From a virus: 46,288 bases of DNA. The translations under genes and the position numbers were made by a program. The notes under the pieces are model-generated. The model did not search any database. It worked only from the letters and a program-made list of their open reading frames with translations, and was not told the origin of the DNA. The stretch lies in IMG/VR virus record IMGVR_UViG_3300023174_000008, positions 1 to 46,288 of that record. One strand, given 5' to 3'. This document shows positions 1 through 46,288 of the stretch, piece after piece; position 1 is the first letter of the stretch; the number at the start of each line of letters is the position of its first letter.

Positions 1-127
1 AGCTGGAATCAATAAGCAAGCAGGGTGCAAAGCATTGGGCTGTGCAAGCGCTATCCGGCTCACAAGAGCTCCACTGTGAAGGCGTTAAGGTTGAAATAAA
101 CCTAATTCATGGCGCTAGACATCTTGT
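1..127. repeat. Terminal direct repeat, left copy (circularity overlap)
   Basis: These 127 bases are identical to the last 127 bases of the window. The exact length equals a common maximum assembly k-mer, so I read it as the overlap a short-read assembler leaves on a circular or circularly permuted molecule, not as a true terminal repeat of the virion DNA. The repeat lies inside a coding sequence that continues from the right end. Confidence 0.95.
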
Positions 128-278
128 ACTTGATGGAGATGCATGCAAGCGATTGTCAGATGACTTGGTTAAGCTAATAAAGCGTGAAATTGAATGGCAG
201 AAAAACCGCAAGGTTGAGATTGAGGCTGCTATATCAGCAGCTAACGCATTACTTGAAGAGATGGATGGCACTAAATGA
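1..278 (+). CDS. Small hypothetical protein, 3' part; gene spans the circle junction
   Basis: The gene really begins at the ATG at 46134 near the right end. Joined across the overlap it encodes about 101 residues, starting MSKYDELVLELESISKQ. The internal GTG at 42 is not the natural start. The protein is predicted helical and charged, without a domain I recognise. It sits in a run of tightly coupled small plus-strand genes: its stop overlaps the ATG of the gene at 275, and its own ATG overlaps the stop of the gene before it. Function unknown. Confidence 0.85.
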   Translation, partial: LESISKQGAKHWAVQALSGSQELHCEGVKVEINLIHGARHLVLDGDACKRLSDDLVKLIKREIEWQKNRKVEIEAAISAANALLEEMDGTK

Positions 279-490
279 CAGACTACAACAGCATGAAGGC
301 AGACGAGCACGCGCAGCGGCAGGGTGAGATTGATGAGTTTGAGAATCAGGTTGGTCTGGTAGCTGGTGATCTTATGTCATCACTACCGTCGTGGCTTCTG
401 AATAAGATTGAGATGCAGTGTGAGATTATTGCGCTATCAGAAGCTAAGCGCCGAGTAATGCAGGCAATCAAAGAGAGGAATGAGCCGTGA
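275..490 (+). CDS. Small hypothetical phage protein (71 aa)
   Basis: The ATG overlaps the TGA of the preceding gene, which indicates translational coupling. The product is acidic and probably helical (for example EIDEFENQVG near the N-terminus and a basic AKRRVMQAIKERNEP tail). I do not recognise a family. It belongs to the plus-strand cassette of small genes between the portal and terminase genes, presumably expressed from the promoter near 45804. Confidence 0.8.
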   Translation: MTDYNSMKADEHAQRQGEIDEFENQVGLVAGDLMSSLPSWLLNKIEMQCEIIALSEAKRRVMQAIKERNEP

Positions 491-714
491 GATTCAACAA
501 AGGCATGACAATTCAAAAGTTCTCACAAAAGGTGTTCAATGATGATATGAAAACGCTCAATATCATCATGACACAGGACGCACTAAATGGGATCATTCTG
601 TGTCCTGTGTATCGGTACAGGTTCGCAAAGACGGCAATGAAAAGATGGAACATCCCAGAGTTTTTGCGATCCGAAATACTCGATGCAGTCAAATTTGCTA
701 GGGGCATAAAGTGA
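487..714 (+). CDS. Small hypothetical phage protein (75 aa), GTG start
   Basis: The GTG start overlaps the TGA of the upstream gene (GTGA), matching the coupling of this cassette. The product is basic, with the segment PVYRYRFAKTAMKRWNIPEF and a C-terminal helix. No recognised domain. Function unknown. Confidence 0.75.
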   Translation: MRFNKGMTIQKFSQKVFNDDMKTLNIIMTQDALNGIILCPVYRYRFAKTAMKRWNIPEFLRSEILDAVKFARGIK

Positions 715-893
715 TTACAACTAGACTTCGCATGTCTGACAAGCCGGAGCCAACCAAATACGAATCAATCTCTCACGCAATCGGCGAGCTGCTTGAAGAG
801 GGTTGGAGCGCTGTTACATTCCAATGCGACAACGTGGCAATCATGAGTGATTGCGCGGGTGATAGGTTGATTATTGAGGTAGCGCAATATTGA
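711..893 (+). CDS. Small hypothetical phage protein (60 aa)
   Basis: The GTG at 711 overlaps the upstream stop; an ATG at 732 (MSDKPEPTKY) is the alternative start and would shorten the protein by seven residues. The sequence resembles a small alpha/beta protein (SISHAIGELLEEGWSAVTF followed by hydrophobic strands). It is the last gene of the coupled small-gene string before the promoter at 917. Family unknown. Confidence 0.7.
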   Translation: MITTRLRMSDKPEPTKYESISHAIGELLEEGWSAVTFQCDNVAIMSDCAGDRLIIEVAQY

Positions 894-909
894 ATTTAAT
901 TATTCAATG

Positions 910-946
910 AATACTATTGCAATCCGATGTGGAGTGTAATAGTATT
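910..946 (+). promoter_or_regulatory. Sigma70-like promoter inside an inverted repeat (TGTAATAGTAT family)
   Basis: TTGCAA (917-922), a 17-base spacer, then TAGTAT (940-945). The element TGTAATAGTATT at 935-946 is mirrored by AATACTATTGCA at 910-921, an inverted repeat with one mismatch that covers both promoter boxes and could be an operator. It drives the gene at 994. Confidence 0.7.
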
Positions 947-993
947 ACAACATCGAAGCGGAAGTTGTATTATCGCAATTAATGGAGATTAAA

Positions 994-1179
994 ATGAACT
1001 GGACTGTAACTGTGACTAGAAATGATGGTTTTGCTAAAGCTGTTTTCACTTGGGATAATGAATTGCAAAATTGCACCGTGCAGTCTCACGGTTTCACTGA
1101 TGAAGAGTGGGACACGCTGCTTGAGAAAGGCGCTCATGCAGGCGCGGACGTTGACGGTTATCAGGTTCACAATCATTGA
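994..1179 (+). CDS. Small hypothetical protein (61 aa) in a single-gene cassette
   Basis: I chose the ATG at 994 over the one at 982 because GGAG lies six bases upstream of it. The product begins MNWTVTVTRNDGFAKAVFTW and looks like a small beta-rich domain. With its own promoter (917-945) and a terminator directly after the stop it forms a self-contained moron-like unit between the late minus-strand genes terL and portal. Family not recognised. Confidence 0.75.
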   Translation: MNWTVTVTRNDGFAKAVFTWDNELQNCTVQSHGFTDEEWDTLLEKGAHAGADVDGYQVHNH

Positions 1180-1184
1180 TTAAC

Positions 1185-1203
1185 AAGGCCCTAACGGGCC
1201 TTT
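1185..1203. terminator. Bidirectional hairpin terminator
   Basis: AAGGCCC (1185-1191) and GGGCCTT (1196-1202) pair around a TAAC loop. It is followed by TTTCCTT on the plus strand and a short T-rich tract on the minus strand. It separates the convergent gene at 994 and terL. Confidence 0.7.
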
Positions 1204-1205
1204 CC

Positions 1206-2534
1206 TTATCTGTACCTAGACGGCATGAATAGCATTGGTTGTGATGCGCTTAGGTCGGCAAGCTCTGTAATAGCCCACACAAGCGCATCCATCCTGTCTG
1301 GCGATTTCTTGCTGTTAACAGGATCCCACTCAGTCATTTGCTGCTCTAGCTTGTCATGCCTTCCTACGTGATGGCACTCATGGCGCTCATACAGCGCGGC
1401 AACTGGCTCTGCTCGCACGGCCTTCCCCTTTGTTGCCCTAACCTTAATCACCCGCAACGAGCGAGATTTCTGGAGGATTATTGACTCAACCATGTCACCA
1501 CCTTGGTTAACCTCCGCAACAATGGAGTCAGCATTCCAGCGCTTGTAAGCGTCGACAGCCACTGACGCCCATTGCTCTGGAGTCGCGGCGCTAACAGAGC
1601 AGTCCTCAAGAACGTAAACGTGATTGCCATAGTCAACACCACAAACAACAATGCCAGTCTCGTCTGATTCATCGCTACTGGTTACTGCTGGGTCAACACC
1701 AACAACAATGCGCCTAAGCTCTGGAATGTCATGAATCCGGCATGATTCAATATCAGTCATTCTCCATAGTGCGTATGGGTTGTCGTCAAGTATCTCTGCA
1801 AGGCACTCCTGCCTAAACATGCGGTCGGTAAGCTCGCGCTTTAGCGACTCTGCATACTTCGGCGTTAAAAAGTAGTTGTCCATAGTTGTGCCTTTGATGA
1901 CCTCAACGTATGGGTTATTGCACAACGACTTGATGACGCTTGTTGGCCTTGGGGTAGTGGCGATGTACATAAGCGGGTTTTTGCCAAGGCGGTTAATCAG
2001 CTTTGCAGCCTCAAGACCTTCTTCCGCGTACTGCCACGCCGCAAGCTCATCAACAACTGAGTGGGATGACTGGCTGCCACGAGACCGCTCTAGAGCCTCG
2101 CATGAGTAACCTGTAATTTGGCTTCCGTTCTCAAACTTCAGAATTAGATCTGACTTGTTGAACTCGTAATCAATGTTTGGATTTATCTGGGATATGATTC
2201 CAGACTCACCAAGGAAGTTAACCTTCTTCAGTGATCCAAAGTCAGCAGCCCAAAGAGCTATGCGGGCAGATGGCTCTGCCATTGCTAAATCAATCGCCTT
2301 GTTGCTTACATACCACGTCTTTCCGAAACCGCGACCGCACAGCAGCATTAGCGTATCTTTCTCTGGCGGTATCTCCACTATCTGCTCAGGCCTAGCCCAC
2401 AACCTGAAGTCATGCAGGAGGTCATTCTTGGCTCGCTCATCACCATCAAACATGCGCGCAATAGCATCGCGCGCAATCCTTGGATTTGAGTGGATGAACT
2501 TGCGAACTGTCTCGATGCTATTCTGTGAGGTCAT
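1206..2534 (-). CDS. terL: Terminase large subunit (ATPase and nuclease)
   Basis: This is the packaging motor that translocates DNA into the prohead and cuts it. The 442 residues show a Walker A (GRGFGKT, about 67-73), a Walker B ending in the catalytic acid (SVVDE, about 159-163), a coupling region (YIATTPRP, about 190-197) and a C-terminal RNase H-like nuclease starting with GVDPAVTSS (Asp about 281) and ending with an acidic MDALVWAI motif. Length is normal. Its start overlaps the 3' end of terS by 17 bases, so the two are co-transcribed. All key motifs are intact. Confidence 0.97.
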   Translation of the reverse strand: MTSQNSIETVRKFIHSNPRIARDAIARMFDGDERAKNDLLHDFRLWARPEQIVEIPPEKDTLMLLCGRGFGKTWYVSNKAIDLAMAEPSARIALWAADFGSLKKVNFLGESGIISQINPNIDYEFNKSDLILKFENGSQITGYSCEALERSRGSQSSHSVVDELAAWQYAEEGLEAAKLINRLGKNPLMYIATTPRPTSVIKSLCNNPYVEVIKGTTMDNYFLTPKYAESLKRELTDRMFRQECLAEILDDNPYALWRMTDIESCRIHDIPELRRIVVGVDPAVTSSDESDETGIVVCGVDYGNHVYVLEDCSVSAATPEQWASVAVDAYKRWNADSIVAEVNQGGDMVESIILQKSRSLRVIKVRATKGKAVRAEPVAALYERHECHHVGRHDKLEQQMTEWDPVNSKKSPDRMDALVWAITELADLSASQPMLFMPSRYR

Positions 2535-3015
2535 TCAAGATGCTCGCAAACTTATCGGCAGCTGTTTCTGTGATTTCGTGCTTTATAGCCCCTCCATTAG
2601 CTCCTGTATGCTCGTTAGAGACGTTATCCTTCAAGCCTAGGTCGCGGGCTATGATGTTGGCATTCAAGAGGTCTGCGGCGGCCCCAGTGAACTTTTGCTC
2701 TCGTATAGCCTTGTCAATCCTTTCTACGACTTCCGAAAATGCAGGCTTTCCCTTGTAGTCATACCATGTCGATTGAGCTAATCCAGAATGAAGAAGGAAG
2801 CCATCCATGGTAAATGCCCGCATCTTTGCCAGCTTCTCTACCGTCACAACCCCTTGGAATGCAAATGCCTTAGCCTCCCATAGCGGGTTGTCTTCAGCCC
2901 ACTTGAAATAGGCCAATGCGTCATCCCACATCTCATCAGGATGGTTGTAGACTGGCGGGCGACCAACCTTGCGCGCGGAAATCTCCCATAGCGATTCTTT
3001 CTTCTCTTCTTCCAT
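2518..3015 (-). CDS. terS: Terminase small subunit, P22 gp3-like
   Basis: Probable DNA-recognition subunit of the terminase. The 165-residue protein carries features of the gp3 DNA-packaging family: an N-terminal GRPPVY segment, a central FTMDGFLLHSGLAQSTWYDY recognition-like stretch, and the QKFTGAAADLLNANIIARDLG segment. In P22 this family selects pac sites for headful packaging, which agrees with the circular assembly here. The start is the ATG at 3015, behind a GAGG site; an extended -10 promoter lies about 37 bases upstream. Confidence 0.9.
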   Translation of the reverse strand: MEEEKKESLWEISARKVGRPPVYNHPDEMWDDALAYFKWAEDNPLWEAKAFAFQGVVTVEKLAKMRAFTMDGFLLHSGLAQSTWYDYKGKPAFSEVVERIDKAIREQKFTGAAADLLNANIIARDLGLKDNVSNEHTGANGGAIKHEITETAADKFASILNDLTE

Positions 3016-3051
3016 ATCAACCTCAACTTCTCACGATTGTTTAACTGTTAC

Positions 3052-3060
3052 ATAATACCA
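3052..3060 (-). promoter_or_regulatory. Extended -10 promoter for terS-terL
   Basis: On the minus strand the sequence reads TGGTATTAT, about 37 bases before the terS start, with no good -35. It matches the extended -10 family found in front of other late genes. Confidence 0.55.
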
Positions 3061-3068
3061 AAAAGTTG

Positions 3069-3095
3069 AAACAAAAAGCCCCTAATGCGGGGCTT
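3069..3095 (-). terminator. Rho-independent terminator after the antirepressor gene
   Basis: On the minus strand AAGCCCC pairs with GGGGCTT around a GCATTA loop and is followed by TTTGTTT. It closes the early minus-strand operon just before the terS promoter. Confidence 0.85.
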
Positions 3096-3098
3096 GAT

Positions 3099-3755
3099 TC
3101 ATGCTTCCAATCTATGGAACTCATCAATAAGTCGTTGTTTGTGTGCTTTATCAAAAAGCTTGCTTATCTGTTCTTTTCGCTCTTGATATTCCATACCCAT
3201 TGTGATGAAAACAGTGTTCGCTCTCTGTAGGTCAATGATGGCCTTCATCTGCTCTCTGGTCATGAAGTCGCGGATGGCGTCACCTTTCCCAATGCTGTGG
3301 TATTGCCTGAACTGCGCCGCTGTCTTACCAAGAACAATGCGGTTAACCATGTCAGCTTCATTGCTGTAGTGATATGGCTTTGGATCTTCATGAGCGCAAC
3401 TAATTGCATCTGTCATTGGACGGAACTCAACAGCCATTGATCGGCGCTGCTCAATGGCCTCTTGCTTGCCAATGGCGATCTGTTCGCAATCTAGAAAGTA
3501 CATGCGGACAAGGCGCCCCTTGTCGCTGTTTTCAATCATGGCCAATTGCTTAACCATGTCTGGCACGCAGAAATAATCCTTCATCACCTGACGGCGAGAT
3601 TTTGAGCTCACCAAATCTGGCGAGCTCAAATTTTCAACAATGCAGTAATCAACACCTTCGATAAACCCGAACTTTTCGATTCTAGCATTGATCCATGTTG
3701 TAAAGTCTCGACCAAAACCAAGCCACTCGTGAACTGCGCGGGCGTTAATCGTCAC
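3099..3755 (-). CDS. AntA/AntB-type antirepressor, N-terminus interrupted
   Basis: The N-terminal part (TINARAVHEWLGFGRDFTTW, then IEKFGFIEGVDY) matches the AntA/AntB antirepressor domain of temperate phages, which inactivates the phage repressor. The C-terminal part is helical and not recognised. The open frame starts at a GTG at 3755 with a poor ribosome site. The same frame continues upstream through a TAA at 3777-3779 to an ATG at 3833 with a very good site (GGAGAG). The natural gene is therefore probably 3833-3099 and now carries a nonsense codon after codon 18, or is made from the internal GTG. A terminator follows the stop. Confidence 0.8.
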   Translation of the reverse strand: MTINARAVHEWLGFGRDFTTWINARIEKFGFIEGVDYCIVENLSSPDLVSSKSRRQVMKDYFCVPDMVKQLAMIENSDKGRLVRMYFLDCEQIAIGKQEAIEQRRSMAVEFRPMTDAISCAHEDPKPYHYSNEADMVNRIVLGKTAAQFRQYHSIGKGDAIRDFMTREQMKAIIDLQRANTVFITMGMEYQERKEQISKLFDKAHKQRLIDEFHRLEA

Positions 3756-3776
3756 TTTTAGGTCGTCATGCTTGGA

Positions 3777-3833
3777 TTACGTGAATGCGCTCTTGATTTC
3801 GTTAAATGCGGAAACTTGAAGATTTCTCTTCAT
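3777..3833 (-). pseudogene. Detached 5' end of the antirepressor gene (18-codon ORF ending at TAA)
   Basis: The ATG at 3833 follows GGAGAGTCAAAC and opens MKRNLQVSAFNEIKSAFT, then TAA. It is in frame with the downstream antirepressor sequence, which resumes SKHDDLKVTINARAV. The excellent ribosome site sits on this fragment, not on the GTG at 3755. It is either the broken-off N-terminus or a deliberate leader peptide. A leader of about 90 bases upstream can fold (CTGGG paired with CCCAG around 3849-3878). Confidence 0.6.
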
Positions 3834-3921
3834 GTTTGACTCTCCAAAGGGTTGGCTGGGTGATGTGTGCGGAAGCCTTTCCCAGTTGCAAGGTTTTCGA
3901 GTGCCCCCTATCCGCCATTAA

Positions 3922-3930
3922 ATTATAACA
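3922..3930 (-). promoter_or_regulatory. Extended -10 promoter for the antirepressor
   Basis: The minus strand reads TGTTATAAT, a near-consensus extended -10. It overlaps the T-run of the upstream terminator and leaves a 5' leader of roughly 80-90 bases before the ATG at 3833. Confidence 0.55.
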
Positions 3931-3955
3931 AAAAAGCCCCCAGTTAGGAGGCTTT
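3928..3955 (-). terminator. Rho-independent terminator of the upstream early genes
   Basis: On the minus strand AGCCTCC pairs with GGGGGCT (one G-T pair) around TAACT, followed by TTTTTTG. It lies just after the interrupted gene 4126-3959 and isolates the antirepressor promoter from early transcription. Confidence 0.8.
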
Positions 3956-3958
3956 GCT

Positions 3959-4126
3959 TTAATGTCTAACGAAGTTGGTGGCCAGCTCGCTCGTTTCGTT
4001 TATTGATTCTATTATTGCCGTGGCTACCAGAGCCGCAGGGCTGTAACTTTCATCACCATCTTGCTTTGCCTCAATTGATATTAACCCACCATCAACATCC
4101 TATACCACTATCGTAATCTTTGCCAT
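3959..4126 (-). pseudogene. Small early gene broken by an in-frame TAG
   Basis: The ATG at 4126 overlaps the stop of the upstream gene (ATGA), as throughout this operon. The frame reads MAKITIVV, then TAG at 4100-4102. It continues open for 46 further codons (DVDGGLISIEAKQDGD and onward, ending NFVRH) to a TAA right before the terminator. A single G-to-T change in a GAG codon would explain it. The intact protein would be 55 residues, of unknown family. It is the nearest upstream neighbour of the second interrupted gene. Confidence 0.7.
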
Positions 4127-4344
4127 CATGAAACATCCAGTTTTTTACCAATCAACTCACCACCAACAACACGCTCTACCTCAATCCAAAGATTGCATTT
4201 CACTGCTGCAATTGGCTTTCCTGTGTTGAGTGATGCCAGCCTATCAGCATCAGCCTTTCTAACTATGTAGCATCCGCAATCGTCGATGTTGAGCGAGTTA
4301 ACGAAGCACACGGTGTATTTTGCATTTAGTTCGGATTCAGTCAT
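4126..4344 (-). CDS. Small hypothetical early protein (72 aa)
   Basis: Begins MTESELNAKYTVCFVNSLN at an ATG with GGAGG eleven bases upstream and overlaps the 3' end of the preceding gene by eight bases. Contains four cysteines without a clear zinc-site spacing. Not recognised. Part of the leftward early operon between ninG and the antirepressor. Confidence 0.75.
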   Translation of the reverse strand: MTESELNAKYTVCFVNSLNIDDCGCYIVRKADADRLASLNTGKPIAAVKCNLWIEVERVVGGELIGKKLDVS

Positions 4345-4639
4345 CTTTCATGCCTCCGATAAGCTCTGCGCGGAGCACCTGCAACTCCTCAGGTTTCGCA
4401 TGAATCAAAAATGTCACCACATCGCCAGACTGCCTCATTTCTATGTCTCCATAGCGACTCCACTTCTCGCTATAGACTGGGATGAACGTCTGGCATTGAT
4501 TCTTTGCTTCAAGCCTAACAACAACGCTAGTACCCCATATATTCCGCATCTCCTTGTTGCACAATTGAACGGTCATCGTCCCGTATAGCTTTCCGCGCAA
4601 TCGCAGCTTTTCACTCGGTTTCCGGTCTATCCTCAACAT
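4337..4639 (-). CDS. Hypothetical early protein (100 aa)
   Basis: A beta-rich sequence (LRLRGKLYGTMTVQLCNKEM, then SVVVRLEAKNQCQTFIPV) with a C-terminal helix. The gene overlaps both neighbours, as expected for the compact early operon. I do not recognise the family. Confidence 0.75.
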   Translation of the reverse strand: MLRIDRKPSEKLRLRGKLYGTMTVQLCNKEMRNIWGTSVVVRLEAKNQCQTFIPVYSEKWSRYGDIEMRQSGDVVTFLIHAKPEELQVLRAELIGGMKDD

Positions 4640-5066
4640 TTAACCTCTCCCATTTGTAACCTGCATGATGCGTTTGCTTTCCTGATAAGCAGGCCCGAAT
4701 GCACATCCCGCTGAACCCTCCCACTTTATCAGCCTCAGCTATGGATGAAAAGCGCAATTCGATTTCGCCCATCGAAGCCTTTACTGGAATTGACACTCCT
4801 TTATCAGGCTCATCAATAGAGTAAACCCAAGTCTTCCACGCGTCTTGAATCCTTCCGTCAGGGCATATGGGCGAGCAAACAGCAATCTTCACCTTCCTTG
4901 ATTTTGTCTTGAATCGCTTAACTGCGCGAATCTTGTCTAAAACCTTGAAAACTCTGTCACGACTAATGATTGAATCTGGAATCTCTGATGGAGTCAATCC
5001 TTTGCCTGACTCCATGATGTACCTAGCTACGCGCTCGCACTCCTCGCTAGTCTTCTTTAAGCTCAT
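4611..5066 (-). CDS. HTH protein with NUMOD1-like C-terminal module (paralogue A)
   Basis: The N-terminal 60 residues look like a winged-helix or HTH region (SEECERVARYIMESGKGLTP and SRDRVFKVLDKIRAVKRF). The C-terminus carries FSSIAEADKVGGFSG, a conserved Cys and YKWERL. That matches the pattern of small DNA-binding modules attached to phage nucleases (NUMOD1-like: F-S-A, a turn, then GYKW). The gene at 5432-5785 has the same architecture. No nuclease catalytic motif is present, so it may be a stand-alone DNA-binding protein. The family name is inferred from motif shape. Confidence 0.6.
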   Translation of the reverse strand: MSLKKTSEECERVARYIMESGKGLTPSEIPDSIISRDRVFKVLDKIRAVKRFKTKSRKVKIAVCSPICPDGRIQDAWKTWVYSIDEPDKGVSIPVKASMGEIELRFSSIAEADKVGGFSGMCIRACLSGKQTHHAGYKWERLNVEDRPETE

Positions 5067-5220
5067 TTGCCAGAGCCTCCGCGTACATCTTCAGGTTATC
5101 TTTGTGCATCTTGAGTAATGCCTCACAAACTGAGTCATCGCCAATGCATTTCAGAGCAATGATTGCCTGTGCGGCGTCGTTGATTTGCTGTGCTAGGCAC
5201 TTAACCTTAGTTGTGTTCAT
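5047..5220 (-). CDS. Small helical early protein (57 aa)
   Basis: The ATG at 5220 overlaps the upstream TAA by one base (TAATG), and the 3' end overlaps the next gene by 20 bases. The product (MNTTKVKCLAQQINDAAQAI, then a second helix ending ALANELKED) is a predicted two-helix protein. Family unknown. The overlap pattern and codon structure make it very likely real. Confidence 0.75.
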   Translation of the reverse strand: MNTTKVKCLAQQINDAAQAIIALKCIGDDSVCEALLKMHKDNLKMYAEALANELKED

Positions 5221-5411
5221 TATTGTTTCTCCAAGAATATTACATTCAATCCATCACTTCGCTTGTCTGGTGTGCACTTGAACTTTCCACACTCACGCGA
5301 ATTCATCCATGTAAAAGCGCAGCTTTCACCACCACAAAACCCACAATCGTCATCATCATATTCATGAGCCACGTATGTTTTACCTTCAAACTCAAACTCA
5401 TTCTCGTCCAT
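5220..5411 (-). CDS. Small cysteine-rich protein (63 aa)
   Basis: An acidic N-terminal half (DENEFEFEGKTYVAHEYDDDD) is followed by CGFCGGESC and two more cysteines (ECGKFKC), a likely small zinc-binding fold. Start is an ATG at 5411. Function unknown. Confidence 0.7.
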   Translation of the reverse strand: MDENEFEFEGKTYVAHEYDDDDCGFCGGESCAFTWMNSRECGKFKCTPDKRSDGLNVIFLEKQ

Positions 5412-5431
5412 AGCAATCTCCTTTCGTTAGC

Positions 5432-5785
5432 TCAATCTGGAAACTTGCCGCCACCAGCACGATAAACCGACTCCCTTCGCCACTTGTACCCAGCGTAACT
5501 TTCTCTCAACCCGCGAGCGCAAGCGCTTACTGAGTTGTGGTAAAAGCCATTGTCGTTGGCATCACTTAGCGACTTAAACTCAACAACCTGACCATCTTCA
5601 TTAACCCCAATGTATCTGTAATGCTGCTTTCTTATGACTCTGGTTAGCTTGCCCTCACCTCGCATGACGTGAGCAATTTTTCGGATACTGTCACGCTTTA
5701 ACCCAGTTTTTTGCTCCACCTCTGCGTAGTCGCTGCCTCCTAAAATCATTTCTCTGGCTATCTGTGTTTTGCTCTTTGCTTGCAT
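5432..5785 (-). CDS. HTH protein with NUMOD1-like C-terminal module (paralogue B)
   Basis: I chose the ATG at 5785 (MQAKSKTQIAREMILGG) because it follows AGGAGATTCAC; a longer frame to 5839 would translate the promoter. The N-terminal half has an HTH-like pattern (YAEVEQKTGLKRDSIRKIAHVM). The C-terminal half carries FKSLSDANDNGFYHNSVSAC then AGYKWRRE, the same module as in 4611-5066. It has its own TGTAATAGTAT promoter and so may be expressed apart from the upstream early genes. A DNA-binding regulator is the best guess. Confidence 0.65.
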   Translation of the reverse strand: MQAKSKTQIAREMILGGSDYAEVEQKTGLKRDSIRKIAHVMRGEGKLTRVIRKQHYRYIGVNEDGQVVEFKSLSDANDNGFYHNSVSACARGLRESYAGYKWRRESVYRAGGGKFPD

Positions 5786-5808
5786 GTGAATCTCCTGCGT
5801 TGATGTTG

Positions 5809-5839
5809 ATACTATTACACTAATTTGCGTTGTTAGCAA
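5809..5839 (-). promoter_or_regulatory. TGTAATAGTAT-family promoter for gene 5785-5432
   Basis: The minus strand reads TTGCTA, 19 bases, then TAGTAT, with the full TGTAATAGTAT element at 5819-5809. It overlaps the 3' end of ninG. The downstream leader CAACATCAACGCAGGAGAT resembles the leader of the imm promoter near 33163. Confidence 0.65.
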
Positions 5840-6447
5840 GCGCTAGATTTCAATTCTTTCAGCTTGGCCCTGTACTCAGCCTCGATGGCCTGATAATCCT
5901 CTTTTCGGTATCGCTTAGGCTCATGTGGCCCTTCGATAAACTCAACCTTATCGAGTCCAATTTTAGCTATCAGCGCGGCTCTGAATGGAACTAGGTTGCC
6001 AGATAGGTAATTATTACAAACTGAGCATGACGCCCAAATATTGATCTCGCAAAACCGAAGCTCAGGATGTCCTCCAACACTTCTATAGTGTGATGCGTGT
6101 CTCTGGTGGCTTCCGTCGTCTGGTTTTCCGCAACTGATGCATGGCTGACCTGCATCTCTTGCCCTGATGTAGGCATTCACGGCCGCTTGCGCTCGCTTCG
6201 CCCAGTAACTAAGCGGCTTAACATCCATCCTGCGCTCTCTATCGCGTTTTGCTGCATTCTTTACCTCTTGCTCATGCACTCGTAGCGCCTTCAATCTCAG
6301 TCGCTCTGAGCGCTTTCTAGACACGTCTATCGAGTGCTTAATTGCGTGAGAATAATCAATGAAAAATCCTGCCGGAGTTTGCACGCCTTCCAATGCATCT
6401 CCGTAATCTCCGCAGCACTTGCATCTTTTCTTTTTGTTTGCCACCAC
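5833..6447 (-). CDS. ninG: NinG (Rap-like recombination protein)
   Basis: This is the NinG family, whose lambda member Rap is a structure-specific endonuclease that promotes recombination. The 204-residue protein has the N-terminal CKCCG zinc motif, the conserved SYWAKRAQAAVNAYIRARD helix, CISCGKP, HASHYRSVGGHPELRF and CSVCNNYLSGN, then EGPHEPKRY. Family length is normal. It starts at tandem GTG codons behind AGAGG. Neighbours NinB and DUF551 give the usual nin-region context. Confidence 0.92.
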   Translation of the reverse strand: MVANKKKRCKCCGDYGDALEGVQTPAGFFIDYSHAIKHSIDVSRKRSERLRLKALRVHEQEVKNAAKRDRERRMDVKPLSYWAKRAQAAVNAYIRARDAGQPCISCGKPDDGSHQRHASHYRSVGGHPELRFCEINIWASCSVCNNYLSGNLVPFRAALIAKIGLDKVEFIEGPHEPKRYRKEDYQAIEAEYRAKLKELKSSAC

Positions 6448-6630
6448 CTAATCCTCTGGCGCTTCAGGAAGTGGCATCCAGTAAATAACTGGGTGCTCAA
6501 ATCCTCTTGTTTTCCAAAAGTGAACAACATCATAAAAAAACGTCGAGCACCCATCATACTTGCAAATTGCAAGCACCTTTGTTCCGTGTTGCTTTGGTAG
6601 TTCGTCCTTTACACTAATCCACTCACTCAC
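6448..6630 (-). CDS. DUF551 protein
   Basis: The 60-residue product starts MSEWISVKDELP at a GTG at 6630, spaced correctly from GGAGG; the in-frame ATG at 6636 abuts the ribosome site. WISVKDELP and the terminal YWMPLPEAP are the signature ends of DUF551, a small family common in enterobacterial phages. Its function is unknown. It overlaps ninB by eight bases. Confidence 0.85.
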   Translation of the reverse strand: MSEWISVKDELPKQHGTKVLAICKYDGCSTFFYDVVHFWKTRGFEHPVIYWMPLPEAPED

Positions 6631-7066
6631 AACCATCCTCCTGTTTTGTTAATTTCTGGTACTCGCACCCTTCTGGGATGGTAAGCATGATGCCACGGTC
6701 TAGAGCCCAGTGGTAGACCATATCCATGAACAACTTCATCTCACCTGTATCTAACGATGATGTGTGACGCAGCTCTTGGCGCGTTGTTTTATTTCCGGTA
6801 ACTACATCGGTATCAACCACATCGACATAACCAAGGAATGTCGATTTCAAGGCCGCCTTGACCCATTCTGGAGTTGCGAAATCCTTACCTTTGCTGATTA
6901 GCCACCTGCTTAGCTCACCAAACCATTTGTGAGAAAGTGCATTTTGACTCACGCTCCGCTTGGTGTGCGATTTCAATTGCACAGACACAGGCCCGATTTC
7001 AAGCATGGTGCGTATACAGGCATTCAAATCCTCCAAATCCCTGCTATCAATAATCAGATTTCTCAC
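6623..7066 (-). CDS. ninB: NinB (lambda Orf-like recombination mediator)
   Basis: NinB/Orf proteins help load recombinases onto SSB-coated single strands and can substitute for RecFOR. The 147-residue product shows the family's RSVSQNALSHKWFGELSRWL segment, a central TPEWVKAALKSTFLGYVDVV region and the C-terminal TGEMKLFMDMVYHWALDRGI helix. It starts with GTG, overlapping the previous stop. With RecT, SSB and NinG it forms the phage recombination set. Confidence 0.88.
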   Translation of the reverse strand: MRNLIIDSRDLEDLNACIRTMLEIGPVSVQLKSHTKRSVSQNALSHKWFGELSRWLISKGKDFATPEWVKAALKSTFLGYVDVVDTDVVTGNKTTRQELRHTSSLDTGEMKLFMDMVYHWALDRGIMLTIPEGCEYQKLTKQEDGCE

Positions 7067-7278
7067 TCCATACCCCTCTGAATTCGCATCATCGCGCTCT
7101 TGATAAACAGCGGGTGAATGCCATGCTGACTTGAGTGCCGCGCCACCGCCTGACTCACCTTTGCGGCAACCAGTGATTCATCTTTCAGCTTCCACCACCC
7201 CTCTAGGTCAGCTTGCTCGATGATCGCTTTTGCAATCCTGCGAGTTGCGATTTTTTCCATCTCCGTCTGTGCTTTCAT
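7063..7278 (-). CDS. Small hypothetical early protein (71 aa)
   Basis: Starts at the second ATG (7278), which is six bases from AAGGAG; the ATG at 7284 abuts it. The product is mostly helical and basic (KIATRRIAKAIIEQADLEGW). It lies between the helicase and ninB genes and overlaps both neighbours. Not recognised. Confidence 0.75.
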   Translation of the reverse strand: MKAQTEMEKIATRRIAKAIIEQADLEGWWKLKDESLVAAKVSQAVARHSSQHGIHPLFIKSAMMRIQRGME

Positions 7279-7393
7279 CTTCATCTCCTTTCAATCTAGG
7301 TAGGTTTCTATCCAACCATTCAACCGCTTCATCTCGACTTTTACCACTCCATTCCATGACGTATGAAATGAGTGATTCTGTGTGTTGCTCCAT
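7208..7393 (-). CDS. Small hypothetical acidic protein (61 aa)
   Basis: The ATG at 7393 lies directly after the helicase stop. The N-terminal half is helical (ESLISYVMEWSGKSRDEAVE), the C-terminal half is charged and probably disordered. A GTG eight codons upstream would be inside the helicase gene. It overlaps the next gene by 71 bases. Family unknown. Confidence 0.65.
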   Translation of the reverse strand: MEQHTESLISYVMEWSGKSRDEAVEWLDRNLPRLKGDEDESTDGDGKNRNSQDCKSDHRAS

Positions 7394-7394
7394 G

Positions 7395-8687
7395 TCAGTA
7401 TTGCTCTGCAAAGTCACAGAACCGCATGTAAGGTGCTTTCCACTGGACTCTTAACATTCCAGTTGGGCCGTGTCGGTTCTTCTTGAAGTCAACCTCTGCA
7501 ACCCCGCGATCTGGCGTGTCATCATGATAAACCTCGTCACGGTACAGAGTCATTATCTGGTCTGCCTCTTTCTCGATTTCAGCGGAGTTTGCGATATCAC
7601 CAAGCTCTGGGCGTTTATCACCCCTTGTGTCAACACCCCTGTTTACCTGTGCAAGGCAAATCACAGGGATATCAAGCTCTCTTGCTAAGTCTTTTAGTCG
7701 CATGACAACCTCGCCGACCTGCTCCCAGCGCTGCGCCGATGGATTGCTGCCCTTGATGCGCTGGATGTAGTCAACATAAAGCGCCTTGATTCCTTTGTGG
7801 TGCTTCCACTTCTTAGCCATCCTCTCAACTTCTGAAATACTTGGAGCTGATTTTTCGTATACCTGCAAGTTTACGTCGTGAAGCACTGACAATCCGCGAG
7901 AGAAGTTATTGAATCCGCAATCATCAAGCTCACCCTTTCTAGCCTTATGCGCTTCTACGCTTCCGTTTGTGCAAGCTATACGCATACCAATCTGCCCGAC
8001 TGGCATTTCAGCAGAAATAAATCCAATGCTGTGCCCGTCATTCATGGCGCTTATCATCATGTTTAGCAACATGGCTGTTTTGCCCATAGCTGGTTTTGCT
8101 GCGATAACAACCAGATCTGAGTTGTGAGCCCCACCAGTGGCATCATCCATTGACTTGATGCCAAACATAACCCCTGGGAACGTGCCCTGCATGGCTCTCT
8201 CAAGCTCATCGATTGCAGCCTGAGCAACCCCCATCGAATCGTACTCATAGTTTGATTCCGTGGTTATTGTTGCCATCAGCGCAGATATCACAGCGTCAAC
8301 GTCAAGCTCTCCAGATGATGCAGCATCCACACCGTCACGCATAACAGCCCACGCCGTTCGCTCTCTGTACTTCCTCTTGATTGTCTCGGCGTAATGGTGG
8401 GCATTAGCTTGGCTTGTTATCTTGCAGATCTCCACTACGTAAGGAAACCCACCAGCCATATCAAGGCAGTCCATATCCTCAAGCTCCTTGACCACCATGG
8501 TCATTTCCACAGTGAGGCGCTTGTTATGAATGCGATTACATGCTGTGAATATCATCCTGTGAACTGATGAGTGAAAATGCTCAGCGCAAATTCCGTGCTC
8601 GGTAATTAGGTCTCCGCGCTCGTACATGATTACTGTGCCAAGCCAAATCTGTTCACTTTCAAAAGAACTAAGTTTTTCAGGTGTCAT
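7395..8687 (-). CDS. DnaB-like replicative helicase
   Basis: Unwinds DNA at the phage replication fork. The protein (430 residues from the ATG at 8687) has an N-terminal DnaB domain and a RecA-like core with Walker A AKPAMGKT (about 197-204). Walker B lies in LYVDYIQRIKG, followed by the helicase motif VICLAQVNRGV and the ending KNRHGPTGMLRVQW. All are typical of the DnaB family. A TTG at 8699 could add four residues. It follows the initiator/loader gene and belongs to the leftward replication operon. Confidence 0.95.
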   Translation of the reverse strand: MTPEKLSSFESEQIWLGTVIMYERGDLITEHGICAEHFHSSVHRMIFTACNRIHNKRLTVEMTMVVKELEDMDCLDMAGGFPYVVEICKITSQANAHHYAETIKRKYRERTAWAVMRDGVDAASSGELDVDAVISALMATITTESNYEYDSMGVAQAAIDELERAMQGTFPGVMFGIKSMDDATGGAHNSDLVVIAAKPAMGKTAMLLNMMISAMNDGHSIGFISAEMPVGQIGMRIACTNGSVEAHKARKGELDDCGFNNFSRGLSVLHDVNLQVYEKSAPSISEVERMAKKWKHHKGIKALYVDYIQRIKGSNPSAQRWEQVGEVVMRLKDLARELDIPVICLAQVNRGVDTRGDKRPELGDIANSAEIEKEADQIMTLYRDEVYHDDTPDRGVAEVDFKKNRHGPTGMLRVQWKAPYMRFCDFAEQY

Positions 8688-8688
8688 A

Positions 8689-9360
8689 TCAAGATCCAAA
8701 CGCTCTAGGTTGCTTGCTTTGTTGTTGCTGTGGTTGCGAATCAGGCTTCTGGCTCATCATCCACGACGCCTCGAATCCTCTCCACCCTTTGTAAACCCAT
8801 TGCTCAAAACATTGGTCTACAGTGAGCCCAGCTTTCACTGCAATGTGCAGCTCTTTTCCGGTTCTGTTAATCACTGTCTGAGTTACGCCAGCCTTAAGCC
8901 TTTTCCTTAGCTGCTTCCACTCGCCCATAAGTTGATCGCTTGGAAGGCTAGGCCAAGATGAGAAGTCGAGCTTTTGCGAGACACTCTTTTTTAAAGGTTC
9001 AATGACTGGTTCAAGATAGTTACTGGTTCTGGTGCCATCTCCTGCTATACCCGCTATGCCATCTGCTGGCACACCTATGTCATCTCCTGATACACCCTGT
9101 AGCGTCAAATGATATAGGTTTGATGAGTTGCCCTTCGGCCCATCCCTATGCTCAACTCTAAGTAGCCCCATCTTCTCAAGCTCTTTAATGTGATTTCTGA
9201 CGCTTGTTTTTGATATTTCACACTGGTCAGCTACGTGCTGATGACTTGGCCAGCACTCACCCATGTCGTTTGCGTTGTCTGCCAGCTTGATCAAAACTAG
9301 CTTTCTAAGAGGGTTTCCAACCTTAGCTTGCATCGCTTTAACCATTAGCATCATCGACAT
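8689..9360 (-). CDS. Replication initiator / DnaT-like helicase loader
   Basis: The N-terminal 85 residues form a winged helix typical of phage replication proteins (CWPSHQHVADQCEISKTSV, then LEKMGLLRVEHR). After a low-complexity linker, the C-terminus (WPSLPSDQLMGEWKQLRKRL to GWRGFEASWMM) resembles the DnaT/loader domain. Placement directly before the helicase supports origin recognition and helicase loading. Start ATG at 9360 follows AGAGG. Lambda O plus P function in one protein is an inference. Confidence 0.82.
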   Translation of the reverse strand: MSMMLMVKAMQAKVGNPLRKLVLIKLADNANDMGECWPSHQHVADQCEISKTSVRNHIKELEKMGLLRVEHRDGPKGNSSNLYHLTLQGVSGDDIGVPADGIAGIAGDGTRTSNYLEPVIEPLKKSVSQKLDFSSWPSLPSDQLMGEWKQLRKRLKAGVTQTVINRTGKELHIAVKAGLTVDQCFEQWVYKGWRGFEASWMMSQKPDSQPQQQQSKQPRAFGS

Positions 9361-10097
9361 GAGATTACCTCTGCGGCTAAAATTATAAAGTCAGTTGGGC
9401 TGCTAACCACTCTTGCCTTTTCTATAAGGTAATTCAACTCTTTGTCGCTGAAAGATACATCGCCAAGCTCAGAGTAAAACCTCTTTTCGTTGAAGTAGTG
9501 GAACCTATTTTTAAGTATCCCCTTTGCATAATGAATTGACAACTTTGACACAGCGTCACCGTTAAACTTGTACTCTATGAATTTTGACCAGCCAGCCCTA
9601 AAATCATCATCGCAACTTGATTTTGAGTACGCGCTTGAAATCTGGCTCATGACGCTCTCATACCCATGCTTTTTGATTGCTTTTCGTATCGTACCTCTCC
9701 CTGCATCGCTAACCACAAAACCATCAGCCAGCCTGTTAACCTCCTTTTCGGCGCTTATGACAAACTTCTCCTCAGATGAAATTAGAGATTCTTGCCATGT
9801 AACCATCATGGTTATCTGCTCATCACGCTCAGCCATAGCCTGAACTTGAGTCATTTGCTTTTTAACTGCTGCGTCATCACTCAGTTCGATGTTGGATTTT
9901 CCAAGGTTGCAGTCTTGGCAGGCAGTGATTAGGTTTGTGATGGTGTTCTTTCCACCTTTAGATACTGGCTTGATGTGATCAACGTGAAGTACAACATCTG
10001 GAGACTTCTTCCCGCAGTATTGGCATGAAAACATGTCACGCTTGAATACCTCAAATCTAGTTCTCTTGCTAATAGGCTTTCTTGTCTCTGCGGTCAT
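9351..10097 (-). CDS. HNH endonuclease
   Basis: Residues about 12-65 form a classic HNH domain: FEVFKRDMFSCQYCGKKSP, the HVDHIKPVSKGG catalytic core, then NLITACQDCN with both CxxC zinc pairs. The remaining 180 residues are helical and unknown. ATG at 10097 is chosen because it sits five bases from GGGGGAG; the frame also opens at a GTG overlapping the upstream stop. It lies between the Cro-like gene and the initiator, where a homing or accessory nuclease has probably inserted. Confidence 0.88.
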   Translation of the reverse strand: MTAETRKPISKRTRFEVFKRDMFSCQYCGKKSPDVVLHVDHIKPVSKGGKNTITNLITACQDCNLGKSNIELSDDAAVKKQMTQVQAMAERDEQITMMVTWQESLISSEEKFVISAEKEVNRLADGFVVSDAGRGTIRKAIKKHGYESVMSQISSAYSKSSCDDDFRAGWSKFIEYKFNGDAVSKLSIHYAKGILKNRFHYFNEKRFYSELGDVSFSDKELNYLIEKARVVSSPTDFIILAAEVISCR

Positions 10098-10099
10098 AA

Positions 10100-10297
10100 T
10101 CACTCCCCCAGCTTAATCAGTTCAGAAACTTTCATGCCAAGCACATCAGCAACTCGCAGTAGCGTTCGTGTTGATGCGTTCTTTGATTTGCACATTGAGT
10201 ACACCGTCTCTGGTGCAAGCCCAATGGCTTCTGCCAGTTGCTTTCGCGTCATCTCTTTCATTGCTAGCGCCACCAAGATTGCTTTACCTGTGTTCAT
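10100..10297 (-). CDS. Cro-like XRE-family HTH regulator
   Basis: The 65-residue protein (MNTGKAILVALAMKEMTRKQ) is almost entirely one helix-turn-helix domain (RKQLAEAIGLAPETVYSMCK, then LLRVADVLGMKVSELIKL). Start 10297 follows AGAGG; the frame extends upstream without support. Being the first gene of the leftward replication operon, it is placed like a Cro. No CI-length repressor is seen on the divergent side. Confidence 0.88.
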   Translation of the reverse strand: MNTGKAILVALAMKEMTRKQLAEAIGLAPETVYSMCKSKNASTRTLLRVADVLGMKVSELIKLGE

Positions 10298-10318
10298 GTT
10301 TAACCTCTTCGCTGTTGA

Positions 10319-10334
10319 TGTAGGCAAATCTACA
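10319..10334. promoter_or_regulatory. Candidate operator at the Cro-like promoter
   Basis: TGTAG and CTACA form an inverted repeat around GCAAAT. It overlaps the -10 box of the leftward promoter, a position suited to autorepression. Only the symmetry and location support it. Confidence 0.4.
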
Positions 10335-10356
10335 CCAAATGATATTTCGCTGTCAA
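10327..10356 (-). promoter_or_regulatory. Leftward early promoter
   Basis: The minus strand reads TTGACA, an 18-base spacer, then TAGATT preceded by GTG. A consensus -35 makes this the likely main promoter of the early and replication genes. Confidence 0.7.
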
Positions 10357-10391
10357 TGCTATTTTTATGACAAATAATCTCAAAAAAGGTA

Positions 10392-10419
10392 TTGCATTGA
10401 TTTCTTATGGTGCTACTAT
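10392..10419 (+). promoter_or_regulatory. Rightward promoter for the secreted protein and recombination genes
   Basis: TTGCAT, 16 bases, TACTAT on the plus strand, 38 bases before the ATG at 10457. It is divergent from the leftward early promoter. Confidence 0.6.
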
Positions 10420-10456
10420 GACCACATCAAGGCATGTCGCCGATAGGAGAAAGAAG

Positions 10457-10762
10457 ATGAAAGCATTGGTTGGAGTTGTGATTATGTGTGTTGCTGGTGG
10501 TGCTGCCGCTAGCGAAGGTAAATCAAATGTCGATATGTGCAAGCTTTCAGCGGAGTTTGCTCGGGCTGTTATGGGGGCTCACCAAGCTGGTGTGCAGGCT
10601 GACCTTGTTATTGAGCAGGCTAGTGGCGCTGGTGATGCTTTCGTTGAGTTGGCTGTTGCGATATATGGAACTACTAGATTTTCTTCTAAGGAGTATCAAG
10701 ACAAGGCAATCAGAAATGCTTACAACGACACATTCATTGGATGCATGAAGGAGATGAAGTGA
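10457..10762 (+). CDS. Secreted or periplasmic small protein (101 aa)
   Basis: The ATG at 10457 follows AGGAGA. The first 20 residues (MKALVGVVIMCVAGGAAASE) form a signal peptide with a likely cut after AAA. The mature protein is helical with two cysteines that could pair in the periplasm (DMCKLSAEF and FIGCMKEMK). The longer frame from 10367 is not supported by a ribosome site. First gene of the rightward operon. Exported early phage proteins often alter the host envelope, but the role here is unknown. Confidence 0.78.
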   Translation: MKALVGVVIMCVAGGAAASEGKSNVDMCKLSAEFARAVMGAHQAGVQADLVIEQASGAGDAFVELAVAIYGTTRFSSKEYQDKAIRNAYNDTFIGCMKEMK

Positions 10763-10905
10763 TGGAAAACTACGAACTCGGCTGCTTTGGATTTGATGAA
10801 GTAATCATGGGCGGCCTTGACCTGATGCGAACTTGCCGCGATGGTTTTAGCTTGGTGATTGACGGTGATCTGCAAACTGTTTTTGTCGTGGAGGATGTGG
10901 AATGA
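10762..10905 (+). CDS. Small hypothetical protein (47 aa)
   Basis: ATG at 10762 overlaps the end of the previous gene, and the TGA overlaps the recT ATG. The product starts MENYELGCFGFDEVIMGGLD. It has no recognised domain; coupling to both neighbours supports it as a real gene. Confidence 0.7.
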   Translation: MENYELGCFGFDEVIMGGLDLMRTCRDGFSLVIDGDLQTVFVVEDVE

Positions 10906-11795
10906 GCTTTGACGTTGTAACTTTCGTAAATCAGCAGGTTGGTTTGTTCACTGGTGCGGCTACCGACCAGTCCGTGACGTGGGCCAAGGAAAGTCAGTTT
11001 GCCATCCAGGCATTCCAGAAGAATGATTTTCTGGCTAAAACCGCGATGTCTAACCCTACCAGCGCACAGAATGCAATCATCAATGTGGCAGCTATTGGCA
11101 TCACATTAAACCCAGCGGCAAAGCTTGCGTATCTGGTGCCGCGCGATGGCGGCGTGCATCTTGACATCAGTTACATGGGATTGCTGCATCTAGCTCAAGT
11201 GTCTGGCGCGATTCAGTGGGGTCAATGCAAGCTCGTGCACGCCAACGACACCTATGAATCAAACGGGCTGGACAGGGCTCCAACTCACAAATACAACGCA
11301 TTTGGCGAGCGAGGGCCAGTTGTCGGCGGTTACTGCACTGTAAAGACCCAACAAGGCGACTACCTCACCGATGAAATGTCTCTGGCTGAAATCAAGCAGG
11401 TCGAGAGCACCAGTAAGGCGAAAAATGGCCCTTGGAAAAACTGGTGGGAAGAAATGGCCCGTAAAACCATCGTTAAACGTGCAGCAAAATACTGGCCGCG
11501 AGTTGAGCGGGTTGATAACGCCATCCATCACCTTAACGACGATGAAGGCATTGAGATGGAGCCAGTCATGCCTCACAAACCAGAAGCAGAAGTCGCAGCA
11601 GAGGCGGCAGAGCGCTTAAGTCGCATAGAGTCACTGGCGCTAGACCTTATCGAAGGAATGCGACAGACTGACAGCATGGATGAGCTGAAAGACCTATTTG
11701 GCAAGGCTTACACCATGACCAAAGGCACAAAGCTGCAAGCAAACGTTCAGGCTGAATACGCCAAGAAGAAGCAACAAATTGAAGGAGCAATCTGA
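10902..11795 (+). CDS. recT: RecT-family single-strand annealing protein
   Basis: Anneals complementary single strands for phage recombination and repair. The 297-residue product has the RecT core: NPTSAQNAIINVAAIGITLN, then AYLVPRDGGVHLDISYMGLL, VVGGYCTVKT, and the PWKNWWEEMARKTIVKRAAK helix. The C-terminal 60 residues are charged. ATG overlaps the upstream stop. RecT homologues usually pair with an exonuclease (RecE, YqaJ); none is visible in this operon. Confidence 0.95.
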   Translation: MSFDVVTFVNQQVGLFTGAATDQSVTWAKESQFAIQAFQKNDFLAKTAMSNPTSAQNAIINVAAIGITLNPAAKLAYLVPRDGGVHLDISYMGLLHLAQVSGAIQWGQCKLVHANDTYESNGLDRAPTHKYNAFGERGPVVGGYCTVKTQQGDYLTDEMSLAEIKQVESTSKAKNGPWKNWWEEMARKTIVKRAAKYWPRVERVDNAIHHLNDDEGIEMEPVMPHKPEAEVAAEAAERLSRIESLALDLIEGMRQTDSMDELKDLFGKAYTMTKGTKLQANVQAEYAKKKQQIEGAI

Positions 11796-12277
11796 TGACA
11801 GAGCTTTACAAAATCGCCAACGAATACGCAGCGCTAATGAGCGAGGATTTGCCGCCTGAGCTTATCGCTGACACTCTTGAGGGTATCGAGGGCGAGTTCA
11901 CCGACAAGGTTTCAGCCATCTTGGCGCTGTGCAAAAACGAGTCGGCTTATGCTGACTCACTTAAAGAAGAGGCTTCATCTCTCAACGAGCGAGCAAAGTC
12001 AATCACCAACAAAGTCGAACTCCTGCGCCAGTACATCGCTGACTGCATGACTAAAGCCGAAATGAAGAAAGTTAGAGCTGGAGTGCATGAGGTTACTCTG
12101 CGAGCCGCAAGCAAAGTTGTCGAGATAACAGACCCAATGGCAATACCAGTTGATCTGGTTGAGTACGAAACCGTGGTTAAGCCTAACAAGCTGGAAATCA
12201 AGCGGCGCATCTTGGCTGGAGAAGAGATTGCAGGAGCTACCGTCAAATACGGGAAAACATCATTGATTATCAAGTGA
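11795..12277 (+). CDS. Siphovirus Gp157-family protein
   Basis: The sequence matches the Gp157 family in layout: an N-terminal helix with YAALMSEDLPPELIADTLEG, a coiled-coil centre (LNERAKSITNKVELLRQYIA), and a C-terminal EIKRRILAGEEIAGATV segment. Gp157 of Streptococcus thermophilus phages was linked to phage resistance, but its biochemical role is unclear; it commonly sits beside RecT and SSB genes, as here. Start overlaps the recT stop by one base. Confidence 0.88.
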   Translation: MTELYKIANEYAALMSEDLPPELIADTLEGIEGEFTDKVSAILALCKNESAYADSLKEEASSLNERAKSITNKVELLRQYIADCMTKAEMKKVRAGVHEVTLRAASKVVEITDPMAIPVDLVEYETVVKPNKLEIKRRILAGEEIAGATVKYGKTSLIIK

Positions 12278-12317
12278 CATTGAATCACAATCATCATTCA
12301 CAAATTTAGGGGTTAAA

Positions 12318-12782
12318 ATGAACGTATTTACCGCATCAGGAAACATTGGTCGAGACGCAGAAGTTCGCAACGCCGGAGGCACATCGGTTGCAGGTTTTAG
12401 CTTGGCTGTAAAGTCAGGCTATGGAGACAAAGCCCAAACAATTTGGGTTGATTGTTCTCTTTGGGGTAAGCAAGCCGAGTCTGGCTTGGTGCAATACCTG
12501 AAGAAGGGGCAGTTTGTTGTTGTTACTGGCGAGCTTGGAACGCGAGAGCACGAAGGTAAAACATATGTCACTCTGCGAGTCAATAATGTGACTCTTGGCG
12601 GGAAGCAGGACGCGCAAAAATCAGCGCAAGGCCAGCAACCGCAGCAAGGCTACCAGCAGCAACCGCAGCAACGTCCACAGCAAAACGCATACGGTCAAGC
12701 CAGTGGCGGAATGCAGCGACCGCAGCAACAGCCAGTTTATAATGAACCACCGATGGACTTTTCTGACGACATTCCATTCTGA
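12318..12782 (+). CDS. ssb: Single-stranded DNA-binding protein
   Basis: An OB-fold of about 95 residues (VFTASGNIGRDAEVRNAGG, then TIWVDCSLWGKQAESGLVQY) is followed by a glutamine-rich linker and the acidic tip DFSDDIPF. That tip mimics the host SSB tail that recruits replication and repair proteins. Length (154) is normal. ATG follows AGGGG. A terminator ends the operon behind it. Confidence 0.96.
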   Translation: MNVFTASGNIGRDAEVRNAGGTSVAGFSLAVKSGYGDKAQTIWVDCSLWGKQAESGLVQYLKKGQFVVVTGELGTREHEGKTYVTLRVNNVTLGGKQDAQKSAQGQQPQQGYQQQPQQRPQQNAYGQASGGMQRPQQQPVYNEPPMDFSDDIPF

Positions 12783-12813
12783 TATTCCTTTCAAGCAATA
12801 AATCTGATACTAT

Positions 12814-12840
12814 AAAGCCTCTACAAAAAAGAGGCTTTTT
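12814..12840 (+). terminator. Terminator after ssb
   Basis: AAAGCCTCT (12814-12822) pairs with AGAGGCTTT (12830-12838), followed by a T-run. It lies directly before the ATG of the HNH gene at 12842, whose ribosome site would be inside the hairpin; expression of that gene may be limited or rely on readthrough. Confidence 0.85.
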
Positions 12841-12841
12841 T

Positions 12842-13324
12842 ATGAGTGATTCAAAGTTTTGCCATAAGTGCCAAAGCGAAAAAAGCATTAACGATTTCTG
12901 CAAAAGAACAGCATCTAGTGACGGACTGTCTAGCTCATGCAGGGATTGCCAAAGAGCTTATGATAAAAAAAGAGCAAATGATCCAAAGAGGGTTGCAGCA
13001 AGAGCTGAATATGCAAAGACATCAGCTGGAATTGAGGCATCAAAAAGAGCAAAAAAACTTTACGCAGAAAGAAATAGGGATCTAACTAACGCAAGATGCA
13101 AGGCGTACAGAATTGAAAACAAAAAGAAAAGCAGGTGCCACGACTTAGTTGCTTACGCAGTTAGGATTGGCAGCCTAGTAAGGAAGCCATGCGAGATTTG
13201 CGGTGAGGGGCGCAGCGTTGCACATCACGATGACTATGACAAACCCCTCGACGTTAGGTGGCTGTGTGACTCACACCATAGATACTGGCATTCAGAGAAT
13301 GGCGAAGGAGCAAACGCATCGTAG
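12842..13324 (+). CDS. HNH-like zinc protein, putative endonuclease
   Basis: Two zinc regions are visible: an N-terminal CHKCQSEKSINDFCK with a later CRDCQ, and a C-terminal CEICGEGRSVAHHDDYDKPL ending CDSHHRYWH, which matches an HNH fold (AHHDDY as the catalytic part). The middle is very rich in lysine and arginine, using AGA/AGG codons unlike the neighbouring genes, which suggests a recently acquired element. It has terminators on both sides. Likely a small homing-type nuclease. Confidence 0.78.
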   Translation: MSDSKFCHKCQSEKSINDFCKRTASSDGLSSSCRDCQRAYDKKRANDPKRVAARAEYAKTSAGIEASKRAKKLYAERNRDLTNARCKAYRIENKKKSRCHDLVAYAVRIGSLVRKPCEICGEGRSVAHHDDYDKPLDVRWLCDSHHRYWHSENGEGANAS

Positions 13325-13326
13325 AT

Positions 13327-13348
13327 GGAGCCTTCGGGCTCCTTTTTA
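13327..13348 (+). terminator. Terminator after the HNH gene
   Basis: GGAGCC and GGCTCC pair around a stable TTCG tetraloop, followed by TTTTT. A new promoter begins right after it. Confidence 0.9.
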
Positions 13349-13377
13349 TTGACCTTGCGATCCACATGGCGTATCTT
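13349..13377 (+). promoter_or_regulatory. Promoter for the small-gene and lysis operon
   Basis: TTGACC (13349-13354), 17 bases, TATCTT (13372-13377). It lies 27 bases before the ATG at 13404 and probably drives everything through Rz1. Confidence 0.65.
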
Positions 13378-13403
13378 TTATGAAATACTTTGTGGAGATA
13401 TTT

Positions 13404-13628
13404 ATGGCAAAGCTTGAATCGAAATATTCACGGCGAATCGGAAAAGATGTTGTTGATGTTTACGATGTGCTTATGGCATTCAACGTAACCAATCCGGCAA
13501 CGCAACACGCAATCAAGAAGCTGCTCATGCCTGGGAATCGCGGACACAAGGATAAGATGACAGACCTTAAAGAAGCCTATCAATCCATTGAGAGAGCAAT
13601 TGAACTGGAGGGCGATGATGCAAGCTAA
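13404..13628 (+). CDS. Conserved small phage protein (74 aa)
   Basis: The ATG at 13404 follows GGAGATATTT. The protein carries a compact pattern, VVDVYDVLMAFNVTNPATQH followed by KKLLMPGNRGHKD and a helix with EAYQSIERAIEL. This layout recalls the DUF3310-like phage proteins, but I cannot confirm the family. First gene of the operon that ends in lysis genes. Confidence 0.75.
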   Translation: MAKLESKYSRRIGKDVVDVYDVLMAFNVTNPATQHAIKKLLMPGNRGHKDKMTDLKEAYQSIERAIELEGDDAS

Positions 13629-13848
13629 CTTTCCTGCATTGATGGATATGGCTCGTAGAGCAGAAGGTGATCGCATGTATTACCTTGCCGTTGATTACTA
13701 CCGTAGCGCATTGAATTACGTGTGCAACGACAAACGCCGCAAGTGGATACGAAGCCGAATCAAGTTCTGCACATTGGCAGGAATGCGGATTGATGCCGTA
13801 GTAGATAACGATGAAGAAAGGGAGTTAAGTGTTTATGATGTATCGTGA
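13618..13848 (+). CDS. Small hypothetical protein (76 aa)
   Basis: Of two adjacent ATGs the one at 13618 is best spaced from GGAGGG. The product is basic and helical (LAVDYYRSALNYVCNDKRRK), TPR-like in look but too short to be sure. Overlaps both neighbours. Function unknown. Confidence 0.7.
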   Translation: MQANFPALMDMARRAEGDRMYYLAVDYYRSALNYVCNDKRRKWIRSRIKFCTLAGMRIDAVVDNDEERELSVYDVS

Positions 13849-14011
13849 TGCAACTGCTAGGATTTTATCTGATGATAATCTTTCCATGATGCAACGGCAT
13901 GACATGTGCCTGCATCTTCTTGAATTGGAAATGGAGCGAGTGCAAGAGTCACGCCGAGAGCATATCAACAAAAACAACCTGAACAAAGATGACAAGAAAG
14001 CAACTATTTGA
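13835..14011 (+). CDS. Small hypothetical protein (58 aa)
   Basis: The ATG at 13835 lies ten bases from GGGAG; a GTG at 13829 and an ATG at 13838 are alternatives. Highly charged helical peptide (MCLHLLELEMERVQESRREH). Its 3' end overlaps the next gene. Not recognised. Confidence 0.6.
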   Translation: MMYRDATARILSDDNLSMMQRHDMCLHLLELEMERVQESRREHINKNNLNKDDKKATI

Positions 14012-14153
14012 AAGCCTGTTAGGCGAAGAAATTGAATTCCACGCTCCTGACTTTTTCGGTATTAACTCAATTGGAGTTGTCGAGAAGGTCACTGACCACT
14101 ACGTTATTATTTCTGGTGCAGTATACGCGCTGCAAGATGTGGAGGTTGAGTGA
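13989..14153 (+). CDS. Small hypothetical protein (54 aa) before the endolysin
   Basis: ATG at 13989 opens MTRKQLFESLLGEEIEFHAP, followed by a beta-rich half (SIGVVEKVTDHYVIISGAVY). The last codons overlap the GTG of the endolysin, so the two are coupled. It lacks a membrane segment and so is not a holin. Family unknown. Confidence 0.7.
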   Translation: MTRKQLFESLLGEEIEFHAPDFFGINSIGVVEKVTDHYVIISGAVYALQDVEVE

Positions 14154-14719
14154 AAAATAAACGAAACCTAGTTGTTGGTGGCTCGCTTGCAATGGCAATG
14201 GTTGCATCAATGACGGCTTACTTTGAGTCGTCAGGAAATGTGATCACCAAGGCGTATCTAGACCCAGTTGGCATTCCAACAATCTGCGATGGCATAACAA
14301 AAGGCGTTTATATTGGGATGGAGGTGACGCCTGAATGGTGCCGCCTTGCCAAGGAAAATGAAATCACCAATCACAGCCGCCCGTTGCAAGATGTTCCTTA
14401 TGATTTGAAGGTGCGCGAGAAGGTGGCGCTTACTGATTTGGCTTTCAACATTGGCGAATCTGGTCTGTCTAACTCAACCATAATGCGAAAACTCAAATCA
14501 GGAGACACGAAAGGCGCTTGCGATGCAATCTTGATGTGGAAGTACGCTAAGATTAACGGTGTCAAAACTGACTGCTCAAAGCAGTCTAGCGGCTGTCATG
14601 GCATATGGATTCGCCGCAACTCAGAGCGTGACGTTTGCCTTGGAACAATATCAGTTCGTGACGCGCAGAAGCTGTTTATCAACCTTCCTGTTGGTGGTGA
14701 ATTGTGGGATCAAAACTAA
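14150..14719 (+). CDS. SAR endolysin, GH24 lysozyme
   Basis: Cleaves peptidoglycan glycan strands at lysis. Residues 6-23 (NLVVGGSLAMAMVASMTA) form a weakly hydrophobic signal-anchor-release segment. The catalytic set follows: Glu26 (YFESSGN), Asp38 (AYLDPVGIPT) and Thr44. The Glu-Asp spacing is three residues longer than in P21 or T4 lysozymes. Conserved DLAFNIGESGLSNSTIMRKL and a W-R motif lie further on. GTG start overlaps the previous gene. A SAR endolysin can be exported by Sec and needs only a pinholin for triggering. Confidence 0.93.
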   Translation: MKNKRNLVVGGSLAMAMVASMTAYFESSGNVITKAYLDPVGIPTICDGITKGVYIGMEVTPEWCRLAKENEITNHSRPLQDVPYDLKVREKVALTDLAFNIGESGLSNSTIMRKLKSGDTKGACDAILMWKYAKINGVKTDCSKQSSGCHGIWIRRNSERDVCLGTISVRDAQKLFINLPVGGELWDQN

Positions 14720-15060
14720 CCATTCTGGCCGTATCAATCGGCCTTTTTTGTGGCTCGCTTTATGGTGCGTATCTGCATGGGCGCTCAACTGCAACGACAG
14801 AGATTGAGTCAGAGCAAGCAACGCAGCACAACAAACAGTGGTTTGAGTTGTTTTATCTACAGGGTAAACTTGCAGCACGTGATTTGCAACTAGCTGAAGA
14901 ACAGCAAAAGAAGGCGCAAGTTCGCACAGTTAAAGTAATCGAGAAAGAGGTGATATACCGTGACCGAATCAAAAATCCTGATTCTGCTAAGTGCGTTGCT
15001 GATAGCGGCCTGCTCGACCTCATCAATAGCGCCTACGGCCTGCCCGACAATACCCAGTGA
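14704..15060 (+). CDS. Rz: Rz-like inner-membrane spanin
   Basis: One N-terminal membrane segment (LTILAVSIGLFCGSLYGAYL) is followed by a long periplasmic helix (ESEQATQHNKQWFELFYLQG and onward). This is the i-spanin plan. It pairs with the lipoprotein encoded in the +1 frame inside its 3' part to fuse inner and outer membranes. GTG start overlaps the endolysin end. Confidence 0.88.
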   Translation: MGSKLTILAVSIGLFCGSLYGAYLHGRSTATTEIESEQATQHNKQWFELFYLQGKLAARDLQLAEEQQKKAQVRTVKVIEKEVIYRDRIKNPDSAKCVADSGLLDLINSAYGLPDNTQ

Positions 15061-15199
15061 CCTAATGCTTGCACCAGAGCCATTGATTCGCATAGAGTCA
15101 CCAGAGCAAGCGCCATATGCAATAAAGCACAACGCAATAGAGTTGCTTGCAGATAGAGATAGGCTGATTAGATTTCAGGAAAAATTTCAGCCAAAATGA
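14960..15199 (+). CDS. Rz1: Rz1-like outer-membrane lipoprotein spanin
   Basis: Starts in another frame inside Rz, as in lambda. The signal peptide ends in a lipobox (SALLIAAC, Cys18) and is followed by a proline-rich mature chain (IAPTACPTIPSDLMLAPEPL). GTG start. Last gene of the rightward operon. Confidence 0.88.
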   Translation: MTESKILILLSALLIAACSTSSIAPTACPTIPSDLMLAPEPLIRIESPEQAPYAIKHNAIELLADRDRLIRFQEKFQPK

Positions 15200-15429
15200 A
15201 TTGGCTTTTATTTAAATAATCTCAAAAGATAGCAAGTTGTTTGCAGCATCTATAGCGCAAGCATGTGTTGCGAAGTCTGGCGCTATATTCATCTTGGCTT
15301 ACATGGTGAAAATAATGACATTGTTGTTTATATCACATGACCTGTATTGCTGTAATTAATGCCATGCGATACATTCTGTGATTGTTAAATCAGTGATAGT
15401 GCAAATAAAGACATGAGACGTTAGTGATG
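15200..15429. other. Noncoding stretch between lysis and tail-fibre genes
   Basis: No convincing gene on either strand. An inverted repeat TATAGCGC / GCGCTATA (about 15252-15288) encloses 21 bases. The rest is AT-rich without clear promoters. It could hold a 3' UTR structure or a small RNA, but I see nothing decisive. Confidence 0.5.
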
Positions 15430-15460
15430 AAAGTAAACCCCTCATTGAGGGGTTTACTTT
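15430..15460. terminator. Strong bidirectional terminator
   Basis: AAAGTAAACCCCTC (15430-15443) and GAGGGGTTTACTTT (15447-15460) form a perfect 14-bp stem with an ATT loop. It separates the converging lysis operon and late tail operon. Confidence 0.88.
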
Positions 15461-15461
15461 G

Positions 15462-17066
15462 TTAAACTCCTAGCATCATAAAACACAACAACTCTTCATA
15501 CGAAACCGAATACCAACCAGATTCATCTCTCTCTATAAGTCTGTAGTCTAAAGGACTTAAACCGTGTTTTTCAAATATATCAAATATAGTTTGTGCCGCC
15601 ACACCAAAATGCAGTTTTCCGCGAACACCTTCACTTTTTAATTTATATTTACGAATGTGTGCTCTTATAGCTTTTGCACAAGACATCTCGGCATCAGATA
15701 TCTCTTTAAAATCTTTTAATCTAGCATCTGATGAGACATTGGGGGCTGATATTAAGTACGCCGTGTTCCATCTTTTCGCAACAGTACCAAGTGGTTGTGT
15801 ATTAGCATTAGCGATAAACGCACGTGAATCAGCCGTCCCACCCCAATATCCCAATAGAGCGGAATTGGATATAAATGACACTCTACTATCACCACTTGCG
15901 AGAATGAAAGCCCCATTGGCTGAGTCCGCACTAAATGCACCCGACACTGAACTAGCCGGTTCTTTCACATTAAGGGCAAAGGATGTTATCGCAGCAGGGT
16001 TGTCACCAAAATCACCAAAAAAAACTTTCCCGGCGTTATAAAGAGCACCCATATTTTTTGCATAAAATGAGTACCCACCGCCATCCTGCATGGAGTTAAA
16101 CGATACAGGAGGAGTATTTACACATAAGGCGTTTTTAACTAATACACCAATGTTTTCTTGTATGGCGTTTTTCGGGTCAATATCAATCCCGCGATTGCTC
16201 TGAACCGCTGCAGTTGTTGTAGCGACTCCTCGGATCTGCACGCCCACATTAGCGAGGATATTCCCGTTACCTGTTGCCTCCGGCCATATGATATGGCCCC
16301 ACAAATTCTCAAGTGTTCCGCTACCCTGATACAATATGCGGGACTGAAATGCCGCTACATGGTTCTGCGTGTGGGCGCCACGCAATATAACCGTAGCATC
16401 AAAAGAACCGTATCCCCCATAGTCACTAGGTGTATCAATGACCGTTTTATCTGAGAACGCGTGACAATCTGTCGGCTCGTTATTTATTTTTCGAGATGCA
16501 GTAAAGGCGTCGCGAGCGGTAACAGGTAGCGGCCAGTCATCACCAGGGTGACCCAACGGATTATCTCCAGCAACAACTGCACCATAATGCGTCAATGAGG
16601 TGAACCCATAGGAACTTACAGCCCCAGTAAACGCCTGTCCACGAAGGTCGGCGGCATTACCTACCAAATTCACACCGTTAGGCGCAGCCAATTCAGACCT
16701 GAGTGTTTGGTCGGTTACCGGTTTCCAATCAGTACTTCCAACTGGGTTGGTTCCTGGCACTACAAAGTAACCACCAGGGGAAGGGATTATACCAAGATAT
16801 GAGTACCAATTTTTATCAACAGGATTATACCAAGCAACGCATCGTTCTCCTGGCATCACCGTGAATCCAGCTGAAAAATCACCAACCCCTGGTTTAAATC
16901 CTGATTTTTCTATTGACCCCTCTATTGTTAGTCGCTCATTACCAAGCCTGTCTGTAAATGTTGTTGATGTTGATAGCGAGAACTCATCAAAATTCTTTGC
17001 GTTATCAGACATATCACGCACGTCTGGTGATTCAATTGGATTTCCAGTGTTATACCGAGTAGACAT
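15462..17066 (-). CDS. Tail fibre/spike with S74 chaperone domain
   Basis: Receptor-binding virion protein of 534 residues. The first 60 residues (MSTRYNTGNPIESPDVRDMS, then DNAKNFDEF) are the conserved N-terminal module by which such fibres attach to the tail. The middle is repetitive beta structure with glycine-rich turns. The C-terminus is a Peptidase_S74 intramolecular chaperone, starting at SSDARLKDFKEI and including HFGVAAQTIFDIFEKHGL and YSVSYEELL. In this family the chaperone cuts itself off before that serine after trimer folding. Preceded by an extended -10 promoter. Confidence 0.9.
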   Translation of the reverse strand: MSTRYNTGNPIESPDVRDMSDNAKNFDEFSLSTSTTFTDRLGNERLTIEGSIEKSGFKPGVGDFSAGFTVMPGERCVAWYNPVDKNWYSYLGIIPSPGGYFVVPGTNPVGSTDWKPVTDQTLRSELAAPNGVNLVGNAADLRGQAFTGAVSSYGFTSLTHYGAVVAGDNPLGHPGDDWPLPVTARDAFTASRKINNEPTDCHAFSDKTVIDTPSDYGGYGSFDATVILRGAHTQNHVAAFQSRILYQGSGTLENLWGHIIWPEATGNGNILANVGVQIRGVATTTAAVQSNRGIDIDPKNAIQENIGVLVKNALCVNTPPVSFNSMQDGGGYSFYAKNMGALYNAGKVFFGDFGDNPAAITSFALNVKEPASSVSGAFSADSANGAFILASGDSRVSFISNSALLGYWGGTADSRAFIANANTQPLGTVAKRWNTAYLISAPNVSSDARLKDFKEISDAEMSCAKAIRAHIRKYKLKSEGVRGKLHFGVAAQTIFDIFEKHGLSPLDYRLIERDESGWYSVSYEELLCFMMLGV

Positions 17067-17092
17067 CTCTAATCCTCGTTTGTGTTTGTTGG

Positions 17093-17101
17093 ATTATACC
17101 A
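17093..17101 (-). promoter_or_regulatory. Extended -10 promoter for the tail fibre
   Basis: The minus strand reads TGGTATAAT, 26 bases before the ATG at 17066, near the 3' end of the preceding tail-tip gene. It gives the fibre its own late promoter. Confidence 0.65.
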
Positions 17102-17102
17102 T

Positions 17103-19625
17103 TCATACATTCTGGTATGTCCGCTCGTCGTAGTTGATGCAGGAGATCTTAACTGTGCCGTCAGATGATGGCTGTTTGTCAGTAATGACGTACAAATCAG
17201 CTTCTTTCTCTGCTGTGGTGCGGATAATAAAACGGCTACCAACTTGGCTGTCAATCTGGTCTGCAACGTAAGCGCCAGTCATTGGCGATGTTGTTGTGAA
17301 TGAGTAACCATCCCATGAGGTCAGCTCAACCCAATCAGTTGTCTGTCCGTTGGCTTTTGTGCATGTTGCCCAGTATGTAACGCCAGCTTCCAAGTCACCA
17401 AGCCACGCGCTTGATGTGTAGGTGTTGCCAGATATTCCAATCACCTCACCATTTACAACGTATTCATCAGCGTACTCAACGAATCGCACCATATCTCCGA
17501 ATCTAGGGATGAACCCATCATCTACCACGTTAAATGTGACTGACTCGCTTTGGTAAATCAGCTTGTTGAATTCAAGTTTTGCCCTGTGCATGGCCTGAGT
17601 TTCATTGCCACAACCAAGGAATTTAATCTCTTTAGGGTGGAAGCTGTCGGACTCGATAACGTCACCGCTGTTGTCCAATGCAAGATTGATGTAGCGCTTC
17701 TTGTTCTTGTCATTTACATCAACCCACTCAAGCCTTACGCCAGTGTACTGGTCTTTAAGCATAAAGGAGTAAGTCTTGCTGTATTGGTCATCAGCAAGGT
17801 TGTAAGCGTCAAACTGAGCAACAACAATGCTGCGTTGCTCGTCTCTTACAAAAAATTCTTTGATTCCGTCATAGCTTGTCTCAACATCAAGCAGCAAAGC
17901 CAAAGTCTTTACGCGATCGCCAAGCGCTTGGTCAGCATCATCGAACGTGATGGAGCATTTTGTTAGATCTGGATTGATTGCGTAAACCTTATCATGGATT
18001 GCGTAAAGCTCATCAACGTCAATTTCATCAACTGAGCCGCCACCCATCACTATGTAGTTATGCAAAATGCCATCAGCAGCGAACTCGCTAGCTCGAAGAT
18101 CTGACGGTATCTCTGTTTTTGTTGCAGCATTCCAGCCTCGTATTGTTGAACCATCCCACCAGATCATTTTTCGGCTAGACATAACGTTGAATTTCATCTC
18201 TGTTCCAGTCTCTGCATTACCTGCTGTTGACTGGATTGTTAGGGTTGTATCCTCTGGATGAACGACGTTTGTTTTTACGCGAATGGCAGCTATTGACTCA
18301 AGCGTTGATTGGCTAGAGCCGTCATCGTTTGAGTTATTTATTCTCCTTGCTCTAACCCTGTAATATGTTGACGCAAGACCCTGAGCTTTGAAGGTGAATG
18401 ACTTATCGTCAAATGTTCCATCACTGTATGTTGCTGTTGATGTAATTGGTGATCCAGTCTGATTTCCTTGTGAGTCGCATGGCTGATACTCAAATTCAAT
18501 TACAGCATCACCCTTTAGGCCCCTTCTAAACACAATATTAAACCACAACTCAGTACATTGAACGGTTGACAGGAACCACCCAACATAAGCTGATTTTGCC
18601 TCAGTTATTCCAACATCACCAACAAACCCACCAAAAGATCCGGTGTTTCCTCTGAAGTTTTCAGATGTTACAGTGTACCTATCGGTTATTGAGCTGAATG
18701 ATATTTTTGCAGAGCCAGCCGTGTAACTGAACTGATCTTCTCCGCCAAATGGATTTTGTATGCTGTAATCAAATTTTACAGCTTCAGATGGAATTTTATC
18801 ATCTGGTGTTCTGTTGTTATACCAGTTTCCAAGTTGCCCGCCGCCTCCTAATGATGGCGGTATCATTGGAGTTGGGTTTTGATACTCAACTGTAAACGTG
18901 CTGCTTGCGTCAATTGACACATTTACTGGAGTTGAAAAGAATGATGGAGCTGAAGGATCAGGCTCTACCTCGTTCACGCCCTTAAGTTCTGTTCCTGATG
19001 AGTCAATCTCTGGGAATGAGAATTGCTCCCTAATCAGCGGGTTAACTTCTCCTGGTTGATAAACTGTGTAAGTTGACTCTTGGAAAGTTGCTAGATTTGA
19101 ATCTGAGAACCTGAATTGTGTTAGGTCGTAGTAGCCAAGACCGATGTTAAAGTAGTGGGTTAAAACCTTCTTGTTGTTGACGTACTCAAGCAAAGCCTCG
19201 CCAATCAAGTCAGGATACGCTCTAACTTTACCGTAGATGTCAGGTCGCTGACTGTATAGGCGAGCGGTGTTTGTCTGCCCTGTGAATTGAGTGTTTCCTG
19301 ATTGCTTTCCTGTGCGATCCTCAATGTTACCAAGAGCCCGCTTTGCCAGGACATAAGAAACAGCGGATGCAACAACAGCAACAGCTATGGCTATTGTAAA
19401 TGGGTCAAAACCTTGAGGTCTTACGCAAATTGTAAGCAGGTCTCCACCACTCGGCTTTGCATTGCAATCAAACTTTCTATTTTTGATGCGCTTACCGTTG
19501 AGGCTGATGGCGGTGAAATCAGGATCTAAAAGTTGTGGATGGGCTGACAGAATATTTTCAGCCCATGTTTTTGATGTGTCAAGTGGTATGCGAATCTTCT
19601 TTAGTGGTGTGTCGATTATCAACAT
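17103..19625 (-). CDS. Tail tip / central fibre protein, lambda J-like
   Basis: Baseplate hub that forms the tail tip. The 840-residue protein starts with a small beta domain, then a hydrophobic stretch (FDPFTIAIAVAVVASAVSYV, about 74-93) common in these proteins, then ARLYSQRPDIYGKVRAYPDL. That segment is a recognisable J-like motif. The C-terminal third has fibronectin-like modules (GVTYWATCTKANGQTTDWVE). It follows NlpC, L-like and M-like genes, the usual lambda tail-tip order. Shorter than lambda J (1132), which leaves host recognition to the separate fibre. Confidence 0.85.
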   Translation of the reverse strand: MLIIDTPLKKIRIPLDTSKTWAENILSAHPQLLDPDFTAISLNGKRIKNRKFDCNAKPSGGDLLTICVRPQGFDPFTIAIAVAVVASAVSYVLAKRALGNIEDRTGKQSGNTQFTGQTNTARLYSQRPDIYGKVRAYPDLIGEALLEYVNNKKVLTHYFNIGLGYYDLTQFRFSDSNLATFQESTYTVYQPGEVNPLIREQFSFPEIDSSGTELKGVNEVEPDPSAPSFFSTPVNVSIDASSTFTVEYQNPTPMIPPSLGGGGQLGNWYNNRTPDDKIPSEAVKFDYSIQNPFGGEDQFSYTAGSAKISFSSITDRYTVTSENFRGNTGSFGGFVGDVGITEAKSAYVGWFLSTVQCTELWFNIVFRRGLKGDAVIEFEYQPCDSQGNQTGSPITSTATYSDGTFDDKSFTFKAQGLASTYYRVRARRINNSNDDGSSQSTLESIAAIRVKTNVVHPEDTTLTIQSTAGNAETGTEMKFNVMSSRKMIWWDGSTIRGWNAATKTEIPSDLRASEFAADGILHNYIVMGGGSVDEIDVDELYAIHDKVYAINPDLTKCSITFDDADQALGDRVKTLALLLDVETSYDGIKEFFVRDEQRSIVVAQFDAYNLADDQYSKTYSFMLKDQYTGVRLEWVDVNDKNKKRYINLALDNSGDVIESDSFHPKEIKFLGCGNETQAMHRAKLEFNKLIYQSESVTFNVVDDGFIPRFGDMVRFVEYADEYVVNGEVIGISGNTYTSSAWLGDLEAGVTYWATCTKANGQTTDWVELTSWDGYSFTTTSPMTGAYVADQIDSQVGSRFIIRTTAEKEADLYVITDKQPSSDGTVKISCINYDERTYQNV

Positions 19626-20016
19626 GTCGATAGAATTCCAATCTGTGAGCGCGCATTACACCCATTCTATCGCATTGTACTCGTGTTTTTCTGGAATGCA
19701 GGATGAGATCTCCGCCACCTACAACAATGCCAACGTGGCGCGGCTCACCTGAATGATCGAATGCCATGAACACCACTCCAGCATCTTTCTTTTCGCATGA
19801 ATCCCATACTCCAGATTGAATCTCATGCTCGAATCCTCTTGCGATGTTGTCATCGTATGTGTCATCAAGCTCAACACCAAGAACGTCGCGATAGTAGCGC
19901 ACAACCAGAGCCCAGCAGTCTATTCCAGACTCATCGTTACCTCTGACGCGATATGGCTTACCAACCCAATAGCTAATAAATGATTCCTCTGTCACGCTCC
20001 CTCCAGCCCACTCCAT
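19579..20016 (-). CDS. NlpC/P60 tail assembly protein (lambda K-like)
   Basis: Cysteine peptidase fold that may open peptidoglycan during DNA injection. Catalytic Cys34 lies in GIDCWALV, the histidine at about 94 in PRHVGIVV, and a polar third residue near LILHS. The 145-residue length covers only the NlpC domain; the N-terminal JAB domain of lambda K is absent. Overlaps both neighbours. Confidence 0.9.
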   Translation of the reverse strand: MEWAGGSVTEESFISYWVGKPYRVRGNDESGIDCWALVVRYYRDVLGVELDDTYDDNIARGFEHEIQSGVWDSCEKKDAGVVFMAFDHSGEPRHVGIVVGGGDLILHSRKTRVQCDRMGVMRAHRLEFYRHVDNRHTTKEDSHTT

Positions 20017-20477
20017 TCATCGATCCTGTATATCTTAGCCACCCCCCTAGTCATATTGTTGATCTTCTCAACCTTGAAAGTGACACTATCAACAGACATT
20101 GAAACGCCTTCATTGCTCAAATTCAGCTCATAGCTGAACATTGGAGTTGTAAGGTCTGAGTCAGACCAGTGAGACATAACAACTTTCACAGGCTCCTTGA
20201 TTCTCATGAATGGCGGAATACTGCGAATTGTGCGCTGTACCAAGTCACCAACTATTGGCCGCGCCATGCTAAAACTTGCTTCAGGTTGTGACTCGCCATC
20301 AATCTTCGGGTATTGCACCTCGACATAGCAAGGTTGGTACTCGTTTCCAAGCAATACCTTTTGATCGTACTGGTTTGCAACTATGCGAATGGTATCGATG
20401 GATGAGTGACTAAACTCAATAGTGTCAAACTCCAGCACGGGGGCCTTTGTCGTCCATATGGTTGCGTTATCTGGCAT
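19992..20477 (-). CDS. Minor tail-tip protein, DUF1833-like (lambda L-like)
   Basis: The 161 residues are beta-rich (APVLEFDTIEFSHSSIDTIR and FKVEKINNMTRGVAKIYRID). Position between the M-like gene and the NlpC protein, plus the sequence layout, agrees with the DUF1833 tail family. It lacks the four-Cys Fe-S region of lambda L. Role inferred from order. Confidence 0.72.
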   Translation of the reverse strand: MPDNATIWTTKAPVLEFDTIEFSHSSIDTIRIVANQYDQKVLLGNEYQPCYVEVQYPKIDGESQPEASFSMARPIVGDLVQRTIRSIPPFMRIKEPVKVVMSHWSDSDLTTPMFSYELNLSNEGVSMSVDSVTFKVEKINNMTRGVAKIYRIDEWSGLEGA

Positions 20478-20956
20478 TACGCCTCCGGTAGTTGCTGGTT
20501 CATAACCAAATCAAACAGGCTGCGCTGCGCGAAGAATTCAGAGTTAACCAAGTCTTCATGGTCAAACCACCACTGAGGAATGGGCACTTTGCGAGCTATT
20601 GCGGTTGCTTGGTAGCTGAATACGTTGTGCGCCTCTTGCGTCTGCGAGAATGTATCAGGCGTTAGCTGTAGCGTGTGCAGCAGCTGGCCCCATTCCGTAT
20701 CAATAAGAAGCTGAAATTGATTGCGGCCCATCGCTAGGCCGCTTGAGCTCATTGAGTAAAACCAAGTCTGAAACTGCGCGGCTTGGTCTCTGGTCATTCT
20801 CCACGTCATGTCATAGGTCACTGGCGCGTCATTGTTCAGGCGCTTGACATAGCCAGGCCCGCGCAATGGCTGCACAATTTGGAATGTCTGCTCCTGAGTG
20901 CGTGACACTGAAATCAATGGCTTTGGCACTTGGCCTGGGTAATCTACGATTGCCAT
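20477..20956 (-). CDS. Minor tail-tip protein (lambda M-like)
   Basis: A 159-residue beta-rich protein with a central MTWRMTRDQAAQFQTWFYSM segment and several tryptophans. Its place directly after the tape-measure gene and before the L-like gene identifies it as an M-like tip protein. It has its own extended -10 promoter. Confidence 0.72.
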   Translation of the reverse strand: MAIVDYPGQVPKPLISVSRTQEQTFQIVQPLRGPGYVKRLNNDAPVTYDMTWRMTRDQAAQFQTWFYSMSSSGLAMGRNQFQLLIDTEWGQLLHTLQLTPDTFSQTQEAHNVFSYQATAIARKVPIPQWWFDHEDLVNSEFFAQRSLFDLVMNQQLPEA

Positions 20957-20980
20957 GTCGAATCCTCTTTTGTTGCTGAC

Positions 20981-20989
20981 ATTTTACCA
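20981..20989 (-). promoter_or_regulatory. Extended -10 promoter for the tail-tip genes
   Basis: Minus-strand TGGTAAAAT in the short gap between the tape-measure stop and the gene at 20956, before an AGAGGATTC ribosome site. Confidence 0.65.
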
Positions 20990-20993
20990 CGCA

Positions 20994-23777
20994 TCATTGG
21001 GCCTTCCATTTCGTTCCTGTCGATGATGCAAGGGCTCGGCCAACACCGCCGCGACGCTGACTGATCTGTTTGGCCACCTCTCCGATCACGATTTCTAGCT
21101 GCTTTCCATCCATTGATGTTTTTGTTTGAACATTCTCTCCAGAGTAGTTGTGAACCTGAACGTTTTGCTGGAATCCACCGCCGCCGATTTGGTCGTTAGG
21201 GATCACCTTGCCACCATCACCTGGAATCATGAAGTTTTTGCCGCCTGATTGGAAAATCTCAGGTGCGCCACCTTCACCTACACGGTACATCTTGCCAGCG
21301 TCTACTGGGCCGCCGAACTCGCGAGCCCCTCCGTAGTTAACGCCAGCAATGCTTGATGCTATTTGACCGCCAAGCGCTACAGCTTGACCAATTGCAGGGA
21401 TGTTTGCAGGCCAAGGCAATGCAGATGCGTTAGCAATCGCGGTCTGAAGCTGCAACGCTGCGTTAGCAATCGCAAAGCCCTTACTGATGGCAAATAGAGC
21501 CTTGTATGCGCCTGATTGCTCACCTGCGAAAGCGCCTGTCAAGTCAGCCATTCCACCAAAGAAATCGGAAGATGCGCTAAGTATCATTGAGTTTCTAGCA
21601 AGCTCAATTGCTGCTCGCTCATCAGCAGCCTGCTTGATGATGTTGTTTTTGGTGGTCTCAAACTCTTGCAGGCTGATTAGCTCAAGATTGCGATATTCAT
21701 CCAGCTTGGCAATCTTCGCCTGCTCTTCAATGTCAATCTGCTCAAGCGGTGATGCTGCGTCGAATGCTTGCTGCTTTACAAAGCCTTGCGCCTCTTTTTT
21801 CTGTGCTTCAAGCCTGCCCTGCTGAGCAATCTGAGCGGTGATTTGCTTCTGGGCAAGAATCTGCTGTGCAAGAGCCTCAACTTGTTCCTTCGTGGCCTCT
21901 TTGTTTAGCTGCTGCTGTGCAGCAAGTCTGGCTGACTCAATGCTGTATCTTGATGTTGCTCCTGACGCCTCATCAGTGCCAGCCTTTAGGTTTTCCAGCT
22001 CAAGTCTAAGCTGCTCTGTTTTCAGCTTCGCGTCCGCAATAGCAGATGCATTCTTCTCAGCCTCTGTCGTTGCTGATCCGGTTGATTTTTTAAGTTTCCT
22101 TTGTTGTTCATCAAGGTTGAATATTTCAGTTGCAAGCTTTTCAGCCTCTTCCCTTTCTTCCTTTGTGGCATCCTTTCCAAGCCTTTGTATGGCAGCAAGT
22201 CGAGCCCTTGCCGCGCCGGACAGCCTTGCAAGTTCAGCCTGCTGACGTAGCCTCTCAAGAGCTTCATTATCTGTCTTTGGGTCTTCCTTTGGTGGTTGAG
22301 GTGGCTTTGTTCCAGAGTCAGATCCACCATCACCAGATGTCCTGCCTTGCAAGCCCGCAATGAAGTCTTGTAGCTGTTTCGCCTTTGCTCTCTGCTCATC
22401 AAGTTGCTTTGTTACATCAACACCGAGAATGCCGCCCCAGAAACCGGCAGCGCCCTGACCTTTCTGAACTTGTTCAAGTCGCTTGATTTCCTCGTAAACA
22501 GACTGCAATTTGAATATTGCGCCATTAAGAGTTGATGGGGCATCCGATATTGAATCTAGCCAGTTTGTTGTTGCTGTCGCCAACTCAGTTATGAATTTTG
22601 CTGAGTCTCTCGCTGCTGGATTTAGCTTGTCACCGATGGCAATGGCAAGCGCCTCAGTGGCGGAGTTCAGGGCTTTCATGTCTCCGTCAAGGTTGTTTAC
22701 GCGAGTTGACGCCTGCTCGTATGCGGTGTTTGTTCCCGTAAGTTTTTGCTCAAGCTCAGCCATTGAATTGGCATTATTCAGCAGAGCCTGCGCGGCTGTT
22801 ATGTTTTCAAGCCCAAACCTCTTAGTTAGCGCAGCCGTACTTTCATTTGCGCTAGCAAGGGTTTGCAATGCTGCGGTTAGACCGACAACACTGGGCCTTA
22901 ATTTTTGATTGGTGTCAGTCTCCAGCTTTAGGATTATGTTTCTAAGGCCTGTTCCAGCTTCCCCGCCCTTAATGCCAACCGCTGCGAGTGATTGGATTGC
23001 TGCGTTAAGTGTCTCAAAGCCAACGCTTGCCGATGCCGCTGCCACACCAGAGTTTTTCAAAGCGACAGCTACATCTGTTACTTCTGCCGCGCCAAATTTA
23101 GAGCCAGCAGCTAACACGTTTATGTATCTGTTAGCCTCTGACGCATCAGCTCCAAACTGGTTTAGCGCACTACCAAGAGTGTCTGCGGCCTCTGGTAGCG
23201 TAGTGCCAGCGGCCTCAGCAAGCGTGACGGCAGCTCTTGTAACGGCGTTCAATGCCGCGCTTGACTCAAGCAAGTCTGGCTTTGCTGACGCGATCAGCTT
23301 GAATGCCTCGGCAGCCTGACTCGCTGATAGAGATGTGGTTGCACCTATCTGCCTAGCGTTAGCCCCCAGAAGCTTTAGCTGGTCTCCAGTTGCGCCAGTG
23401 ATGGCGGAAAGGTCGCTCATGGATTTCTGGAAAATCTTGCTTGCCTCTACGGAGGCCATTAACGCAGCCTTTAGCCTTTCAGTCGTAACGTATGCAGCCA
23501 CGAATCCAGCTAGCTTTGTCATGGATGCGTCAAGACTACCAAGAGCGCCACCGAAACTCTCAACCTCCCTCTTCCCAGATGATATCCCTTTAACGAATCT
23601 ACCTGTTGCCTCTCTCATCCTTCCAGCCGAGTCTATGAATCTTCCGGCCTTCTTATCCATCTCTGTTAGTTCGTTTCCGAATTTATCAAACTCTGCTGAC
23701 GCCTTTTTGGTGTCTGAGATGAACTTTGCGGTGTCCACATCAACGGTATAAATCAACTCGCCTGCGCTAGTAGCCAT
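20994..23777 (-). CDS. Tail tape measure protein
   Basis: Sets tail length and is ejected with the DNA. The 927 residues start with a coiled coil, then a TP901/PhageMin_Tail core (SAITGATGDQLKLLGANARQ, then AAEAFKLIASAKPDLLESSA and NQFGADASEANRYINVLAAG). A long alanine-, lysine- and glutamate-rich coiled coil follows, then a hydrophobic segment near the C-terminus (FAIANAALQLQTAIANASAL) and glycine-rich ends. The length would match a tail of roughly 130-140 nm by the usual 1.5 angstrom per residue rule. Confidence 0.95.
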   Translation of the reverse strand: MATSAGELIYTVDVDTAKFISDTKKASAEFDKFGNELTEMDKKAGRFIDSAGRMREATGRFVKGISSGKREVESFGGALGSLDASMTKLAGFVAAYVTTERLKAALMASVEASKIFQKSMSDLSAITGATGDQLKLLGANARQIGATTSLSASQAAEAFKLIASAKPDLLESSAALNAVTRAAVTLAEAAGTTLPEAADTLGSALNQFGADASEANRYINVLAAGSKFGAAEVTDVAVALKNSGVAAASASVGFETLNAAIQSLAAVGIKGGEAGTGLRNIILKLETDTNQKLRPSVVGLTAALQTLASANESTAALTKRFGLENITAAQALLNNANSMAELEQKLTGTNTAYEQASTRVNNLDGDMKALNSATEALAIAIGDKLNPAARDSAKFITELATATTNWLDSISDAPSTLNGAIFKLQSVYEEIKRLEQVQKGQGAAGFWGGILGVDVTKQLDEQRAKAKQLQDFIAGLQGRTSGDGGSDSGTKPPQPPKEDPKTDNEALERLRQQAELARLSGAARARLAAIQRLGKDATKEEREEAEKLATEIFNLDEQQRKLKKSTGSATTEAEKNASAIADAKLKTEQLRLELENLKAGTDEASGATSRYSIESARLAAQQQLNKEATKEQVEALAQQILAQKQITAQIAQQGRLEAQKKEAQGFVKQQAFDAASPLEQIDIEEQAKIAKLDEYRNLELISLQEFETTKNNIIKQAADERAAIELARNSMILSASSDFFGGMADLTGAFAGEQSGAYKALFAISKGFAIANAALQLQTAIANASALPWPANIPAIGQAVALGGQIASSIAGVNYGGAREFGGPVDAGKMYRVGEGGAPEIFQSGGKNFMIPGDGGKVIPNDQIGGGGFQQNVQVHNYSGENVQTKTSMDGKQLEIVIGEVAKQISQRRGGVGRALASSTGTKWKAQ

Positions 23778-24436
23778 TATTTAGCCCCTTTCTTTTTCTC
23801 AATGTCGCGCATTAGCGCCATGTAAGTTTCTTTGTTCATGATGTCGCGCTCTGGTTTCTTTGCGTCAGGATATGCTTGGTCTATCAGTCGCTGAAAGCGG
23901 GTCATGGTTAGCTGTTCAGCCTCGGCAAGCGGTAGCTTTAACGCCGTGCGAGCCAAGTCGATAAACTCTGCCGGATTCCACTGTGGCACGTATTCGCCAC
24001 CGCCATCTGATTTCTTGGTGCCAATCATGCCGTGTTTAAGTAGTGACCTAGCCAGCGCGATGATGTTTTCAGGTGGCATCTTTCCCACTTGGTACAGAAT
24101 CTTTGTGCCGTGGTAGTTTGGAGAGAAGCCACCTATCAGCCTAACAAGGCCGCTATCATCATCTCCCTCATAGCACGAATAAAGAATGTGAAGTGCAGCC
24201 TGCAACACTGACTTATGAGCAAGCTCCATCAATCGCGGCATAAACGCGCTTGGGCACTCTCGTAGCATTCCGTCATACGATGCGCCGTAGAGGTCTCCAA
24301 AGATGCTCACAATCTCGCTGGGTGAGCCTATGCGCGACAGGTTTTTGAAGCTAGGGCGGAATACCCATTCAGTGACCTCTCCGGTGGCAGTGTCGATATG
24401 CTGGATGCTTGCATCCCCTGATGTGGTGTCGATCAT
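23777..24436 (-). CDS. Probable tail assembly chaperone (DUF6246-like)
   Basis: Its position between tail tube and tape-measure genes is that of lambda G. The 219-residue protein (WVFRPSFKNLSRIGSPSEIV, then AALHILYSCYEGDDDSGLVR) resembles the DUF6246 tail family. No separate T frame and no classical slippery heptamer are seen: the stop overlaps the tape-measure ATG (TAATGG), so the chaperone seems to be made as one protein. Confidence 0.72.
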   Translation of the reverse strand: MIDTTSGDASIQHIDTATGEVTEWVFRPSFKNLSRIGSPSEIVSIFGDLYGASYDGMLRECPSAFMPRLMELAHKSVLQAALHILYSCYEGDDDSGLVRLIGGFSPNYHGTKILYQVGKMPPENIIALARSLLKHGMIGTKKSDGGGEYVPQWNPAEFIDLARTALKLPLAEAEQLTMTRFQRLIDQAYPDAKKPERDIMNKETYMALMRDIEKKKGAK

Positions 24437-24457
24437 GAATCCTCCTGTGATTGCATG

Positions 24458-24466
24458 ATTTTACCA
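24458..24466 (-). promoter_or_regulatory. Extended -10 promoter for the tail chaperone and tape measure
   Basis: Minus-strand TGGTAAAAT, 22 bases before the ATG at 24436, with AGGAGG between. It restarts late transcription just behind the plus-strand cassette at 24560. Confidence 0.68.
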
Positions 24467-24501
24467 CGTTGGCATTGCTTGCCGTGTCGATGAAAATTAC
24501 T

Positions 24502-24517
24502 CGTTGTACTTACAACG
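24502..24517. promoter_or_regulatory. Short palindrome, candidate operator
   Basis: CGTTGTA and TACAACG flank CT, a perfect 7-bp inverted repeat about 42 bases upstream of the plus-strand gene at 24560. No clear promoter boxes are visible around it; it may control that gene. Confidence 0.4.
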
Positions 24518-24559
24518 GCTGGTGCGTCATCATTCAATCACACCAACAAAGGAGTATTT

Positions 24560-24877
24560 ATGAAAGTCCTAGTAATCAACGAAATGATCCCAGAAGAAAC
24601 AAACATTGCCATCGTTGACATGACTCAAGAGCTGTACGACAAGCTCAAGTGCTGTCACGGATACACTGTAAACAATGAGCCTGTTATTCGAGAGGATGCA
24701 GAGAAGGCGGTTCTGGCAATAGGATACGCATTCGACACAAATCCAGATCATCTTGCTTTTTGTGAAACTGAGTTAGACAGGGGGCTGTTTATGACCTTCA
24801 AAGACATTGCTGGCACAGATGAGGCGAGAGACTTGTCTGGCGTTGAAAAGATGATTCACTGTTCTTTCTTGCTTTGA
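24560..24877 (+). CDS. Hypothetical protein (105 aa) in a plus-strand cassette
   Basis: ATG follows AAAGGAG. The protein starts MKVLVINEMIPEETNIAIVD and looks like an alpha/beta domain with a central SRE-like acidic helix. I do not recognise it. It shares a transcript with the Rha-type gene, against the direction of the late tail genes. Confidence 0.72.
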   Translation: MKVLVINEMIPEETNIAIVDMTQELYDKLKCCHGYTVNNEPVIREDAEKAVLAIGYAFDTNPDHLAFCETELDRGLFMTFKDIAGTDEARDLSGVEKMIHCSFLL

Positions 24878-24887
24878 GGGTTTTGTG

Positions 24888-25400
24888 ATGGAAAATATTG
24901 ATGTTTTTAAGCGTCTTGTTTTGTGTGCGGACGGTCAGCCAATCACCACATCTCGCAAGGTTGCTGATGCGTTTGGCAAGCATCACAGGCATGTGCTAAG
25001 AGCGATAGACAACCTGAATTGTAGTGATGAATTTAAGTGCGCCAATTTTGGGTTTAGCTATGAAATCAATGAGTTAGCAAACGGAAAGCCTGAAAGGGTT
25101 TGCAGTATGACAAAGGATGGAATGGCATTTCTAGTTATGGGCTTTACTGGCAAGGACGCCGCAAAGTGGAAGGAGGCTTACATTGCCGCCTTCAACTGGA
25201 TGGCATCAAAGCTGCAAGAGCGGCATGAGATTGACATGCTTATGCATGATTTTACTAGGCGCGAATTGGCATCAGTTTCTGATGGCTCTTTTCATGGAAG
25301 AGGTCTTGCAAAGCGAAAGGTAGATAAATCGAATCTTGCTGATGAGTTGGCTTCAATAAATAGCAGATTGCAATTGGCGCTAGAGTTGATTGAGAAATAA
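24888..25400 (+). CDS. Rha-family phage regulatory protein
   Basis: The N-terminal domain has the Rha pattern: TTSRKVADAFGKHHRHVLRA, then FSYEINELANGKPERVCSMT and AFLVMGFTGKDAAKWKEAYI. In phage P22-like and 186-like contexts Rha interferes with growth in IHF-deficient hosts, and the domain is shared with antirepressors. ATG at 24888 is eight bases from GAGGG. A terminator follows directly. Likely a regulator acquired as part of a moron. Confidence 0.85.
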   Translation: MENIDVFKRLVLCADGQPITTSRKVADAFGKHHRHVLRAIDNLNCSDEFKCANFGFSYEINELANGKPERVCSMTKDGMAFLVMGFTGKDAAKWKEAYIAAFNWMASKLQERHEIDMLMHDFTRRELASVSDGSFHGRGLAKRKVDKSNLADELASINSRLQLALELIEK

Positions 25401-25402
25401 AC

Positions 25403-25425
25403 AAAGGGGCATAAAGCCCCTTTTT
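25403..25425 (+). terminator. Terminator of the Rha cassette
   Basis: AAAGGGGC pairs with GCCCCTTT around ATAAA, followed by a T-run. Confidence 0.9.
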
Positions 25426-25474
25426 CATGCGTTAAGAACTGCCAACTTCATCCCGACAGCGCCGTTGATTGTCA

Positions 25475-25497
25475 ATATAAATCCAGTTGATTTATAT
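25475..25497. promoter_or_regulatory. Inverted repeat next to the GIY-YIG promoter
   Basis: ATATAAATC and GATTTATAT form a perfect 9-bp inverted repeat with a CAGTT loop, ending one base before the -35 box at 25499. It suits an operator or an activator site. Confidence 0.45.
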
Positions 25498-25498
25498 C

Positions 25499-25527
25499 TT
25501 CACCAACTTCCCACTCTGGTGTATAAT
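25499..25527 (+). promoter_or_regulatory. Promoter for the GIY-YIG gene
   Basis: TTCACC (25499-25504), 17 bases, consensus TATAAT (25522-25527) with GGTG just before it. This is one of the best sigma70 -10 boxes in the window. Confidence 0.75.
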
Positions 25528-25553
25528 TTCATTTGTTGACAACTGGAGGATTT

Positions 25554-26465
25554 ATGGGGGTAAGAATTTCTGTTGAGGTAAGGGAGTCGCAATTGCATTC
25601 GCTTTCTGGGATGAAGTTTGTGGGGTGGGCTGATGGATACGCTGGATCGTATAGCAAGGCAACAATGGAGTGCGATACTGATGGGTACAGATGGTCTGCT
25701 GCTGTTAGAGATCTTGTGGATAGGCCTCATGGTTGTCCGATGTGCGCCGGAAAAGCAAGAATTACCGAGGGAGAGATGTTATCTAGGGTTGGTGAAATAA
25801 ATGGAATTGAGTTTATTGGTTGGCATGAAGGAGCTTACAAAAACTCAAAAACAAAAGCTGTTGTGAGATGTAAAAAAGATGGGAATGTGTGGAGCTCTGT
25901 TGTTTTAGATCTTCAAAATGGACATGGGTGCCCAAGGTGCGGGATAGAGGTGAGAAGAAGAAAAAGAGCCAGTAAGCAGCCTGATGTGGAGGCTAAATTT
26001 TTATCGCTTGGCTTGGTTTTTGCTAGGTGGGTTGATGGTGAGTACAAGAACAACAAAAGCAAAGCTGTAATGCATTGCGATAGGCATGGAGAGTACATTC
26101 AAACATCGAACGCCATACTAAATGGATACAGATGCCCATCGTGCAGCAAATGTGGATTTGACCCGCATAGAGAGGGGTATGTTTATGCATTGGTGAGTGA
26201 CAGTGGTGATATGGTAAAAATAGGAATAACAAACAACGTCAATGATAGGGTTTCATTTTTAATTAAAAACACTCCGTTCGATTTTCATCTTGTTGAGTAT
26301 GCTAAATTTGAAATTGGATACGACGCAGCAAAGACTGAAAGAGATCTGCACTCAAACCTTGTTAGCGCTGGATTGTCAGGATTCAATGGATGCACTGAGT
26401 GGTTTTTGTTTGACGATTCTGCGTCTTTCGCGCTAGGCGAGATAAGAAAGATAAACGGGGCATAA
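25554..26465 (+). CDS. GIY-YIG nuclease with three tandem zinc repeats
   Basis: The ATG at 25554 follows TGGAGG. Residues about 19-65, 85-130 and 153-200 are three copies of one module: F-x-G-W, a YK/S-K-A segment, a Cys, HG/DG, then GCPxC (CPMC, CPRC, CPSC). They resemble zinc-binding repeats fused to phage nucleases. Residues from about 208 form a GIY-YIG (T5orf172/MUG113-like) domain: GYVYALVSDSGDMVKIGITN, the NDRV arginine, ERDLHSNL with the metal-binding Glu, and EWFLF. AGA/ATA-rich codon use differs from the neighbours. Probably a homing or mobile nuclease inserted in the tail operon. Confidence 0.82.
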   Translation: MGVRISVEVRESQLHSLSGMKFVGWADGYAGSYSKATMECDTDGYRWSAAVRDLVDRPHGCPMCAGKARITEGEMLSRVGEINGIEFIGWHEGAYKNSKTKAVVRCKKDGNVWSSVVLDLQNGHGCPRCGIEVRRRKRASKQPDVEAKFLSLGLVFARWVDGEYKNNKSKAVMHCDRHGEYIQTSNAILNGYRCPSCSKCGFDPHREGYVYALVSDSGDMVKIGITNNVNDRVSFLIKNTPFDFHLVEYAKFEIGYDAAKTERDLHSNLVSAGLSGFNGCTEWFLFDDSASFALGEIRKINGA

Positions 26466-26477
26466 GCCCCGTTTTTT
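26453..26477. terminator. Bidirectional terminator with the stop codon in its loop
   Basis: AAACGGGGC pairs with GCCCCGTTT around ATAA, and the TAA of the GIY-YIG gene lies in the loop. T-runs follow on both sides in effect, and the minus-strand tail-tube gene ends at its edge. Confidence 0.88.
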
Positions 26478-26952
26478 AAGGAGCCGTATCCTTCAGTTCG
26501 TTCATAACATTCATCTCCAGACTGTACGTTGAGCCACCATCATACGGTTCGCCTCGCTCAAAACTAGTCACCATGCCAAACAAGTAACGAGTGGTGAGCT
26601 GTGGATGCTCGAACTTAAGCCACATAAATGGCTGCCCGTCCTGCTCTGTTGCATCAGGGAAGACAATAGCATCCTCAAGAGCATCCATGTTTGCTGATGC
26701 GTCTAGCAAATAAATGCCGTCAACAGATAGAGTGTTCTCCTTGAACGTTACAAGATACTCTTTGTTGTACTGAGGACTGTCACTCGAAGTTACATCCGCA
26801 GTGTCCCATTGGGCATTTTTTGTTTTTCCGCGAGTTCCACCAATGTGTAGGAAAGTGCGAGCCTTTACGGTGGCGAGAGCCTCACCGCCATCACTAGGCT
26901 TGCACACGCTAAAACTAAGGAGTCGATCACGACCCGTGTAGGCGGTTGACAT
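26476..26952 (-). CDS. Major tail tube protein
   Basis: Forms the stacked rings of the tail. The 158-residue protein is beta-rich with a mid segment YNKEYLVTFKENTLSVDGIY and a C-terminal YSLEMNVMNEL strand typical of tube proteins. It precedes the chaperone and tape-measure genes in transcription and follows the tail terminator, the conserved siphovirus order. Identification rests mainly on length, fold and position. Confidence 0.8.
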   Translation of the reverse strand: MSTAYTGRDRLLSFSVCKPSDGGEALATVKARTFLHIGGTRGKTKNAQWDTADVTSSDSPQYNKEYLVTFKENTLSVDGIYLLDASANMDALEDAIVFPDATEQDGQPFMWLKFEHPQLTTRYLFGMVTSFERGEPYDGGSTYSLEMNVMNELKDTAP

Positions 26953-26955
26953 TTG

Positions 26956-27345
26956 TTAACCCTCTTTGTTTGCCAATATTCGTAAATTGATTTGGCAGTA
27001 TGGCCTGCCGTCTTCAGTTCGTGCCGTGATTGAAATGTCATTCACTGGCACCATCAGGAAGTTTCTGCCTTGGCTGTAACTATCCTGCATGGTTGTGATT
27101 ATATCATTTGCGCGCTCTACTACGCCGCCAGCAATCTGGTGCGGCTCTGCTTTTTTGCCAATGATAAGCAATCTCGCAAAAGGAGAGCGAAATTCACCGT
27201 TTGCAGGCTGACCTCCGTCAGGCTGAATTACGATAAATCTGTCTGTTGAAATCCCTGAGTCTTTCCACTCAAACTTTTGCTCACGGTATCCAAGCAGCAG
27301 ATTGTTTAGCAGAAGCCAATCCCTAATATCCTCTATGTACCTCAT
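26956..27345 (-). CDS. Tail terminator protein (lambda U-like)
   Basis: A 129-residue alpha/beta protein (MRYIEDIRDWLLLNNLLLGY, FIVIQPDGGQP, then CQINLRILANKEG) at the position of tail terminators, which cap the tube and join it to the head. Its ATG overlaps the stop of the preceding gene. Confidence 0.72.
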   Translation of the reverse strand: MRYIEDIRDWLLLNNLLLGYREQKFEWKDSGISTDRFIVIQPDGGQPANGEFRSPFARLLIIGKKAEPHQIAGGVVERANDIITTMQDSYSQGRNFLMVPVNDISITARTEDGRPYCQINLRILANKEG

Positions 27346-27695
27346 AGCTTCATAACTCCAAAGATTGCAGACTGCATGTCATCGCGCGATTCTTCTGCTG
27401 ACCTTGCAAGCCAATGGTCAATTGCGTCTGGTCGCTTCCAGTTAACGCCTACCTTGGCGTGTACCGCTGCTGCATATGACTGGTGAAACTTCAGCGTTGC
27501 GCTTGCTATGGTTCCTGACTGCTTCAGCTCGATGGAGCGGTTATTTGCAAGTGCTGATGTATCAATCGGTATATTAGTTGCCTGATAAGCATCAAGCACC
27601 GTAGCGGCAGCATAAGCAGCGCGGCCTGCCTTCTGGTCAATCTCGGCAATCACCTTCGGCATGTTGTTGATGAATTTCGCCTTCTTGATAGCCAT
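27342..27695 (-). CDS. Neck/tail completion protein (HK97 gp10-like)
   Basis: The 117-residue product matches the gp10 plan: a helical N-terminus (IDQKAGRAAYAAATVLDAYQ), the conserved NIPIDTSALANNRSIEL region with its substituted loops, and an SYAAAVHAKVG core. It is placed between head closure and tail terminator genes. Confidence 0.75.
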   Translation of the reverse strand: MAIKKAKFINNMPKVIAEIDQKAGRAAYAAATVLDAYQATNIPIDTSALANNRSIELKQSGTIASATLKFHQSYAAAVHAKVGVNWKRPDAIDHWLARSAEESRDDMQSAIFGVMKL

Positions 27696-28045
27696 CAGAC
27701 GTAAACCTTATTAAGGTCAGATGAACCAAGCGCATCTGCTGGAACAAGTCCAACACCAATCACAACGGATGCTCCAGCCGCAATTGGGTCAAGCACCACT
27801 GATTCACCGAATGCTATGTATGAGCCGTTGGTAACTGGAGTCAGCTCATCAGAAAGATACATTGCTTTCGCCGCGATCTCTTCTCCGCGATCATTGCGAA
27901 TAAGCTTAAAATCCTTCTTGTACCAGCACCTTGCAGATATTGGCGGCCCGAACACATCAATTCCACCCCAGTCATCATGGCCTATCTTCTGCCAGTACGT
28001 GCACTTCAGTGTCATGAAATCTGCACCGATGAAATCAAGACTCAA
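27695..28045 (-). CDS. Head-tail connector / head closure protein, TTG start
   Basis: Starts at TTG (28045), seven bases from GGAGG, with no in-frame ATG nearby until residue 11. The protein (CTYWQKIGHDDWGGIDVFGP, then LIRNDRGEEIAAKAMYLSDE) has the beta-barrel look of head-closure proteins. It overlaps the 37-codon gene upstream by eleven bases. Function inferred from order. Confidence 0.7.
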   Translation of the reverse strand: MSLDFIGADFMTLKCTYWQKIGHDDWGGIDVFGPPISARCWYKKDFKLIRNDRGEEIAAKAMYLSDELTPVTNGSYIAFGESVVLDPIAAGASVVIGVGLVPADALGSSDLNKVYV

Positions 28046-28148
28046 GGCGAGACCTCCACATTTCAGCTAACTGGTGATAGTGATACGCCGTTTCTCCATC
28101 CTTGGCTTCGTCTCGTTTTTTCTCGCACCACTCTACGATCTTATTCAT
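28035..28148 (-). CDS. Very small head-gene-cluster protein (37 aa)
   Basis: ATG at 28148 follows GGAGGTTGT, and the stop overlaps the TTG of the next gene. The product MNKIVEWCEKKRDEAKDGET plus a short helix is a two-helix peptide. No gene of this size is standard at the neck, but the overlap on both sides supports translation. Confidence 0.65.
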   Translation of the reverse strand: MNKIVEWCEKKRDEAKDGETAYHYHQLAEMWRSRLES

Positions 28149-28521
28149 AACAACCTCCAACTGTCATAATGAACGCGCCACCTTCGCTTGACGCTGGAAT
28201 ATCAACGATACCATCAGGATCTGCTTCACTGATGCGAACAGAAAGCCAGTTATAGGTGTCTTCGAGCGTACCGTACTTGTACGACTTACTCAGAACATCC
28301 ACGCTTTGCGATGCAGTTTGGCGTACGCCATTGATGGATTGCAGCGCCACAAGGTACAGCTTGATTTGGCGAATCTTGGCATTGCTGTATCCAGCAGCAG
28401 CGAAAGCAGCATCATAGCCATCAGCCACTTCAATAAAGGCGTCAAACTCAATCTGAGTTAGCGGCTCAAAACCAAGCTTAGTGATGAATTGCGCCGCTTC
28501 TTGCTGGGTGATGGTGGCCAT
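28141..28521 (-). CDS. Head-tail adaptor (DnaT-like/gp6-type) protein
   Basis: A helical 126-residue protein (EAAQFITKLGFEPLTQIEFD, then YSNAKIRQIKLYLVALQSIN) of the size and helical make-up of siphovirus head-tail adaptors that bind the portal ring. It is the first connector gene after the capsid region. Confidence 0.68.
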   Translation of the reverse strand: MATITQQEAAQFITKLGFEPLTQIEFDAFIEVADGYDAAFAAAGYSNAKIRQIKLYLVALQSINGVRQTASQSVDVLSKSYKYGTLEDTYNWLSVRISEADPDGIVDIPASSEGGAFIMTVGGCYE

Positions 28522-28712
28522 TACTCGGACTCTTGGCGCTTATTGTATTGGCGCTTAGGCTTATCAGCGGCAGACTCAGGAGTGGCAACTTCGAGTTGAG
28601 CCTCTTCAATCTCTACCGCAACAGGCTTAATCATGTCACTAAGTTGCTCGGTAATAATCTCATCACCTTCCTTCATACCGCCGAAATCTTGAATTAGCTT
28701 GTAACGTGGCAT
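28521..28712 (-). CDS. Small protein with charged tail (63 aa), head region
   Basis: An N-terminal beta segment (MPRYKLIQDFGGMKEGDEII) is followed by an acidic helix and a lysine-rich tail (KPKRQYNKRQESE). Such small proteins occur between capsid and connector genes, but I cannot assign a role. Transcription reaches it through the terminator at 28732 unless a local promoter exists. Confidence 0.65.
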   Translation of the reverse strand: MPRYKLIQDFGGMKEGDEIITEQLSDMIKPVAVEIEEAQLEVATPESAADKPKRQYNKRQESE

Positions 28713-28731
28713 TGAATAATCTCCAAAACAA

Positions 28732-28749
28732 AAGGGGCCTAAGCCCCTT
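28732..28749 (-). terminator. Terminator after the major capsid gene
   Basis: On the minus strand AAGGGGC pairs with GCCCCTT around TTAG and is followed by TTGTTTT. It would attenuate expression from capsid into connector genes, giving high capsid and lower neck levels. Confidence 0.75.
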
Positions 28750-28773
28750 CATAATAACACACTGAATCAGCCG

Positions 28774-29886
28774 TTAGGCGACCACAGAGAAGTTGAACAC
28801 GCCGGATTTACCGTTGATGTCTGCACGAACTTGCAGGCCCATTGCGCCGTAAATCATGAAGTTGTAGTTGTCGAATGGGGTGTTACGCACCATCGGAACT
28901 ACAGCAACAGATGCACCAACAAGCGGGCGGACGTAATCAGAGCTGCGGACGTAACCAAACATCTGCTGGCCGCCAGTCAGTTTAAAGGTGCGACGAATGT
29001 CAGCAACGCGGCCGAAGTTCATAACATAATCCTTCAGGGTGCCTTCCTTGAACTGGCCTGATGCGCTATACGGACGACTCATGACGCGCATGATCTCAGG
29101 TGATACCCACAGAACGTCGATCCGGTCAACGAAGTTGTTATCAAGCGCAGCAGCAAGGTACTGGTTAAAGAACGCAATGATCTGGTCGTTTGTTGCGGTG
29201 GTGAAGTCGATGTTTGCACCAACCAAGCCTCCGACAGTACCAGCACCAAGGTTGACCTGATAGGTGTTGCGGTGGTTTCGGATTCCCTGACCAGTTGCAC
29301 CATCTACTTTAATGCTGGTGTCACCAGTCAGCATGTAGTCAGCGATGTTGGACAGCACCCACTTCATTTTCAGCGCTTGAGCATCAGTGGCGAAATCAAC
29401 AGCCTCAGTCAGGCCACCAACCGCCTTACGGTAGTTAACACCATAGCCAGCGGTAAAGCATGGGATAGGGTCGCTGTCGTACACGTTTTCGTTGTGGTCG
29501 AAGTCAACCGGAGTTTTGAAGTCCATGCTGCGCTCTACGTCCTTGGATACGTCAGTGCCCTTGGCGTAAGCGTTGGAAGTCTTACCGATAGACAGCGGCT
29601 TTGCCAGACCCATAAGGTCAGTCAGGAACTCGCGACCTTGATCGTTGTCCTTGACCTTAATGGACGTGAGGTCAGTCTCTCGCCAGAAGTCAAGAGCTGG
29701 CTTTCCTGCGTTAGCCTCAAGACCTGCGCGAGCTTCAGGCAGCATCTCATTGCCGTACATGTCAACGAAGTGCTTGTTCTGTCGGGTGAATACCTTACGC
29801 TGGGACAGCATCTCGTTGTATTGGCTCTGGCTGGCGCGGGTATTGGCGCTGTTGCCTTCGAGCATCTTATCTTCAAAAACAAGCAT
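28774..29886 (-). CDS. Major capsid protein
   Basis: HK97-fold shell protein of 370 residues. Its features agree with the DUF6260-type capsid family: a helical N-terminal arm (ASQSQYNEMLSQRKVFTRQN), PALDFWRETDLTSIKVKDND, VNYRKAVGGLTEAVDFATDA, the LWVSPEIMRVMSRPYSASG peripheral segment and a C-terminal GLQVRADINGKSGVFNFSVV strand. It follows the scaffold/protease and decoration genes in order. Confidence 0.93.
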   Translation of the reverse strand: MLVFEDKMLEGNSANTRASQSQYNEMLSQRKVFTRQNKHFVDMYGNEMLPEARAGLEANAGKPALDFWRETDLTSIKVKDNDQGREFLTDLMGLAKPLSIGKTSNAYAKGTDVSKDVERSMDFKTPVDFDHNENVYDSDPIPCFTAGYGVNYRKAVGGLTEAVDFATDAQALKMKWVLSNIADYMLTGDTSIKVDGATGQGIRNHRNTYQVNLGAGTVGGLVGANIDFTTATNDQIIAFFNQYLAAALDNNFVDRIDVLWVSPEIMRVMSRPYSASGQFKEGTLKDYVMNFGRVADIRRTFKLTGGQQMFGYVRSSDYVRPLVGASVAVVPMVRNTPFDNYNFMIYGAMGLQVRADINGKSGVFNFSVVA

Positions 29887-29897
29887 CTTTGCGCTCC

Positions 29898-30332
29898 TTA
29901 AACGAATCGAACTTTGACGAGCTCAGCGGCCGCGCCAACAGTGTAAGTTTCTTGGCTGTATGCAACAACCACGTCAGTACCAACCACGGCAATCTTAAGG
30001 CGACCAGAAGCGTCAGGAGTGAGTGCAGTATCCTCTTTCAGAGCAGAGGTAGCAGCAACCAGCACAGCCAGCTCTCGGCCATTTTCTGCCAGCTCGCCAA
30101 CAACGGTAGATGATGCGGGGATTGCATCGGCGGACTGCAAGCCTTCATGCTCAAGCGGGCGAGCAACGTACAGCAACGCATTTCGCAGGCCAGCTGTGGC
30201 GTAACCAGCAAACAGGCCGGAAGTGTTAAGCGCCAGCAATTGACCTGGAGCGGTAGCAGCTGCGGTAGTCAGTTTGGTCTTGGAAATGCTTTTTCCGTCC
30301 AAGTTGATTCGTGCAAAACGACCCTTAGCCAT
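29898..30332 (-). CDS. Capsid decoration protein
   Basis: A 144-residue alanine- and valine-rich beta protein (APGQLLALNTSGLFAGYATA, then GRLKIAVVGTDVVVAYSQET) between the protease/scaffold and capsid genes, where lambda gpD-like decoration proteins are found. Assignment by position and composition. Confidence 0.72.
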   Translation of the reverse strand: MAKGRFARINLDGKSISKTKLTTAAATAPGQLLALNTSGLFAGYATAGLRNALLYVARPLEHEGLQSADAIPASSTVVGELAENGRELAVLVAATSALKEDTALTPDASGRLKIAVVGTDVVVAYSQETYTVGAAAELVKVRFV

Positions 30333-30334
30333 GA

Positions 30335-30670
30335 TTAGCCCTCGATCTTGTAGTTTGCGAAGATGTCTTCATCCTGATTGGATGCGACGCCACGGCGCAG
30401 ACCCATCGCGGGATGACCTTGAGAGTTTCCTTCCAGCATGGCTTTCAGTGCAGCAACTCCGCACTCTTTGGCTGCATCTTCCGGCAGCAGCTTGGAGTTA
30501 ACAACTTGCTCTACCAGTTGAGCCTTTTCTGCTTCCGCTTGAGTTTGTGCGTTAGCAGCCAATGCGGCAGCAACGGCGCTATCAATTGCCTGCTTGATGG
30601 TCTCGGCACTCTGAGCAGCGTTTGCCGCGAGAGCACTCTCGACAATTTCTTTTACTTTGGTTTCGTCCAC
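30335..30670 (-). CDS. Possible nested scaffold protein (in-frame internal start)
   Basis: A GTG at 30670, in frame with the protease gene, lies seven bases from GAGGG, and would give 111 residues starting VDETKVKEIVESALAANAAQ, exactly the scaffold part. Upstream inside the gene the minus strand has TGGTAAAAT (30732-30724), identical to several late promoters. Lambda does the same with Nu3 inside C. This is inference from sequence only. Confidence 0.45.
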   Translation of the reverse strand: MDETKVKEIVESALAANAAQSAETIKQAIDSAVAAALAANAQTQAEAEKAQLVEQVVNSKLLPEDAAKECGVAALKAMLEGNSQGHPAMGLRRGVASNQDEDIFANYKIEG

Positions 30671-31429
30671 TTCGTTACCCTCGCGGTTTGAATTTACTGT
30701 CTGATATTCATCAGATGGCTCTGATTTTACCACAGTTTTCATGAACTCAAGGAAACGCTCAAGCATTGAGCCTTTAACCTTAATTTCAAACTGACCTTCT
30801 AGCTGTTTGTCGTCGTATGCGTTGACATACATGACATCTGTTTCCTCTTCCTCGCCCGAGGCATTCACAAAGATCCCGACTCCCTGCTCAGGAGTGGCGG
30901 CACCTACTTCATTCAGAAGCACTGCGTCATGATTGAATCGGTCTATTTTTGCGCGCGCAGTGTATTCCTGACCCATGTCATTGACGCCGATTTCAGGTTC
31001 TTTGGTGAGGTAAACGCCAGTGCTAGTGTGGATTGGTTGCTTTGACTTGATGGCTTCCGCCAGCTTCTTGCCATTGGAGGAGTTTGTAAGCTGTTCGGTT
31101 GGGATGTATTTGTCAATAATCCAAGAGCCATCAGCTGACTTCCCGCGTACCTTGTTGTGAGCACCAAGAATGCCAAACTTTGCTTGCGCCAGCGGAAGGT
31201 AGGCGTCTGCAAACTTTCCATTAATTACAGGGTGTGACATTGTGACTGGGGAACCGTCCAGAGTGTTAATGGTGGCCTCTACCTCTTCAGCAGGGTAAAG
31301 GATTCCATTCATCACAATCTCAGGCGGGAGGGTTTTTGATGGTAGGACGGTAAATTCTATTCCCTCCACGACCTCCGTGCGTATTTCGCTGTTTGCAACA
31401 AGCGTCGAAATGTTTACGAGTAAAGACAT
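30335..31429 (-). CDS. Prohead protease fused to scaffold (DUF2213-like)
   Basis: The first ~200 residues match the DUF2213 head-maturation protease family: VEGIEFTVLPSKTLPPEIVM, then DGSPVTMSHPVINGKFADAY with a histidine, and STGVYLTKEPEIG with serine candidates. The C-terminal ~110 residues are an alanine- and glutamine-rich helical scaffold (AANAAQSAETIKQAIDSAVA) ending in a basic tail. An internal promoter-like element and an internal GTG start lie at the domain border, so a separate scaffold may also be made. Confidence 0.85.
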   Translation of the reverse strand: MSLLVNISTLVANSEIRTEVVEGIEFTVLPSKTLPPEIVMNGILYPAEEVEATINTLDGSPVTMSHPVINGKFADAYLPLAQAKFGILGAHNKVRGKSADGSWIIDKYIPTEQLTNSSNGKKLAEAIKSKQPIHTSTGVYLTKEPEIGVNDMGQEYTARAKIDRFNHDAVLLNEVGAATPEQGVGIFVNASGEEEETDVMYVNAYDDKQLEGQFEIKVKGSMLERFLEFMKTVVKSEPSDEYQTVNSNREGNEVDETKVKEIVESALAANAAQSAETIKQAIDSAVAAALAANAQTQAEAEKAQLVEQVVNSKLLPEDAAKECGVAALKAMLEGNSQGHPAMGLRRGVASNQDEDIFANYKIEG

Positions 31430-31453
31430 AGAGCCTCCGTTGATATTGATGTG

Positions 31454-31462
31454 ATTATATCA
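31454..31462 (-). promoter_or_regulatory. Extended -10 promoter for the capsid operon
   Basis: Minus-strand TGATATAAT, a consensus extended -10, 25 bases before the ATG at 31429. It lies just after the terminator that ends the tRNA unit. Confidence 0.7.
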
Positions 31463-31477
31463 CGAGAAAGGCAGGCA

Positions 31478-31501
31478 AAGAAAAAGCCACCGATTGGTGG
31501 C
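31478..31501 (-). terminator. Terminator of the imm-ncRNA-tRNA transcription unit
   Basis: On the minus strand GCCACC pairs with GGTGGC around AATC and is followed by TTTTTCTTT. Confidence 0.88.
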
Positions 31502-31507
31502 CTCGTG

Positions 31508-31666
31508 TCATTCTTTCTTTTCTAGTCGATTCTTGCCGTAAACGTGTACAACTTTAGTCCCATGCTGCTGTACCACCACACCCTCCTTGCCTTCTCGCGT
31601 GATATAGCTGCCAATGATGTCACCCTCAAAACCATCGTATTCAATCTTTGCTGTTTCGTATTCCAA
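31508..31666 (-). CDS. Small protein (52 aa) after the tRNAs, TTG start
   Basis: AAGGAG is followed by a TTG at 31666; the frame has no ATG. The product EYETAKIEYDGFEGDIIGSY with a second beta half (GVVVQQHGTKVVHVYGKNRL) looks like a small SH3-like barrel. Last gene of the unit. Function unknown. Confidence 0.65.
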   Translation of the reverse strand: MEYETAKIEYDGFEGDIIGSYITREGKEGVVVQQHGTKVVHVYGKNRLEKKE

Positions 31667-31736
31667 TTCAATCTCCTTTGTTAGATAAAGCCTGTCAATT
31701 TGAGCTTCTTAGAGAGGCTTGTCAGGCGTGTTGATT

Positions 31737-31812
31737 TGGTGGCCCACAACTGGATTTGAACCAGCAACCCGCCGATTATGAGTCGGTCGCTCTACCATTG
31801 AGCTACGGGGCC
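31737..31812 (-). tRNA. tRNA-Ile (CAT anticodon, lysidine type)
   Basis: A 76-base cloverleaf with encoded CCA. The acceptor starts GGCCCCG, the D arm is GCTC...GAGC, the anticodon loop is CTCATAA, and the T arm has GGTTCAAATCC. Strong likeness to the bacterial Ile2 tRNA (GGCCCC acceptor, same anticodon loop) makes it the ATA-reading tRNA after TilS modification, not Met. Encoded by a phage, it would help decode ATA. Confidence 0.9.
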
Positions 31813-31817
31813 ATATT

Positions 31818-31891
31818 TGGTGCTCCATGATTGAATCGAACAATCATCACTTGATTACAAGGCAAGTGTTCTACCATTGAACTAATGGAGC
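31818..31891 (-). tRNA. tRNA-Thr (TGT anticodon)
   Basis: A 74-base cloverleaf with CCA encoded. Acceptor GCTCCAT/ATGGAGC, D arm GTTC/GAAC, loop CTTGTAA giving anticodon TGT, T arm GATTG-TTCGATT-CAATC. The last pair of the anticodon stem (C-T) is mismatched. Confidence 0.88.
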
Positions 31892-31897
31892 TTGATT

Positions 31898-31974
31898 TGG
31901 CGCTTCATGCTGGACTCGAACCAGCAACCGACTACTTAGAAGGTAATTGCTCTATCCACTTGAGCTAATGAAGC
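31898..31974 (-). tRNA. tRNA-Arg (TCT anticodon)
   Basis: A 77-base cloverleaf with CCA encoded. Acceptor GCTTCAT/ATGAAGC, D arm GCTC/GAGC, anticodon stem ATTAC/GTAGT with loop CTTCTAA (anticodon TCT), T arm GCTGG/CCAGC. Reads AGA, a codon rare in many gammaproteobacteria but frequent in the accessory nucleases of this phage. Confidence 0.92.
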
Positions 31975-31979
31975 TAAAT

Positions 31980-32445
31980 TAGGTGCCCCGCCTTTTGCGT
32001 TTAGACTATCTACATAGGCAAAAACCCGAGGGCTTTACCAAGTCGTCACTTGGCTTCTTTTATTGCTAGACAAGCCTCCCTGCTATGCATCGCTCAGGCG
32101 TTCACAGTCCAGCTGGTTTTTGCCTTCATCGGAGTCTGGCGATTATTATCTAGCTTGCTGGCGCTACTGTGATGCAGGCACATTTCGCGCTGTAACTTTC
32201 CTGCATTGCTTTGTTGCGATTGGCCGCAACTGTTGATTGCACTGATTGGCAGGTCTAGCGACTCTTCTCTCCCCTGCTACGCCGTAGTATGCTTTTAAGC
32301 TCCATCGCTTAGGCGCAATGCAATCACAGTTGAAGTCTCTTCGCCATTCCTCACGGAATTGCTCAGAGTATTACCAGATATTCCGGCTTGCTAATGTGCT
32401 TAGGTTTACCGGATGATCACCTCCTAACGGTGGGACTTAGATAAC
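31980..32445 (-). ncRNA. Candidate large structured ncRNA beside the phage tRNAs
   Basis: About 470 bases without any plausible ORF lie inside a transcribed unit between a protein gene and three tRNAs. On the minus strand many perfect short stems occur: ATTCC-GTGA-GGAAT with a GNRA loop (about 32345-32359), CATTGC/GCGATG, CTAC-GGC-GTAG, GCAGG/CCTGC, GTTGCG/CGCAAC, ATGCAGG/CCTGCAT and CCAAGT-GACG-ACTTGG. Phage RNAs such as GOLLD and ROOL are large, hairpin-rich and sit next to tRNAs; I cannot tell from sequence alone if this is one of them or new. Confidence 0.55.
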
Positions 32446-32446
32446 A

Positions 32447-32716
32447 TTACTCGAATGCAATCTTTCCGTCAACAACTTCCTCCAACTCCCTGCGAAGCAT
32501 CAGCAGACACCCGATAGGAAAGCTCTGTCTTGCCAAACCAACCATAATCGCCTTGACTCGTGGATGGTTCATCCGTGGCAGCAATCGCGCAACAGTCTTG
32601 CGAATTGCCGTGTTAGGCTTGTTGCGGTGAATCTCTGCCGCAAGCTCTACCGTAACCAACATGCTGAGATAGCACAATGCCTCGTCATCTTTAGCTGTAA
32701 CCTGAGAAATATTCAT
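32447..32716 (-). CDS. Hypothetical helical protein (89 aa)
   Basis: ATG at 32716 overlaps the previous stop and lies seven bases from GGAG. The product (MNISQVTAKDDEALCYLSML, then RLLPRMNHPRVKAIMVGLAR) is helical. Family not recognised. It is the last protein gene before the candidate ncRNA. Confidence 0.72.
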   Translation of the reverse strand: MNISQVTAKDDEALCYLSMLVTVELAAEIHRNKPNTAIRKTVARLLPRMNHPRVKAIMVGLARQSFPIGCLLMLRRELEEVVDGKIAFE

Positions 32717-32799
32717 ACACCACTCCAAACCGCAAGACCGACCATAAAAAGAACAGTTAAAACAACGAACGCTATTACATGAATAAGAAGCTGTCCCAT
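32713..32799 (-). CDS. Single-span membrane peptide (28 aa)
   Basis: The peptide MGQLLIHVIAFVVLTVLFMV continues GLAVWSGV and is nearly all one membrane helix. Start and stop overlap the flanking genes by one to four bases, so it is translationally coupled to the Fis-like and the 89-aa genes. It could assist the Imm-like protein at the membrane, but this is speculation. Confidence 0.65.
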   Translation of the reverse strand: MGQLLIHVIAFVVLTVLFMVGLAVWSGV

Positions 32800-32972
32800 C
32801 ACTTAGCCCACTTCTGAATTGTGCTTCTTCCCGCGCCAAACCGCCTTGCTGCATCTGTCTGGTTTCCGTAAGTTCTTACAAGCATTTGGCTTACCATCTC
32901 GCGCTTTACCTCTACTATGATTTCATTGAAAGTCTTTCCTGAGTTAAGCTGCTCTGCGATGTGTGATTTCAT
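32799..32972 (-). CDS. Fis-like HTH protein (57 aa)
   Basis: The ATG at 32972 overlaps the imm stop (ATGA) and has GGAG nine bases upstream. The C-terminal half MVSQMLVRTYGNQTDAARRF followed by GAGRSTIQKW is a Fis-type helix-turn-helix (HTH_8). It probably regulates transcription or bends DNA; the target is unknown. Confidence 0.78.
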   Translation of the reverse strand: MKSHIAEQLNSGKTFNEIIVEVKREMVSQMLVRTYGNQTDAARRFGAGRSTIQKWAK

Positions 32973-33139
32973 TTTGATACACTCCATACCATCGACGCAA
33001 CCCACCCAATAAAAGTCCAGCCAAGCAGAAGGTTAAGCACGGCGATTGCACCTTGGTTCTTGTGGCCACCTTGAACTGCAATGATTGTTGGTGCGAAATA
33101 AATAACAACTAGAATCACCATCAAAACAAACATTTCCAT
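32969..33139 (-). CDS. imm: T4 Imm-like superinfection immunity membrane protein
   Basis: The 56 residues match the small superinfection-immunity family: a first membrane helix (FVLMVILVVIYFAPTIIAV), the polar GGHKNQGAIAVLNLLLGWTF loop-helix, then IGWVASMVWSV. In T4, Imm blocks DNA entry of later phages at the inner membrane. ATG at 33139 is chosen behind AGGAGATTGAT; the longer frame translates the promoter. First gene of the unit that ends in tRNAs. Confidence 0.88.
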   Translation of the reverse strand: MEMFVLMVILVVIYFAPTIIAVQGGHKNQGAIAVLNLLLGWTFIGWVASMVWSVSK

Positions 33140-33161
33140 ATCAATCTCCTGTGTTGATGTA

Positions 33162-33200
33162 GATACTATTACATCAAACTTAACTTGATGCAATAGTATC
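33162..33200 (-). promoter_or_regulatory. imm promoter embedded in a 16-bp inverted repeat
   Basis: The minus strand reads GATACTATTGCATCAA, a seven-base loop, then TTGATGTAATAGTATC, a 16-bp inverted repeat with one mismatch. It holds TTGCAT, 19 bases, TAGTAT. Promoter and operator appear to be the same element. The hairpin could also end the gene at 33207. Confidence 0.68.
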
Positions 33201-33206
33201 TTTTGG

Positions 33207-33461
33207 TTATTTTTTTGTGAGGCTGCGAATCTTAGCCTTCAACGCCACGATGTCGGCCCTAATTGCCAGTCTATACTCAATGATTTCCTCGTAAGTCTCA
33301 ACCCAGTCATCTTGGCAGCACTCAGCTTGCAGCTTGCACTCTTGGTCGATGTAGTCTTTGTTGTCTCTAGCGTTTCGAATGTCATTGCTGGCGCGATTGT
33401 GGCTGCGATCTAGTGCATTCATCACGATTCGCAGCTCGTGGCTGTTTAGTTCAATCTTCAT
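33207..33461 (-). CDS. Helical hypothetical protein (84 aa)
   Basis: A charged helical protein (HELRIVMNALDRSHNRASND, then ADIVALKAKIRSLTKK) with two cysteines. It follows the antirepressor-like gene in the same operon. Family not recognised. Confidence 0.72.
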   Translation of the reverse strand: MKIELNSHELRIVMNALDRSHNRASNDIRNARDNKDYIDQECKLQAECCQDDWVETYEEIIEYRLAIRADIVALKAKIRSLTKK

Positions 33462-33473
33462 AGTTTCTCATTA

Positions 33474-34223
33474 TCATTTAGATGAGGTGATCGCTAAAAT
33501 TGCTGATGTTTTAGTCTCGTAGAAGTGAGGTTGGACTTGGCGAGGATTATTTGGCGATGTGATGTTCTTTCCATAAAGCAATCCATTGGTGGTAAGCGCC
33601 CAGAACTCCTTCTCTGTGCCACCAGTCGATGGGCGAGTGCGACGCTCAACAATGCCAGCACTTTGCAAAGCCCTGTATGCTGCTTGAACTGATATCCTTG
33701 CATCATTCAATTTCAGCATCTCAGTAAGGGAAACTGTAACTCGACTAGAGCCGTCAGCTGCATCTGATGGAGCGTCAACAGCATAACTTGGGAGGATGCT
33801 TGGGACTCCATATTTGCGCTCTACCTTTTGCAGCATCCCAAGCTTTGAGCTGTTGCTCATGTTGAGCATGCGAGCTGCAACCTCTGCCAGAGCTAGGGCT
33901 TCATTGATAGCTCCGCCACCTGCATTTGATTCTGCCTTTTTCTTAAGTTCTTGCCATGCGTCATAAACCCTAGCTTGCAACTCGTAGCTGTAAGACATTG
34001 CCATGAGGCAAGCCTCGCGCTCAGGCAATAGGAGGATTTCTCTTTCACCTCTTAGGTATTTCTCAAGCTCCCGAAAATTTGGGAGCTTATCGCCAAGCAC
34101 CTTTTTAGCTTTCTCCATGAAATGGCTGTGAGCGTTCTTGGCGTCACCAACACACAAGCGAGCCAAGTCAGCAGAACTCATAACCGCAACGTTGTTTTTG
34201 TAACTAACAGGTAAATTCATCAT
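33474..34223 (-). CDS. Antirepressor-like regulatory protein
   Basis: The N-terminal domain resembles the Rha/antirepressor pattern, with LNFRELEKYLRGE-type context and ILLLPEREACLMAMSYSYEL followed by QARVYDAWQEL. The C-terminal 80 residues (ISVQAAYRALQSAGIVERRT, then EKEFWALTTNGLLYGKNITS) look like the DNA-binding C-terminal half of phage antirepressors. Together with genes at 3099 and 24888 this is the third regulator of the type in a genome without visible CI or integrase. Confidence 0.75.
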   Translation of the reverse strand: MMNLPVSYKNNVAVMSSADLARLCVGDAKNAHSHFMEKAKKVLGDKLPNFRELEKYLRGEREILLLPEREACLMAMSYSYELQARVYDAWQELKKKAESNAGGGAINEALALAEVAARMLNMSNSSKLGMLQKVERKYGVPSILPSYAVDAPSDAADGSSRVTVSLTEMLKLNDARISVQAAYRALQSAGIVERRTRPSTGGTEKEFWALTTNGLLYGKNITSPNNPRQVQPHFYETKTSAILAITSSK

Positions 34224-34258
34224 CTTTATGTTTCCTTACTTTGGCTGTTTGTTGGTGG

Positions 34259-34552
34259 TTACTTAAGAATCCAAACTTCATCAATTTGCCTTGATAGCTG
34301 GCTTTTTATGTCCATAGCCATCTCAATTGAAACATCATTTACATCCTCTTCAGCGAGAAAGCACAGAGGGATTGATACCCATGTATAGGCAACGTCAACG
34401 TATGCGCTGAATGTTACACGCTGGTAATATTCGCAAATTTCATAACAAACAGTAGATGACTGCCTAAAACCGTAAGCGCGTGGTATTTGTGCGCCTATGG
34501 CAATCTTTAGCTTTCTAGCAAAATCAATGCAAGCGCATTCTGACTCGTTCAT
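34259..34552 (-). CDS. Hypothetical protein (97 aa)
   Basis: Starts MNESECACIDFARKLKIAIG and overlaps the upstream gene by four bases. Beta-rich second half (RVTFSAYVDVAYTWVSIPLC). Not recognised. Confidence 0.7.
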   Translation of the reverse strand: MNESECACIDFARKLKIAIGAQIPRAYGFRQSSTVCYEICEYYQRVTFSAYVDVAYTWVSIPLCFLAEEDVNDVSIEMAMDIKSQLSRQIDEVWILK

Positions 34553-35388
34553 GCGTACAGCTCCTTCATGGATTCAAACTCAGCATCAATATCACCAGCA
34601 TTAACTCCGTCAGCGCGTAGCTTTCTAATGATGCTTTCTGCCCATGACTCAAATCGCTCCCAGTCCATTGAGCCGCTGCCGATCCAATCAGCGAACTCAG
34701 CAAAGCGAGCCAGAACTCCAGCGACTGATTTCTGTGCGTGATTACTGATTACATCAGCTCCTGCATGCTGCTTAACTGTGTCAGCACCGCCAGCAAGCGA
34801 CATGACGCACTCAGAAGCATTCCAGCGTACAAGGCCAGCTAGTTCATTGGCAAGGTAACGGCGCAGCGTAGACAACGGCAGGCCGATTATGGAGGCTGCC
34901 AGATTTAACGATTTGATGGATAGACCCTTGCGGCCTTTGCTTGCCGCTCGGTTAATGAATAGATGGATTACTTTTGCGAGTGCTACCGCTGCGTTTACGC
35001 CAATGGTCTTGATTGCAGCGTTTGAGACCTTGATGAAGTCATCGCCAAGAGCCTTGCGGCTGCCGTCAGAGTTAAGCCACAGTCGCTTTGCCTTGTCAGC
35101 AAGGGAGAGTCGGTAGTACCCTAGGCGATTGACGCCGCCGACGCTGTATCTGGTGCGCGACGCCTCAATCCATCCATCGCCGACAAGGTTCTTTATGCAG
35201 GCCGCAGCCTGGCTGTCACTGATGCAAGCGAGTTCAGCGAGCGATACTTGCTTGTCGTCATTGGTTACGCGAGTTGAGCAAAAGCCTTTCTTACCGTGCC
35301 AGTAAGCAATTTGCCCAAGGAAGATTGCAGATGATGCAGTGAGGTTTTCGAGTGCGGACTTGTGGATATAGGTGTACTGATTCTTCAT
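34549..35388 (-). CDS. Winged-helix DNA-binding protein (279 aa)
   Basis: The N-terminal 110 residues look like a winged helix (QVSLAELACISDSQAAACIK, then VGGVNRLGYYRLSLADKAKR), as in phage replication and conjugation regulators. A second HTH-like part follows (GLSIKSLNLAASIIGLPLST then LRRYLANELAG). It is the first gene of the minus-strand operon driven from 35567 and could bind the repeat region directly upstream. The exact family is unknown. Confidence 0.68.
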   Translation of the reverse strand: MKNQYTYIHKSALENLTASSAIFLGQIAYWHGKKGFCSTRVTNDDKQVSLAELACISDSQAAACIKNLVGDGWIEASRTRYSVGGVNRLGYYRLSLADKAKRLWLNSDGSRKALGDDFIKVSNAAIKTIGVNAAVALAKVIHLFINRAASKGRKGLSIKSLNLAASIIGLPLSTLRRYLANELAGLVRWNASECVMSLAGGADTVKQHAGADVISNHAQKSVAGVLARFAEFADWIGSGSMDWERFESWAESIIRKLRADGVNAGDIDAEFESMKELYA

Positions 35389-35463
35389 TTTTCATGCCTC
35401 TAGTGTGCCGGCTTGCAGGCCAGATAACCAATTGTAGCACAACAGATTCACTTTTCAATGGGC

Positions 35464-35503
35464 AAAAAAATGCCTCCCCTGCTGCAACAGTTAACGGGAG
35501 GCA
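35464..35503 (-). terminator. Leader terminator (possible attenuator)
   Basis: On the minus strand TGCCTCCC pairs with GGGAGGCA around a 17-base loop and is followed by TTTTTTTG. It lies between the promoter at 35567-35539 and the first gene at 35388, so it either attenuates that operon or blocks stray transcription. Confidence 0.65.
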
Positions 35504-35538
35504 ATTGTCTTTCAGAGGCACTTAATGAAAGCAAAGCA

Positions 35539-35567
35539 ATAGTAGCAAGCATGATGATCTGCTGCAA
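35539..35567 (-). promoter_or_regulatory. Promoter of the minus-strand regulatory operon
   Basis: Minus strand TTGCAG, 17 bases, TACTAT. It gives a leader of about 150 bases holding the hairpin at 35464-35503. Confidence 0.65.
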
Positions 35568-35800
35568 GCAGTTTTCACTGCAAAGCGCTTTTAACATGGT
35601 CGTCGCCATGCGATGACGTTAGTATTGGGATTATTTATCTTTAAGGTCTTTATAGTGAGACATCGCGTTTTGGCAAAGAAGATTTCATACCCTAGATGGC
35701 GTTTTGGCAAAGCATAACCCAGCATAACCAACCACCATTTTGCTGGCGTCGGGAAGATGGACAACCGTCAAGTTATCCTTGACAGTTAAAACTATTACAA
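35568..35800. other. Divergent intergenic control region with direct repeats
   Basis: No gene is visible. The 14-base word GCGTTTTGGCAAAG occurs at 35665-35678 and 35699-35712, 34 bases apart (about three helical turns). AGCATAACCC is followed by AGCATAACCA at 35712-35731. It is AT-rich around 35630-35660. Such repeats suit regulator binding or a replication origin. Confidence 0.5.
35665..35712 (+). repeat. Pair of 14-base direct repeats
   Basis: GCGTTTTGGCAAAG at 35665-35678 and 35699-35712, same orientation, in the gap between two divergent operons. Confidence 0.75.
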
Positions 35801-35805
35801 ACAGC

Positions 35806-35834
35806 TTGCGCCTGATGATGATGTGTAATAGTAT
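35806..35834 (+). promoter_or_regulatory. TGTAATAGTAT-family promoter for the methyltransferase cassette
   Basis: TTGCGC, 17 bases, TAGTAT. An imperfect mirror of the element, AAACTATTACA, lies at 35789-35799. Leader ends AAGGAG before the ATG at 35859. Confidence 0.7.
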
Positions 35835-35858
35835 TTCAGCTTCAACTAAGGAGATGAA

Positions 35859-37454
35859 ATGAAAACCGAACTCACACTATCAACAGCCACAGGAAGTGGA
35901 TTTTTTGCACCAGTAGATACATCTCTTATTGGTGCGCTAATTACCACTCATAAGCGCATAGCTGCATCCATTGATGCGGTTGATTCGTTTATGCAGAGCG
36001 ATGATTGCAAATCAGCGCTGGGCTACTACCTGAAATCCTGCCGAGAAGACCAAGGCCGCATTGGTCTGAATGTTTCAGGATTGATGCAGAAAGACAAAGC
36101 AATGGCGGCCCTGCATTCTGATTACTGGGACAAGGCTTTGCGCCTGACTGACGTTCTGGAGTGTATGCCACAGGTTCGCCGTGATGAGTGGTACGAGCTA
36201 ATCAAGAAGCACGAAACGCCACCATTCGAGGATGAGGCTGTTTACCTGACGCTGCAAGAGCTGCTCAATTCACGCGAGAAGTTCTTGGCGGAGCGAGTTG
36301 AAGGCATCTTCCGCGCCCTATCTGGAGAGCACGTCACAAACTCACCTGCTGCATTTGGCAAGCGGATGATCCTCTATGTAATGACCAGCTACGGCACCAC
36401 CAATTACACCAATGAAGGTCACATTTCAGACCTTCGCAAAATCATTGCTCGATTCATGGGGCGTGATGAGCCCACTGGGTTAGGTATGACAACCAGAGTC
36501 ATTCAGGCTGGCATGGCTCAAACTGGCGAGTGGCTTTCTATTGATGGTGGCGCCATGCGGATTCGCTGCTACAAGAAAGGCACGGCGCACCTTGAGATCC
36601 ACCACGATATGGCTTGGCGGTTGAATGCCATCCTTGCCACTCTGTATCCATCTGCAATTCCGGCAGAGTTCCGCACAGCGCCGAAGAAGAAGCTGAAGGA
36701 TATCGAGCTGATGCAGAAGCCATTGCCGTTCAAGGTGATCGAGGCTTTGATTGGTGCGACAGAGCACTATGAGATCGAAGATATTGGTTATCGCAAGGTA
36801 AGGCGCACAACTCCAAACTCTCTTGTGCTTAAAACATACGAGATGGATAAATTCATTGTGCGTCAGGCTGGCGCGGTGCTTGAGTCAATCGGAGGGGTAA
36901 AGCAGAAGGCTGGTTACTACCTTTTTGACTATGACCCGAAGCGCATCGTCAACGAGATAATCTCGTCTGGATGCATCCCTGACCATAAGTCACACCAGTT
37001 CTATCCAACGCCGCAAGGGCTTGCAGAGTTGGCCGTTAGTTATGCTGACATTGAAGATGGAATGTCAGTACTGGAGCCTAGCGCAGGTCAAGGCGGAATT
37101 GCAGATTACCTCCCTGCTGGATCAATGCTGATTGAAGTGTCCGCGCTTCACTCCGAAATCCTGAAAGAGAAAGGCCATTCAAATGTGGTGCAAGGTGACT
37201 TTCTAAATCTTTCTCTTGGCAAGTTCGACCGCATAGTCATGAACCCACCATTCAGTTCTGGTCGCTGGCAGGCTCACACTGAGAAGGCGGCTGACCACTT
37301 GGCTGATTGTGGTGTGCTGGTTGCGATAGTTCCAGCTAGCGCTTGGCAGAAGTACACCATCAATGGATTCGACGTTGATTTCATGAGCAAGCATGACGGC
37401 GCATTTGATGGCACTGGTGTTAGCGTCTGCATCATGAGAATCACAAGAAAGTAA
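35859..37454 (+). CDS. DUF4942 protein with N6-adenine methyltransferase domain
   Basis: A 531-residue fusion. The N-terminal ~330 residues match DUF4942 proteins of plasmids and phages. The C-terminal part is a class I methyltransferase: motif I VLEPSAGQGGIADYLP, acidic residue after MLIEVSALHSEIL, and the N6-adenine/amine motif IVMNPPFSSG. It probably methylates phage or host DNA, perhaps against restriction. First gene of a plus-strand cassette ending with dUTPase. Confidence 0.88.
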   Translation: MKTELTLSTATGSGFFAPVDTSLIGALITTHKRIAASIDAVDSFMQSDDCKSALGYYLKSCREDQGRIGLNVSGLMQKDKAMAALHSDYWDKALRLTDVLECMPQVRRDEWYELIKKHETPPFEDEAVYLTLQELLNSREKFLAERVEGIFRALSGEHVTNSPAAFGKRMILYVMTSYGTTNYTNEGHISDLRKIIARFMGRDEPTGLGMTTRVIQAGMAQTGEWLSIDGGAMRIRCYKKGTAHLEIHHDMAWRLNAILATLYPSAIPAEFRTAPKKKLKDIELMQKPLPFKVIEALIGATEHYEIEDIGYRKVRRTTPNSLVLKTYEMDKFIVRQAGAVLESIGGVKQKAGYYLFDYDPKRIVNEIISSGCIPDHKSHQFYPTPQGLAELAVSYADIEDGMSVLEPSAGQGGIADYLPAGSMLIEVSALHSEILKEKGHSNVVQGDFLNLSLGKFDRIVMNPPFSSGRWQAHTEKAADHLADCGVLVAIVPASAWQKYTINGFDVDFMSKHDGAFDGTGVSVCIMRITRK

Positions 37455-37463
37455 ATAAAACCA

Positions 37464-37492
37464 TTGCGCCTCCTAGCGTGGTGTAATAGTAT
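37464..37492 (+). promoter_or_regulatory. TGTAATAGTAT-family promoter
   Basis: TTGCGC (37464-37469), 17 bases, TAGTAT (37487-37492). It starts ten bases after the methyltransferase stop. Confidence 0.7.
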
Positions 37493-37517
37493 TAATCATC
37501 AAACAACGGAGGTGAAT

Positions 37518-37703
37518 GTGAGAGCACGAGACAAGCACGTTAAGCCAGTTCGAGAAGAGGGCTATTACTGGTTGAAATACAGGGGTGAGTGGATGGTCGG
37601 TAAGTGGGATTCTTACAAGTGGTCTCTACCTCGAATCGGAATCTACAAGTACCAGAGCGATATTGATGATGTTGGGCATAGAGTGATGAGGGATTTGAAA
37701 TGA
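37518..37703 (+). CDS. Small hypothetical protein (61 aa), GTG start
   Basis: GTG at 37518 is five bases from GGAGG; the in-frame codons upstream form the promoter. Sequence MRARDKHVKPVREEGYYWLK with RGEWMVGKWDSYKW is tryptophan-rich and basic, like short phage proteins that read as DUF-type beta domains. Unknown role. Confidence 0.72.
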   Translation: MRARDKHVKPVREEGYYWLKYRGEWMVGKWDSYKWSLPRIGIYKYQSDIDDVGHRVMRDLK

Positions 37704-37864
37704 CAATCATAAAAAGCACCTGCGAGGTTTGCGGATGCGAATTCGAGTGGGATGATGACAAGCGACGAGGTATGCCACGGAAGTATTGCAAGCCAGGTGG
37801 AACTTGTGCAGTTAAGATGCATCGTCAACGCAAGAAGCAAAGAATAATGGAGTTAAAGAAATGA
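37700..37864 (+). CDS. Small zinc-finger-like protein (54 aa)
   Basis: ATG overlaps the preceding stop; the stop overlaps the next ATG. CEVCGCEF and YCKPGGTC give a likely four-Cys zinc site followed by a basic helix (KMHRQRKKQRIMELKK). It may bind nucleic acid. Confidence 0.72.
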   Translation: MTIIKSTCEVCGCEFEWDDDKRRGMPRKYCKPGGTCAVKMHRQRKKQRIMELKK

Positions 37865-38706
37865 ACAAGAAAATGACACCTTGCGAGAAGCTTGGTTATA
37901 AGGTTGGCGATAAATTTGAGTTTGTTGGCACTGAACATTTCAAGTTCAATGCTGGAGATTTACTCACTCTCATCCGTGATGATGGCTCGCGATCCTTGCT
38001 TTTTTCTTCTGAATCTGGCGCAGCTTACGTGTATCTTGAAAAAGTCAGAAAGGTATCGGCACTCAAACCAGCCAAGCAAGCTCTGGCTGATGCGATTCAC
38101 CAGAATGGCGGGTGGCGCGATCAAGCAAATTACGCTGTTCAATCAGGATTTAACCTGCGGATTCACTTCACTGATGACGACAAAAAACCAGTTATTAGCG
38201 CGGACAGAGGTTGGCACTGCAGAACTGGATTTATGTTCTTTGGATCAACAAGTCCACTAAAGGCAAAGCTTCCAAACTGGCACCAGTGCATCCTATCTCG
38301 CGAAGAATACTTCACTGCATATCCAGAGCAAGTGGTTAATGTTGAAATGAAATCAGAATCAGAAATGACAACCAAGGTAAGCGACTGGCACAAAAACGGA
38401 GAGCTTCCTCCTGTTGGTGAGGTTTGTGAGATTCAACATAAATGCTGGAACAAAGATCATTTTGATGTGGTGACAATTCTTGCTAAAACTGTTGAATATG
38501 TGATAGTTGGATATTCAACTTTTGAGCAGCATTATTCGATTAAGGACGTGTCGTTTATTCCACTAAAAACAGCGCGAGAGAAGGCGATTGATGAGATTGT
38601 TCTTTTGGCAAACTCAATAGGCTGGAACAGCGAGAAATCAAACGAGATTATCATCGATGTTGCTGGTGCAATATATGATGCTGGCATGTACAATGAGGTT
38701 AAGTGA
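37861..38706 (+). CDS. Hypothetical phage protein (281 aa)
   Basis: Three short modules are visible. The first is an N-terminal beta domain (GDKFEFVGTEHFKFNAGDLL). The second is a middle part (HQNGGWRDQANYAVQSGFNL). The third is a second SH3-like stretch (PPVGEVCEIQHKCWNKDHFD), followed by a C-terminal helix. Such modular proteins are common in phages of enterobacteria, without known function. Confidence 0.72.
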   Translation: MNKKMTPCEKLGYKVGDKFEFVGTEHFKFNAGDLLTLIRDDGSRSLLFSSESGAAYVYLEKVRKVSALKPAKQALADAIHQNGGWRDQANYAVQSGFNLRIHFTDDDKKPVISADRGWHCRTGFMFFGSTSPLKAKLPNWHQCILSREEYFTAYPEQVVNVEMKSESEMTTKVSDWHKNGELPPVGEVCEIQHKCWNKDHFDVVTILAKTVEYVIVGYSTFEQHYSIKDVSFIPLKTAREKAIDEIVLLANSIGWNSEKSNEIIIDVAGAIYDAGMYNEVK

Positions 38707-39143
38707 TGAATATGAAACTCAAGGTTAAGCGCCTTACCGAAACATCAAAAATCCCGACATACGCGCACGATTGTGATGCTTGCTTTGATATCTACAGTGA
38801 TGGCTTAAAATCAATCTTTGGCCATACCACAATTCACTCAACTGGCCTGAAGTTCGAGATTCCGAAAGGCTACGCACTGATGATTTACAGTCGTAGCGGG
38901 ATGGCATTCAAGAATGATGTTCGCCTTGCAAACTGCGTTGGTGTAGTGGATTCAGGGTTTGTTGGCGAAGTGATGATTAAGTTAACGCATGACAATGGAT
39001 GTGTCAGGCCAATGGACTACGTGCGCGGCGACCGCATCGCTCAGGCAATGCTTATTCCAGTTCCTGTTGTTGAGTTTGAGGAAGTGGATTATGTGGAAGA
39101 TACCGATCGCGGAGATGGTGGTTTTGGTAGTTCTGGAAAGTAA
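38706..39143 (+). CDS. dut: dUTPase
   Basis: Hydrolyses dUTP to dUMP, keeping uracil out of phage DNA. All motifs are visible: AHDCDACFDIYS (motif 1), YSRSGMAFKNDVRL (motif 2), GVVDSGFVGEVMIKL (motif 3), RGDRIAQAMLIPV (motif 4) and RGDGGFGSSGK (motif 5). ATG at 38706 is seven bases from GAGG. Ends the plus-strand cassette at a strong terminator. Confidence 0.95.
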   Translation: MNMKLKVKRLTETSKIPTYAHDCDACFDIYSDGLKSIFGHTTIHSTGLKFEIPKGYALMIYSRSGMAFKNDVRLANCVGVVDSGFVGEVMIKLTHDNGCVRPMDYVRGDRIAQAMLIPVPVVEFEEVDYVEDTDRGDGGFGSSGK

Positions 39144-39152
39144 AACAGCTTA

Positions 39153-39185
39153 AAGAAAAGCCCCCTTGATTGGGGGCTTGTTTTT
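39153..39185. terminator. Bidirectional terminator between dut and a late gene
   Basis: AAGCCCCC (39158-39165) pairs with GGGGGCTT (39172-39179) around TTGATT, with T-rich tracts on both strands. Confidence 0.9.
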
Positions 39186-39405
39186 ATGCCTGCACTTCGT
39201 AAAGCTGCTTCCAAGTTTCCTTGAAAATCGGCAGGCAGATGGATACCCGCTGCTCATGGTTATGAGCCTGACCGTAGCACTCTTGATACTTGCGCTTGAA
39301 CACTACCAGCCTCTCTTTGCCGTCCACCTCAGCAATTGCCATCTGGAATGCAACTGGGTCATCTTGCAGCATCACGGCTAGCTCATTGCGTACTTCAAAA
39401 TCCAT
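39184..39405 (-). CDS. Small hypothetical protein (73 aa)
   Basis: Alpha/beta sequence (MDFEVRNELAVMLQDDPVAF, then ICLPIFKETWKQLYEVQA). It has its own extended -10 promoter and a terminator. Not recognised. Confidence 0.72.
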   Translation of the reverse strand: MDFEVRNELAVMLQDDPVAFQMAIAEVDGKERLVVFKRKYQECYGQAHNHEQRVSICLPIFKETWKQLYEVQA

Positions 39406-39431
39406 ATTTCACCTCGTTTGTTTGATTGTTG

Positions 39432-39440
39432 ATTGTATCA
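39432..39440 (-). promoter_or_regulatory. Extended -10 promoter
   Basis: Minus-strand TGATACAAT, 27 bases before the ATG at 39405. Confidence 0.55.
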
Positions 39441-39447
39441 CTTATCG

Positions 39448-39972
39448 TTAGATTGGGTTCACAACTCGCTGAATCCTAACCGATATTGATGTTAGTGTTA
39501 TGGTCTGACCTGAGTTGTTTAGCAGTCCCACCTGTATTCCATCAACACTAAATGGATCTGTTGCGCCCTTAGTCCAGCTAATCAGTGATGTGTCTCTGTT
39601 GCTAATATCTGACCCATCTACTTTCACATCACCATCAGAGCCAACAACCGTAACACCGTCAGGTCGCCTTGTTTGCATCTGCCATTCTCGCGGAGTCCCA
39701 GCTCCGCCGCCAATTGTTCCAGTTATCCTGAATGAGAATATAACCTGACTGTATTTTTCAATTGCTGGAAACTTCAGCACTAGGCCATTTGCAATAATTC
39801 CAGCCGTGCCACCTGGCTGAACAACTGCACCTGGAAATCCCGCGAAGTTCACCCATGAGCCAGCAGGGACGGATAAGCTGCCTGTTGCGCTCAGTATGTC
39901 CTGAAGAAAGCAATCAGTTTGCGTCAGCCCGCCGCTTGGATTTGCTGACGGTATCGAAGGATAGCCACTCAT
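39448..39972 (-). CDS. Probable virion protein, beta-sandwich (174 aa)
   Basis: Glycine- and serine-rich beta sequence (SVPAGSWVNFAGFPGAVVQP, then TITLTSISVRIQRVVNPI) with no catalytic motif. It is coupled to 39972-40313 and lies in the late minus-strand series, so a head- or tail-surface protein is likely. Assignment by composition and place. Confidence 0.6.
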   Translation of the reverse strand: MSGYPSIPSANPSGGLTQTDCFLQDILSATGSLSVPAGSWVNFAGFPGAVVQPGGTAGIIANGLVLKFPAIEKYSQVIFSFRITGTIGGGAGTPREWQMQTRRPDGVTVVGSDGDVKVDGSDISNRDTSLISWTKGATDPFSVDGIQVGLLNNSGQTITLTSISVRIQRVVNPI

Positions 39973-40313
39973 TAGAACCTCTCGAAAGTTACGATTGCGT
40001 GTGATGCGCCAGTTACGCCAGAGTAGGTTACTTTTCCTTGCACAGCCATTGACGCACCACTAGGCTTAGCCCGTGATTCAAGGTAGGCATCAGCGGCATT
40101 GAAGCTGCCGTTGTCCATTGTGTAGAAGTTCACGCCATCAGGAGACAGCGTAACCTTCACGGTGCCAGCGGTTGGAGTTGCTTCTGTTGATAGTGTTGAG
40201 TCAGTAAAGAATCGAATTGTGACATAGCACCGCTCGTACTCTGCCGACATGTCTCGCGGTAACGTGTAGCTTCCGTTAGCCGTTGGGCTGACGATTTGAT
40301 ACCTGATTGCCAT
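39972..40313 (-). CDS. Probable virion protein, beta-rich (113 aa)
   Basis: Strand-rich small protein (YERCYVTIRFFTDSTLSTEA, then GKVTYSGVTGASHAIVTFER). Its stop overlaps the ATG of the next gene. A TATAAT (minus) lies 28 bases upstream at 40341-40346. Likely a structural partner of the 174-aa protein. Confidence 0.6.
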   Translation of the reverse strand: MAIRYQIVSPTANGSYTLPRDMSAEYERCYVTIRFFTDSTLSTEATPTAGTVKVTLSPDGVNFYTMDNGSFNAADAYLESRAKPSGASMAVQGKVTYSGVTGASHAIVTFERF

Positions 40314-40340
40314 AAAACCCCTTTTGGTTTTTGTTAGTGC

Positions 40341-40346
40341 ATTATA
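40341..40346 (-). promoter_or_regulatory. -10 box for the two virion genes
   Basis: Minus-strand TATAAT without the TG extension, 28 bases before the ATG at 40313. It follows the terminator at 40375. Confidence 0.45.
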
Positions 40347-40370
40347 TTATTAAGGTGATTTATGAATTAA

Positions 40371-40397
40371 AAACAACAAAGCCCCATCAGGGGCTTT
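40371..40397. terminator. Bidirectional terminator
   Basis: AAAGCCCC and GGGGCTTT pair around ATCA, with TTTTCTTT on the plus strand and TGTTGTTTTT on the minus strand. It overlaps the end of the gene at 40387. Confidence 0.88.
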
Positions 40398-40653
40398 TTT
40401 CTTTCTCTTCTTTTTGTAGGTCTCTGATGTTCTTGATGATGATTGTCCACGTTAGGATCATGCCGGATAGGCCGGAGAGAATGGCTATGTTCTCTGGCAA
40501 CCACTGCCATATGTTAGTGATTCCAGCACCAATCATCGACATACCCAAGGCTAGACTGGCCTTCATGCCGTCAATCTTTCGGTGAAACACCGCCACCAGA
40601 ATGGCAATCAGCGCCAGAATCGCCCCGACACTCCACTGAATCTTCTTCGTCAT
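40387..40653 (-). CDS. Small membrane protein, candidate holin (88 aa)
   Basis: Three hydrophobic segments (about 8-26, 34-50 and 55-77) and a charged C-terminal tail (IRDLQKEEKEKSP) give the plan of a class I holin. A holin is otherwise missing next to the SAR endolysin. It is coupled to the membrane gene upstream. Function is inferred from topology only. Confidence 0.55.
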   Translation of the reverse strand: MTKKIQWSVGAILALIAILVAVFHRKIDGMKASLALGMSMIGAGITNIWQWLPENIAILSGLSGMILTWTIIIKNIRDLQKEEKEKSP

Positions 40654-41120
40654 CCCTTAGCCTCGTCTTTTGCAGCCATCGCAGAGCCATGACCAAGAGC
40701 AGAATCATGGACGATACGCAGCTTAGAATCTTTACGATTTCCAGCACGCTTTTTATCCCGTGAGATTATATTTATGATTAGCGCAAGATATAGCGCAGAG
40801 CAGGCTACATTATAAACCAATGGAGGCTCATACAGATACCACATTACCAAGCCGCCAACCTGAACAGGAATGAACAGCGCGCAGATGATCTGGGCAATTC
40901 GAAGGTGGCGTGATACTGGTGATTGCAGGTGAATGATGAGCACGAACAGCGCATCAATCAGCGCCACAGAAAGGTAATACCCGTAAGCATCGAGCCATCC
41001 AGCGTAATCAATAGCCGACTGAGCGCAATAGGTGGCAGCCAGTCCGGCCACCACCCACCACCGAGTGGCTACAGCGGCGACTAGAGTCGCAACCATCAGC
41101 CAGTCGTTAGCGCTCATCAC
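40650..41120 (-). CDS. Polytopic membrane protein (156 aa)
   Basis: Four to five hydrophobic helices (for example YYLSVALIDALFVLIIHLQ and AQIICALFIPVQVGGLVMWY) and a basic, hydrophilic C-terminus (RDKKRAGNRKDSKLR). Start and stop overlap the neighbours. It may act with the 88-aa protein as holin/antiholin or in superinfection exclusion; I cannot decide. Confidence 0.6.
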   Translation of the reverse strand: MMSANDWLMVATLVAAVATRWWVVAGLAATYCAQSAIDYAGWLDAYGYYLSVALIDALFVLIIHLQSPVSRHLRIAQIICALFIPVQVGGLVMWYLYEPPLVYNVACSALYLALIINIISRDKKRAGNRKDSKLRIVHDSALGHGSAMAAKDEAKG

Positions 41121-41242
41121 GCTTTGCGCTCTTTGCCGTTACCACCGCCTCGCTGCATCTTTGATAGCTCATCCTCGCGCTTCTTGGCTGCCGCAATTGC
41201 TTCTTCTTGCATTTGACGCTGCTTACCGTTACCGCCACCCAT
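41117..41242 (-). CDS. Very small glycine- and charge-rich protein (41 aa)
   Basis: ATG at 41242 follows AGAGG. The peptide has two near-identical ends, MGGGNGKQRQ and QRGGGNGKERKA, around a helix of alternating E and K residues. The stop overlaps the next ATG. Function unknown. Confidence 0.68.
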   Translation of the reverse strand: MGGGNGKQRQMQEEAIAAAKKREDELSKMQRGGGNGKERKA

Positions 41243-41273
41243 AGTCACTACCTCTTTTTGTTGATGATGATGA

Positions 41274-41282
41274 ATTTTAACA
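41274..41282 (-). promoter_or_regulatory. Extended -10 promoter, divergent from the PP-loop gene
   Basis: Minus-strand TGTTAAAAT, 32 bases before the ATG at 41242. The plus-strand -35 box of the next cassette begins eight bases away. Confidence 0.6.
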
Positions 41283-41289
41283 CACATGG

Positions 41290-41320
41290 TTGACGTTGTG
41301 CGTGATTGGTGTAATAGTAT
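41290..41320 (+). promoter_or_regulatory. TGTAATAGTAT-family promoter for the PP-loop gene
   Basis: TTGACG (41290-41295), then TAGTAT at 41315-41320 (spacer 19; or TAATAG with spacer 16). Confidence 0.68.
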
Positions 41321-41348
41321 AAAAAACAATAAAGCGGAGTTCTTATTG

Positions 41349-42101
41349 ATGAAGAATATACTTTGTGTTGTTCCAGTTAGCGGCGGGAAGGATAGTCAAG
41401 CTTGTTTAAAGTTGGCGGTTGAAGAGTTCGGGAGCGAGAGTGTTCTCGGCCTCTTCTGTGACACGCAATTCGAGCATCCAAAAACATATTCGCACGTAAA
41501 AAATATGGCCGCCATGTACAGAGTAAAGATAACAACGATAACTGGCGGATCTGTCGCTGAAAAGGTTATGAAATATCGAAGGTTCCCTGGTGGCGGGGCT
41601 CGATTCTGCACTGACGAGCTCAAGATTCGTGAGACGCGATTATTCTTGGCTGATTTTGTTAAGGTAAATGGGCCGTTTCAGGTGTGGTACGGCATGCGAA
41701 CGGATGAGAGCTCTGAGCGCTCAAAGCGATATGCATACAAAGATCCTGATGAGCTATATGAGCCGCACGAGGTTCTAGCAAAGTATCCAAAATACTTAGG
41801 TAAAGCAGGTATACGATACAGGCTACCTATCGTTGACTGGACTACCAATGAGGTGCTAGAGCTGCTTGGATCTGAGTTGAATCCACTTTATTCTGAAGGT
41901 TTTGAACGAGTTGGCTGCTTTCCGTGCCTAGCCTCTGGAGACAAGTGGAAGATAAAAGCATTCACCCATGACGAGTTTGGCAAAAGCCAGCTAATCGCCA
42001 TTCGCCTCCTTGAGGAGAGGATTGGAAAGAGCGTGTTCACCAGTGGGATTGGTCAGGCGTTTGATGATGTTTCGCAAGGGTGTAGACTGTGCGAGATATA
42101 A
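41349..42101 (+). CDS. PP-loop ATPase of the PAPS reductase / DndC type
   Basis: ATG at 41349 has GGAG nine bases upstream. The 250-residue protein has the PP-loop SGGKDS (about 11-16), a LGLFCDTQFEHP strand, FPGGGARFCTDELKIR and, near the end, GCFPCLAS and GCRLC, two CxxC pairs that could hold an iron-sulphur cluster. The family activates substrates by adenylation and includes PAPS reductases, sulphur-inserting tRNA and DNA modification enzymes. The cysteines suggest thiolation over sulphate reduction. No dnd partners are near. Confidence 0.82.
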   Translation: MKNILCVVPVSGGKDSQACLKLAVEEFGSESVLGLFCDTQFEHPKTYSHVKNMAAMYRVKITTITGGSVAEKVMKYRRFPGGGARFCTDELKIRETRLFLADFVKVNGPFQVWYGMRTDESSERSKRYAYKDPDELYEPHEVLAKYPKYLGKAGIRYRLPIVDWTTNEVLELLGSELNPLYSEGFERVGCFPCLASGDKWKIKAFTHDEFGKSQLIAIRLLEERIGKSVFTSGIGQAFDDVSQGCRLCEI

Positions 42102-42103
42102 AC

Positions 42104-42128
42104 AAAGGCCGCTCATGCGGCCTTTTCT
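42104..42128. terminator. Terminator shared by two convergent genes
   Basis: AAAGGCCGC pairs with GCGGCCTTT around TCAT, then TCTTT. The stem covers the last codons of the Mu-F-like gene, whose stop is at 42113. Confidence 0.88.
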
Positions 42129-43081
42129 TTGATCCCCTGCGATTGCATCCACCTTTCCTCTTGCTTTGCCATCTTCTCGAGGATCTTCTTGGAAAAAGCC
42201 GAGCCATTTTCGTCAACAACTGTTGGCACCTGAGAACATCGGCAATTTATCGCGTTTCCGCTCTTGCTGTAGAACTCCACAACCTCTGCGCGAGTGTATA
42301 GCTTGCCGTGACGGTCAGCATGACTGCGGCGAGTGGTTGCCATAAGCGCAGACACCCAAAGCAGCTTCGTCACCAGCCCTAGCGATTCGCTGGAGCGTTG
42401 CGATTCATCCATCACAGCAGAGCGATAGGCTACACCAAGCTCGGTTCGTGAGATTGTTGCGGATCGGCTAGCTGCCTTGGCTTGGGTGCCTTCTGTGCCA
42501 ACCAGATATCCTTTTAGTTGTTGCGCTGCCCATCGTGGCGACTTGCCTTGCGCGATAGTGTCGCCAAGTATCCGGCGCGTAGTTGTTATCAGGTCATCGG
42601 TGAAGCCTTCCATGCTATTGAATGTGCGCGATGTAACCACGGCAATCCGGCGTTGATACTCTGGAGTAAACAACACATATTCTATGTTGCTGTATGCACT
42701 GGCGTAGACTGCTGATTGGACGGCTAGAGATGATTGGACGTATGCCGCACCCTGCTGGTATGCCTCGGCGGTGTAAGCCTGAAACCAGTTGTCGTACTGC
42801 TCTCCACGCTGCATCATAATCCGCTTGATTATCTCTGCAATGGTCTCGTCAATGCGGCGCAGCTGGAGATAGTCCAGCTCATATATGTAGACCTTCTCGG
42901 CATTCAGCAGGTAAGCGCGAAGTCCATTAACAGCAATCTCTCGCGGGCGTAGCTGGTCAACGACTCGCTCCTGAATCTCTGCGTTGATGGCTCGCAACCT
43001 GCGGCGGAAGTCTGCATAGGCTCGCTTCTCGCGGCCCTTCTGCTGGGTTGGGTCTAGAATGTTTGGACTGGGAAAGGCCAA
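42113..43081 (-). CDS. Head morphogenesis protein, SPP1 gp7 / Mu F-like
   Basis: Minor capsid protein that acts with the portal. The 322 residues end in the Mu-F signature: SRTELGVAYRSAVMDES, LLWVSALMATTRRSHADRHG and SGNAINCRCSQVP. The N-terminal 180 residues are helical. A TTG start (43081) eight bases from GAGG fits best; no ATG is available nearby. Follows the portal gene in the late order. Confidence 0.9.
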   Translation of the reverse strand: MAFPSPNILDPTQQKGREKRAYADFRRRLRAINAEIQERVVDQLRPREIAVNGLRAYLLNAEKVYIYELDYLQLRRIDETIAEIIKRIMMQRGEQYDNWFQAYTAEAYQQGAAYVQSSLAVQSAVYASAYSNIEYVLFTPEYQRRIAVVTSRTFNSMEGFTDDLITTTRRILGDTIAQGKSPRWAAQQLKGYLVGTEGTQAKAASRSATISRTELGVAYRSAVMDESQRSSESLGLVTKLLWVSALMATTRRSHADRHGKLYTRAEVVEFYSKSGNAINCRCSQVPTVVDENGSAFSKKILEKMAKQEERWMQSQGIKEKAA

Positions 43082-43108
43082 GGTGAAATCCTCTGTGCAA
43101 TTTTCTTC

Positions 43109-43117
43109 ATTTTAGCA
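43109..43117 (-). promoter_or_regulatory. Extended -10 promoter for the Mu-F-like gene
   Basis: Minus-strand TGCTAAAAT, 28 bases before the start. It abuts the plus-strand -35 box at 43118, so the two divergent promoters share DNA. Confidence 0.6.
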
Positions 43118-43148
43118 TTGACCGCCAGCCAGATAACTGTAATAGTAT
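43118..43148 (+). promoter_or_regulatory. TGTAATAGTAT-family promoter
   Basis: TTGACC (43118-43123), 19 bases, TAGTAT (43143-43148). Leader GGAATCAACCAAGGAGATAG resembles those of the other members. Confidence 0.7.
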
Positions 43149-43171
43149 TGGAATCAACCAAGGAGATAGAA

Positions 43172-43642
43172 ATGAGCAAAAAGATTGGAGTTATTATTTC
43201 TCATGGCTATGGGGCTGGATGGTCAACATGGGGAGACAGCAAGTCAGCTCTTGATCAGGAGCCAGCAAAGGCAATCGATGACGGAGTTGAGTTAAGTGTT
43301 ATATCGGCTATTACTGAGAAGAATTGGCCCTCTCAATACCAAGGAGGACTTGATCAGTGCGTAGTTGAATGGGTTGATGAAGGAACTGTTTTTAAGATTA
43401 GCGAATACGACGGAAGCGAATCAATAGAATTGAATTACGAAAGTGATTTGATGGTTGCATTTATGAACCGAGAACGATTCGAGGAGCTAGCAAAGCTCAA
43501 AGGTATGGACGTAACACGCGCAAATCGCCGGATTACATTCGTTAACCTTGAAGTGATTGAGATTGGGCAGTACATGAGTCGCACAACTGAGGCGGCTTGG
43601 TGGGGATGGCAAGAGGCAATGAAGGAGGTTGGTAATGATTGA
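43172..43642 (+). CDS. Hypothetical protein (156 aa)
   Basis: ATG at 43172 follows AAGGAG; the longer frame translates the promoter. The protein begins MSKKIGVIISHGYGAGWSTW and contains PAKAIDDGVELSVISAITEK. It is a family often seen in phage accessory regions without known role. First gene of a five-gene cassette. Confidence 0.75.
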   Translation: MSKKIGVIISHGYGAGWSTWGDSKSALDQEPAKAIDDGVELSVISAITEKNWPSQYQGGLDQCVVEWVDEGTVFKISEYDGSESIELNYESDLMVAFMNRERFEELAKLKGMDVTRANRRITFVNLEVIEIGQYMSRTTEAAWWGWQEAMKEVGND

Positions 43643-43895
43643 TTTGAATGAAATAGAGGTTGCAGCTAGGAAGCCTTGGTATTGCAGGAGTAAGCAGGAA
43701 GATAGCCTTCTGCGCCCAGAGATATTGGTTGAGCTAATCACCCGTCTGCGAGAAGCCGAGAAGGATGCAGCAAGGTATCGGTGGCTGCGTGATGTAGGTC
43801 AGCACAAGTACTATGTTGATGACATACTTGGATGCATATTGCACGGCGCTGATGGGTCGGTTGATTACCACATGAATAGGAATGATGATGAATAA
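43635..43895 (+). CDS. Hypothetical protein (86 aa) with ARYRWLRD motif
   Basis: ATG at 43635 is eight bases from GGAGG and overlaps the upstream stop. The helix REAEKDAARYRWLRDVGQHK is a motif shared by many small enterobacterial-phage proteins of unknown role. Confidence 0.75.
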   Translation: MIDLNEIEVAARKPWYCRSKQEDSLLRPEILVELITRLREAEKDAARYRWLRDVGQHKYYVDDILGCILHGADGSVDYHMNRNDDE

Positions 43896-44028
43896 GATTT
43901 TCCCAAACACACGTCAGCGCCGGAAGGATGCCAACGACATCGAGGCGATCAAGCGCCGTCAGGATGCTCGGAGATTCATCGAGAAGCAGCGAGAGCTTGA
44001 GGATTTGATTAAGGAACTATCGCTTTGA
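43888..44028 (+). CDS. Small basic helical protein (46 aa)
   Basis: ATG at 43888 (two more in-frame ATGs just upstream) overlaps the previous stop. MNKIFPNTRQRRKDANDIEA continues as one charged helix. Unknown role. Confidence 0.68.
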   Translation: MNKIFPNTRQRRKDANDIEAIKRRQDARRFIEKQRELEDLIKELSL

Positions 44029-44105
44029 AACCAACAATCGAAGGTCTGCTGATTCTGGCGTTAAGCGTGGCATGTGTGATTTTGGCAATGGGGGTGGAGT
44101 GGTGA
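44025..44105 (+). CDS. Membrane micro-peptide (26 aa), TTG start
   Basis: TTG at 44025 overlaps the preceding stop and has AAGGA at good distance. MKPTIEGLLILALSVACVIL continues AMGVEW, one membrane helix. Coupling on both ends supports translation. Confidence 0.5.
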   Translation: MKPTIEGLLILALSVACVILAMGVEW

Positions 44106-44110
44106 GTGGA

Positions 44111-44338
44111 ATGAAGATTAACGAAGGATATCTAGCGTTACTTGAAAAACACATCGATGACGTGATTTACGACAAAAGAGAGAATACGCTTGGCGATTGG
44201 ATTGCTGATTATGGCGCAGTTGTCAGTGATGACATGAGGATTAGCTTTGGCAGCCACCTAGCGCTGCAAATGATGCTTGAGCGAAGGGATAAGGAGGTGA
44301 TTAGAGCTGTATTGCAGCGGCTAATCATCAAAGAGTAA
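44111..44338 (+). CDS. Small hypothetical protein (75 aa)
   Basis: ATG at 44111; a GTG at 44102 overlapping the upstream stop would add three residues. Helical protein (INEGYLALLEKHIDDVIYDK, then ALQMMLERRDKEVIRAVLQR). Last gene of the cassette. Unknown. Confidence 0.72.
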   Translation: MKINEGYLALLEKHIDDVIYDKRENTLGDWIADYGAVVSDDMRISFGSHLALQMMLERRDKEVIRAVLQRLIIKE

Positions 44339-44341
44339 AAC

Positions 44342-44366
44342 AAAGCCCCATCGCGGGGCTTTTATT
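44342..44366. terminator. Terminator between the cassette and the portal gene
   Basis: AAAGCCCC pairs with GGGGCTTT around ATCGC, followed by TTATTATT. The portal stop lies at its edge. Confidence 0.88.
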
Positions 44367-45759
44367 ATTGCTTCTCGATGCCATCTTCTGGTTGTGGATC
44401 AGGAGGTGGCAATTCCTCGAAGCCATCTTCTGGCTCAGGCTTCATTCCTGATTCGGTGCGAATCTCTTGCGGTGTGTAGTACCGCTCACCCAATCCAAGG
44501 CCCATCTGGTTAATCTCTGCCATCTTCTTGGCGTTGTCGAGCTTGTCTCCTATTGATGGGTCGAGAAGGTCATCCCACACAGGTGACACCTCAACGCCTT
44601 TGAAGCAACCAATCTCAGACAAGTGAGCAAAGAAGTCCTCAACGTCGTTGTTGAGCACGTTAACGCGGCGAGAGGTAGCAAGCTGAGCCATCACATTGCC
44701 GTTCTCTGAGCTGCTACGCTCACCAGTCATGTGGCCAGTTAGCTCCGTGGCTGGAAATCCACCAAGCGATGCACACCCCTCCTGTACGCAGCAATCAAAG
44801 AACTCTTTTGGGTTGGGCATGGATACAGTCAGGGCGTTTACGTCTACATCCTGAGTTACCATGAAACTATCGAACTGGCTATTAAGGTCGCGCCCTACCG
44901 CTTGAAATGCGTCGCTAATTTCTTGGACTTTAACCCCCATCATGCGGGCAATTTCATCCATGCGGGCTTCTTTCGAGAAGTTGGCCTGTAACTGGCGAGC
45001 GGCATTCTTGAAGAATCCCTCAGCCCCAGATTGGTTAATCTTCTCGATAGCGGTAAATGCGTTGAATCCACGAGCTAGTAGGTTGTTGCCGAACTCACTC
45101 GTTGAGCCATCAGTGAACACGTCACCAAAGTACACAACCCGAGTCCAGTGGATGTTGACCTCTTGCGCTGGCTTGCTGTTGGGCGTGTTGTCGTAGCTAA
45201 CAATCTCCTGATAGGCCCATGACTTTGGCTCGCCGTAGCGCATTGATGTGCGATCCATTTCGGTATCAGTTACGCGCAACTGGCATTCCCACACTGGCAT
45301 GTAGCCGACAATCTGGTCTGGCCTCACATTGGTTGCTGGCTGACTCCAATCCTTGCCATCTGCAATCTTGATGATGAGCGCGGCATAGTTCCCAACCATG
45401 CGCTTTGTGTCCATTGCTCGAAATGCCCGCCATAACTTTGTTCGCTTGCAGAACTTTAGCAACTCTTGTTCTAGTGGCGTGTCGACCTTGTTTTTTGCTG
45501 ATGGCTCGCCTTCTACTAGCTTTGGGTATGACTCCCAAGTCTTTCCAGCCAGTTTGTCAATGGCACCACCAGCAACCCCATTCCTGTCGTACATGTTCTT
45601 CTTGTGTTCGAATGTCAGCTCAGTCGGAAGGCCGAACACTCGATACAGCGATCCGTGCTTACTGTCAGATCCCATAACCTGACTTACCCGCGCCATCCTA
45701 ATTCGCTCCAGTGCGCTCTGGCACTGGTTAACTAGCATCTCTGCTCTGGATTGTTCCAT
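44365..45759 (-). CDS. Portal protein (DUF1073-like)
   Basis: Dodecameric ring through which DNA enters and leaves the head. The 464-residue protein shows the DUF1073-type portal features: YDRNGVAGGAIDKLAGKTWE, KRTKLWRAFRAMDTKRMVGN, ALTVSMPNPKEFFDCCVQEG and the PATELTGHMTGERSSSENGN segment. A proline- and acid-rich tail ends it. It follows terL across the circle junction in the late order. Confidence 0.88.
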   Translation of the reverse strand: MEQSRAEMLVNQCQSALERIRMARVSQVMGSDSKHGSLYRVFGLPTELTFEHKKNMYDRNGVAGGAIDKLAGKTWESYPKLVEGEPSAKNKVDTPLEQELLKFCKRTKLWRAFRAMDTKRMVGNYAALIIKIADGKDWSQPATNVRPDQIVGYMPVWECQLRVTDTEMDRTSMRYGEPKSWAYQEIVSYDNTPNSKPAQEVNIHWTRVVYFGDVFTDGSTSEFGNNLLARGFNAFTAIEKINQSGAEGFFKNAARQLQANFSKEARMDEIARMMGVKVQEISDAFQAVGRDLNSQFDSFMVTQDVDVNALTVSMPNPKEFFDCCVQEGCASLGGFPATELTGHMTGERSSSENGNVMAQLATSRRVNVLNNDVEDFFAHLSEIGCFKGVEVSPVWDDLLDPSIGDKLDNAKKMAEINQMGLGLGERYYTPQEIRTESGMKPEPEDGFEELPPPDPQPEDGIEKQ

Positions 45760-45785
45760 CTGTCACCCCACTGATTGATGCATGA

Positions 45786-45794
45786 ATTTTACCA
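45786..45794 (-). promoter_or_regulatory. Extended -10 promoter for the portal gene
   Basis: Minus-strand TGGTAAAAT, 27 bases before the ATG at 45759, ten bases from the divergent plus-strand element at 45804. Confidence 0.65.
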
Positions 45795-45803
45795 TATGGG
45801 GGT

Positions 45804-45814
45804 TGTAATAGTTT
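45804..45814 (+). promoter_or_regulatory. Degenerate TGTAATAGTAT element (TGTAATAGTTT)
   Basis: One mismatch to the family. No good -35 is seen, but the position before AAGGAG and the ATG at 45859 agrees with the other members. Likely start of the small-gene cassette that crosses the junction. Confidence 0.55.
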
Positions 45815-45858
45815 TAATGTGGTGCGATGATTAGGCATGAACAACGAAGGAGACGGTG

Positions 45859-46137
45859 ATGAACAATAACGGAAATCTGCCAGCAATGCCTTGCGAAGTG
45901 GTTGAGCAATATCACATCGACCAAAGACAAGTGCCATGTGGTGCGCCAACACTGCGAGAGCGCAAGGTTATGAGTAGTGGAATGACAAAGCGCGAGATTA
46001 TGGCTATGCACATGATGCAAGGCATTCTATCCGGACAAGACACCAACGAGATGATTGTAGGCGATGATGAGTGCTTTGCTGAGTTTGCAGTGCAATGTGC
46101 CGACGCACTTCTCGCAGAGCTGGAGCGCACCAAATGA
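45859..46137 (+). CDS. Conserved small phage protein (92 aa)
   Basis: ATG at 45859 is five bases from AAGGAG. The pattern MTKREIMAMHMMQGILSGQD, then AEFAVQCADALLAELERTK, is a widespread phage family (short helix with MTKRE and a C-terminal ADALLAEL) of unknown function. Its stop overlaps the ATG of the junction-spanning gene. Confidence 0.8.
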   Translation: MNNNGNLPAMPCEVVEQYHIDQRQVPCGAPTLRERKVMSSGMTKREIMAMHMMQGILSGQDTNEMIVGDDECFAEFAVQCADALLAELERTK

Positions 46138-46288
46138 GCAAGTACGATGAGTTGGTTTTGGAGCTGGAATCAATAAGCAAGCAGGGTGCAAAGCATTGGG
46201 CTGTGCAAGCGCTATCCGGCTCACAAGAGCTCCACTGTGAAGGCGTTAAGGTTGAAATAAACCTAATTCATGGCGCTAGACATCTTGT
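46134..46288 (+). CDS. 5' part of the junction-spanning small gene
   Basis: ATG at 46134 overlaps the upstream TGA (ATGA). The frame stays open to the window end and continues at base 3 of the left end through 278. See the entry at 1-278. Confidence 0.85.
   Translation, partial: MSKYDELVLELESISKQGAKHWAVQALSGSQELHCEGVKVEINLIHGARHL
46162..46288. repeat. Terminal direct repeat, right copy
   Basis: Identical to bases 1-127. Marks closure of the circular assembly. Confidence 0.95.

Follow-up and report, generated by a model that had tools for sequence, protein, structure and literature searches.

A candidate modular family of structured phage RNAs beside tRNA genes, in a putative late-leader slot

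Introduction

In lambdoid phages, the slot between the nin/early genes and the late genes is occupied by pR′-6S-tR′. Other phage and prophage RNAs have been described near tRNA genes or near Q. GOLLD has been reported to be ribosome-bound in pull-downs (PMC12286853). Pas RNAs and STnc100 are prophage sRNAs located near Q and tRNAs (PMC13192938). STnc100 copies are transcribed in O157:H7, one of them being detected on a Northern blot, and the ribosome data are mixed, with coverage ranging from 0 to 3.2 among copies (PMC5331693). In a 2014 survey, mycobacteriophages and Bacillus phage G were the only phages listed with a tmRNA; the survey also notes that a molecule consisting of little beyond the tRNA-like domain inhibits tmRNA (PMC4131195). 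Finally, the abiF motif is found in the RNA partner of an AbiF system that was investigated as a toxin-antitoxin pair of type III-like character (PMC12373285); one abiF RNA has been reported in a cyanophage, with no decoy-type role proposed in the part of that paper which deals with it (PMC9964418).

We analysed a window of 46,288 nucleotides, the whole of viral record IMGVR_UViG_3300023174_000008, from a phage of Aeromonas type. A sequence-only reading had pointed in it to a hairpin-rich noncoding RNA at 31975-32446, minus strand, belonging either to GOLLD or ROOL or to an unnamed class. Our results give good support to a real structured noncoding RNA, member of an uncatalogued modular phage family that would occupy the late-leader slot. 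A search of the open-access PMC literature, which does not by itself prove novelty, returned no prior description of this leader-RNA family.

Results

Organisation of the locus

On the minus strand of 31975-32446 no ORF of at least 40 aa was found in the sense direction, in agreement with the earlier claim of about 470 bases devoid of a usable ORF; the only ORFs of the region are two antisense ones, of 40 and 57 aa. The three tRNAs mentioned in the sequence-only reading were located on the 3′ side of the RNA, and the first abuts its 3′ end exactly. The immunity gene mentioned in that reading is real, but two other genes separate it from the RNA. The same apparent unit extends past the RNA and its tRNAs, to an abiF-like RNA and a terminator-like end (31504-31483). 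Its elements, in order, are the following:

32969-33193: Imm_superinfect gene (PF14373, 66.5 bits)
32799-32981, minus strand: ninH-like gene, upstream of the RNA (PF06322, 31.5 bits)
32447-32800, minus strand: DUF7740 gene, immediately upstream of the RNA (PF24886, 78.7 bits)
31975-32446, minus strand: the RNA
31898-31974, minus strand: tRNA-Arg(TCT)
31818-31891, minus strand: tRNA-Thr(TGT)
31741-31812, minus strand: tRNA-Met(CAT)
31690-31726, minus strand: abiF-like RNA (antitoxin-type), a 37-nt motif with closing stem (RF03085, 36.8 bits, E 7.9e-5 / 8.7e-7)
31483-31504, minus strand: intrinsic-terminator-like hairpin, closing the unit ahead of the head genes

The same three anticodons (TCT, TGT, CAT) stand beside a leader RNA of the family in the window (31741-31974) and in Klebsiella phage GP-1 (L024:1540-1780).

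Structure of the RNA and its 16S rRNA complement

The minus strand folds with an energy of −150.7 kcal/mol (z −2.83, equalled by 4 of 100 dinucleotide shuffles), the plus strand less well (z −1.55). This is only moderately beyond chance and constitutes weak evidence alone; the strong evidence comes from conservation and covariation in relatives. The two stems singled out in the sequence-only reading, ATTCC-GTGA-GGAAT (32346-32359) and CCAAGT-GACG-ACTTGG, are both present. From 5′ to 3′, the following elements were delineated:

32415-32425, minus strand: AGGAGGTGATC, 11 nt perfectly complementary to the 3′ tail of 16S rRNA (an extended Shine-Dalgarno sequence)
32382-32413, minus strand: hairpin A, CCGG...CCGG, common to phages phiA005 and 4_L372X
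32337-32368, minus strand: P2, a CTC..GAG helix capped by ATTCC-GTGA-GGAAT
32227-32332, minus strand: P1, a long stem (CAACTGTGATTGCATTG / CAGTGCAATCAACAGTTG) whose apical ~70 nt are exchangeable and whose core is common to phage groups
32155-32210, minus strand: 56-nt block, 100% identical in phiA005, including hairpin TGCAGG..CCTGCA (32173-32205)
32038-32053, minus strand: 3′ hairpin CCAAGT-GACG-ACTTGG, kept in phiA005 and 4_L372X

P2 recurs in relatives as ATGCT-GTGA-AGCAT, with GCTC/GAGC or ACTC/GAGT, and the apical part of P1 is also found in Avpx2, at 77% DNA identity.

The complementarity of AGGAGGTGATC to the 16S rRNA tail was reached by none of 300 dinucleotide shuffles. Among Aeromonas-phage leaders the complement is kept in 9 of 11, several with G-U-compatible changes; it is missing in most Klebsiella and E. 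coli leaders, and is therefore not family-wide. No ATG, GTG or TTG lies at usable spacing after AGGAGGTGATC in the window. A TTG does follow the complement in some relatives, which makes a relic or a regulated start site possible. Such a complement suggests that the RNA may act on the host translation machinery. As for a hidden protein, it was discarded on the lack of a sense ORF of 40 aa or more and on the frame after the complement, which relatives do not preserve: some have a TTG there and others have none.

Homologues and a covarying stem

Using blastn, the RNA was matched in broken pieces in two Aeromonas phages, phiA005 (58% of the query, 82.6% identity) and 4_L372X (49%, 85.3%). Its central part was also matched in a third Aeromonas phage, Avpx2, and in Avpd1. 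With the Aeromonas-phage relatives as queries, recombined modules were detected in 2_D05, 4_D05, 4_4512, AsC4_1, 62AhydR11PP, phiWae15 and ST4. An all-against-all comparison revealed blocks shared, lost or reordered between phages, and we conclude that the RNA element is modular. No DNA similar to the queries used was found in plasmids and E. coli genomes, and neither the stem nor the 3′ hairpin was found when viral_contigs and genome_contigs were scanned for exact patterns. Of two genes used as queries, the DUF6260 neighbour gene of the head region had only short or RNA-less relatives in IMG/VR and none in genome_contigs, and the gene at 30335-31429 had no relatives in IMG/VR.

The common denominator of the family is the P1-type core stem, present in at least 20 phage copies, which starts with (Y)AAC and ends with GUUG(Y)GG around a tip of variable length and origin. 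Its carriers include Serratia phage Eta, Klebsiella phages GP-1, UPM 2146 and Pylas, E. coli phages HC6 and ep3, Erwinia phage phiEt88, and IME10, mEp460 and HK620. In 18 copies, the outer helix was 98% paired and the inner one 94%, with as many as four kinds of base pair at a position; the helices were registered by hand and eye (a MAFFT alignment of the stem arms was gap-free and out of register), so that this count leans towards the stem. When partners were permuted, pairing averaged 95% and 78% respectively, and none of 2000 permutations reached either observed value, a significance that is overstated because the permutation keeps column make-up and ignores relatedness, and because registration was done by eye. 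By eye again, the clearest single cases of covariation are AsC4_1, with 19 consecutive pairs whose letters partly differ, and 4_4512.

A covariance model of the 5′ domain was built from seven relatives, leaving out the window group. In a search of 728 kb, the three best-scoring sites that had not entered the model were in phiA005 (19.7 bits), in the window (32329-32435, 16.3 bits) and in 4_L372X (14.7 bits), all at the expected position and strand. With E-values of 0.24, 1.3 and 3 respectively, no single match counts, and it is their joint ranking that may carry weight.

The unnamed class proposed by the sequence-only reading is supported by phage homologues with a covarying stem, in which we saw no shared protein frame. 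Two of the outcomes that the reading had named as refuting it, a lack of covariation and a conserved frame, did not arise. What changes is the picture of the RNA, which is modular and not one fixed large molecule, lies after ninH in the late-leader slot, and offers ribosome- and tRNA-like features as its closest functional hints.

Position in the late leader

In the annotation of HK620 the order is ninH, Q, pR′, qut, the core RNA, terminator tQ and holin, and in 2_D05 and 62AhydR11PP the RNA is located ahead of the terminase genes. The order in the window is a ninH-like gene, the RNA, tRNAs, a terminator-like site and then head genes, so that the RNA lies, like a leader RNA of the lambda 6S type, between nin and late genes with a terminator at the end. 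Since gene order is shared with HK620, we read the window RNA as part of a late-leader transcript comprising tRNAs and RNA modules, and by synteny it would occupy the late-leader slot. No Q family match was obtained among the genes tested between 32447 and 35388, and no strong sigma-70 promoter just upstream of the RNA; for this reason, co-transcription from a leader promoter is something that we infer. Leader position alone could mean merely that the slot tolerates inserts.

Such a position also invites a cis-acting explanation, in which the structured RNA renders RNA polymerase termination-resistant for late transcription, in the manner of HK022 put or of a Q-dependent leader. The location between nin and late genes, the terminator at the end and the lack of a recognised Q in the window region all fit. 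In HK620, however, Q is present and a qut site is annotated separately, upstream of the RNA; a related module occurs outside the late leader in mEp460 and CF57a, and neither tRNA-like tips nor a 16S complement are expected of an antitermination element. We regard this explanation as unlikely.

Matches to known RNA families

At curated cut-offs, Rfam recognised only the tRNAs in the segment comprising the RNA and its tRNAs. With E allowed to reach 10, a cmscan of 31600-32600 covering all 4227 families of Rfam returned no GOLLD, ROOL, STnc100, intron or riboswitch, and introns and riboswitches were excluded on this basis. For the core we found no Rfam family, though one related RNA alone matches 174 of 50,697 phage records.

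Relatives of the RNA do show some resemblance to STnc100. Matches of 37-40 bits (cut-off 47) were obtained in noncoding regions of ST4, UPM 2146 and LAh_6, and the genomic slot is similar to that of two kinds of enterobacterial prophage RNA, STnc100 and the Pas sRNAs. Both have been proposed to be regulatory sRNAs or sponges that work by base-pairing, a role that could be considered on these grounds. Two observations render it improbable for the window RNA: STnc100 is not matched there even at E 10, and its conserved unpaired element is complementary to 16S rRNA.

A module GTGGTGAATGCGCAGGCTGATGCGC...CCGG..CCGGCCACCAC, whose closing helix resembles that of STnc100, recurs with variations in many enterobacterial, Aeromonas and Pseudomonas phages (L005, L009, L011, L023-L028, L031-L034). 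In Klebsiella phage UPM 2146, ~2.7 kb without any annotated gene (L028:393-3094) hold the core stem, a tmRNA-like tag frame and the sub-threshold STnc100 match.

tRNA-, tmRNA- and AbiF-related elements

T-arm-like hairpins are enriched in the leader RNAs, with 12 found for 0.6 expected (maximum of 3 in 200 shuffles, and 1 on the antisense strand). No such hairpin is present in the window RNA. In the noncoding regions of five enterobacterial phages, tmRNA-like tag frames of 10 codons were detected: ANEDRFLMAA in GP-1, ANDDVVLMAA in HC6 and Pylas, ANDNTFLAVA in UPM 2146 and ANEEMYLAVA in HK620 (frames at L024:1192, L025:1199, L028:1311, L029:1914 and L031:1910). Rfam tmRNA scores were sub-threshold for three of these five leaders, and ARAGORN found no complete tmRNA in L024, L025, L028 or L029. 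The window region contains no such tag frame, and a tmRNA (tRNA-like domain plus tag reading frame) was rejected for its RNA.

The abiF-like RNA of the window scores just under the curated cut-off of 37 bits, and phmmer detected no Abi_2-like frame in the window. AsC4_1 also has an abiF-like RNA beside its leader RNA (L008:1934-1970, 35 bits for the same cut-off). Among 62 IMG/VR stretches with the abiF motif, 21 have it within 500 nt of a tRNA, versus 8.2 expected, and in 15 of these 21 the distance is 20-31 nt. A clear Abi_2-like protein is encoded in only 2 of the 62 stretches, many of which are short, so that the Abi_2 gene could lie outside.

One may ask whether the RNA is decaying debris of tRNA genes and other inserts, retained in a slot that tolerates sequence. 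Tips that resemble broken or nested tRNAs in phiA005, 4_L372X and AsC4_1 go in this direction, as do the modules deleted or swapped between phages. Decay would nevertheless not maintain a stem by compensatory changes, nor leave the 16S complement intact in otherwise diverged phages, and debris appears a rather poor account of the region.

As to GOLLD or ROOL, the other option of the sequence-only reading, the location in a phage next to tRNAs is that reported for both (PMC12286853), but neither family was matched at E up to 10 in 31600-32600, the RNA is modular and only ~470 nt long, and its homologues differ in architecture, so that membership is rejected as highly improbable.

Discussion

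The computation establishes a noncoding, structured region with homologues across phages, a covarying stem, a leader position by synteny and a conserved complement to the 16S tail. Of the two options of the sequence-only reading, the unnamed RNA class has held up, and GOLLD/ROOL has fallen for want of an Rfam match. Our preferred, still tentative reading, to which we give a probability of about 45%, is that a late-leader transcript built of exchangeable modules has its structured part in this region, and that the RNA targets ribosomes or serves as a decoy. A role of the window RNA in translation or defence would be the most likely one.

In this scheme the late leader, which separates the nin/early genes from the first head genes, would consist of a noncoding RNA and a tRNA cassette. 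Its modules would be a 5′ domain displaying the extended Shine-Dalgarno, the small P2, the long P1 with its swappable tip, and a 3′ part that adjoins the tRNAs. The transcript would be made from a leader promoter and cut at the tRNAs by host tRNA-processing enzymes. The freed RNA might then pair with the anti-Shine-Dalgarno of 30S subunits and bias or block host translation, or serve as a decoy. The abiF-like RNA further downstream would be an antitoxin decoy in the same cassette.

A wider proposal can be formulated, which we consider possible and distinctly speculative: tailed phages of Gammaproteobacteria may carry, by their tRNA genes, a recombining late-leader RNA cassette that mimics parts of translation and defence, namely mRNA start sites directed at the 16S tail, tips resembling tRNAs, tag frames like that of tmRNA, and antitoxin RNAs of AbiF type in orphan form. 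These would be decoys taking over ribosomes and disarming host rescue or abortive infection. The late-leader slot of HK620, annotated with pR′, qut and tQ, contains a tmRNA-like tag frame in addition to the conserved RNA stem. If these RNAs act on ribosomes or on AbiF-type defence, this would help explain why phages retain tRNA arrays and large noncoding stretches.

With lambda 6S (pR′ to tR′) the window RNA shares the slot from nin/Q to the late genes; it differs in that its unit has tRNAs and covarying modules, and no recognised Q gene in the window region. With STnc100 (RF02076) and Pas it shares a phage location near tRNAs and late genes, and related leaders have the TGGTGAAT..CACCGG..CACCA module, whereas both this module and the STnc100 match are absent from the window. 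Like GOLLD and ROOL, which are large structured phage RNAs close to tRNAs, it lies next to tRNAs, but it matches neither in sequence or structure, GOLLD often exceeding 800 nt and a ROOL example measuring 659 nt. Compared with abiF RNA (RF03085), the antitoxin of AbiF, the window copy is single, with no abiF gene detected, and sits within the tRNA cassette outside 31975-32446. Finally, the likeness to tmRNA (ssrA), or to phage tmRNAs reduced to the tRNA-like domain, lies in the tag frame of 10 codons carried by the relatives HK620, GP-1, HC6, UPM 2146 and Pylas.
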